Part shown: positions 1 through 34,266 of the stretch, in pieces
Layout: each line of letters opens with the position of its first letter
Numbering within the stretch: the stretch's first letter is position 1
Assembly: GCA_029245345.1 (NCBI GenBank)
Contig: JAQWPM010000020.1
Span: 1-34,266, forward strand
Reading direction: 5' to 3'
DNA from: Longimicrobiales bacterium
GTDB lineage: Bacteria; Gemmatimonadota; Gemmatimonadetes; Longimicrobiales; Gaopeijiaceae
DNA: 34,266 nt
Notes under the pieces: generated by a model
What the model was told of the DNA's origin: nothing
The model's input: only the letters and a program-made list of their open reading frames with translations
Database searches by the model: none
Position numbers and translations under genes: made by a program

Positions 1-214
1 TGAGGAAGCTCCTGCAGAGGAAGCTGCTGCTCCCGAGGCCGAAGCTGAGGAAGCTCCTGCAGAGGAAGCTGCTGCTCCCGAGGCCGAAGCTGAGGAAGCT
101 CCTGCAGAGGAAGCTGCTGCTCCCGAGGCCGAAGCTGAGGAAGCTCCTGCAGAGGAAGCTGCTGAAGAGCCGGCTGCCGACGCCGAAGAAACCGAAGAGG
201 AGAAGTCCGAGTAA
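1..214 (+). CDS. rpsP: C-terminal acidic tail, probably of ribosomal protein bS16 (5' partial)
   Basis: Only the last 70 codons are in the window, ending with TAA at 212-214. The visible part is a low-complexity Glu/Ala/Pro tail built from a 15-residue repeat (EEAPAEEAAAPEAEA) and closing with EETEEEKSE. No folded domain is visible. The call rests on position: the next genes are rimM and trmD, and in many bacteria rpsP lies directly upstream of them. In several phyla bS16 carries an Ala/Glu-rich C-terminal extension. A small KH-domain protein (khpA) sometimes sits between rpsP and rimM and is the main alternative. The distance to rimM is 20 bases, which suggests cotranscription. The reading frame is certain; the identity is an inference from gene order. 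Confidence 0.6.
   Translation, partial: EEAPAEEAAAPEAEAEEAPAEEAAAPEAEAEEAPAEEAAAPEAEAEEAPAEEAAEEPAADAEETEEEKSE
2..163 (+). repeat. 45-bp perfect coding tandem repeat, 3.6 copies
   Basis: Units lie at 2-46, 47-91 and 92-136, with a 27-base partial fourth copy at 137-163. The copies look identical base for base, so synonymous positions have not drifted. This points to recent duplication by slippage or unequal exchange. Each unit encodes 15 residues rich in Glu and Ala with two Pro. The array may extend to the left beyond the window. Confidence 0.95.
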
Positions 215-234
215 CCCTCGGGCGTCTTTGATTC

Positions 235-777
235 ATGGGTCGCCAAGACCCGAAGTTTCTCGTCGTGGGGCATGTAAATAGGCCGCACGGAACAAAGGGT
301 GAGCTTTTTATTGGGCCGCTGACGGACCACCCCGAGGGCATCTTTGTCCCCGGGGTGGTTTTTCGTCTGGGTGGTAAGGACGACGAGCAGCCGGATCCCG
401 ATCTGCCGCCGCTGCGTATCGAGACGGTGCGGCCGTTTCAGAACGGACATCTCATCGTGTTCGCAGGAGTAGATGACCGGAATGAGGCCGATCGACTTCG
501 TAATCGATACCTCTTCGTTCCCGCTGAGGACGTCGCTCCGCTCGCCGCGGGCGAAGTGTTCTTCCACGATCTAATTGGTATGAAGGTCGAGACCGTTGCG
601 GGTCAGAAACTCGGTGAAGTCGCGGAGATCTTTGAGCTCAGCCCAGCGCACATGCTTGAGGTCCGCGGGGAGAAGAAGGAGTACATGATCCCCTTCACAA
701 AAGAGGTCGTTGTTGAAGTGGACGCTGATGCCTCACGGCTCGTCGTCGACCCGCCCGACGGACTCTTGGATCTCTGA
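235..777 (+). CDS. rimM: Ribosome maturation factor RimM
   Basis: RimM binds ribosomal protein uS19 and helps the 30S head mature before 16S processing is complete. The 180-residue product has the family's two-part structure. The N-terminal barrel (about residues 8-95) has the typical opening VGHVNRPHGTKGELFI and a later RNRYLFVP segment. The C-terminal PRC-like barrel (about 105-178) has FFHDLIGMKV and EYMIPF. The length is normal for the family. The ATG start at 235 lacks an obvious Shine-Dalgarno sequence, but the reading frame begins exactly where the conserved domain should. The TGA stop is followed after two bases by the GTG of trmD, so the two genes are almost certainly translated from one message. 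Confidence 0.96.
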   Translation: MGRQDPKFLVVGHVNRPHGTKGELFIGPLTDHPEGIFVPGVVFRLGGKDDEQPDPDLPPLRIETVRPFQNGHLIVFAGVDDRNEADRLRNRYLFVPAEDVAPLAAGEVFFHDLIGMKVETVAGQKLGEVAEIFELSPAHMLEVRGEKKEYMIPFTKEVVVEVDADASRLVVDPPDGLLDL

Positions 778-779
778 TC

Positions 780-1451
780 GTGCGCATCAACATCGTCTCG
801 ATCTTCCCGAGTTTCTTCGAAGGCCCTCTTGGACTGTCCATTCCGAAGCGGGCCTCTGAGGCGGGCTTGGTCGAGTACAACCTCATCGACTTACGCGACT
901 ACACCCACGACAAGCACCGGACCGTGGATGCTCTCCCATACGGGGGAGGGGCGGGGATGGTGATGAAGCCCGAACCGTTCTTTGAGGCGATGGATGACGT
1001 CGCGCCTGTGGGCCCGGTCGTGCTACTGTCCGCTCGGGGCCGTCCGTTCACGCATGATGACGCGGTACGATTGAGCGTGCAGCCCGATCTAACCCTTCTG
1101 TGTGGTCACTATAAAGACGTGGACCAACGCGTGGCCGACCATCTGGCGACCGAAGAGATCTCCATCGGTGACTATGTACTGTCCGGGGGAGAGGTCGGGG
1201 CGTTGGTCATCACGGACGCGGTCGTGCGACTCTTGCCCGGAGCGATCGGAGACCACGAGGCTGCATCAACCGATTCGTTCTACGATGCAGGACAGGTCAG
1301 CGCTCCGTCCTACACTCGACCGGCGGAGTACCGAGGGCACGAAGTGCCAGAAGTACTACTCTCGGGTGATCACGCGAAGATCGATGAGTGGAAGAAGGAG
1401 CAGGCCGAACGGATCACGGTGGAACGGAGACCGGAGTTGAGCAGAGACTAG
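780..1451 (+). CDS. trmD: tRNA (guanine37-N1)-methyltransferase TrmD
   Basis: TrmD transfers a methyl group from S-adenosylmethionine to G37 of tRNAs reading CNN codons, preventing +1 frameshifts. The SPOUT-fold signatures are clear: INIVSIFPSFF at the N terminus, YGGGAGMVMKPEP near residue 60, LCGHYKDVDQR near 110, and the SAM-binding knot SIGDYVLSGGE near 130. The C-terminal helical domain has the substrate motif PSYTRPAEYRG. At 223 residues it is slightly shorter than the usual 230-255, mainly at the C terminus. It starts with GTG at 780, two bases after the rimM stop. The stop codon at 1449-1451 overlaps the stop of the convergent dehydratase gene. The usual partner rplS is not directly downstream but 2.2 kb away. 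Confidence 0.97.
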   Translation: MRINIVSIFPSFFEGPLGLSIPKRASEAGLVEYNLIDLRDYTHDKHRTVDALPYGGGAGMVMKPEPFFEAMDDVAPVGPVVLLSARGRPFTHDDAVRLSVQPDLTLLCGHYKDVDQRVADHLATEEISIGDYVLSGGEVGALVITDAVVRLLPGAIGDHEAASTDSFYDAGQVSAPSYTRPAEYRGHEVPEVLLSGDHAKIDEWKKEQAERITVERRPELSRD

Positions 1452-2434
1452 TTCCAGCTCAAGCCACGCAGTTGCTCGGTGTCCAAATTGCCCCCGCTCA
1501 AGACGGCAACGACCTTCGCTCCGGCTGGCGCCTTTACGAGCCCCTGAAGCAGAGCTCCGACCGGTGCCGCTGCCGCACCCTCGGCCACGAGCTTAGCTCG
1601 CTCCATGAGCCAGAGGAGCGCTTCGAAGATCTGTTGGTCAGGCAACGTCACTATTTCGTCGACAAATCGGGCCGCCACCGAGCGTGTGTTGTAGCCGATC
1701 CTTCTTACACGAAGTCCATCGATTACACAGTCGACTTCGTCGAGCGTCACCTGATGGCCGGCTTCAACGCTGAGCTTCATGGCGGGGGCACCAGAGGATT
1801 CTACGCCAATAATCCGCACCTCCGGGTTGATGCTCTTTGCTGCCATCGACACGCCGGAAATGAGCCCGCCCCCTCCTATGGGCACCACGATCACATCCAC
1901 ATCGGGGAAGTCCTCCATGATCTCGAGGCCGACCGTCCCTTGTCCCGCGATCAGCCGAGGATCGTCGAAGGGGTGTATATAGGTCAGCCCTCGCTCCTCC
2001 ACGAGCTCCAACGCCTTCTCGTTGGCTTCATCCCAGATCGTGCCGTGTAGGATGACTTCTGCCCCGTAGCCCTCCGTCGCTGCGATCTTTGACGGAGTCG
2101 CGTTCTCGGCCATACACACCACGGCCTTTACGCCGTGTTGCCGAGCCGCGATCGCCACACCTTGGGAGTGGTTGCCCGCGGACGAGCAGATGACTCCGCG
2201 GGCCTTTTCTTCGACCGTCAGTTGGCCGATCAGATTCGTCGGGCCGCGTACCTTGTACGATCCACCCCTTTGGAAGATCTCCGCCTTTAGGCGCATGTCG
2301 AAGCCGGTGGCCTCGCTAAGGGAGCGGGATGTGAGCAGTGGCGTGTGGTACGTGTGCGGCGCGACTCGAGCGCGCGCTGCTTCGAAGTCGTCCCTCGTCA
2401 GTGACAGATCGAGGTCCAGCTCATAGAGGCTCAA
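1448..2434 (-). CDS. PLP-dependent threonine/serine dehydratase-like protein
   Basis: A fold-type II PLP enzyme of the threonine ammonia-lyase / serine racemase group, which deaminates threonine or serine to the 2-oxoacid. Visible features are the PLP lysine in GGSYKVRG (Lys about 61), the substrate loop SSAGNHSQG, the phosphate-binding loop GGGGLISG near residue 180, and a C-terminal VLSGGN motif. There is no ACT domain, so it resembles the short catabolic type (about 320-330 residues) rather than the feedback-inhibited IlvA. The frame stays open into the upstream peptidase gene, but the family starts much later. A TTG at 2434-2432 with GGGGAA just upstream gives 328 residues, and it begins three bases after the peptidase stop. 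Which of threonine or serine is the substrate cannot be decided from sequence. Confidence 0.88.
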   Translation of the reverse strand: MSLYELDLDLSLTRDDFEAARARVAPHTYHTPLLTSRSLSEATGFDMRLKAEIFQRGGSYKVRGPTNLIGQLTVEEKARGVICSSAGNHSQGVAIAARQHGVKAVVCMAENATPSKIAATEGYGAEVILHGTIWDEANEKALELVEERGLTYIHPFDDPRLIAGQGTVGLEIMEDFPDVDVIVVPIGGGGLISGVSMAAKSINPEVRIIGVESSGAPAMKLSVEAGHQVTLDEVDCVIDGLRVRRIGYNTRSVAARFVDEIVTLPDQQIFEALLWLMERAKLVAEGAAAAPVGALLQGLVKAPAGAKVVAVLSGGNLDTEQLRGLSWN

Positions 2435-2436
2435 CG

Positions 2437-3504
2437 TCAGTTCCCCAGTCCTTCCATTCCGCCTTCTTTCCATGCCGGCTTCGGCCCATCGGCGAGGAAA
2501 CGGACCGCCTCCACCGCGGCGTCTACCAGGGCCGCCATGTGCCCGAAGTCGACCATCGCTACCTCGTCGGACGGCTGATGGTAGTCGGTATGCATATTGA
2601 ACGACGACAGGGTGTGCGCGGGGATACCCAGGCGCGCAAACGCGATGTTGTCGCTGCGAAAGAAGAAATTCTGGTCGAGGCGGGTGTCTGCGACGATCGG
2701 AGATCCAGCGGCACTGAGCTGGTCGCCCATCGTGGTGCGCTCGAAGCCCGTCAGCCAACCCTTCCCAAAGCCGCCCGATAATGAGTCGGGACGCCCGATC
2801 ATCTCGATCTGAAGATCCGCGACGGTCTGCTCCATCGGGATCACAGGGTTGTCGATGTAGTAACGCGTCCCGAGCAGACCCATCTCTTCTGCCGTGCTGA
2901 GCAAGATGATGATGGTCCGGCGGGGTGCGGTGCCGCTCTCGATGATGTCCCGGGCGATCTCCAGCACCGCGACGGTTCCAGATCCGTCGTCGTCGGCTCC
3001 GTTGTATATCGAATCACCATCGACCGGCTGACCTATGCCGACGTGGTCGAAGTGAGCTCCTAGGATCACGGCTTCTCCCGCGACTTCGGGGTCCGCGCCG
3101 CGAATGATGCCGACGACGTTGACCTCGGTGTCCAAGATCCTGTCCGCAGAAATCGTGTCGAAGTCGATGGTCGCAGATGCAATAGTCAGACGCTCGCGAC
3201 CGCGAATCTCCACTCGTGCCATGGGCACCGTCTGGAAGTACCCATCGTCGCCGGCTGGCTCCACGCCGTAACGCTCGAGCTCAGCGGCTAGGAAGCGAGC
3301 CGCCTTAGCAGCGCCTTCCGTTCCGGTGCGACGCCCTTCCATAGAATCGGCGGCCAGTGTGGAGAGGAGGCTCTCAAGCCGCTCGGCCCTCGATTGATCC
3401 GTGTCGGCGAGGCCGACCGCTGCTTCCTCGACTTCTCCTTCTCCGCCTCCACAGGCAGCCGCGAGGGCGATCATGATTAGGATGGGAATCCGTAGAATGC
3501 GCAT
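2437..3504 (-). CDS. M28 family aminopeptidase, putative lipoprotein
   Basis: A zinc peptidase of the M28 family, expected to remove N-terminal residues from peptides outside the cytoplasm. The start at 3504 is chosen because it gives MRILRIPILIMIALAAAC, a lipoprotein signal with Cys18, and has GGAG about 8 bases upstream. A longer in-frame extension to 3564 would bury the signal. The zinc-site motifs are AHFDHVG (His151, Asp153), GADDDGSG (Asp171-173), TAEEMGLLG (Glu206-207) and the distal histidines in HTDYHQPSDE. It lies upstream of the dehydratase on the same strand with three bases between them, so the two form a unit. It reads divergently from rplS. The substrate is unknown. Confidence 0.9.
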   Translation of the reverse strand: MRILRIPILIMIALAAACGGGEGEVEEAAVGLADTDQSRAERLESLLSTLAADSMEGRRTGTEGAAKAARFLAAELERYGVEPAGDDGYFQTVPMARVEIRGRERLTIASATIDFDTISADRILDTEVNVVGIIRGADPEVAGEAVILGAHFDHVGIGQPVDGDSIYNGADDDGSGTVAVLEIARDIIESGTAPRRTIIILLSTAEEMGLLGTRYYIDNPVIPMEQTVADLQIEMIGRPDSLSGGFGKGWLTGFERTTMGDQLSAAGSPIVADTRLDQNFFFRSDNIAFARLGIPAHTLSSFNMHTDYHQPSDEVAMVDFGHMAALVDAAVEAVRFLADGPKPAWKEGGMEGLGN

Positions 3505-3653
3505 GGTAGCTCCGGATGGGGATTGAGACGGGCCAAGATGGCTCGTTCCGGCCCGATACGACACCCGTAGGGGGGGGACTTCACCCTCTCAATAACCTGA
3601 TTACATTACTGGTCTCTCTAAGAACGCCTTCGGCAATACCGTGGAGCCGAATT

Positions 3654-4007
3654 ATGTCCGATGTGATCAAAGAAATCGAAAAAGAGCTACTCCGGGACGA
3701 CCTCCCCGAGTTCGCACCTGGTGACACTATCAAGGTGCTTTATCTCGTCCGTGAGGGGGCCAAAGAGCGCGTCCAGGCGTTCGAGGGTGTGTGCATAGCT
3801 CGCAAGCACGGTGGGCTCGATGAGACCTTCACCGTTCGCAAGATCGCCAGTGGTGTAGGTGTGGAGCGTATCTTCCCGCTACAGGCCCCCACAGTATCTG
3901 GCATCGAAGTGGTTCGCCGTGGCCGAGTCCGCCGCGCGAAGCTCTACTACCTCCGGGGCCGTCGTGGTAAGTCCGCCAGGATCCCAGAGAAGCGCACCGT
4001 TCGCTGA
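3654..4007 (+). CDS. rplS: 50S ribosomal protein bL19
   Basis: bL19 sits at the subunit interface of the ribosome, near the 30S side. The 117-residue product matches the family in length and in its motifs: [43 protein letters not shown] and the basic C-terminal [17 protein letters not shown]. The ATG at 3654 is preceded by GGAG nine bases upstream; longer in-frame openings would add unrelated residues. The 149 bases between this start and the divergent M28 gene must hold promoters for both sides. They include a run of seven to eight G residues near 3571-3578, but I see no clear -35/-10 pair. rnhB follows after 13 bases. Confidence 0.97.
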
Positions 4008-4020
4008 TTGTGACCCCGGC

Positions 4021-4659
4021 ATGAAGCCGGACTCTGCAAGGTTACCGCGGCCCCAGGACTTGCTCGAATACGAGCGTCGGTTCTGGGGCCGCGGTCTTTT
4101 TATGGCGGGTGTCGATGAGGCGGGCCGAGGTCCGCTTGCTGGCCCGGTAGTCGCGGCGGCGGTGATTCTCCCGGCAGGTGTCTCCGTCGATGGCGCGGAC
4201 GATTCCAAACAGCTGAGTGCCCAGACACGGGAGGAACTCTACGGGGCCATTACCAGCGCGGCGCTCGCTTTCGGCGTCGGAGCTGCATCCGTTCATGAGA
4301 TCGATCGGCGCAACATCCTCCGGGCGACGACCGTCGCGATGCAGCGTGCGTTGGATGCCCTTGATGCGCAGCCCGATCACATCGTCGTGGACGGCCTGCC
4401 CGTGAAACACTTAGGTAGAGAGCACGACGCTGTCGTGGGCGGAGACGGGATCGTGCACAGCATCGGGTGCGCATCGATCCTCGCGAAGGTCGTGCGGGAT
4501 CGGCTCATGCAGCGCCTGGCGCTCCGCTATCCCGGGTACGGCTGGGAGCGCAACATGGGCTATGGCACGGCGGAACACCGTGCTGCGATCGATGAGCTCG
4601 GCCTCACGCCTCATCATCGTCTTACATTTACAGGGCTGCAGTACGCATTAGAACTGTGA
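4021..4659 (+). CDS. rnhB: Ribonuclease HII
   Basis: RNase HII cleaves RNA in RNA-DNA hybrids and starts removal of single ribonucleotides from DNA. The catalytic core begins with AGVDEAGRGPLAGP (Asp32, Glu33) and continues with VVDGLP, SIGCASILAKV and a YPGYGWERNMGYGT segment, the family's usual order. The length is 212 residues. The ATG at 4021 keeps the common N-terminal helix (LLEYERRFWGRG) in front of the core. It has no good ribosome binding site. An internal ATG at 4102 follows a strong hairpin and T-run and would still give a nearly complete core, but it would remove the helix many relatives share. Position after rplS is the usual one. Confidence 0.95.
   Translation: MKPDSARLPRPQDLLEYERRFWGRGLFMAGVDEAGRGPLAGPVVAAAVILPAGVSVDGADDSKQLSAQTREELYGAITSAALAFGVGAASVHEIDRRNILRATTVAMQRALDALDAQPDHIVVDGLPVKHLGREHDAVVGGDGIVHSIGCASILAKVVRDRLMQRLALRYPGYGWERNMGYGTAEHRAAIDELGLTPHHRLTFTGLQYALEL
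4044..4101 (+). terminator. Terminator-like hairpin inside the 5' end of rnhB
   Basis: A perfect 13-base inverted repeat, ACCGCGGCCCCAG at 4044-4056 and CTGGGGCCGCGGT at 4083-4095, is followed at once by CTTTTT (4096-4101). The intervening bases extend the stem with a few more pairs, including G-U. They also contain a small inner hairpin, GCTCG-AATA-CGAGC, at 4062-4075. The result is a long GC-rich rod with a U-tract, the classic form of an intrinsic terminator. It follows rplS by 37 bases but lies within the rnhB reading frame. It could end the rplS transcript, attenuate rnhB, or mark a later rnhB start. Confidence 0.75.
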
Positions 4660-4698
4660 GATGAGACCTGTTGAATCGCTTCAATTCGGAGTAAGTCA

Positions 4699-6255
4699 GT
4701 GCAGAAAATTGGGATGCGTAGCGGTGTGACGACCCTGCTTCTTTCTTTCTTGCTCGCTGGCCAGGTCCAGGCGCAACTCTCTCCCGAGCGCATTCAGGCG
4801 CTGGTCGACTCGGACGCGGTGCCCGCCATCGAGATGTTCCGGGAGTACCTCGGGCTTCCGAACGATGGACACTTCCCGGAAGACATCGATCGGCTGCTCA
4901 CCTGGCTCGAGCGCGCGTTCACGGACCGGGGGTTTACCGCTGAGCGGCTCGAGACCGAGGGCAATCGGCTGCTTTTCGTGGAGCGCCGGGTTGCGAATCC
5001 ATCTGCCACGGTTTTGGTGTACCTCCAGTCGGACGGACAGCCCGTGGACCCCTCGGCGTGGAATCAGGAGAGTGCCTACCTGGCCGCGTTGAAGGAGGAG
5101 GGCGCTGACGGGTCGTTCGAAGAAATCTCCTGGGACGCCTTGCAGGCGGGCATCGACGAAGACTGGCGCATTTATGCTCGATCGGCCTCGGACTCTAAGG
5201 GACCCAACATTCAGTTCCTCAAGGCGCTGGACGTCATGGCTGCTGCGGGCGTCGAGCCCGACTACGACATCAAGGTCATCATCGACACGATGGAGGAGAT
5301 GGGATCACCGGTGCTGCCCGCGGCGATCGAGAGATACTCTGAAAAACTCGCAGCCGACATGCTGATCATCTTCGACGGGCCACCCCACTATTCTGGGCGG
5401 CCGTCGCTCAAGTTCGGCGCCCGGGGCATCTCGAGCTTCACACTGACTACCTATGGTCCCCGTGTCCCGCAGCACAGTGGGCACTATGGGAACTTCGCGC
5501 CTAATCCGGGCATTCGACTCGCCCAGATCTTGGCTTCGATGAAGTCCAACGAGGGCCGAGTCACCATTCCCGGTTTCTATGATGGAATCGAAATCGATGC
5601 GGCGACCCGTCGGATCCTAGATGCGGTTCCTGACGATCAGCGAGAAGTCATGGCTCGCTTAGGGATTGCTGAGATCGACGCAGTCGCGGGCAGCCTCCAG
5701 GAAGCTGTCCAGTGGCCGTCGCTGAATATCAGAGGCCTTCAGTCCGGATGGGTTGGAGAACAGGTCAGAACGATCGTGCCAGCTACCGCGACGGCTGAGG
5801 TCGACGTTCGGCTCGTGCGGGAGACTGATGGGTGGAGGCTCTTGGGCCTGATTGAGGACCACATCAAGGAACTCGGCTATCACATCATCAAAGACCGTGA
5901 CCCCACAGAGGAGGAGCGGCAGACTGAGGGGCGACTCGCACGCTTCGACGCCCGTGTGTCGTATGACGCCTTCCGCACCGACTTCGACTCCGAGCCCGGA
6001 CTCTGGCTGAGCGCCGGTCTCGTGAACTTGTTTGGGGAAGAACCGGTGAAGATTCGCACGAGCGGCGGATCGATTCCGATTTCTCCGTTCGTGTCGACAC
6101 TCGGGATTCCCGCGGTCACAGTCCCGACGGTCAACCCGGACAACAACCAACACAGCCCGAATGAGAACCTACGGGTTGGGAGCTTCCTAGAGGGGATTGC
6201 GATCGCGACTGCCGTGCTCAGTCAGCCCCTTCGTCCGTTCGTGTTGGTGCATTGA
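4699..6255 (+). CDS. Exported M20-family-like metallopeptidase
   Basis: The 518-residue product has a signal peptide (hydrophobic stretch at about 10-22, likely cleavage after VQA) and the layout of M20 carboxypeptidase/dipeptidase proteins, with a lid domain around residues 240-380. Canonical zinc-site elements are present in DSKGP (Asp165), DTMEEMGSP (Glu199, Glu200), IIFDGPP (Asp226) and NNQHSPNE (His485). The first metal motif, normally His-x-Asp, reads LQSDGQPVD, so the histidine is replaced by Gln110 while Asp112 remains. This may be a subfamily feature or a change in metal binding. The GTG start at 4699 has GGAG eight bases upstream; an ATG at 4714 would also keep the signal peptide. 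It lies 39 bases after rnhB and upstream of tRNA-Lys. Confidence 0.85.
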   Translation: MQKIGMRSGVTTLLLSFLLAGQVQAQLSPERIQALVDSDAVPAIEMFREYLGLPNDGHFPEDIDRLLTWLERAFTDRGFTAERLETEGNRLLFVERRVANPSATVLVYLQSDGQPVDPSAWNQESAYLAALKEEGADGSFEEISWDALQAGIDEDWRIYARSASDSKGPNIQFLKALDVMAAAGVEPDYDIKVIIDTMEEMGSPVLPAAIERYSEKLAADMLIIFDGPPHYSGRPSLKFGARGISSFTLTTYGPRVPQHSGHYGNFAPNPGIRLAQILASMKSNEGRVTIPGFYDGIEIDAATRRILDAVPDDQREVMARLGIAEIDAVAGSLQEAVQWPSLNIRGLQSGWVGEQVRTIVPATATAEVDVRLVRETDGWRLLGLIEDHIKELGYHIIKDRDPTEEERQTEGRLARFDARVSYDAFRTDFDSEPGLWLSAGLVNLFGEEPVKIRTSGGSIPISPFVSTLGIPAVTVPTVNPDNNQHSPNENLRVGSFLEGIAIATAVLSQPLRPFVLVH

Positions 6256-6289
6256 GGATGTAGCTCGGCGGCGTTCCTAGCCCAAGCGC

Positions 6290-6317
6290 TTCAACTTTTC
6301 TCAGGCCATCGTATCTT
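6290..6317 (+). promoter_or_regulatory. Possible promoter of tRNA-Lys
   Basis: TTCAAC at 6290-6295 and TATCTT at 6312-6317 are separated by 16 bases, and the -10-like box lies 12 bases before the mature tRNA. The matches to the sigma-70 consensus are only partial (three and four of six), so position supports this more than sequence does. Confidence 0.35.
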
Positions 6318-6329
6318 CATGCGCGTACC

Positions 6330-6402
<73 letters not shown>

Positions 6403-6805
6403 TTAGTGATAAGCCAAGCTCTGCAGCGCTTTTATAGGTTGTGGGGTTTGTTTTGTCCGTGGCATATGGGTGATGAGGACCCACAGAAGGACCCACAATG
6501 GAGTCAGGACTCAGGAAGCACTCGCTGGCCGGTCACCCCTCCCCTTATTGGCGTCCACGGGGCGGTACTGGTGCAGGACCGCACACATCGGCGCCACTGC
6601 AATACCGTTCCCCGAAAAATATTTGGTAGCTGGCACGGGTCCATTTCCCCGATAAGCGAGACCCCAGTACCGGGGGGCACCCCTTATTCCACCACCACTT
6701 ACGCTGAACCACTAAATAGTGTTTTGCGCGTCCTGAGTTGCGGGCCTGAGTGGGGCGGAGCAGAATGAAGGTGGAGCACTACAGGACTTGGTGGAGGATG
6801 GCCCG
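6403..6805 (+). other. Long stretch without a recognisable gene, downstream of tRNA-Lys
   Basis: These 403 bases contain open frames of 60-120 codons, but none reads like a protein and none has a good start. The composition is locally less GC-rich just after the tRNA (around 6425-6455). A short direct repeat, AGGACCCACA, occurs twice at about 6477-6496. No integrase, terminator with a U-tract, or second copy of the tRNA 3' end was found. The last bases carry the ribosome binding site of the next reading frame (GGAGG at 6793-6797). Confidence 0.6.
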
Positions 6806-7147
6806 ATGAGATTCATAGGCGCAGTAGCCCTAGCGCCGGTCATGTGCGTGTCGGGATTCGGCTGCATGGCGACCGTGACTCCGCAGGGAGCTACCGTTCA
6901 GCCCGTCACAGACACCTAGAAGGAAAGGGCCTGTGAGTTCATTACCATCGTCGCGGTTTCAGAGTCCATGGGATCTAGTACAGGGGCAGACGCTCAAGGT
7001 GCGATGAACAAGGCTCGCAATGCAGTTGCCGAAGCTGGAGGCAATGCTATGCGCATCATCTCGGCAGACTCGAATGAATACGCCACAACCGTCACAGCCG
7101 AGGCCCTGAAGTGCGACCTGGCGAAGCTGAGCGAGCGTGGCGCCTAA
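6806..7147 (+). pseudogene. DUF4156-like lipoprotein gene with an in-frame amber codon
   Basis: The ATG at 6806 is preceded by GGAGG at an ideal distance. The frame encodes a hydrophobic N terminus with Cys20 (MRFIGAVALAPVMC, then VSGFGC), a short spacer ending VQPVTDT, then TAG at 6917-6919. The same frame then continues for 75 codons to TAA at 7145. The second part (KERACEFITIVAVS, NKARNAVAEAGGNAMRIIS, TAEALKC) looks like the small DUF4156 lipoprotein domain, with its typical Cys pair and an Asn/Ala-rich helix leading to a final Cys. Both halves lie in one frame with no shift, so a single base change accounts for the break. It could be a young pseudogene, a sequencing error, or stop-codon readthrough; the first is most likely. 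The family assignment is from recall of the pattern. Confidence 0.65.
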
Positions 7148-7258
7148 CTTGGTCTGTTCTTCGCTGTGGCATCCCTTCGAACGGCTGTCGACGACCGGCG
7201 TCGGCTCCACCTCAGTCTTGCCGAGCACTCGGAGGCACCGGATGGACCCGATCCTCAC

Positions 7259-7507
7259 ATGAAGGTCCTGCCCACCTCGATGAGGTTCGCCAAGTGGAGC
7301 GCCTACCTCGGCCTGGTCTGCGGCGTTCTCTACTCTTTTGGCGGTGTCGTTGTCGATCTTCTCACGGTTGGTCTGAACTGGGGCACGGTGATGGCGTTCG
7401 GCGCGCTGGTCGGCATGCCGGTTGCCTTCGGTGTGCCCGGCTTCTTCTTAGGGGCCCTAGTCGCCTTGGTCGCCCAAGGTGTCGGCGCTGTTCTCGACCG
7501 GGCCTAG
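7259..7507 (+). CDS. Small membrane protein of unknown function
   Basis: The product is 82 residues from the ATG at 7259; a second in-frame ATG at 7280 (MRFAKWSAYLG) has AAGG upstream and may be the real start. Two hydrophobic segments are visible, YLGLVCGVLYSFGGVVVDLL and the later GMPVAFGVPGFFLGALVALVAQGVG. A central TVGLNWGTVMAFGALVGMPV turn separates and leads into the second. Small proteins with this general pattern occur in several phyla with no assigned function. An upstream open extension to 7166 encodes charged residues that do not resemble the membrane core. It stands alone between a broken lipoprotein gene and a non-coding stretch. Confidence 0.6.
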   Translation: MKVLPTSMRFAKWSAYLGLVCGVLYSFGGVVVDLLTVGLNWGTVMAFGALVGMPVAFGVPGFFLGALVALVAQGVGAVLDRA

Positions 7508-8057
7508 CGGGAAACGATTGCGAAGCTGAAGGCGGGAGGCGTTAGAGTGCCCCATCCGTACAGGGTAGAGGTAGGGGTTAGACGTAAGGGTGGGACCTTA
7601 CCTATTTGGGGGCTTGCCAACCGCACCCGCGCGCCTTGTCCCCCCCGACCTAGCTGACCGCAACTAGCCCCTGCGCGGCACCCAGCCACACCTAGCTATC
7701 CAGCTCTGTTTCGCTCGTTCCATCCACCTGGCCAACGCGCGAAGCCCTTGGACGCGCATGCAGGACAGCGAACGCGCTGTCCCAGTACCTGTGAGTCGCG
7801 CAGAACCGCCGCGTTCAAGATGACGCCATCGGCGTTGAGGACCGGTACCATCGGTAGGACCTCGATGCGTGAGGGACTGAGGGCAGCCACGCAAGCCCGT
7901 GATCAGACGAGTGAAACAGTGCTGGATAGCTGGAGCGGCGCCCAACGGCCCAGTGGCCACGAGGCAGTCGAATCCCTTGTCAGTGCCGCGTCCATGAACG
8001 AGCATAAAAAGGATCCGCCTACCTAAGTGCGACAAATGACCGAACTTTCCCCCGACC
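7508..8057 (+). other. Low-coding stretch between the small membrane protein and the GNAT gene
   Basis: Several frames are open for 60-150 codons on both strands, as expected in GC-rich DNA. Only a short reverse-strand frame at 7696-7851 has protein-like content (listed separately). No RNA gene, repeat array, terminator with a U-tract or transposase was recognised. Together with 6403-7147 this looks like a region of gene decay. Confidence 0.5.
7696..7851 (-). CDS. Short ORF, possible fragment of a small CxxC protein
   Basis: Read from the ATG at 7851-7849, which has GAGG about eight bases upstream, the product is 51 residues. It begins MVPVLNADGVILNAAVLRDS and ends CPACASKGFARWPGGWNERNRAG before a TAG. 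One CxxC and the WPGGW segment recall small proteins in which a CPxC element is followed by W-P-x-G-W-D-x-H and a final Cys, forming a zinc knuckle. Here the His/Cys part is missing, which would fit decay or truncation. I recall the pattern only loosely. It may equally be a chance frame in a non-coding stretch. Confidence 0.3.
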   Translation of the reverse strand: MVPVLNADGVILNAAVLRDSQVLGQRVRCPACASKGFARWPGGWNERNRAG

Positions 8058-8636
8058 GTGGCGGCCCGACCGCCGACAGCCCCATTGGCTAACGCGCCGG
8101 CGGTGATCACCACCCCTCGGTTCGTAGGGGGGCGTCTGTCCGTTTCGGACCTGAGAGACTTTCAGGACTTCTATGCCGCCCCTGAGGTGATGGCTACGCT
8201 CTCCTCCGACGGTAAGGTTTGGCCCAGGCGGGACTCAGCCAGGCTGTTCAGGCGACATCTCTCCCATTGGAAGAAGCACGGGTTCGGTACGTGGATGTTC
8301 CGTGACGGCCTAGGTGGACCGTTCGTGGCACGCGCCGGACTGAGAGCTGTCGATGTCGGAAGTGGTTTGGAGGTCGAACTGTTCTACGGGGTTCATCCCG
8401 AGCGATGGGGGCAGGGAGTCGCCACCGAAGTTGCCAAATCCGTCATCGATGCCGCTTTCGACGGTGTAGGGCTCGCGGAACTCGTCGGCTTCACACTGCC
8501 AACGAACCACGCTTCGCAGCGCGTCATGGAGAAGTGCGGCTTCCGGCCCGCAGGTGAGATATCTCATGCGGACTTGAGACATTTGTTGTTCCGTTTGAGC
8601 AGTTCAGCACGCCCTCTAGCCGACGCTCGACCCTAG
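8058..8636 (+). CDS. GNAT family N-acetyltransferase (RimJ/RimL type)
   Basis: An acetyl-CoA-dependent acetyltransferase with the GNAT fold. The core starts at ITTPRFVGGRLSVSDLRDF. It has the acetyl-CoA pyrophosphate loop in the GVHPERWGQGVATEVAKSV segment (consensus Q/RxxGxG/A as RWGQGV) and ends with the characteristic NHASQRVMEKCGFRPAGE. This is the layout of proteins that acetylate N-terminal amines or small amines, but the substrate cannot be told. The GTG at 8058 is the longest start; an in-frame GTG at 8103 (then ITTPRF) matches the family's usual beginning better. Neither has a clear ribosome binding site. It is the only intact-looking enzyme in the region between tRNA-Lys and the large operon that follows. 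Confidence 0.85.
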   Translation: MAARPPTAPLANAPAVITTPRFVGGRLSVSDLRDFQDFYAAPEVMATLSSDGKVWPRRDSARLFRRHLSHWKKHGFGTWMFRDGLGGPFVARAGLRAVDVGSGLEVELFYGVHPERWGQGVATEVAKSVIDAAFDGVGLAELVGFTLPTNHASQRVMEKCGFRPAGEISHADLRHLLFRLSSSARPLADARP

Positions 8637-8641
8637 TCAGG

Positions 8642-8700
8642 CCGATTCGGATATCATGTCCGGACACTGCGGCCGAAACGGCCCGACGAGTCCGGTCGGG
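8642..8700 (+). repeat. Cluster of four short palindromes after the GNAT gene
   Basis: Four inverted repeats stand side by side: CCGA-T-TCGG at 8642-8650, the perfect palindrome TGTCCGGACA at 8657-8666, GGCCG-AAA-CGGCC at 8671-8683, and CCCGAC-gagtccg-GTCGGG at 8682-8700. There is no U-tract. They could form a Rho-independent-like end for the GNAT transcript, an operator, or a structured RNA. Confidence 0.45.
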
Positions 8701-8920
8701 AGATGAGCTGCGGTCGGACAACCCACACGTCGCGCTCTAATGACTCGATCATCGTGCATGCGCTGCGCGAGGCATCAGCATTGAGCGAGATCGTCCGGCA
8801 GCCCTTTGGTAGGCTGAAGGTGTCTGCTGCTCGGCGCATTCCAGAAGAATGCCCTAGCGGGCCCCATCACCTCAGCGCATGATCCGCGGAGCTAGTCGAC
8901 TCCACTAACTCGCGTATCCG

Positions 8921-11900
8921 ATGATTAGACGTGCCATCCGCCTCTGCATCTTCGCCTTAGCTGCCTCGAGCTTCTTTGCCGACCTCAACGGCCACCAAGC
9001 CCTCGCTGCGCAGGAGACTGAAGAGTCCGCCAAGGACCCTGATCAGGAGCAACTCCCCCTCGCGGTCGGCCGCCGACTGCAATACACAGCCACCGAGGGC
9101 TCATGGATGTCCCTGGATGTCAGCCCCGACGGGCAGACCGTGCTGTTCGATCACCTGGGCGATCTGTTCACGGTGCCGCTCGCCGGTGGCTCCGCGAGCC
9201 GAGTAACCCGTGGGATGGGCTTCGATGCCCAACCGCGCTTCAGCCCTGACGGAGCAAGCGTTGTCTTCACTTCGGACCGGGACGGTGGCAAGAACGTTTG
9301 GATCCTGTCCCTCGACCTCGCAGATACGACCCAAGTCACAAGCGGCAAACACGACAGCTACGGCAGTCCGGAGTGGACTCCCGACGGTCAGTATATCATC
9401 GCGACCAAAGACTCGAAGCTGCATATGTGGCACCGAGACGGCGGGTCGGGTGCTCAGCTGATCAGCGAACCAGCTGCGCTACGCACGATGGGCGCCGCGT
9501 TCGGACCGGACGACCGCTATGTGTGGTTCAGTGGGCGCTTGAATCAAGGAAGCCTCTACAACAACGGTATGAATCTCTATCAGCTCGCGGTGTATGATCG
9601 GGAGACTGGAGAGACGGCGTCGCGTTCGAATCGATGGGGCGGGGCTTTCCGGCCGACGCTGTCCCCGGACGGGAAGTGGTTGGTCTACGCGTCTCGTCAC
9701 ATCTCGGATACCGGGCTGCGGATTCGAGACATTGCGAGTGGGGAGGAGCACTGGCTGGCCTGGCCGGTTCAGCGTGACGATCAGGAGTCCCGGGGGGGCA
9801 GGGACCTATACCCGGGCATGAGCTTCACGCCCGACTCGCGAGAAGTCGTCGCGACGTACGGCGGCAAGATCTGGCGTGTGCCGGTTGATGGCAGCGATGC
9901 CGTCGAGGTGCCTTTTGCGGTCGAGGTGGACCTACCCATCGGGCCGTCGGTCGACTTCAAGTACCCCGTCGAAGACTCCGAGACGTTTGTCGCGAAGCAG
10001 ATCCGGAACGCGATTCCGTCGCCCGAGGGCGGACGTCTCGCGTTCACGGTTTTGTCTGAGCTCTTTGTCATGGACTACCCGGACGGCGATCCCGAGCGGA
10101 TCGCGGATGACCTCGCGGCGGTGCAACAACACCCATCGTGGTCACCGGATGGAGAGTGGATCGTGTTCTCCGGATGGACCGATGCCGAGGGCGGACACGT
10201 GTACCGGGTCCGTGCTGACGGTCGAGGCGACGCCGAGCAACTCACGACGACCTCAGCGATGTATCTAGAGCCCAAGTGGGCCCCGGACGGGTCACGGATC
10301 GTGGTCGAGCGGGCAAGTTCACGTGATTACGAGGAGGCGATCGCACGAGGAAGTCTCGGTGAGCCGACCGATTTGGTGTGGCTCCCGGCTGAAGGTGGCG
10401 ACGTGTCGCTGATTGCTCCGACCGGTGGGATGTCTTCGTTCCACTTCACGAACGACCCCGACCGCATATGGGCCTATTCCGGCGGAGAGGGGCTCGTCTC
10501 GATGCGTTGGGACGGCACAGATCGGAAGTCGCACGTGAAGGTCACGGGCCGCACTTCCTCGGGCGGGAGTCGGGGACAGAATGCGTCCTTGGTCGTCATG
10601 GCTCCGACCGGCGATCAGGCGCTCGCCCAGATCGTGAATGACATCTACGTCGTCACAGTCCCATATGTGGGTGGTGAAACCCCGACGATCTCTGTGTCGA
10701 ACCCGGACAACGCGACGTTCCCGGCGCGAAAGCTCACGGACATCGGCGGGCAGTTCCCGACGTGGTCTGCGGACGGTCGCACGGTTCACTGGTCAGTAGG
10801 GAACGCCCACGTCGTCTACGACTTGGCTGCCGCGCAGGCCCACGCAGACAGTGTCGAAGCGGCCGAGCGTGCTGAGAGTGACGACGAAGAGGCGGAGGCG
10901 GACGACGAAGGCGACGACGAATCCCATGGCGAGGATGAGGACGACGACGCATACGTTCCGGATGAACGCCGGATCGAAGTCGAATTCGACCGGGATGTCC
11001 CCGACGGTGTCGTGGCATTGGTCGGGGGCAGAGTCGTCACCATGCGCGGCGATGAAGTCATCGAGAATGGTGTTGTCATCATCCGCGACAATCGCATCGA
11101 AGCGGTCGGCGCACGTGGATCTGTGCAGATCCCCAACGGTGCGGACGAGATCGACGTGACCGGAAAGACCGTTCTTCCAGGGTATGTCGACACTCATGCC
11201 CACCTCAGGGCCGCGTACGACTTCCACCGCACACAGCCGTGGGCATACGCTGCCAACCTCGCGTTCGGGGTCACGACTACGCGCGACCCTCAGACCGCGA
11301 CCACCGACGTATTGACCTATGAGGACCAGGTTCGGGCAGGGCGCATGTTGGGGCCACGCATCTACTCGACCGGCCCGGGTGTGTTTTCGAGCGAGAACGT
11401 GGAGAGCCTCAATCACGCGCGAGACGTGATGACCCGGTATTCATCGTACTACGACACCAAGACCATCAAGATGTACGGTGCGGGGAACCGCCAGCAGCGT
11501 CAGTGGATCATCGAGGCTGCGCGTGAGCTGGAACTCATGCCCACCACGGAGGGCTCGCTTGATCTCGAGCTCAATCTCACGATGGCCCAAGACGGATACT
11601 CCGGGACCGAGCACAACCTGCCGGGCATGCCGCTGTTCGAAGACGTCGTCCGCCTTCTCGCGGAGTCCCAGATGGCGACCACCCCAACCATGCTCGTGAC
11701 GTACGGAGGGCCGTGGGCGGAGAACTACTTCTACTCGACGGAGGATGTGTTCGAGGACGAGAAGCTCCGCCGCTTCACGCCGTTCGAGGATCTCCAACTA
11801 CGGACGCTCCGCCGCCCTGGTCCGACAGGCGCCGGAAACAACGGCTGGTTCCACGAGTCGCAGTACCCGTTCCCACTGATTGCCGACTTCGTGGATCGAG

Positions 11901-12289
11901 TCGTAGAGGCGGGTGGCCGCGGAGGCATTGGCAGTCACGGCCAGCTCCAGGGTCTTGGGTACCACTGGGAGCTTTGGGCGATGGGGATGGGCCCCGACGT
12001 GACGCCTCATGAAGCGCTGCGAATCGCGACGATCGTAGGCGCCGATGCACTGGGTCTCGATGGGGACTTGGGCTCGATCGAGGTGGGCAAGCTCGCCGAC
12101 CTGGTGATTCTGAACGCCAATCCTCTGGAGAATCTCCGCAATTCCCGTGAGATCCACCGGGTCATGATGAACGGCCGCCTCTACGACGGTGACACGTTGG
12201 ACGAGGTGTGGCCCCGACAGCGGACGGCGGGCCCATTCTATTGGCAGAAAGACGTTATAACTCCCGACACACGGGCAGGCACCCGATGA
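8921..12289 (+). CDS. Exported TolB-like beta-propeller / amidohydrolase fusion
   Basis: The 1122-residue product begins with a signal peptide (MIRRAIRLCIFALAASSFFA, cleavage probably near ALA-AQ at about 29-30). About residues 50-640 contain repeated SPDG-type PD40/WD40-like blades (SPDGQTVLF, SPDGASVVF, TPDGQYII, SPDGKWLVYA, SPDGEWIVF). A highly acidic linker follows at about 654-678. About residues 695-1105 form an imidazolonepropionase-like amidohydrolase with GYVDTHAHL (His759, His761), FGVTTTRDP, TEHNLPG, and a C-terminal LADLVILNANPL segment. At the place where many relatives have the catalytic Asp motif, it has GIGSHGQLQGLG, which I believe is normal for this fused subfamily. It probably hydrolyses a cyclic amide or peptide bond in the periplasm. 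Its last four bases overlap the next start. Confidence 0.88.
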   Translation: MIRRAIRLCIFALAASSFFADLNGHQALAAQETEESAKDPDQEQLPLAVGRRLQYTATEGSWMSLDVSPDGQTVLFDHLGDLFTVPLAGGSASRVTRGMGFDAQPRFSPDGASVVFTSDRDGGKNVWILSLDLADTTQVTSGKHDSYGSPEWTPDGQYIIATKDSKLHMWHRDGGSGAQLISEPAALRTMGAAFGPDDRYVWFSGRLNQGSLYNNGMNLYQLAVYDRETGETASRSNRWGGAFRPTLSPDGKWLVYASRHISDTGLRIRDIASGEEHWLAWPVQRDDQESRGGRDLYPGMSFTPDSREVVATYGGKIWRVPVDGSDAVEVPFAVEVDLPIGPSVDFKYPVEDSETFVAKQIRNAIPSPEGGRLAFTVLSELFVMDYPDGDPERIADDLAAVQQHPSWSPDGEWIVFSGWTDAEGGHVYRVRADGRGDAEQLTTTSAMYLEPKWAPDGSRIVVERASSRDYEEAIARGSLGEPTDLVWLPAEGGDVSLIAPTGGMSSFHFTNDPDRIWAYSGGEGLVSMRWDGTDRKSHVKVTGRTSSGGSRGQNASLVVMAPTGDQALAQIVNDIYVVTVPYVGGETPTISVSNPDNATFPARKLTDIGGQFPTWSADGRTVHWSVGNAHVVYDLAAAQAHADSVEAAERAESDDEEAEADDEGDDESHGEDEDDDAYVPDERRIEVEFDRDVPDGVVALVGGRVVTMRGDEVIENGVVIIRDNRIEAVGARGSVQIPNGADEIDVTGKTVLPGYVDTHAHLRAAYDFHRTQPWAYAANLAFGVTTTRDPQTATTDVLTYEDQVRAGRMLGPRIYSTGPGVFSSENVESLNHARDVMTRYSSYYDTKTIKMYGAGNRQQRQWIIEAARELELMPTTEGSLDLELNLTMAQDGYSGTEHNLPGMPLFEDVVRLLAESQMATTPTMLVTYGGPWAENYFYSTEDVFEDEKLRRFTPFEDLQLRTLRRPGPTGAGNNGWFHESQYPFPLIADFVDRVVEAGGRGGIGSHGQLQGLGYHWELWAMGMGPDVTPHEALRIATIVGADALGLDGDLGSIEVGKLADLVILNANPLENLRNSREIHRVMMNGRLYDGDTLDEVWPRQRTAGPFYWQKDVITPDTRAGTR

Positions 12290-12771
12290 GCCGCCGAACA
12301 CCGAAGAGGCACATGTGGGTCCGATCCACTGTGCTGGGGAGCTTGGCCGCCTTCGCGCTTTGTGCGCCCTTCCTGGCCCAGGCTCAATCCACCGGTGACG
12401 TCCGAGGCGCCTGGACTGCAGACCGTTACCTCCTCGCAGACGGTACGGACCACGAAGTCCGTGGACAGATCTTCTTCGCCGAACATGACTGGCAGGTCCT
12501 CTTCTTCGTGATGGATGAGAACGGGGCTGCGAAGCGTGGATCCGGGGAAGGGGGCACCTACGAACGGACTGAGGACGGCGTCGTCTTCAGCCACCTATTC
12601 AACCTCTCTGTGGGCGAGGCGATGCGGGGCCTGGAGGAGGCACCTCTACGTATGGTGGCGCGAGGCCCTGAGGGAGCCCCCCTCGAACCAACGCGAGTAG
12701 ACGTCGACGGGGATGTGCTGACGTTGTATTTCCCGAGTGGGAATCGAATGACGTTCAGGAAGAGCTCCTGA
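12286..12771 (+). CDS. Small secreted protein of unknown function
   Basis: The ATG at 12286 overlaps the stop of the preceding gene (ATGA), which favours it over a longer opening at 12208. The 161-residue product has a basic N terminus and a hydrophobic stretch ending FLAQAQ, a likely signal peptidase site near residue 35. The mature part, about 125 residues, alternates short beta-like strands (GAWTADRYLLADG, GQIFFAEHDWQVLFFVMDE, GGTYERTEDGVVFSHLF, DVLTLYFPSGNRMTFRK). This suggests a small lipocalin-like beta barrel. No catalytic motif is visible. Coupling to the amidohydrolase and to the M24 gene (TGATG junction at 12769-12773) suggests a shared role. The barrel assignment is inference from strand pattern only. 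Confidence 0.8.
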   Translation: MSRRTPKRHMWVRSTVLGSLAAFALCAPFLAQAQSTGDVRGAWTADRYLLADGTDHEVRGQIFFAEHDWQVLFFVMDENGAAKRGSGEGGTYERTEDGVVFSHLFNLSVGEAMRGLEEAPLRMVARGPEGAPLEPTRVDVDGDVLTLYFPSGNRMTFRKSS

Positions 12772-14255
12772 TGAACCGTTCGGCTATGGATGGCTGGGGC
12801 GTCCTCGTCGCGGCTGCACTGGTTGCGGTAGCACCATCGGTCGCCTCGGCTCAGTCCGATATAGCGTTTCCTCCCGAGGTCTACGCCGGACGCCGCGCGC
12901 GGTTGGTTGCCCAGCTCGACGCGCCCATCGTCGTGGCCTCTGAGTACATGATCCGGCACGGTGGCGAGAAGAAGCAGGAGCCGAACTTCTTCTACCTCAC
13001 GGGTGTGGAGTCCCCCTACGCGGTTCTGATGATCTCGCCGGACGGATCCGGTGGTGTCAGGGAGCAGCTCTTCCTGCCGGGACATCGTGAATTCGCTGGC
13101 GCACAGTACTCCTTTCAGGACGATCGGCTTCTGGGGTCTGCTTGGAACCAGCTCATTCGGCGCCTGGAACCGGGACAGGCTGCGGAAGCCGCGACGGGCA
13201 TTGGTGAGACCTACGCCCTGGACGACTTCACTGAGGCCCTGCGTGTGTTGGTTCGGGGCTCAAACGACGTCTACTTCGCGAAGGAGACCGCCAGCCTCTA
13301 TGCGCCGCCCGGATTAGCAGCGCCGCAGACCGTCAAGCAGCAGCTGGAGGCCTCGATCTCCGATGCTCTCGGCGGCCGCACGTTGTCCGATGCGACGCCC
13401 GCCATCGAACGAATGCGGGTCGTCAAGGACGCCTACGAGATCGATGCGCTGCGGCGCGCAGCGGAGATCAGTGCCGACGGCTTGATCGAGGCCATGCGGC
13501 GGATCGAGCCGGGGATGAACGACCTCGAAGTCGCGGGCATTATGGAATGGACGTGGAAGGCGAGTGGCTCACCGCGCCCGGCATTCCCCCCGATCGTCGC
13601 GTCGGGGACAGACGCCGTGTCTCTCTTCACGATCCGTTCGGAGAACTACAACTCGGTGAACCGAGTGATGCAGGATGGTGACTTCGTGTTCATCGACTAT
13701 GGAGCGGCAGAGTGGGCGATGTACGGCTCGGATGTATGCCGGACCTTTCCGGTCTCTGGGCGATTCACGCCTGAGCAAAAGCGCATCTATGAGATCGTGC
13801 TCGAGGCTCAAGAGGCGGCCATCGCACAGGTTCGACCAGGGAACACCATTCTCGACGTGATCCGAGCCGCGGCGCAGGTCTATCAAGACCACGACCTAGA
13901 GGACAACGAAGACATCGACGCGATGGGGGCGGAGAACGTGTGGGGCTTAATGCCTTCACCAACACACTATCTCACCCAAGGCAAAGGCCTCACCCAGTAC
14001 ACGGCAGTGGCCGGCCTCGGTGTACGTGACATCGGACACCATGTGGGCCTCGAAGCCACGGACGGACGGGACTACACGACACCGTTGGAGCCCGGGATGG
14101 TCTTTACGGTTGAGCCAAAGCTCTACGCGCCCGAGATGGACATCGCGATCATGATCGAGGACGTCATTCTCGTGACGGAAGACGGCTTCGAGAATCTCTC
14201 AGCCAAGGCGCCTCGTACGGTGGACGACATCGAACGCATCATGAGCGGCCGGTGA
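12771..14255 (+). CDS. Exported M24 family aminopeptidase P-like protein
   Basis: Xaa-Pro aminopeptidases of family M24 release the residue before proline. The 494-residue product has a signal peptide (hydrophobic 9-26, cleavage after ASA at about 27), an N-terminal domain with EPNFFYLTGVESPYAVL, and a pita-bread catalytic domain from about 225. Metal ligands are recognisable: Asp309 in FIDYGA, Asp321 in GSDVCRTF, His423 in DIGHHVGLE, and Glu residues in FTVEPKLY and IMIEDVILV. The ATG at 12771 shares a base with the previous stop. An exported location is less usual than the cytoplasmic PepP type and fits extracellular peptide use. The prediction of Pro specificity rests on similarity to the aminopeptidase P branch; prolidase-like activity is possible. 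Confidence 0.92.
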   Translation: MNRSAMDGWGVLVAAALVAVAPSVASAQSDIAFPPEVYAGRRARLVAQLDAPIVVASEYMIRHGGEKKQEPNFFYLTGVESPYAVLMISPDGSGGVREQLFLPGHREFAGAQYSFQDDRLLGSAWNQLIRRLEPGQAAEAATGIGETYALDDFTEALRVLVRGSNDVYFAKETASLYAPPGLAAPQTVKQQLEASISDALGGRTLSDATPAIERMRVVKDAYEIDALRRAAEISADGLIEAMRRIEPGMNDLEVAGIMEWTWKASGSPRPAFPPIVASGTDAVSLFTIRSENYNSVNRVMQDGDFVFIDYGAAEWAMYGSDVCRTFPVSGRFTPEQKRIYEIVLEAQEAAIAQVRPGNTILDVIRAAAQVYQDHDLEDNEDIDAMGAENVWGLMPSPTHYLTQGKGLTQYTAVAGLGVRDIGHHVGLEATDGRDYTTPLEPGMVFTVEPKLYAPEMDIAIMIEDVILVTEDGFENLSAKAPRTVDDIERIMSGR

Positions 14256-14286
14256 CGCGCAGTGAGGACTCTTCTGGAGTGAGGGT

Positions 14287-14511
14287 ATGGGTATCGAAGT
14301 ACTAATTCCGATTTTCGGCGTGATGGTCGTGCTGGTCCCGATCGTTGGAATCACGACGGTCCTTACCATCCGGCTCGGAGGCAAACCGCTTATCGAGACA
14401 CTGGCGAAGGAGCTGCGAGCCTCTGGCTTTGGGGGGTCTGCAGAGAACGACCATCGCATCACAAGCTTGATCGAGCAGGTAGAGGTCCTGTCCACACTCA
14501 CTTCATCCTGA
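14287..14511 (+). CDS. Small single-span membrane protein
   Basis: The 74-residue product has one N-terminal transmembrane segment (roughly residues 4-29, from LIPIFGVMVVLVPIVGITT onward) and then a short charged, helical tail with no Cys or His. A ribosome binding site, GGAG, lies seven bases before the ATG at 14287. It starts 31 bases after the M24 gene, so it may be the last member of that operon. Its 3' end overlaps the convergent DUF5916 gene by 14 bases. No family was recognised, but small proteins with an N-terminal anchor and charged tail are common in related genomes. Confidence 0.6.
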   Translation: MGIEVLIPIFGVMVVLVPIVGITTVLTIRLGGKPLIETLAKELRASGFGGSAENDHRITSLIEQVEVLSTLTSS

Positions 14512-16861
14512 ACAGATAGCTCAGCTTCACGAAGAAGCCGTCGTTGCGGCGTTCCAGGCCACTGAAGCGGAACGACCTCTCCTCCTTAAGCGAGCTTCCG
14601 TACCCAGCGAAGACCACGGTGCCTGGACTCGGTTCGTAGGAAAACAGCGCGTCGAACCCGAAGTTGTTTCGAGTCTGAGCCAGAACCCTCTCGTAACCGC
14701 CGTTTCCGTCGGCCCTCACGAGGGGATCATTGGTCCGGCCGTCATCTCGGAGGGCGTCGACCTTCACGGCGTCGTACTCCCCAACGAACCGGAGGAAGAT
14801 GTCCCGAGTGAGTTGGTACTCCACCTTGATGCGGGGTAGAGACCTTATTCGAACTGAGGTCCGGTCCGTCTTACGCAGGTACTGCTGACGCGTATGACTC
14901 CACTCGGCTCGAAGCTGTTCGGTGGGTCGAAAGACGAGGTTGCTGGACCACAGCAGAACATAGGAATTCGACCATTCGTCGAAGTTCTCGTCTTGACCGA
15001 AGGCAAAGAAGCCGTTCGCGCTGAAGCGCGGGGAATTCGGTGTTCGGAAGCTCAGGACCAGGTCGTAGTTGTCCAGCTTCGGTTCACCGACGAACGGAAT
15101 GAACTCCGTGCCCGTCGGGGTCTGATGCTCAATAAACAGACCTTGATACAGGTCGGGCGGATAGTAGAAGCGCTCGATAAGCGCTGAGATCCCGATGTTC
15201 CATCCACCGCGAAGCGTGAAGTCGTGTCCGAACGTCGACTTTAGCCAGTTGTCCGGTGTCCCCCCGTCCATGAACGTCTGATGGAGCCAGTTGGACTCTA
15301 GGACCAGGCTCGCTTGGTACTGCTCCACGAACGACCCGGCGTTCCCGTAACGGGTGAGGCTCGGCCCACCCCTGAGTGCGACGGTCCCCACACGACTGAG
15401 GAAGCCACTCCTTGCGATCAGATCATCGGACATGCCCTTGAAAGAGACGTTGAAGCCGAACTCACGGCCCTGACGCCGGAGATTTGCGTCCCACAGGTGC
15501 CCGTTTTGTGTGACTCCCGAGTTCCTGTCGAAGCTGAATGCGCCCTGCAACTGCAGGTCGTAGATGCCGCCGAACACGAGGCGCGTGTCGGCGCTCGCGA
15601 GTCGGTTGTAGTTCGCGCCGTCGACACGGTCCGTATAAGCGACGCCGAGTGTCGACTCTTCTCCGAGGTCCCGTTTGACCCGGAGGATGTTGAAGATCGG
15701 AGAGCTCCCGTCTCCCGCGAGGTCCGAATCCTTCGCGGATAGGAAGGCCACCTCGGTGCCCGATACCTTTCCGGTGATCTTTGCCGCCACGTCCGGACTG
15801 GCGATCCGTCGTGTGTAGATCAGCCGATTAGGCGTCTGGAAGTTCTCGCTGCCTTCTAGGAAAAAGGGCCTCTTCTCAGGGAAGAAGACGGCATTCCTCG
15901 GATCGAACTGGGTCTGGCTAGCATCGGCTTCGACTTGCGAGAAATCTGGATTCACCGAGGCGTTGAGCGTTAGGTTTCTGGTGATGCCCCACCGTACGTT
16001 GCCGCCCACTTCCGGAGTGGAGGCATCGTAGTCCCACCGGGATGTACCGGGACTGCCGTCGACGGATGACGTCACGACCGGATTGAGGTCCAACACCAAG
16101 CCCCGGTCGAAGTCTTGGAGGTCTTGGAGTGTGCCTCCCTGGGCCAGGAACGAGGCTCTCCCAAGCTGAGCCGGTGTCCAGGTTTGTTCATGGCCCGAGT
16201 GCTGAACGCGGCGGATCACGTTGATGCCCCAACTCTGGATATCCGCAGGCTGGAAGGAGACGCTCTTGAAGGGGATCCGCATCTCGATCTGATATCCAAA
16301 GGGGGTGAGCTGTCCCTGCGTCTCGTAGATGAAGTCCGGGCTCAGGTCGACCGGGTCCCGCGTGCCACGTCCCCCGAAGCCACGTGACTGTGCTCCCCGT
16401 TCGACACGCGACCCATCGGACTGGACCCCGAGCGGATTGACGCCGAAGACCGTCGCGGTCCGCCCGTCGTTGAACGTGTCCAGGAGGATCTGGATGTGGT
16501 CGTCATTCGCAATCCGGTCGCGATCGGCCAGAGTGGAACGCACCGTTCCGTGGGGCTCATACGCCTTGATCGCAAAGTGGATGGCCGTCGACGAGTACCA
16601 GACCAATACCTCCGTGTTGTCCTCGGCTGCCACGCCGTCTACAGGGCGGTACTGTGAGAAGTCCGTCAGAACTGCGGCTTCGGCCCACGCCGCCTCGTCG
16701 AGCACACCGTCGATGACCACGTCTTGGTCCATACGGGGAACCATGACGTCCAGCTCTCCTCGACGGCCGCTGTATTCGGTTGTCGACTCCGGGACGCCTG
16801 CCTGAGGGGCGGGCCCGGCGGAGGAGGCGAGCTGGAGCAGGGCAATCAGAGGGACAAGCAT
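14498..16861 (-). CDS. DUF5916 outer-membrane protein with CBM9-like N terminus
   Basis: The 787-residue product begins with a short signal-like hydrophobic stretch. A CBM9-like beta sandwich follows at about 40-225, recognisable from VIDGVLDEAAW and LLDTFNDGRTATVFGVNPLG. The rest (about 240-787) is the DUF5916 region, which alternates amphipathic strands as in an outer-membrane beta barrel. It contains the family signature NAVFFPEKRPFFLEGSENF near residue 322 and ends with a strand, FFVKLSYLFRMK. Function is not established; CBM9-like modules suggest binding of sugars or other ligands at the cell surface. A second protein of the same family is encoded at 22602-24848. It reads reverse, 105 bases after the M19-like gene. 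Confidence 0.88.
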   Translation of the reverse strand: MLVPLIALLQLASSAGPAPQAGVPESTTEYSGRRGELDVMVPRMDQDVVIDGVLDEAAWAEAAVLTDFSQYRPVDGVAAEDNTEVLVWYSSTAIHFAIKAYEPHGTVRSTLADRDRIANDDHIQILLDTFNDGRTATVFGVNPLGVQSDGSRVERGAQSRGFGGRGTRDPVDLSPDFIYETQGQLTPFGYQIEMRIPFKSVSFQPADIQSWGINVIRRVQHSGHEQTWTPAQLGRASFLAQGGTLQDLQDFDRGLVLDLNPVVTSSVDGSPGTSRWDYDASTPEVGGNVRWGITRNLTLNASVNPDFSQVEADASQTQFDPRNAVFFPEKRPFFLEGSENFQTPNRLIYTRRIASPDVAAKITGKVSGTEVAFLSAKDSDLAGDGSSPIFNILRVKRDLGEESTLGVAYTDRVDGANYNRLASADTRLVFGGIYDLQLQGAFSFDRNSGVTQNGHLWDANLRRQGREFGFNVSFKGMSDDLIARSGFLSRVGTVALRGGPSLTRYGNAGSFVEQYQASLVLESNWLHQTFMDGGTPDNWLKSTFGHDFTLRGGWNIGISALIERFYYPPDLYQGLFIEHQTPTGTEFIPFVGEPKLDNYDLVLSFRTPNSPRFSANGFFAFGQDENFDEWSNSYVLLWSSNLVFRPTEQLRAEWSHTRQQYLRKTDRTSVRIRSLPRIKVEYQLTRDIFLRFVGEYDAVKVDALRDDGRTNDPLVRADGNGGYERVLAQTRNNFGFDALFSYEPSPGTVVFAGYGSSLKEERSFRFSGLERRNDGFFVKLSYLFRMK

Positions 16862-16966
16862 GAATGACGTTTTCCGGGCTCGGTCAGGGCGAGAATTGAA
16901 GGACCAATATCGCAGCGGTCCGGGGATGTGTCAGGTTAGTGGACGTCCTCGCCCCAATGGCGGTGC

Positions 16967-18106
16967 CTAGCTCCACACCTCGCCGAACAACCGAACGAAG
17001 TTGGTCCCCAGCACCTTCTCGATCACCCGGTCGGCATGCCCGCGCGCCGCCATCATGTCCGCGATCGTCTCCATTCGTCGCGGCGTATTAAGATCCGGGA
17101 CATAGGGGACCGTGTCCTCACGAGGCGCCGCGATCCCAGCTGCGGAGCGTTGGGCCGAAACGGCATCGAACCGGCTAGGGAAGTCACCGCTGACATCGAG
17201 CGGAACGATGCCCTGGTCGCTCCCGATGCCCACGTGGTCCTCGCCGCACACATCTAGAGCGTGGTCGATGTGGTCCATGAAGTCTGAGGCCGTGGGCGGG
17301 CCGGCGGGGTTCAGGAACGGCATGAGGTAGACGCCGAACACTCCGCCGCCGTCCGCCGTCTCACGCATCGTCGCGTCGTCCTTGCTGCGTGGGTGATCGA
17401 ACACCGCTTTACACCCGGAGTGTGTGATGGAAACCGGTCCCGTCGCCGCACGGATGCCGTCGATGGTTGTCTGCGGGCCGCAGTGTGAAAAGTCGAGCAA
17501 GATGCCCAACGCCTCCATGCGCGCCACCGCTTCCCGTCCCAGGTCGGTCAGACCGCTGTCGTTGGGCGCGAGACAGCCGGTACCGATCTTGTTCTGCACG
17601 TTGTATGTCGGCTGGACGATGCGGAGGCCCATCTCGTAGAACCGGTCAAGCCGGTCCAGGTCGTCTTCGAACGGAACACCGTCTTGGAAGCCGAAGACGA
17701 GGCCGAGTCGGCCCGACCCTTTCGCGGCTCGGATGTCTCCCACGGTGGTAGCGACCGAGAGCACGTCGGAACTCCGTTCGGCCTCTGCCATCCATGCTTC
17801 CATTTTGGCGGCAGTCGCCTCGAGGGCGGATTGGTTCTCGGTAGGGCGCGCGTTCACCGTGATGTTCACTGCGGTGATCCCTGATCCACGTACTGCGTTC
17901 AGAGCGGCGTTACTGAGCGGAAGCCCTTCCTGCGGGATGTTGAACTGGATCGGACCCGCGAGGGCGTCGACCACGATGGCGTCCCCGTATCCGGGCCAGA
18001 GGGGTGAATGGCGCACCCCACCGAATCGGTCCCAATCGATGGTGGTCGCCAACCCTGGTGTGAGCGCTGCTGTCCCGGCCAGCCGAACGAAGTCGCGACG
18101 TTCCAT
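16967..18106 (-). CDS. Degenerate M19 (renal dipeptidase) family protein with Tat-like signal
   Basis: The 379-residue product starts MERRDFVRLAGTAALTPGLA, a twin-arginine-like export signal. It then follows the M19 TIM-barrel pattern, which in active members cleaves dipeptides, including those with D-residues. Three zinc positions are kept: FSHCG (His208), ITHSGC (His229) and GIGSDQG (Asp297). The first His-x-Asp motif is replaced by VVDALAG, and the bridging Glu motif, normally G-x-E-G-G, reads FGFQDG with Gln141. Two metals as in standard M19 therefore seem unlikely. It may be a one-metal hydrolase, a binding protein or a subfamily with another chemistry. It starts nine bases after the serine hydrolase, with GGAG upstream, so the two form an operon. 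Confidence 0.85.
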   Translation of the reverse strand: MERRDFVRLAGTAALTPGLATTIDWDRFGGVRHSPLWPGYGDAIVVDALAGPIQFNIPQEGLPLSNAALNAVRGSGITAVNITVNARPTENQSALEATAAKMEAWMAEAERSSDVLSVATTVGDIRAAKGSGRLGLVFGFQDGVPFEDDLDRLDRFYEMGLRIVQPTYNVQNKIGTGCLAPNDSGLTDLGREAVARMEALGILLDFSHCGPQTTIDGIRAATGPVSITHSGCKAVFDHPRSKDDATMRETADGGGVFGVYLMPFLNPAGPPTASDFMDHIDHALDVCGEDHVGIGSDQGIVPLDVSGDFPSRFDAVSAQRSAAGIAAPREDTVPYVPDLNTPRRMETIADMMAARGHADRVIEKVLGTNFVRLFGEVWS

Positions 18107-18115
18107 TGGACTCCC

Positions 18116-19348
18116 TCAGTTCCCTCCGTCTGCCGCTGCGTCTGCGCGGAACAGAGGGAAGAGTTCGTTCAGCAGTCGAGTTGTGATCGCGACGCGTAGT
18201 CCGTTCGAGTCCGGTCCAGTCTCGTCCAGTCCGACCGTGTTCAAAGCGGAGATGGCCCCGATCTTCGCGATCGGATCGAAGTACATGTACGAGAGGAAGC
18301 CACGCTGGCTGCCGGTGTGACCGACCACTTGATGCCCGTCCTGCTCATAGAGAAAGAACGACAGCCCCATCGAAGACGTCCCGTAGGGAGAGTCACCAAT
18401 CGGCACGACGTCGTTCCACATCTCTTGGAGGGAATTGCGGGAGAGAACGGCGTCGTAGTCGCTGCCTTCAAGGCGTGAGCCCATAAGGAATGCGAGGTAT
18501 CGCCCCATGTCGCCCAGAGGGGCGTTCAGCCCACCGTTCGCCACCGTGATTCCCGTGTTGAAGTCCAAGCCGCCCGCGGTCACCTGGTCTTCCGCCACGA
18601 AGTAGTGGTTCGATCGAAAGCGCAGCAGGCCCCATGGTGTCGCGTCGAAATACGTTCGGCGCATGCCTAAGGGGCGGAAGATGTTTTTGTCGATGTACGC
18701 CTCGTAGACGTCGCCGCTCACATACTCGATGACCTTGCCCAGGAAGATGATCCCCGGGTTCGAGTAGCTGAACTTCGACCCCGGCTCGAATTCGATCTCT
18801 GTGTAGGGGATCATCGAAACGAGCTGACTCCACTCGGTCGGCTCATGCGGCTGCCAGTCCTCACCCCCCGCGAACGGCCAGGTGCCGGCACGGAAGCCGG
18901 CGGAGTGGCTCATGAGATGACGGATCGTGATGTTGTCCATTGAGCCGTACTCGTTGTGCACCTCGCGCAGCTCGGGCACGTATTTCGTGATCGGGTCATC
19001 CAGGCTGATCAAGCCCCGATCACGGAGCTGCATGATGCCGATGGCGGTGAACGTCTTCGTGATCGAAGCCCAGTGGTAGATCGTCGATCGGTCTACTGGG
19101 TGGCCTTCCGACAGATTCGCTGAGCCTTCGGTCTCGAATTTGGTGAGTTCTCCGTCCACGATCAGGGCTAGAGAGGCCCCGACGATGCCTTCCTCTTCGA
19201 CGGTCGATTCCCACTGCATCACGATGTCGGTCCACACAGAATCAGCGCCGGCTGGTGCCTGCCCGAGGGCGGGCGTAACCGCGACGAGAGCTAGGCCGAG
19301 AGGTATCGCGGTGAACGACGCGGATGAAGCGAGACGACGAGCGAGCAT
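18116..19348 (-). CDS. Exported serine hydrolase (class C beta-lactamase fold)
   Basis: A penicillin-binding-protein/beta-lactamase-fold serine hydrolase; relatives include D-aminopeptidases, esterases and carboxypeptidases. The start at 19348 gives a signal peptide (hydrophobic stretch about 12-29, cleavage after ALG-Q) and has GAGG five bases upstream. The catalytic motifs are SITK (Ser95, Lys98), YSN (Tyr195, Asn197) and a late HTGSQRGF replacing the KTG triad. The length is 410 residues. A longer reading frame to 19951 only runs antisense through the neighbouring dipeptidase. It is the first gene of a reverse unit with the degenerate M19 protein, and diverges from a canonical M19 dipeptidase. 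This context suggests action on D-amino-acid peptides, but the substrate is not known. Confidence 0.92.
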   Translation of the reverse strand: MLARRLASSASFTAIPLGLALVAVTPALGQAPAGADSVWTDIVMQWESTVEEEGIVGASLALIVDGELTKFETEGSANLSEGHPVDRSTIYHWASITKTFTAIGIMQLRDRGLISLDDPITKYVPELREVHNEYGSMDNITIRHLMSHSAGFRAGTWPFAGGEDWQPHEPTEWSQLVSMIPYTEIEFEPGSKFSYSNPGIIFLGKVIEYVSGDVYEAYIDKNIFRPLGMRRTYFDATPWGLLRFRSNHYFVAEDQVTAGGLDFNTGITVANGGLNAPLGDMGRYLAFLMGSRLEGSDYDAVLSRNSLQEMWNDVVPIGDSPYGTSSMGLSFFLYEQDGHQVVGHTGSQRGFLSYMYFDPIAKIGAISALNTVGLDETGPDSNGLRVAITTRLLNELFPLFRADAAADGGN

Positions 19349-19492
19349 GTGGACCTCAGTTGTGTGGATTGCCTCCGCAATGTGCCCATCAAGCCCACGC
19401 TCGCGAAAGCCGGGAACCGCCGCCTTGCCGCCGATGAGTCGGTGAAGCGATTCTTCAGGTCTGTTCACTCGCCAACCGAGCTCGGGAAGATC

Positions 19493-20644
19493 ATGAGACG
19501 CGTTTCTTATCTGTTGATGGCTGCTCTCGCTGTTTTCGCCGGTACTGTCGGAGCCCAGCAGGATCCGCACATGGCCAAAGCCATGCGGGTACTGTCTTCG
19601 ACGCCCCTCATCGACGGCCATAACGATCTCCCTTGGGCGATCCGCCAGAGTGAGGTCGCACCCCACGATGTGGAGGCTCTTGAGCATGACCTTCGAGGAA
19701 GCACGCCGTTCCATACCGACATCGACCGCCTTCGTGCTGGGAAGGTCGGCGCGCAGTTCTGGTCTGTGTATATCCCGTTCGAGGCGGAGGCTGAAGGCGC
19801 CGCCAAGGTTCAGCTCGAGCAGATCGACATCGCCCTTCAAATCGTCGACAAGTATCCCGACGTCTTCGAACTCGCTCTGGATGCTTCCGATGTGAATCGG
19901 ATCTTCGGTTCCGGCAAGATCGCTTCCATGCTCGGCATGGAGGGCGGACACGCCATCGAGAACTCACTCGGGACGCTACGCGCGTTCTACGCGATGGGCG
20001 TCCGCTATATGACGCTTACGCACAACGGCACCTTGGACTGGGCCGATGCGGGTAGCGATGAAGCGCGGCACGGCGGACTCAGCGACTTCGGGGAAGAGGT
20101 CGTCCGTGAGATGAACCGAATGGGGATGCTGGTCGATCTCGCGCACACATCACCCGCCACGATGAACGACGCGCTCGACGTCGCGGAGGCACCTGTCATC
20201 TGGTCGCATGCGGATGCACGGGGTGTGCACGACCACTCGCGGAACGTGCCAGATCAGGTCCTGCGCCGCCTGCCGGAGAACGGCGGCGTGGTCATGGTCA
20301 CCTTCGTCCCGTCCTTTCTCACGGATCAGCCGGAAGCCACGATTGCTGACGTCGCCGACCACATCGACCACGTCGCGGCGGTCGCGGGAATGGACCACGT
20401 CGGGATCGGGTCCGACTTCGATGGTATCACCAGCACACCGGTCGGCCTGGAAGACGTATCCACCTACCCGATGCTTTTCGCAGAGCTGTCACGGCGCGGA
20501 TGGACTGAAGATGACCTCAGAAAGCTCGCCGGAGAAAACGTCCTGCGTGCTTGGCAGGAAGCCGAAACAACGGCCCGCCGCCTGCAGTTGGAGCGTCCCC
20601 CGTCCATGGCGACCATCGGTGCAAACGGCGGCATCAGCCACTAA
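19493..20644 (+). CDS. Exported M19 family dipeptidase (canonical zinc site)
   Basis: A membrane-dipeptidase-like enzyme that hydrolyses dipeptides, often with a D- or unusual C-terminal residue. From the ATG at 19493 it has a signal peptide (hydrophobic 5-20, cleavage after VGA-Q) and 383 residues. All M19 metal ligands are in place: IDGHNDLPW (His43, Asp45), MEGGHAIE (Glu150), LAHTS (His218), WSHAD (His239) and IGSDFDG (Asp308). A longer in-frame opening to 19349 would place sequence before the signal and is not credible. The 144 bases upstream separate it from the divergent serine hydrolase and must hold both promoters. The DinB-like gene follows nine bases downstream, so this starts a forward operon. 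Confidence 0.95.
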   Translation: MRRVSYLLMAALAVFAGTVGAQQDPHMAKAMRVLSSTPLIDGHNDLPWAIRQSEVAPHDVEALEHDLRGSTPFHTDIDRLRAGKVGAQFWSVYIPFEAEAEGAAKVQLEQIDIALQIVDKYPDVFELALDASDVNRIFGSGKIASMLGMEGGHAIENSLGTLRAFYAMGVRYMTLTHNGTLDWADAGSDEARHGGLSDFGEEVVREMNRMGMLVDLAHTSPATMNDALDVAEAPVIWSHADARGVHDHSRNVPDQVLRRLPENGGVVMVTFVPSFLTDQPEATIADVADHIDHVAAVAGMDHVGIGSDFDGITSTPVGLEDVSTYPMLFAELSRRGWTEDDLRKLAGENVLRAWQEAETTARRLQLERPPSMATIGANGGISH

Positions 20645-20653
20645 GGAGAGACG

Positions 20654-21184
20654 ATGACCAAGCTTCCTCGCCCTGAGTACAGCGAGTACAACGAGTACTA
20701 CCGGCAGTATGTGGCACTCGTCCCCGACGGCGACATCGCGGTCACACTTCGCGATCAACTAGAGGAGACGATCACCGTTCTCGAAGGCATCACGCCCGAA
20801 CGCGAGACGTTCCGTTACGCGGAGGGAAAGTGGAATATCCGCGAGGTGATCACCCACCTCATGGATACCGAGCGTGTGTTCGCGTTCCGGGCTCTGACCA
20901 TGGCCAGGGAGGACGGTGTCACTCTTCCGGGGATGGACCAGAACGAGTGGACGGTGCGTTCGAACGGTGGAGATCGACCCCTCGCGGACTTGATCGAGGA
21001 GTGGGTCGCGGTGCGGCGTGCCAACGTGCATCTGTTCGCCTCCTTCGACGGGGAGACGGGTGCGCGGACCGGGATCGCGAGCGATAGCGAAATCACCGTG
21101 CGTGCGCTTCCATGGCTGATCGCCGGGCACGAACTGTGGCATCGTGGGCTCATTTCAGAGCACTACGTGGAGAAGTCGATGTGA
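20654..21184 (+). CDS. DinB-like metal-binding protein
   Basis: A four-helix-bundle protein of the DinB/YfiT superfamily, 176 residues. The three-histidine metal site is recognisable: His68 in VITHLMDTER, and His159 and His163 in AGHELWHRGLI. Members include thiol S-transferases that use bacillithiol or mycothiol, and many of unknown role; the name does not imply a DNA-damage function. AGGAG lies seven bases before the ATG. The product has no signal peptide and is expected in the cytoplasm, unlike the upstream dipeptidase. The stop overlaps the GTG of the next gene by four bases, so the two are translationally coupled. Confidence 0.9.
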   Translation: MTKLPRPEYSEYNEYYRQYVALVPDGDIAVTLRDQLEETITVLEGITPERETFRYAEGKWNIREVITHLMDTERVFAFRALTMAREDGVTLPGMDQNEWTVRSNGGDRPLADLIEEWVAVRRANVHLFASFDGETGARTGIASDSEITVRALPWLIAGHELWHRGLISEHYVEKSM

Positions 21185-21798
21185 GTGAGGAAAAGGTCGG
21201 GGCGGACAACGCCGGAAGGGACGACTCACGAAGCGCTTTGCGGCGGCGGGACCGAGGCAAGGATGAACCGTGGGTCAGGGACTTCATGATCCAGGCGCCC
21301 GCCGGATTCATGGCGACAGTGGGGGAGGACGGGCAGCCGTTCCTCAACTCGAACCTGTACTTCTACGATCAAGAACGGCACTGCATCTACCTCCACACAC
21401 ACCGCTCAGGGAAGACGCGCGACAATGTGGAACAGGTGCAGAAGGTCGCGTTCAGTGTCGCCGCCATGGGTCGGTTTCTGCCGGCTCCGGAGGCGCTCGA
21501 ATTCTCGGTGGAATACGCCGGCGTCGTGGCGTTCGGCATAGGGACTATCGTCGAGGACGCGGGCGAATGTCGATTCGCTCTTCAGGCGATTCTCGACAAA
21601 TACGCTCCTCACCTGACCCCGGGTGAGGACTACCGTCCGACGACGGATGACGAGCTCAAACGCACGGCCGTATTCCGGATCGACATCGAGACGTGGAGCG
21701 GAAAACAAAAAGAGGTCGAAGAGGACTTCCCGGGTGCATACGCACTGCCGGAGCTGGTCGTACCGTTCCCAGTCAGATTGGAGCAGCCTCCCGAGTGA
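21181..21798 (+). CDS. Pyridoxamine 5'-phosphate oxidase-like (FMN-binding split barrel) protein
   Basis: The GTG at 21181 overlaps the TGA of the DinB-like gene (GTGA) and gives 205 residues. The core (about 40-160) is a split barrel of the PNPOx-like family: FMATVGEDGQPFLNSNLYFY, CIYLHTHRSGKTRDNVEQ, KVAFSVAAMGRFLP, and VVAFGIGTIVED. These features match proteins that bind FMN, F420 or haem; the class of the Val-Gly-Asp and His-Thr-His segments resembles the 5-nitroimidazole resistance (NimA)-like branch. The first 30 residues are charged and probably disordered. Substrate is unknown. A reducing or antioxidant role next to a DinB-like thiol transferase is plausible but inferred. Confidence 0.88.
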   Translation: MSEEKVGADNAGRDDSRSALRRRDRGKDEPWVRDFMIQAPAGFMATVGEDGQPFLNSNLYFYDQERHCIYLHTHRSGKTRDNVEQVQKVAFSVAAMGRFLPAPEALEFSVEYAGVVAFGIGTIVEDAGECRFALQAILDKYAPHLTPGEDYRPTTDDELKRTAVFRIDIETWSGKQKEVEEDFPGAYALPELVVPFPVRLEQPPE

Positions 21799-21847
21799 CT
21801 TCGGAGAGAGCTAACAAGCAGCGGCTGGAGCGTGGCAGGCTGAGATC

Positions 21848-22489
21848 ATGACCCCTCGCCTCTGGGCCGTTTCAGCGACAGTTGTCGTTCTGGGTGTTCT
21901 CTCCGCCCAGGCCTCCACGGGAGGAGCCCGTCGAACAGCCGCGACCCTGAAGATGTCGGCGGCCACGGGTTATGTGCTTCTCGCCCTGTGGGTCGGGGCG
22001 GCCGAGTCGTCCTTCGGGCGTGTAATGCTGGCCGGCTTCGCCCTGTGCTGGATTGGTGACCTCCTCCTCCTCGTGCCCGGACGTGGACAAGCTTTTCTAT
22101 GCGGTCTGGCCGCCTTCCTCTTAGGACACCTCGCCTACGCGACGGCATTCGCTTCGCTCGGTTTCCAAGTGCAATGGGCCGTGGCGGCGTTCGTTCTTGC
22201 CGTCCCCACGGCTCTGTGGATCCACACCTGGCTCATCAGCAGCCAACTCACGCCACGGATGATCTGGCCGGTTCGCGCCTACATCGTCGCCATCTCGCTC
22301 ATGTTGGTGATGGCCGCGAGCGCGTTTGGAGCAGGGGCACCCTTGCTGGTGCCCGTTGGAGCCGCTGCCTTTATGGCATCAGACGTCTTCGTCGCTCGCG
22401 AGAGGTTCGTGCAGCCAGATCCACTGAACACGGGTGTGGGCCTTCCACTCTACTTTCTTGCTCAGGTGCTGTTTGCGCTCGGGCTCTAG
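21848..22489 (+). CDS. YhhN family protein (lysoplasmalogenase-like)
   Basis: A 213-residue integral membrane protein with about seven to eight hydrophobic segments. YhhN/TMEM86 proteins include lysoplasmalogenases, which split the vinyl-ether bond of lysoplasmalogens. The conserved polar residues of the family can be seen: CWIGDLLLL (Asp71), FLLGHLAYA (His94) and the Ser-Asp pair in MASDVFVARERF (178-179). The start at 21848 follows the previous gene by 49 bases. The last bases of the gene form a GC-rich inverted repeat with the following sequence, possibly a transcription end. The enzymatic role is established for only a few members, so I infer it here from the family. Confidence 0.88.
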   Translation: MTPRLWAVSATVVVLGVLSAQASTGGARRTAATLKMSAATGYVLLALWVGAAESSFGRVMLAGFALCWIGDLLLLVPGRGQAFLCGLAAFLLGHLAYATAFASLGFQVQWAVAAFVLAVPTALWIHTWLISSQLTPRMIWPVRAYIVAISLMLVMAASAFGAGAPLLVPVGAAAFMASDVFVARERFVQPDPLNTGVGLPLYFLAQVLFALGL

Positions 22490-22497
22490 GGCCCGAG
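22478..22497 (+). terminator. Possible hairpin at the end of the YhhN gene
   Basis: CTCGGGC at 22478-22484 and GCCCGAG at 22491-22497 form a seven-pair GC stem around a six-base loop that includes the TAG stop. No U-tract follows, so this is at best a weak or factor-assisted terminator. Confidence 0.35.
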
Positions 22498-22601
22498 GCA
22501 GCAACCTCCGTGAGACGGGTGTCTCTTGAGCAAAAGGGATTTCCTCGACTTGTACAGACAGGACCATCCTTGGCCGCCTCCTAATCTTCCAGCCCACGTC
22601 C

Positions 22602-24848
22602 ATGCTACGTAGCACCGTCCTTCTTCTGGCCTTATTCGGGATCGCATCTCCGCTGTCCGCACAGGTAATCGGTGGAGCCGAGAGGACTCCGGTCGATCCG
22701 CTGTCGCTCCCACGCCCCGTGATGACGGCCTTGAAGATCGAAGGTGGAATTAACATCGACGGCCGGCTGGACGATGCCGCTTGGGCTCGCGCGACCCCGA
22801 CGTCCGAGACGTGGATCCAGATCACCCCAGAGCCTGGAATGCCTGCGTCCGAGTCGACGGTGGTCAGGATCCTCTACGATGACGACAAGCTCTATATCGG
22901 GGCTGTCATGCACGACTCGAACGTCGGCGCCTTGAGCGTACCGGGGCTCGAGCAGGACTTCGATACGCCGAACTCGGACATCTTTGGCTTCGCGCTGGAC
23001 ACCTATCACGACAGGCAGAACGGCTTCGTATTCGCGGTGAACCCGGCCGGCGCGATGTTCGACGCTCAGGCGTTCGACGACCAGCGGTCCATCACTCGGG
23101 CCTGGGAAGGCATTACGGAGGTTCGCACCACGATCAACGACTCGAGCTGGATCGCAGAAATCGCGATCCCGTTTGCCACGCTCCGGTTCAACCCGACCCA
23201 AGGGCCGCAGACGTGGGGGCTCAACTTCTCTCGGAGGCTTCGCCGGAAGAACGAAGATTCCATGTGGGCAGCGGTGCCGCTTCAGTTCCGCGTCTACAAG
23301 TTCTCGATGGCGGGCACATTGGAAGGACTGAGAGACTTGCCTGCGGGTCGAAATCTCTGGGTTAAGCCCTATGTGCTGGGCGATTGGATCACCGGGCCCG
23401 CAGTGGTTGAGGAAGGGAGCGAAGGAGCGGTCGGACTCGATCTGAAGTGGGGGGTCACCCCGAAGCTCACACTCGACCTCACCGCGAATACCGACTTCAG
23501 TCAGGTCGAAGTCGATGCGGAGCAGGTGAACCTCACGCGCTTTTCTCTGTTCTTTCCCGAAAAGCGTGACTTCTTTTTGGAGAACGAGGGCACTTTTGCC
23601 TTCGAGGACGTGAGCGTCAGGAACTTCCGCACGGGCAGCTCGAATCGAAAATTCCGGCTCTTTCATTCGCGCAGGATCGGACTTTCGCCGAGTCGCGAGC
23701 CGCTCCCGATTCTCGCAGGGGCGCGGATGACGGGGAGGATCGGAGAGCAATGGGAGGTCGGCCTGATCAACATGCAGACCCGGTCGGTTCTCGGTCCTGA
23801 AGACGGGGCCTCCTTCGACGCCGAGAATTTCTCGGTCGCGCGGGTGAAGCGTCACTTGTCGGGTGGCTCCAACATCGGCGCAATGTTCGTAAACCGGCAG
23901 TCCACAGGACTTTCGGGGCGGCCCGCGGAATTCAACCGCGCCTATGGCATCGATGGCAACTTCAATGTTCTCCCCACGCTCGTGGTGTCGGCCTATGCGG
24001 CTCGGACAGACGAGTCGGCGCCTTCCGGGGACGACAAGAACGTCGCGATGGTGCAGGCCGCGTGGCGCAGCGCCGTATTCAACTCCTCGTTCTTGTTCAA
24101 GCATGTCGGAGACGGATTCAACCCAGGCACGGGCTTCATCGATCGGACGGCGATCCGTCGCTACTACGGGACGGTTGGGTTCCATCCGAAGGTCCGTAAG
24201 AGCGGGATCTTGGAGATCAACCCGTACTTCGACGTCGACGCGTATACGACTCTGGACGGATCGCTGGAGACGCGCACGCTCACGCCGGGTGTGCAGGTCA
24301 GCCTTATGAACGGTGGGTCGCTCACAATGGACTACGCCGATCACTACGAGCAGCTCTTTGCGACGACGAGCATTGCGGGTGCGAGTCTCGCGGCGGGCGA
24401 ATACCGGTGGCGGGCTCCGAGCATGAATCTGATGACTGCCGGGAACAAGGCTCTGTCCGGACGAGTCTCCTTCTCGAAAGGTGACTTCTACGACGGCGAA
24501 CGCACCTCGGTCTCATTCCAAGGCCTATATCGCCCTAATGAGCACTTCTCGCTGCGGCTCTCCGCCCAGCACAACGACCTCAAGCTCGGTGGCACCGACT
24601 TCACCGCGGATCTGTTCAGCGGCCAGCTCCGGTACGCGAAGGACACCCGCACTTTCCTCATGGGCTTCGTTCAGTACAACGAAGCGACGGAGGAGATGGT
24701 CACGAACGTGCGCTTCAATCTGATCCACGCGCCCCTGTCCGATCTCTTTCTGGTGTTCACGGAGAGAAGGTCACTGGCCGGAGGGGTGACGACACCGGTC
24801 CTCGAGCGCGGGATCACGCTCAAGTTCACGAAGCTGTTCGCGTTCTAG
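22602..24848 (+). CDS. DUF5916 outer-membrane protein with CBM9-like N terminus (second copy)
   Basis: The 748-residue product begins with a clear signal peptide (LRSTVLLLALFGIASPLSAQ, cleavage after SAQ or LSA). The CBM9-like module (about 40-230) has INIDGRLDDAAW and ALDTYHDRQNGFVFAVNPAG. The barrel region (about 250-748) carries SLFFPEKRDFFLENEGTF near residue 320. It ends in a strand with terminal Phe (LKFTKLFAF), as expected for insertion by the Bam machinery. It is distinct from the copy at 14498-16861 in sequence but has the same layout, with the PEKR motif at nearly the same residue. Function unknown; surface ligand binding or uptake is inferred. One base separates its stop from that of the convergent amidohydrolase. 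Confidence 0.9.
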   Translation: MLRSTVLLLALFGIASPLSAQVIGGAERTPVDPLSLPRPVMTALKIEGGINIDGRLDDAAWARATPTSETWIQITPEPGMPASESTVVRILYDDDKLYIGAVMHDSNVGALSVPGLEQDFDTPNSDIFGFALDTYHDRQNGFVFAVNPAGAMFDAQAFDDQRSITRAWEGITEVRTTINDSSWIAEIAIPFATLRFNPTQGPQTWGLNFSRRLRRKNEDSMWAAVPLQFRVYKFSMAGTLEGLRDLPAGRNLWVKPYVLGDWITGPAVVEEGSEGAVGLDLKWGVTPKLTLDLTANTDFSQVEVDAEQVNLTRFSLFFPEKRDFFLENEGTFAFEDVSVRNFRTGSSNRKFRLFHSRRIGLSPSREPLPILAGARMTGRIGEQWEVGLINMQTRSVLGPEDGASFDAENFSVARVKRHLSGGSNIGAMFVNRQSTGLSGRPAEFNRAYGIDGNFNVLPTLVVSAYAARTDESAPSGDDKNVAMVQAAWRSAVFNSSFLFKHVGDGFNPGTGFIDRTAIRRYYGTVGFHPKVRKSGILEINPYFDVDAYTTLDGSLETRTLTPGVQVSLMNGGSLTMDYADHYEQLFATTSIAGASLAAGEYRWRAPSMNLMTAGNKALSGRVSFSKGDFYDGERTSVSFQGLYRPNEHFSLRLSAQHNDLKLGGTDFTADLFSGQLRYAKDTRTFLMGFVQYNEATEEMVTNVRFNLIHAPLSDLFLVFTERRSLAGGVTTPVLERGITLKFTKLFAF

Positions 24849-24849
24849 G

Positions 24850-26235
24850 TCAGCGTTGTCCCGCGTGCTTGGCCGCTAGGGCCGCGAGCCCGAGATCGAT
24901 CTCCTTCCGCGACACCCACCGTCCGCGGACCATCACACCCACGCGATCTGTCAGGTTCTCGAGGTCGTCCATCGGATTCGAACCCAACAGGACCAGATCG
25001 GCGCGCTGGCCAGCGGCCACGGTACCGAATGACCCATCCAACTCGAGATGGTCGGCCACGTACTTCCCCACCCAAGCCGTCCCACTCTTCAGGATTTCGT
25101 AGTTCGAGATGCCGGCCTCGGCCACGACTTGCAGTTCACGGTGAAGGGCATATCCGGGCACGTTGAACATCTGCGGTGAATCCGTGCCCATCAGGATGCC
25201 TGCGCCGGCGTCTGAGAGCCCCTTGAGGACCTGCTTTCTGAGCGCCAGGTAGGCGGCCACCTCTTCCTCGCCGCCTCGCGCATTCCCCTCCGACTGACGA
25301 CGCCAGGCATCGCGTTGACTCTGAGACACGTACTTCATCTCTGGCTGTGACAAAATGGCGTCCGCGTCAGGGAAGCCATACAGGTTCTCCCACAGGTACA
25401 TCGTCGGGACGACGTAGACGTCGTTGTCGATCGTGAGCTGGACGATCTCCGCGAGTTTGCCCTCGTCCACACCTTCCACGAGCCCGCCCAGACTGATGGT
25501 TCCTGCGTTCACTTGGGCCTGAACGTTGTCGGACGCGATGGCCTGCACGTAGCCGTCTAGGTGATCCACAGTCGACATGCCTGTTTCGATCGCATGCACG
25601 AGCCCGACATCAGCCGGCACGTGTCCGCCAAAGGTCAGGTTCACTTCCTCGGCGACCTCGGCCATTCTGTCCCACGCGTCGAGCGGGATGCCAGGGTGGA
25701 TCTTCATGAGGTCATACCCGCTCTCCTTGGCCGCTCGGATCAGGCCTTCGGCGGCTTCGGCGGTCGGTGCCGTGGTCCCGTTCAAGGAGGGAGCGGCTAC
25801 GTAGAAGTTCGGGCCCAGGAGTTGACTCTGTTCGAGCTCGTCGGCCAGCGGGATCTGGTAGTCCGAGCCCAGCATGCCTCGGATCGTCGTGATGCCATTC
25901 GCGACATACAGAAACAGAAGGTCCTCGACTGCGTCCCTGGGGGGATTGTCGCCGGGGGGCACGTGGGCGTGCATCTCGGCGAGTCCGGGCATGAGGTACT
26001 GGTCGGTCCCGTCGATGACCGTAGCGCCCCTTCCAAGCATCACGTCGCCTGCCGCACCAACTTCGGTGATGCGCCCATCCACCACGACAACTGTTTGGTC
26101 GGCTAGGACCGTCTCCGCTGTCATCGGCAGGACATTCACGTGGGTGAAGGCGATTGTTCCAGGCGCTGCCTGGGCAGCGTCTTCACAGCCCATGAACACG
26201 ATTGCTGCCAGCAGCGTGAATCGACGAATGATCAT
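24850..26235 (-). CDS. Exported amidohydrolase (imidazolonepropionase/prolidase-like)
   Basis: A metal-dependent amidohydrolase of 461 residues. The start at 26235 gives MIIRRFTLLAAIVFMGC, a signal with a possible lipoprotein Cys17; longer openings add unrelated residues. The metal motifs are MPGLAEMHAHVPP (His-x-His), a metal Lys candidate in YDLMKIHPG, His in FGGHVPAD and TVDHLDGY, and the catalytic Asp in LMGTDSPQ. The C-terminal cap has the usual GQRADLVLLGSNPM. This set is that of proteins related to Xaa-Pro dipeptidases and imidazolonepropionases of the amidohydrolase superfamily. The active site looks complete. It lies back to back with the propeller-M28 peptidase, with 96 bases between the two starts. 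Confidence 0.9.
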   Translation of the reverse strand: MIIRRFTLLAAIVFMGCEDAAQAAPGTIAFTHVNVLPMTAETVLADQTVVVVDGRITEVGAAGDVMLGRGATVIDGTDQYLMPGLAEMHAHVPPGDNPPRDAVEDLLFLYVANGITTIRGMLGSDYQIPLADELEQSQLLGPNFYVAAPSLNGTTAPTAEAAEGLIRAAKESGYDLMKIHPGIPLDAWDRMAEVAEEVNLTFGGHVPADVGLVHAIETGMSTVDHLDGYVQAIASDNVQAQVNAGTISLGGLVEGVDEGKLAEIVQLTIDNDVYVVPTMYLWENLYGFPDADAILSQPEMKYVSQSQRDAWRRQSEGNARGGEEEVAAYLALRKQVLKGLSDAGAGILMGTDSPQMFNVPGYALHRELQVVAEAGISNYEILKSGTAWVGKYVADHLELDGSFGTVAAGQRADLVLLGSNPMDDLENLTDRVGVMVRGRWVSRKEIDLGLAALAAKHAGQR

Positions 26236-26331
26236 TATCCCAGAACCCCCTACTAGATTTCTATGCTCAGACAGAGGCCCAACATCGGCGTCTGGACGGG
26301 ATCGGACCAGCACTCTTTCCACGCGATTTCG

Positions 26332-28812
26332 ATGACGAATATGCGATCCAGAATTTCTCTCATGTTGTTCGCGCTCCTGTTTGGTTTTTCCGGGGCTTCT
26401 GCGCAGGAACCGTCCATGCCGGATCATCCCGCGCTCCAAGAGGCGTATCTCGCCTGGGACCGGGGTGACTATCCGGATGCACTACGCGGTTATCTGGACG
26501 TCCTTAAGGGTGCAGAGGGAGTGGCGCACTTGGAGGAAATCGCTCGCCTTACCGGAGAGGTGTTCAAGGTCACCGAAGTCGCCCCGGATGGTGCGGGCGT
26601 CACGGTCTCGCCTGATGGGCGTTTCGGGACCTACAGGGCCGCAGGGCCGGCCGGCCCCGTGACGAAGCTCGTGGACCTCGCGACGGGCGAAGTCGTACGC
26701 GAGGTCGTAGGTGGCTCCACCGTGCTCGGCCCCAACGGCACCAGTGCAACGATTCGCGTTGAGGATACACCAGCGGTCTTGGCTGCTCGGCAGGCTGAGA
26801 CAACCGCGCAGGGAAGGGCCGGTCGCATGCGCGCTCAGACGGCTACGGCTTGGGAAGAAGCCAAGGCGGGGACTGTAGTGCTCACCACGAACAGCGGGGA
26901 CCGCAGCATCGACCTAGGCGGCCGCGCCCCTGTCCAGATGACGTTCGCGGCAGAGTCCGGCGACCTCTTCGTGGTGGCATCACCAGCGGATGATGCCAGG
27001 AGCACCTCGGTCTTCTGGGTCACATCGAGCCGTGTGACCCAGATCGACTTCGGTGTCGGCATTCGTAGCCTCCTCGTATCGGCTGACGGAAGCACCCTAG
27101 TCGGCGTCCTTGAGAATGCGGTGGCCGGTCTCTCCCGAGGAGGGCACCCAGTCATGCTTCCGGGAGCTTCGAACGTGTCGCTCTCCGCAAGTGGTGTCTT
27201 GGCGTTCACCCGTCAGAATGGAACCAACACCACTGTTCATGTGATCGATCTCGGCGCGGACGAGTCAGCACCTCGATCCGTATTCGAGACCGAGAAGCGG
27301 ATACAGAATCCTCAGGTGTCGCCTGATGGCGCTCACGTCGCGTTCGAGTTGATGGATCTTCACGACTGGGAGATCTGGGTGGCCGCATCGGACGGGAGCG
27401 GTGACCGCCGTTTGTCCATGGAAATTCAGCACGACCGGCGCCTCCGGTGGGTCGATGCCGAGCACATCATGGCAGCCAAGGGAGAGGGGCGGCACATGCG
27501 CTCCTACTTGTATGACCTCAGCGGGAGTGAGCCGCTCAAGCTCTTCCACAACAACTCCGTTCGGACCATCGCGCCGGAGTACGAGTGGGCGGTTGCTCCG
27601 GGTTCCGGGAAGATCTTGATGATCGCGGAGCGCGACGGTGACACGGTGTCTCCGGAACGTGGGGTGTATCTCCTCGACCTAAATACCCGAGTTGAGCAGG
27701 CTGATGTAGAGGCCCGCCTCGAGACCGCCCTAGCGAACGAAGTGGACCTCCGTCTAAGGGGGGAGGCGACGTTCGCCCCGATCGCTGCGGACGTCACGCG
27801 GGTCACTCAGCAGATCTCGACAGGAAGAATCTTCCAGTACGCACGGGACGTGTACGGCTTTGGATCCAAGCACGTGACGCAGCCGGGCAACGCACTGGCC
27901 ATCGCGTACTACGCGGAGAAGCTCCGCTCATTCGGATATGAGCCCGAACTCGAGTGGTTCGAGGGTCGTGGGCAGCGGACCGCCAACGTGATCGTGCGGA
28001 TACCTGGCACGGTGGATCCAGATCTGGTCTATGTCGCGAGCAGCCATTTCGACTCTACCGTGCGGGGCCCAGGTGCTGACGACGATTCGTCTGGAGCGAC
28101 TGCACTCCTCGAGGTCGCGAGAGTCCTGAAGGACCATCCTATGCCGTCGACCATCGAGCTTGCCTTCTTCACCGGCGAGGAAGCGGGTCTTCTGGGTAGC
28201 CGTGAGTATGTCCGGCGTGCCGTCGCGAGCGGAAAGCGCATCGTTGGCGCCCTGAACAACGACATGGTCGGGTGGAAGAACGACCACCGACTCGACAACA
28301 CGATCCGATACTCCAATCCCGGGATTCGGGACATCCAGCATGCCGCGGCGATGCAGTTCAGTGACCTGATCACCTACGACGCGCTGTACTACAAGAGCAC
28401 CGACGCTGCCGCCTACTATGAGGCGTATGGAGACATCGTCGGTGGAATCGGCTCGTACCCGGTTCTGGGCAACCCGCACTACCACCAGTGGACTGATCGT
28501 CTCGAGACGATCAGTCAGCAGCTCGTCGCGGAGGTCTCCAAAACGACCGCCGCCACGCTCATGCTTTTAGCATCGAGTCCCGCACGACTCACCGGTATGG
28601 TCGTGGATGGCGAGTCGGTTACATGGGATGCATCACCCGAGTCCGACATCGCGCACTACGTGGTCGAGTGGCAGACTGAAGACGGCTGGGCAGCCACTAC
28701 CGTGACGGAGAGTTCCGCGACGACCGCCGGTGCGGTTGGTGAGATTCGGGTCCGAGCAGTGTCACAGCGCGGTACGGCGGGCTGGGATTGGGCCCGGGCT
28801 GACACGAACTGA
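26332..28812 (+). CDS. Exported M28 peptidase with N-terminal propeller-like and C-terminal Fn3-like domains
   Basis: The 826-residue product (start at 26332, or ATG 26341) has a signal peptide ending GASAQ. About residues 60-480 show repeated beta-propeller-like segments (SPDGRFG, SADGSTLVGV, SPDGAHVAFELMD, ASDGSGDRRL). About 490-760 form an M28 zinc peptidase: ASSHFDST (His572), GPGADDDSSGATALLE (Asp about 585-587), FFTGEEAGLLG (Glu616, Glu617), NNDMVGW, and His718 in NPHYHQWTD. The last 75 residues (ARLTGMVVDGESVTWDASPE onward) resemble a fibronectin type III module. It is expected to be an extracellular aminopeptidase. The propeller may gate or bind substrate. No Shine-Dalgarno sequence is evident, so the exact start is uncertain. 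Confidence 0.9.
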   Translation: MTNMRSRISLMLFALLFGFSGASAQEPSMPDHPALQEAYLAWDRGDYPDALRGYLDVLKGAEGVAHLEEIARLTGEVFKVTEVAPDGAGVTVSPDGRFGTYRAAGPAGPVTKLVDLATGEVVREVVGGSTVLGPNGTSATIRVEDTPAVLAARQAETTAQGRAGRMRAQTATAWEEAKAGTVVLTTNSGDRSIDLGGRAPVQMTFAAESGDLFVVASPADDARSTSVFWVTSSRVTQIDFGVGIRSLLVSADGSTLVGVLENAVAGLSRGGHPVMLPGASNVSLSASGVLAFTRQNGTNTTVHVIDLGADESAPRSVFETEKRIQNPQVSPDGAHVAFELMDLHDWEIWVAASDGSGDRRLSMEIQHDRRLRWVDAEHIMAAKGEGRHMRSYLYDLSGSEPLKLFHNNSVRTIAPEYEWAVAPGSGKILMIAERDGDTVSPERGVYLLDLNTRVEQADVEARLETALANEVDLRLRGEATFAPIAADVTRVTQQISTGRIFQYARDVYGFGSKHVTQPGNALAIAYYAEKLRSFGYEPELEWFEGRGQRTANVIVRIPGTVDPDLVYVASSHFDSTVRGPGADDDSSGATALLEVARVLKDHPMPSTIELAFFTGEEAGLLGSREYVRRAVASGKRIVGALNNDMVGWKNDHRLDNTIRYSNPGIRDIQHAAAMQFSDLITYDALYYKSTDAAAYYEAYGDIVGGIGSYPVLGNPHYHQWTDRLETISQQLVAEVSKTTAATLMLLASSPARLTGMVVDGESVTWDASPESDIAHYVVEWQTEDGWAATTVTESSATTAGAVGEIRVRAVSQRGTAGWDWARADTN

Positions 28813-28816
28813 GCGG

Positions 28817-28843
28817 ATGGCGCCGGAGTTATTCCGGCGCCAT
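28817..28843. terminator. Bidirectional hairpin between convergent M28 and STAS-like genes
   Basis: ATGGCGCCGGA at 28817-28827 and TCCGGCGCCAT at 28833-28843 make a perfect 11-pair stem with a five-base loop. It lies four bases after the M28 stop and contains the last codons and stop of the STAS-like gene. It is well placed to end both transcripts, although no run of T follows on either strand. Confidence 0.55.
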
Positions 28844-29206
28844 TCCCGTCAGCCACGAGAGAGCTTCGTTACGATCCCTGAACGGCCGGATCTCGAGGCC
28901 CGGCGCCTGGGCCCTAGCCCCCGCCTGATTCATCATCCCGAAGACGATGTCGGACGGCGCGATGATGGCGACCCGGGTTATTGAGTCACTGTATTCGGCG
29001 AAAAAGCGCGCGCTGTCACCAATTCGTTCGGCTGACTGATGGCGCATGCCAGCGGCGCCCGACATGTCTACGAGGACATGACCAGGCACCGCCCGCTCCG
29101 GATCCTCGAGCCCTGCGGCCCCTACGCGGCGAACCTCGTTCGAGGTGTAGTCCCCGTCCACGGTAATGACGAGAGTACCCTCGGTGAGCTTAGAGAAGAC
29201 AGGCAT
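28829..29206 (-). CDS. STAS/SpoIIAA-like protein
   Basis: The 125-residue product matches the SpoIIAA-like (STAS/SEC14-type) fold: an opening strand ITVDGDYTSNEV, a central HVLVDMSGAAG strand-turn, a helix SAERIGDSARFFAEY, the strand RVAIIAPSDIVFGMM, and a C-terminal EIRPFRDRNEALSWL. Such proteins are small cytoplasmic ligand- or lipid-binding or regulatory units, and their function is usually unknown. The ATG at 29206 has a strong GGGGGAG sequence upstream. It begins ten bases downstream of the Asp-box protein gene, so the two are probably cotranscribed. A longer reading frame to 29446 runs antisense of nothing useful and lies inside the neighbour's coding region. Confidence 0.88.
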   Translation of the reverse strand: MPVFSKLTEGTLVITVDGDYTSNEVRRVGAAGLEDPERAVPGHVLVDMSGAAGMRHQSAERIGDSARFFAEYSDSITRVAIIAPSDIVFGMMNQAGARAQAPGLEIRPFRDRNEALSWLTGMAPE

Positions 29207-29216
29207 CGGCTCCCCC

Positions 29217-32200
29217 TCAGCCCGGTAGCCGCTCAGACGTCGTGCGCCATTCCGCGCCCAACGTCGCCAGCATCTCGGTGAAGAAGGCCAGCTGCGAGGC
29301 TTGGTCGGCTGACAGGGGCCCGACCCATCCGCCGGCGGAACCGCGCAGCCGCGCGATGCGTCCACTGAGTTCCTGACTTTCTCTGGCCATATCGCGCACC
29401 TTGGCTTCGAGATCAGCAGCGAGTTGGAGTGGGTCGGTGTCGGCATCGAGTCGTCGAGCGACCTGGCCCACCTCGCGACTCAGTTCCTGGGCGCTCATCG
29501 CCAGTTCCCCGATCCGAACGAGCGTCTCGGTCCATTGGCGACGAACGAGTGGATCCACATCAATCCGTGGATCCTCTTTCACGCGCAGCGTCTGTTCGTG
29601 GGTTATAGCGCCCGCGGAGAAGCGGACCGTGTAGAGACCCGGCACCACCCAGGGCCCGCCGCCGCCACCGAAGCCGCCGCGACCGCCACCGCCACCACCC
29701 GCTGCACCGTGCCGGAGATTCCAGACCGCGCGGTTCATTCCACGTTCCGAGCCCCCGTTCACCTGAGCGATTTCCACTCCCATTCCGTCATGAACTGTGA
29801 TGGATACGTCCGTGCCTGTCGAAGCCAGCCAGTAGTCGAGGATCGCACCGGCGGGTGGGTTCTCACCTTCAAAGATCATGTTTCCGGTATGGGCTCGTTC
29901 GTTCCGATACCGAATCTGCTCCGCATCCTCGATACCGAAGAGGTGTGCAGACGTCGCGGCAATGGCCGGTGTCATTTCCTGGAGCGCGTTGACCTGATCG
30001 AGGATCCACACTCCGCGTCCATGTGTGCCCAGCACGAGGTCATTATCCCGCGGATGCACAACGAGGTCGTTCACAGCCATGGTCGGCATGCCGCCCTTCA
30101 GTTCGACCCAGTTGCTTCCGCTATTCCATGACCACCATACGCCGAACTCGGTGCCCATCCACAGAACCTCTGGGTTCCGCAGGTCTTCTTTCACAGCGCG
30201 GATCACGCGTTCGGCAGGCAGGTCGCCCGTGATCGACATCCAGGACATTCCATTGTCGTCGGAGCGCCAGATGTAGTTGTTGTAGTCGTCGTTCCGGTAG
30301 TTGTTCGCGACCGCATAGACCCGGCCTTCGACACTCTTCGACGCATGGATGCGGTTCACCCACATCATCTCAGGTGCACCGTCCATGCGATCGGTGACCA
30401 GCGTCCAGCTTTGGCCGTCGTTCGTGGAGATCTGCACGTTACCGTCGTCGGTACCGGCGTAGAGGAGCCCAGGGGTGAACTCTGATTCGGCTACGGCCGT
30501 GAGCGTGGGCCAGTATGGGATTCCGTCATCGAGCGACAGCACGAACGAATCCGGCATTTGCTCCATGATCGCCAGTGTCCGCCGGTCGGTTCCCGTCGTC
30601 AGATCTCCAAGGCCAGTCCATGTGTCACCTCGGTCGGTGCTCTTATAGAGCTCGACCAATCCGGCGTACAAGGTGTTCGGGTCGTGCGGGCTGAGGATGA
30701 ACGGGCCTTCCCAGTTCCCGGGTGTCATGGCGTTCCCCAGTCGCTGATCCGGGTCCCCGAGATCCGGCCAAGTCGTCCAGTTGCGGCGGGCACCGATGAA
30801 GCCCTCCGGCTGGTTGGGTCTGATGCTACGGCTCTCGCCGGTCGCCATGTCGTTTCGGGTGAGCCCGAGGTACTGGCTCTCAGAATAGAGGATCCTGTTG
30901 TTGGTCGTGTCGACCACGTTCCAGAACCCGTCGCCGCCGCCCCAGCGTACCCAGTCTTCGTTCAGGATCCCCTCGGCCCGGTACACCGCGTTCGGGCCCC
31001 TCCACGATCCGTTGTCCTGGAGCCCACCGTAGACGTTATACGGGTGAGCCAGGTCTACGGAGACCTGGTAGAACTGGCTCAGCGGGAGGCTCGTGATGTA
31101 GAGGAAGTGGTCACCGCGGTCGTAGCTGATACCGAGACCGCCATCGTCTGCCTTCATGATGTGTTCGGAATCGTGCGGGTTCACCCAAACGAAGCGGTCG
31201 TCGCCGTGCGTCCTGTGCTGGCGCGGCACGGTGAACGTCTTTCCGGCATCGTCCGAGTAACTGTAGGCGTTCATCATGTAGACCCGCTGGTCGTCGTTCG
31301 GATCGACGAGGGGCTGGCTCGCGTACATCGGGCGAGGGTTCCAATCGCTCTGGAAGGTCCACGTCTCACCGTGGTCTTCGGAGCGATAGAGACCGGCCAC
31401 ACGCTGTTCGTACGCGGTCGCGGCGTTGAACCGTTTGCCCTGCTCTACGGAGGCGTAGAGGATCCTTGGATCCGCCTCGAAGATCGAGATCCCGATGCGA
31501 CCGATATCACCGGTCGGCAGGCCATTGTCGAGCCCCGCATTGGTGAGTTTGGTCCACGTCGCTCCAGCGTCCATCGACTTCCACATCGCGCTTCCGGGGC
31601 CACCGCCATGAAACCCCCACGGGCGACGCTGCCGCTGGTAGGTGGCTGCGTAGAGTACGCCGGGCGCGTTCGGGTCCATCGCGATGTCTACGACGCCAGT
31701 GAGTTCGTCTGCGTAGAGGACGAGTTCCCAGTTCTCTCCGCCATCGGTTGTTTTATAGAGGCCGCGCTCTTCATTCGGGCCCCAGAGATGTCCCAGGGCT
31801 GCGACGTAGACGATGTCGGCGTCATCCGGGTGCATGACGATTCGGCCGATGTGATGGCTTTCGGGGAGCCCCATGTTCGTCCACGTCTCGCCACCGTTGA
31901 TCGACTTGTAGACGCCGTCGCCCCATCCCGTGCTTTGTCGATTGGCACGCTCGCCCGTACCGACCCAAACGATGTCGGTCTCCTTTTGGTGGACAACGAT
32001 GTCACCCACGGAGTGAACCGCTTCGTTTTGAAATACCGGTTCGAACCGGACGCCGTTGTCCGTCGTCTTCCACACGCCGCCGGTAGCCGACGCGATGTAG
32101 AAGACCTTGGGGTTCGAGTTCACGACCGCGATATCGACGAGCCTCCCACTCATGGTGGCGGGTCCGATGTTTCGCGGAGCGAGACCATCGAAATCAGCTG

Positions 32201-32279
32201 TGGCCAGCTGACCTGCCAGGGGGGACTGGGCCGCCACCCAGAGGAAGGCAAGAGCGAGCAATCGGAGCGCGTTGCGCAT
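29217..32279 (-). CDS. Large exported Asp-box (BNR/sortilin-like) propeller protein
   Basis: The start at 32279 (ATG after GGAG) gives a 1020-residue product with a signal peptide (RLLALAFLWVAAQSPLAGQ). Asp-box repeats are plentiful: TTDNGVRF, SINGGETW, TTDGGENW, SMDAGATW, SEDHGETW, STDRGDTW, STNDGQSW and SDDNGMSW. They indicate two or more beta-propellers as in sortilin/Vps10-like and exo-sialidase/xyloglucanase-like proteins. About residues 770-1020 contain a beta-sandwich-like part (ILDYWLASTGTDVSITVHDG), a Gly-rich insert (see separate entry) and C-terminal helices. Catalysis is not evident, so a binding or glycan-related role is open. An alternative start at 32291 adds four residues. It is the first gene of a reverse unit with the STAS-like gene. 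Confidence 0.9.
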   Translation of the reverse strand: MRNALRLLALAFLWVAAQSPLAGQLATADFDGLAPRNIGPATMSGRLVDIAVVNSNPKVFYIASATGGVWKTTDNGVRFEPVFQNEAVHSVGDIVVHQKETDIVWVGTGERANRQSTGWGDGVYKSINGGETWTNMGLPESHHIGRIVMHPDDADIVYVAALGHLWGPNEERGLYKTTDGGENWELVLYADELTGVVDIAMDPNAPGVLYAATYQRQRRPWGFHGGGPGSAMWKSMDAGATWTKLTNAGLDNGLPTGDIGRIGISIFEADPRILYASVEQGKRFNAATAYEQRVAGLYRSEDHGETWTFQSDWNPRPMYASQPLVDPNDDQRVYMMNAYSYSDDAGKTFTVPRQHRTHGDDRFVWVNPHDSEHIMKADDGGLGISYDRGDHFLYITSLPLSQFYQVSVDLAHPYNVYGGLQDNGSWRGPNAVYRAEGILNEDWVRWGGGDGFWNVVDTTNNRILYSESQYLGLTRNDMATGESRSIRPNQPEGFIGARRNWTTWPDLGDPDQRLGNAMTPGNWEGPFILSPHDPNTLYAGLVELYKSTDRGDTWTGLGDLTTGTDRRTLAIMEQMPDSFVLSLDDGIPYWPTLTAVAESEFTPGLLYAGTDDGNVQISTNDGQSWTLVTDRMDGAPEMMWVNRIHASKSVEGRVYAVANNYRNDDYNNYIWRSDDNGMSWMSITGDLPAERVIRAVKEDLRNPEVLWMGTEFGVWWSWNSGSNWVELKGGMPTMAVNDLVVHPRDNDLVLGTHGRGVWILDQVNALQEMTPAIAATSAHLFGIEDAEQIRYRNERAHTGNMIFEGENPPAGAILDYWLASTGTDVSITVHDGMGVEIAQVNGGSERGMNRAVWNLRHGAAGGGGGGRGGFGGGGGPWVVPGLYTVRFSAGAITHEQTLRVKEDPRIDVDPLVRRQWTETLVRIGELAMSAQELSREVGQVARRLDADTDPLQLAADLEAKVRDMARESQELSGRIARLRGSAGGWVGPLSADQASQLAFFTEMLATLGAEWRTTSERLPG
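29655..29699 (-). repeat. Glycine-rich insert in the Asp-box protein
   Basis: A 45-base triplet-rich tract encodes 15 residues, GGGGGGRGGFGGGGG, just before a Pro-Trp-Val segment. It sits between the beta-sandwich-like part and the C-terminal helices. It is probably a flexible linker that can vary in length by slippage. Confidence 0.9.
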
Positions 32280-32419
32280 CGTGTTCTCCATACATGACGT
32301 ACGTTTCTATGGGCCGCGGAAGATGCCGGTGGCTTGCAGGCCGAGCAAGCAAAGCCGGCCCGAGAATTATTAAGTTGATATACTGCCTTGAAGACGAACC
32401 CGAGCCGACCCTGAGGACT

Positions 32420-33835
32420 ATGCTTCTTCGACGCTTCTACGACGACAAACTCGCCCAGGCCAGTTACATGATCGGGTGTCAGGCCAATGGCCAGGCGATC
32501 GTGATTGATCCGCACCGGGACACTGATGTGTACCTTGAGGCGGCGGACGAGGAGGGACTTGAGATCACGTATGTCTCCGAGACCCACATCCATGCGGATT
32601 ACCTGTCAGGGTCTCGCCAGCTCGCGAAGAAGACCGGAGCCAAGCTCTTGCTTTCAGGGGAGGGGGACGACAGCTGGCAGTACCGCTTTGTAGATGAGGA
32701 CGGGGCAAAACTCCTACATGACGGTGACGAGGTGAAGCTCGGCAACATTGTGATCAAGGTGTTCCACACGCCGGGACACACTCCCGAGCACATCTCATTC
32801 ATGGTTGTCGACGGCGCCGCCTCCAGCGAGCCCATGGGGCTGCTTACCGGCGACTTCATCTTCGTAGGAGACGTCGGGCGGCCGGACTTGCTCGAAAAAG
32901 CTGCCGGAGTAGCGGACACGATGGAGGCCGGAGCCCGGGTGTTGTACAACGCGCTCGAGCGTTTCAAAGACATGCCGGGGTACTTACAGGTGTTGCCGGG
33001 CCATGGCGCCGGGTCCGCATGTGGCAAGGCGCTCGGGTCGGTCCCGTCCTCGACCCTAGGGTACGAGAGGCTCGTGAATTGGGCGTTTCAGGTGGACGGC
33101 GAGGACGACTTCGTTTCCAAGGTGTTAGAGGACCAGCCTGAGCCACCGGCCTACTTCGCTGAAATGAAGCGAATGAACCGCGACGGTCCGGCCATCCTCG
33201 ATCGGCTACCGGAGCCGACTCCCATGGCTCCCGAGGATCTCCATGGGCTGCTCGCGGAAGGCGGCATCGTAGTTGATACACGATCGCGAGATCGATTTGC
33301 CCAAGGCCACATACCAGGCACGATCAACGTTCCGCTGGACAAAGGGTTTCCGAATTGGTGCGGGTGGATGTTACCGTACGACCGACCCATCTGCTTCATC
33401 GTGGATGAGGAGGGCCAAGCCAATGAAGCTGCTCGCGATCTTGCGTTTATCGGGATCGATCACTCGGCGGGGTACTTCGACGCGGCGGCACTGGAGTATT
33501 GGGCCGCCAACCATGGTCCTCTCGAGATGACGACTGTCATCGACTGGGAGGCCGCCGAGCTGGCAATGGCTGAGGAAGATGCGTTCCTGCTCGACGTGAG
33601 GAAGCTCATGGAGTGGAACGAAGGGCACGCTCCAGGCGCCACACATATCCACCTGGGGCACCTCCGAGGGCGCTCGAAAGAAGTGCCACTGGATCGCCCT
33701 GTCCTCCTCTACTGCCGGACCGGACACCGCTCTGGAATCGGAACCAGCGTGCTTCAGGCTGAGGGATTCACCGACGTAAGGAACATTGACGGCGGCATCG
33801 TGGATCGAAGTAAGAGAGGCCTGCCGATCGGGTAA
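32420..33835 (+). CDS. Persulfide dioxygenase fused to two rhodanese domains (CstB-like)
   Basis: The N-terminal metallo-beta-lactamase domain has the non-haem iron motifs of persulfide dioxygenases: THIHADYLSG (His56, His58), HTPGHTPEH (His115, His119), TGDFIFVGDVGRPDL (Asp144, Asp150) and LPGHGAGSACG. Two rhodanese domains follow, near 265-360 and 375-471. The first lacks the catalytic cysteine (CFIVDEEGQ in place of the Cys loop). The second has it (LLYCRTGHRSG, Cys432). This order, with an inactive middle and an active last rhodanese, resembles the Staphylococcus CstB that converts persulfides to thiosulfate. The 471-residue size is close. The ATG at 32420 follows GAGG. The product has no signal peptide, and it diverges from the Asp-box gene. 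Confidence 0.92.
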   Translation: MLLRRFYDDKLAQASYMIGCQANGQAIVIDPHRDTDVYLEAADEEGLEITYVSETHIHADYLSGSRQLAKKTGAKLLLSGEGDDSWQYRFVDEDGAKLLHDGDEVKLGNIVIKVFHTPGHTPEHISFMVVDGAASSEPMGLLTGDFIFVGDVGRPDLLEKAAGVADTMEAGARVLYNALERFKDMPGYLQVLPGHGAGSACGKALGSVPSSTLGYERLVNWAFQVDGEDDFVSKVLEDQPEPPAYFAEMKRMNRDGPAILDRLPEPTPMAPEDLHGLLAEGGIVVDTRSRDRFAQGHIPGTINVPLDKGFPNWCGWMLPYDRPICFIVDEEGQANEAARDLAFIGIDHSAGYFDAAALEYWAANHGPLEMTTVIDWEAAELAMAEEDAFLLDVRKLMEWNEGHAPGATHIHLGHLRGRSKEVPLDRPVLLYCRTGHRSGIGTSVLQAEGFTDVRNIDGGIVDRSKRGLPIG

Positions 33836-33933
33836 TGGACGCGGAGTCCCGGAGTTTGTCGCTTTTCAGGACAGAAATGCAATAGATTGACGGGTCATGT
33901 GTTGGGTTTCTTCTTGTCGCGTCCGCGGGGCCC

Positions 33934-34266
33934 ATGTACGAATCGGGAGACAAAAAGGAGCTGGGCGGGTTTGCGCGCTCGATTGACGCCCTTTTTACGG
34001 GTGCTTCTGAGCCCGAACCTGCGCCTGAAGTCGAAGCTCCTGACGCTGATATCGACCCATTTATTGATTTGGAAGGCGCCGCTGTCTCCGGCGTAGGGGC
34101 GGCGTTGGAGCCGGAGATGTCGTTCGACGCTCTGGCTCCGGATGCGCCCGAAGAAGTCGAGATGTCGTTCGACGCTCTGGCTCCGGACGCGCCCGAAGAA
34201 GTCGAGATGTCGTTCGACGCTCTGGCTCCGGACGCGCCCGAAGAAGTCGAGATGTCGTTCGACGCT
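33934..34266 (+). CDS. Acidic repeat protein of unknown function (3' partial)
   Basis: The ATG at 33934 opens a frame that stays open to the window edge (111 codons visible). It begins MYESGDKKELGGFARSIDAL, then a Glu/Pro/Asp-rich stretch. From 34114 it becomes a tandem 15-residue repeat with the core EMSFDALAPDAPEEV. No signal peptide, membrane segment or known domain is seen, and I do not recognise the family. The composition suggests an extended, disordered and very acidic region. It follows the persulfide dioxygenase by 98 bases. There is no good Shine-Dalgarno sequence, so a start elsewhere is possible, but the reading frame is well supported by the repeat and its codon use. Confidence 0.6.
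   Translation, partial: MYESGDKKELGGFARSIDALFTGASEPEPAPEVEAPDADIDPFIDLEGAAVSGVGAALEPEMSFDALAPDAPEEVEMSFDALAPDAPEEVEMSFDALAPDAPEEVEMSFDA
34114..34266 (+). repeat. 45-bp coding tandem repeat at the window edge
   Basis: Units lie at 34114-34158, 34159-34203 and 34204-34248, with a partial fourth unit to the edge. Units two and three look identical; unit one differs at one synonymous position (GAT for GAC). The array is truncated by the window. It is not related in sequence to the 45-base repeat at the left end. Confidence 0.95.

Follow-up and report, generated by a model that had tools for sequence, protein, structure and literature searches.

The genes for ribosomal protein L19 (rplS) and RNase HII (rnhB) follow one another in the window, the whole 34,266-nucleotide stretch of DNA that was analysed, which comes from a genome of 3.8 Mb in 30 contigs. 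The rnhB start codon lies 13 nt after the rplS stop codon. A long hairpin begins 37 nt after that stop codon and 23 nt after the rnhB start codon, occupies rnhB codons 8-25 and ends 75 nt into the gene. The features of the junction are these:

3654..4007, + strand: rplS, the upstream gene, encoding ribosomal protein L19 (Pfam PF01245, E 3.6e-48; NCBIfam TIGR01024).
4016..4030, + strand: small hairpin CCGGC-ATGAA-GCCGG with the rnhB start codon within its loop (from the sequence).
4021..4659, + strand: rnhB, encoding RNase HII, start ATG at 4021, no Shine-Dalgarno-like motif upstream (Pfam PF01351, RNase_HII, E 1.3e-39).
4044..4066, + strand: 5' arm of the terminator-like hairpin, 23 pairs of which the outer 13 are perfect (sequence, folding and covariation).
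4067..4070, + strand: loop AATA, in codons Glu16-Tyr17 (folding).
4071..4095, + strand: 3' arm with a 2-nt bulge (folding).
4096..4101, + strand: T-run CTTTTT, codons Leu26-Phe27 (silent positions selected in relatives).

Upstream of this junction, two minus-strand genes at 1448-3564 lie between trmD and rplS and encode, by eye, a threonine-dehydratase-like enzyme and a peptidase; they break the usual operon, so rplS would need a promoter of its own. The trmD/L19 operon has been described as poorly known in its regulation (PMC10931766). At the contig edge, a Glu/Ala-rich acidic tandem repeat at 1-214 ends just before rimM and is probably the C-terminus of S16 (rpsP).

The outer stem of the hairpin consists of 13 perfect Watson-Crick pairs between ACCGCGGCCCCAG (4044-4056) and CTGGGGCCGCGGT (4083-4095). 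It extends inward to 23 pairs, and the CTTTTT follows it directly, so that the element has the form of an intrinsic terminator: a stable GC-rich hairpin with a T-run immediately after. The RNA from 4030 to 4110 has a minimum free energy of -49.5 kcal/mol, against -27.8 +/- 3.0 kcal/mol for dinucleotide shuffles (z -7.1, 0/200). A preliminary description had pointed to a strong terminator-like hairpin in the rnhB frame, placed where a terminator of rplS would be; we concur on both counts, a distance of 37 nt being usual between a stop codon and a terminator. No other stem in the 34-kb window is as strong, and over 804 kb sampled from its own genome, where comparable stems are mostly intergenic, it still belongs to the strongest; a simple consensus scan recovered just part of it. 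No known RNA family in Rfam matched at the hairpin, and inspection of the locus by eye brought no antiterminator pairing to notice. A bidirectional terminator is ruled out by the lack of a T-run on the reverse strand.

We took rnhB loci from 55 relatives and then from the whole family, and fetched the rplS-rnhB junctions. The hairpin is present in 68 of 128 such loci from related Gemmatimonadota genomes, and folding energy over codons 9-25 is bimodal across the 128 junctions. Nearly all of the carriers belong to the window's own family, and a few to the sister family f3. Scanning with a covariance model of the element gave matches in 75 of 154 genomes from the order and in 54 of 395 genomes sampled from the phylum; strong matches are confined to families f1 and f3, and those in f1, together with the f3 matches that were checked, lie at the start of rnhB. 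In the window's own genome the model found one site (E 9e-15), the next forward-strand match having E 4.7, and the weak matches inspected elsewhere resemble ordinary intergenic stems, which rules out a repeated element. Of the 6 f3 loci with rnhB immediately downstream of rplS, 5 carry the hairpin (two of the five scored by eye); the 8 in which rnhB does not come next after rplS all lack it. Two f3 loci have a spacer of more than 250 nt, yet the hairpin still lies within rnhB. The distance from stop codon to stem is at least 27 nt in all 68 hairpin loci, with a median of 37. In most relatives without the hairpin, the junction contains no terminator of another kind, which argues that the element tunes expression and is not indispensable. 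One locus from another family of the class (L258, genome G387) carries, at the corresponding position of rnhB (about 590-650), a strong hairpin that differs from this one; it is without a T-run, adjoins an apparent frameshift and is possibly independent.

Pairing in the stem is phased with the codons, such that codons 10-13 (R-P/L-Q-D) pair with codons 21-24 (F-W-G/S-R). Among 65 distinct sequences, the pair formed by codon positions 11.2 and 23.1 is C-G in 35, U-A in 28 and U-G in 2, is never unpaired, and switches in 8 parsimony steps on a tree. With C-G the protein reads RPQD..FWGRG and with U-A it reads RLQD..FWSRG, so the exchange turns Pro11/Gly23 into Leu11/Ser23; in one locus (L021) a change from A-U to G-C has made Q12/W22 into R/R. 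Silent positions behave in the same way: the third base of Arg24 tracks position 9.3 (GC 39, AT 13; Fisher 1e-8, a test that ignores relatedness). Across the 65 sequences, 90.4% of cells are paired and 55 are double-change cells. The covariation score is 0.203 compared with 0.136 in shuffles (0/500), a control that also ignores relatedness, and the paired fraction falls to 31-47% when the partner is slid by 1-3 columns. Coevolution of residues 11 and 23 in the protein is unlikely because covariation extends to silent sites and because the two residues are separated in an AlphaFold model (mean pLDDT 87.9), where the helix formed by residues 16-22 has one of them at either end. As judged from the aligned sequences, Pro/Gly and Leu/Ser switch jointly because their codons must pair, and this stretch of the protein is partly dictated by the RNA.

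Since the shuffle control is blind to relatedness, we also used a null in which each protein was kept and its codons were redrawn, with 300 resamples per locus. The mean z was -3.33 for the 68 hairpin loci and -0.17 for loci without the hairpin; at most 3 of 300 resamples were as stable in 59/68 of the former and in 0/58 of the latter, and other windows within rnhB gave a mean z of about 0. This null is conservative, given that the protein itself has been shaped by the RNA. Taken together, the dinucleotide shuffles, the synonymous resampling and the other rnhB windows rule out chance or an artefact of codon use. A palindrome devoid of RNA function might be a side effect of the amino-acid sequence and of GC-rich codon use; the inner part, LEYE encoded by CTCGAGTACGAG, is complementary to itself when written in GC-rich codons, whether or not the relative carries the hairpin. 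Such an origin is contradicted by the synonymous nulls, the silent covariation, the paired amino-acid changes and the position of residues 11 and 23 at the two ends of the predicted helix, and we regard it as exceedingly improbable.

Selection extends beyond the stem to the T-run. In hairpin loci, codon 26 is CTT in 25 of 29 cases where it encodes Leu (usage 8%), CGT in 17 of 17 where it encodes Arg (usage 10%) and GTT in 10 of 13 where it encodes Val (usage 7%), while Gly25 is GGT in 48 of 60 (usage 15%). Downstream of the stem the T content reaches 3.7 where 2.0 would be expected; in loci without the hairpin it is 1.8 against 1.6, with no bias at codon 26. Hairpin and T-run are thus selected as a unit, as in an intrinsic terminator. 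In most relatives the T-run is just 3-5 T long, and a scan called a closed stem with a T-rich tail in just 44 of the 68 hairpin loci. The comparison of relatives that the preliminary description had proposed therefore came out in favour of the RNA: both the pairing and the T-run are retained much more strictly than the protein would demand, and the paired changes alter the peptide as well.

The T-run also bears on what the hairpin might do. Preference for T at silent sites would fit a terminator, and a stem acting alone would not need it. Twenty-three nearly continuous pairs are long enough for a site of the RNase III type, and a double-strand RNase could use the stem as a processing or stability site that divides the rplS and rnhB mRNAs; this would leave the conserved T-run unexplained, and we think it very improbable. 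Nor would the silent selection of T after the stem have a role if the hairpin acted on translation, with structure in the 5' part of the mRNA keeping RNase HII low beside its ribosomal-protein neighbour. There is precedent for such an arrangement in E. coli, where a strong structure at the 5' end of the ORF holds TrmD about 40-fold below the co-transcribed RpsP and RplS (PMC8643618), and the small hairpin over the rnhB start would suit it. The large hairpin, however, begins outside the initiation footprint, and we find a translational role improbable.

The rnhB start position alternates between ATG, GTG and TTG among relatives. In 36 of 67 hairpin loci a short CCGGC/GCCGG stem encloses the start codon in its loop, compared with 1 of 48 others. 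A Shine-Dalgarno-like motif precedes rnhB in 6 of 66 hairpin loci and rplS in 61 of 68. The preliminary description had allowed that rnhB might instead start at the ATG at 4102, directly after the T-run. We abandon that alternative: among 57 strict hairpin loci, 18 have no ATG, GTG or TTG between the hairpin and the active site and 56 have no ATG there, and this shortage of later start codons, together with the alternating upstream start, places the hairpin within the ORF. L125 is an exception: from the rplS stop codon to the hairpin it offers no start in frame, and it may differ.

These features of the start are those expected for coupled reinitiation, and they would accord with a terminator gated by translation, in which a ribosome that reinitiates at rnhB after finishing rplS covers the 5' arm and permits read-through, so that RNase HII tracks the supply of ribosomes; the preliminary description had already raised such a competition between rnhB translation and termination. 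The rnhB start is 13 nt from the rplS stop, rnhB is without a Shine-Dalgarno-like motif in 60 of 66 hairpin loci when rplS usually has one, and its start often sits in the small loop. In E. coli, on the other hand, a terminator within the first 100 bp of a coding sequence is efficient and is not subject to repression by ribosomes (PMC4824070); in addition, no antiterminator was noticed by eye, and a stop-to-stem distance of at least 27 nt avoids the influence of the ribosome. Gating of this kind is in our view unlikely. That only ribosomes handed over from rplS might defeat the terminator, given an rnhB start in a loop and without a Shine-Dalgarno sequence, is a rather doubtful proposition too; if true, it would tie RNase HII, and with it the repair of RNA-DNA hybrids, to ribosome output and would make the enzyme's own N-terminal codons an RNA switch.

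The reading that we favour, at a probability of roughly three in four, is a lineage-conserved intrinsic (Rho-independent) terminator or attenuator at the rplS-rnhB boundary, written in rnhB codons 8-27. The analysis computed its structure and covariation, the silent-site selection on both stem and T-run, its position, and its restriction to loci in which rnhB adjoins rplS. On leaving rplS, RNA polymerase would come to the hairpin too far on for the terminating ribosome to interfere, and would pass the hairpin's end too early for one translating rnhB to have caught up. Termination in vivo would be partial: most transcripts would end at the T-run, leaving the rplS mRNA protected by a hairpin at its 3' end, and read-through alone would yield RNase HII, at a low level. 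The purpose would be to set a high ratio of L19 to RNase HII. Terminated transcripts would carry a non-stop rnhB stub, where the weak start, lacking a Shine-Dalgarno sequence and held in a hairpin loop, may limit the loading of ribosomes.

In E. coli, ribosomes repress terminators that lie less than about 27-30 nt from a stop codon (PMC4824070), and the minimum distance of 27 nt among our 68 loci equals the threshold for escaping this repression. The hairpin has probably been placed in rnhB because this is the nearest site beyond ribosome interference at the rplS stop codon, and the behaviour of early-coding terminators in E. coli favours one that is constitutive and partial (PMC4824070). Several points count against a terminator: the T-run is short in most relatives, the scan called a closed stem with a T-rich tail in just 44 of 68 hairpin loci, relatives that have lost the hairpin mostly do without another terminator, and in the two f3 loci with long spacers a pure rplS terminator would not need to lie in rnhB.

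The element exemplifies plainly how the needs of an RNA regulatory signal override the choice of amino acids, with silent positions following suit. It suggests that terminators barred by the ribosome from a short intergenic gap can go into the next gene, and it is a warning that coupling between residues in protein alignments can stem from RNA. Our literature search, in which coverage of subscription papers was thin, found no earlier report of this element. Other hairpins were seen in coding sequence. In the window, a second terminator-like hairpin lies at 326-359 within rimM, a gene of the same operon family, about 91 nt from the start of the gene and with TTTT behind it. About half of 30 family members retain this hairpin and show compensatory changes (mean synonymous z of -1.9), and its T-run is found in the window's genus only. 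At locus L275, a strong hairpin with a CTTTT tail (7863-7906) overlaps the last 34 nt of a 386-codon ORF and is a candidate coding-overlapping terminator of its own gene.

The rpsU-dnaG and rplL-rpoB gene pairs of E. coli have internal terminators between a ribosomal-protein gene and an enzyme gene. The rnhB junction resembles them in its order of ribosomal-protein gene, hairpin and same-direction gene for a nucleic-acid enzyme needed in small amounts. Their terminators lie between the genes, whereas the rnhB element, for which read-through is predicted, is within coding sequence. Like intrinsic terminators at large, it has a GC-rich stem running straight into a T-run at the usual distance after a gene; unlike them, it lies wholly in the codons of the next gene and is kept by compensatory mutations that change amino acids. 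Leader attenuators, such as those of pyrBI and the amino-acid operons (PMC4824070), also place a terminator within a short translated stretch, but at the rnhB junction that stretch belongs to the enzyme itself and not to a leader peptide, and no antiterminator was seen by eye. Coding sequences harbour termination signals in other settings too, namely ORF-internal 3' ends in E. coli (PMC7815308) and early-coding terminators (PMC4824070); those cases are from single species or engineered, while the rnhB element is conserved and covaries across about 30 genera. In E. coli trmD (PMC8643618), a member of the same operon family, the beginning of an enzyme ORF near the L19 gene is likewise structured in the RNA. 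It acts on the translation of trmD, whereas the rnhB element has a selected T-run, and a large hairpin that starts 23 nt downstream of the start codon; a small hairpin takes in the start codon in 36 of 67 loci. The rnhB element would set a high L19:RNase HII ratio, a task that in E. coli falls to the translational structure of trmD.
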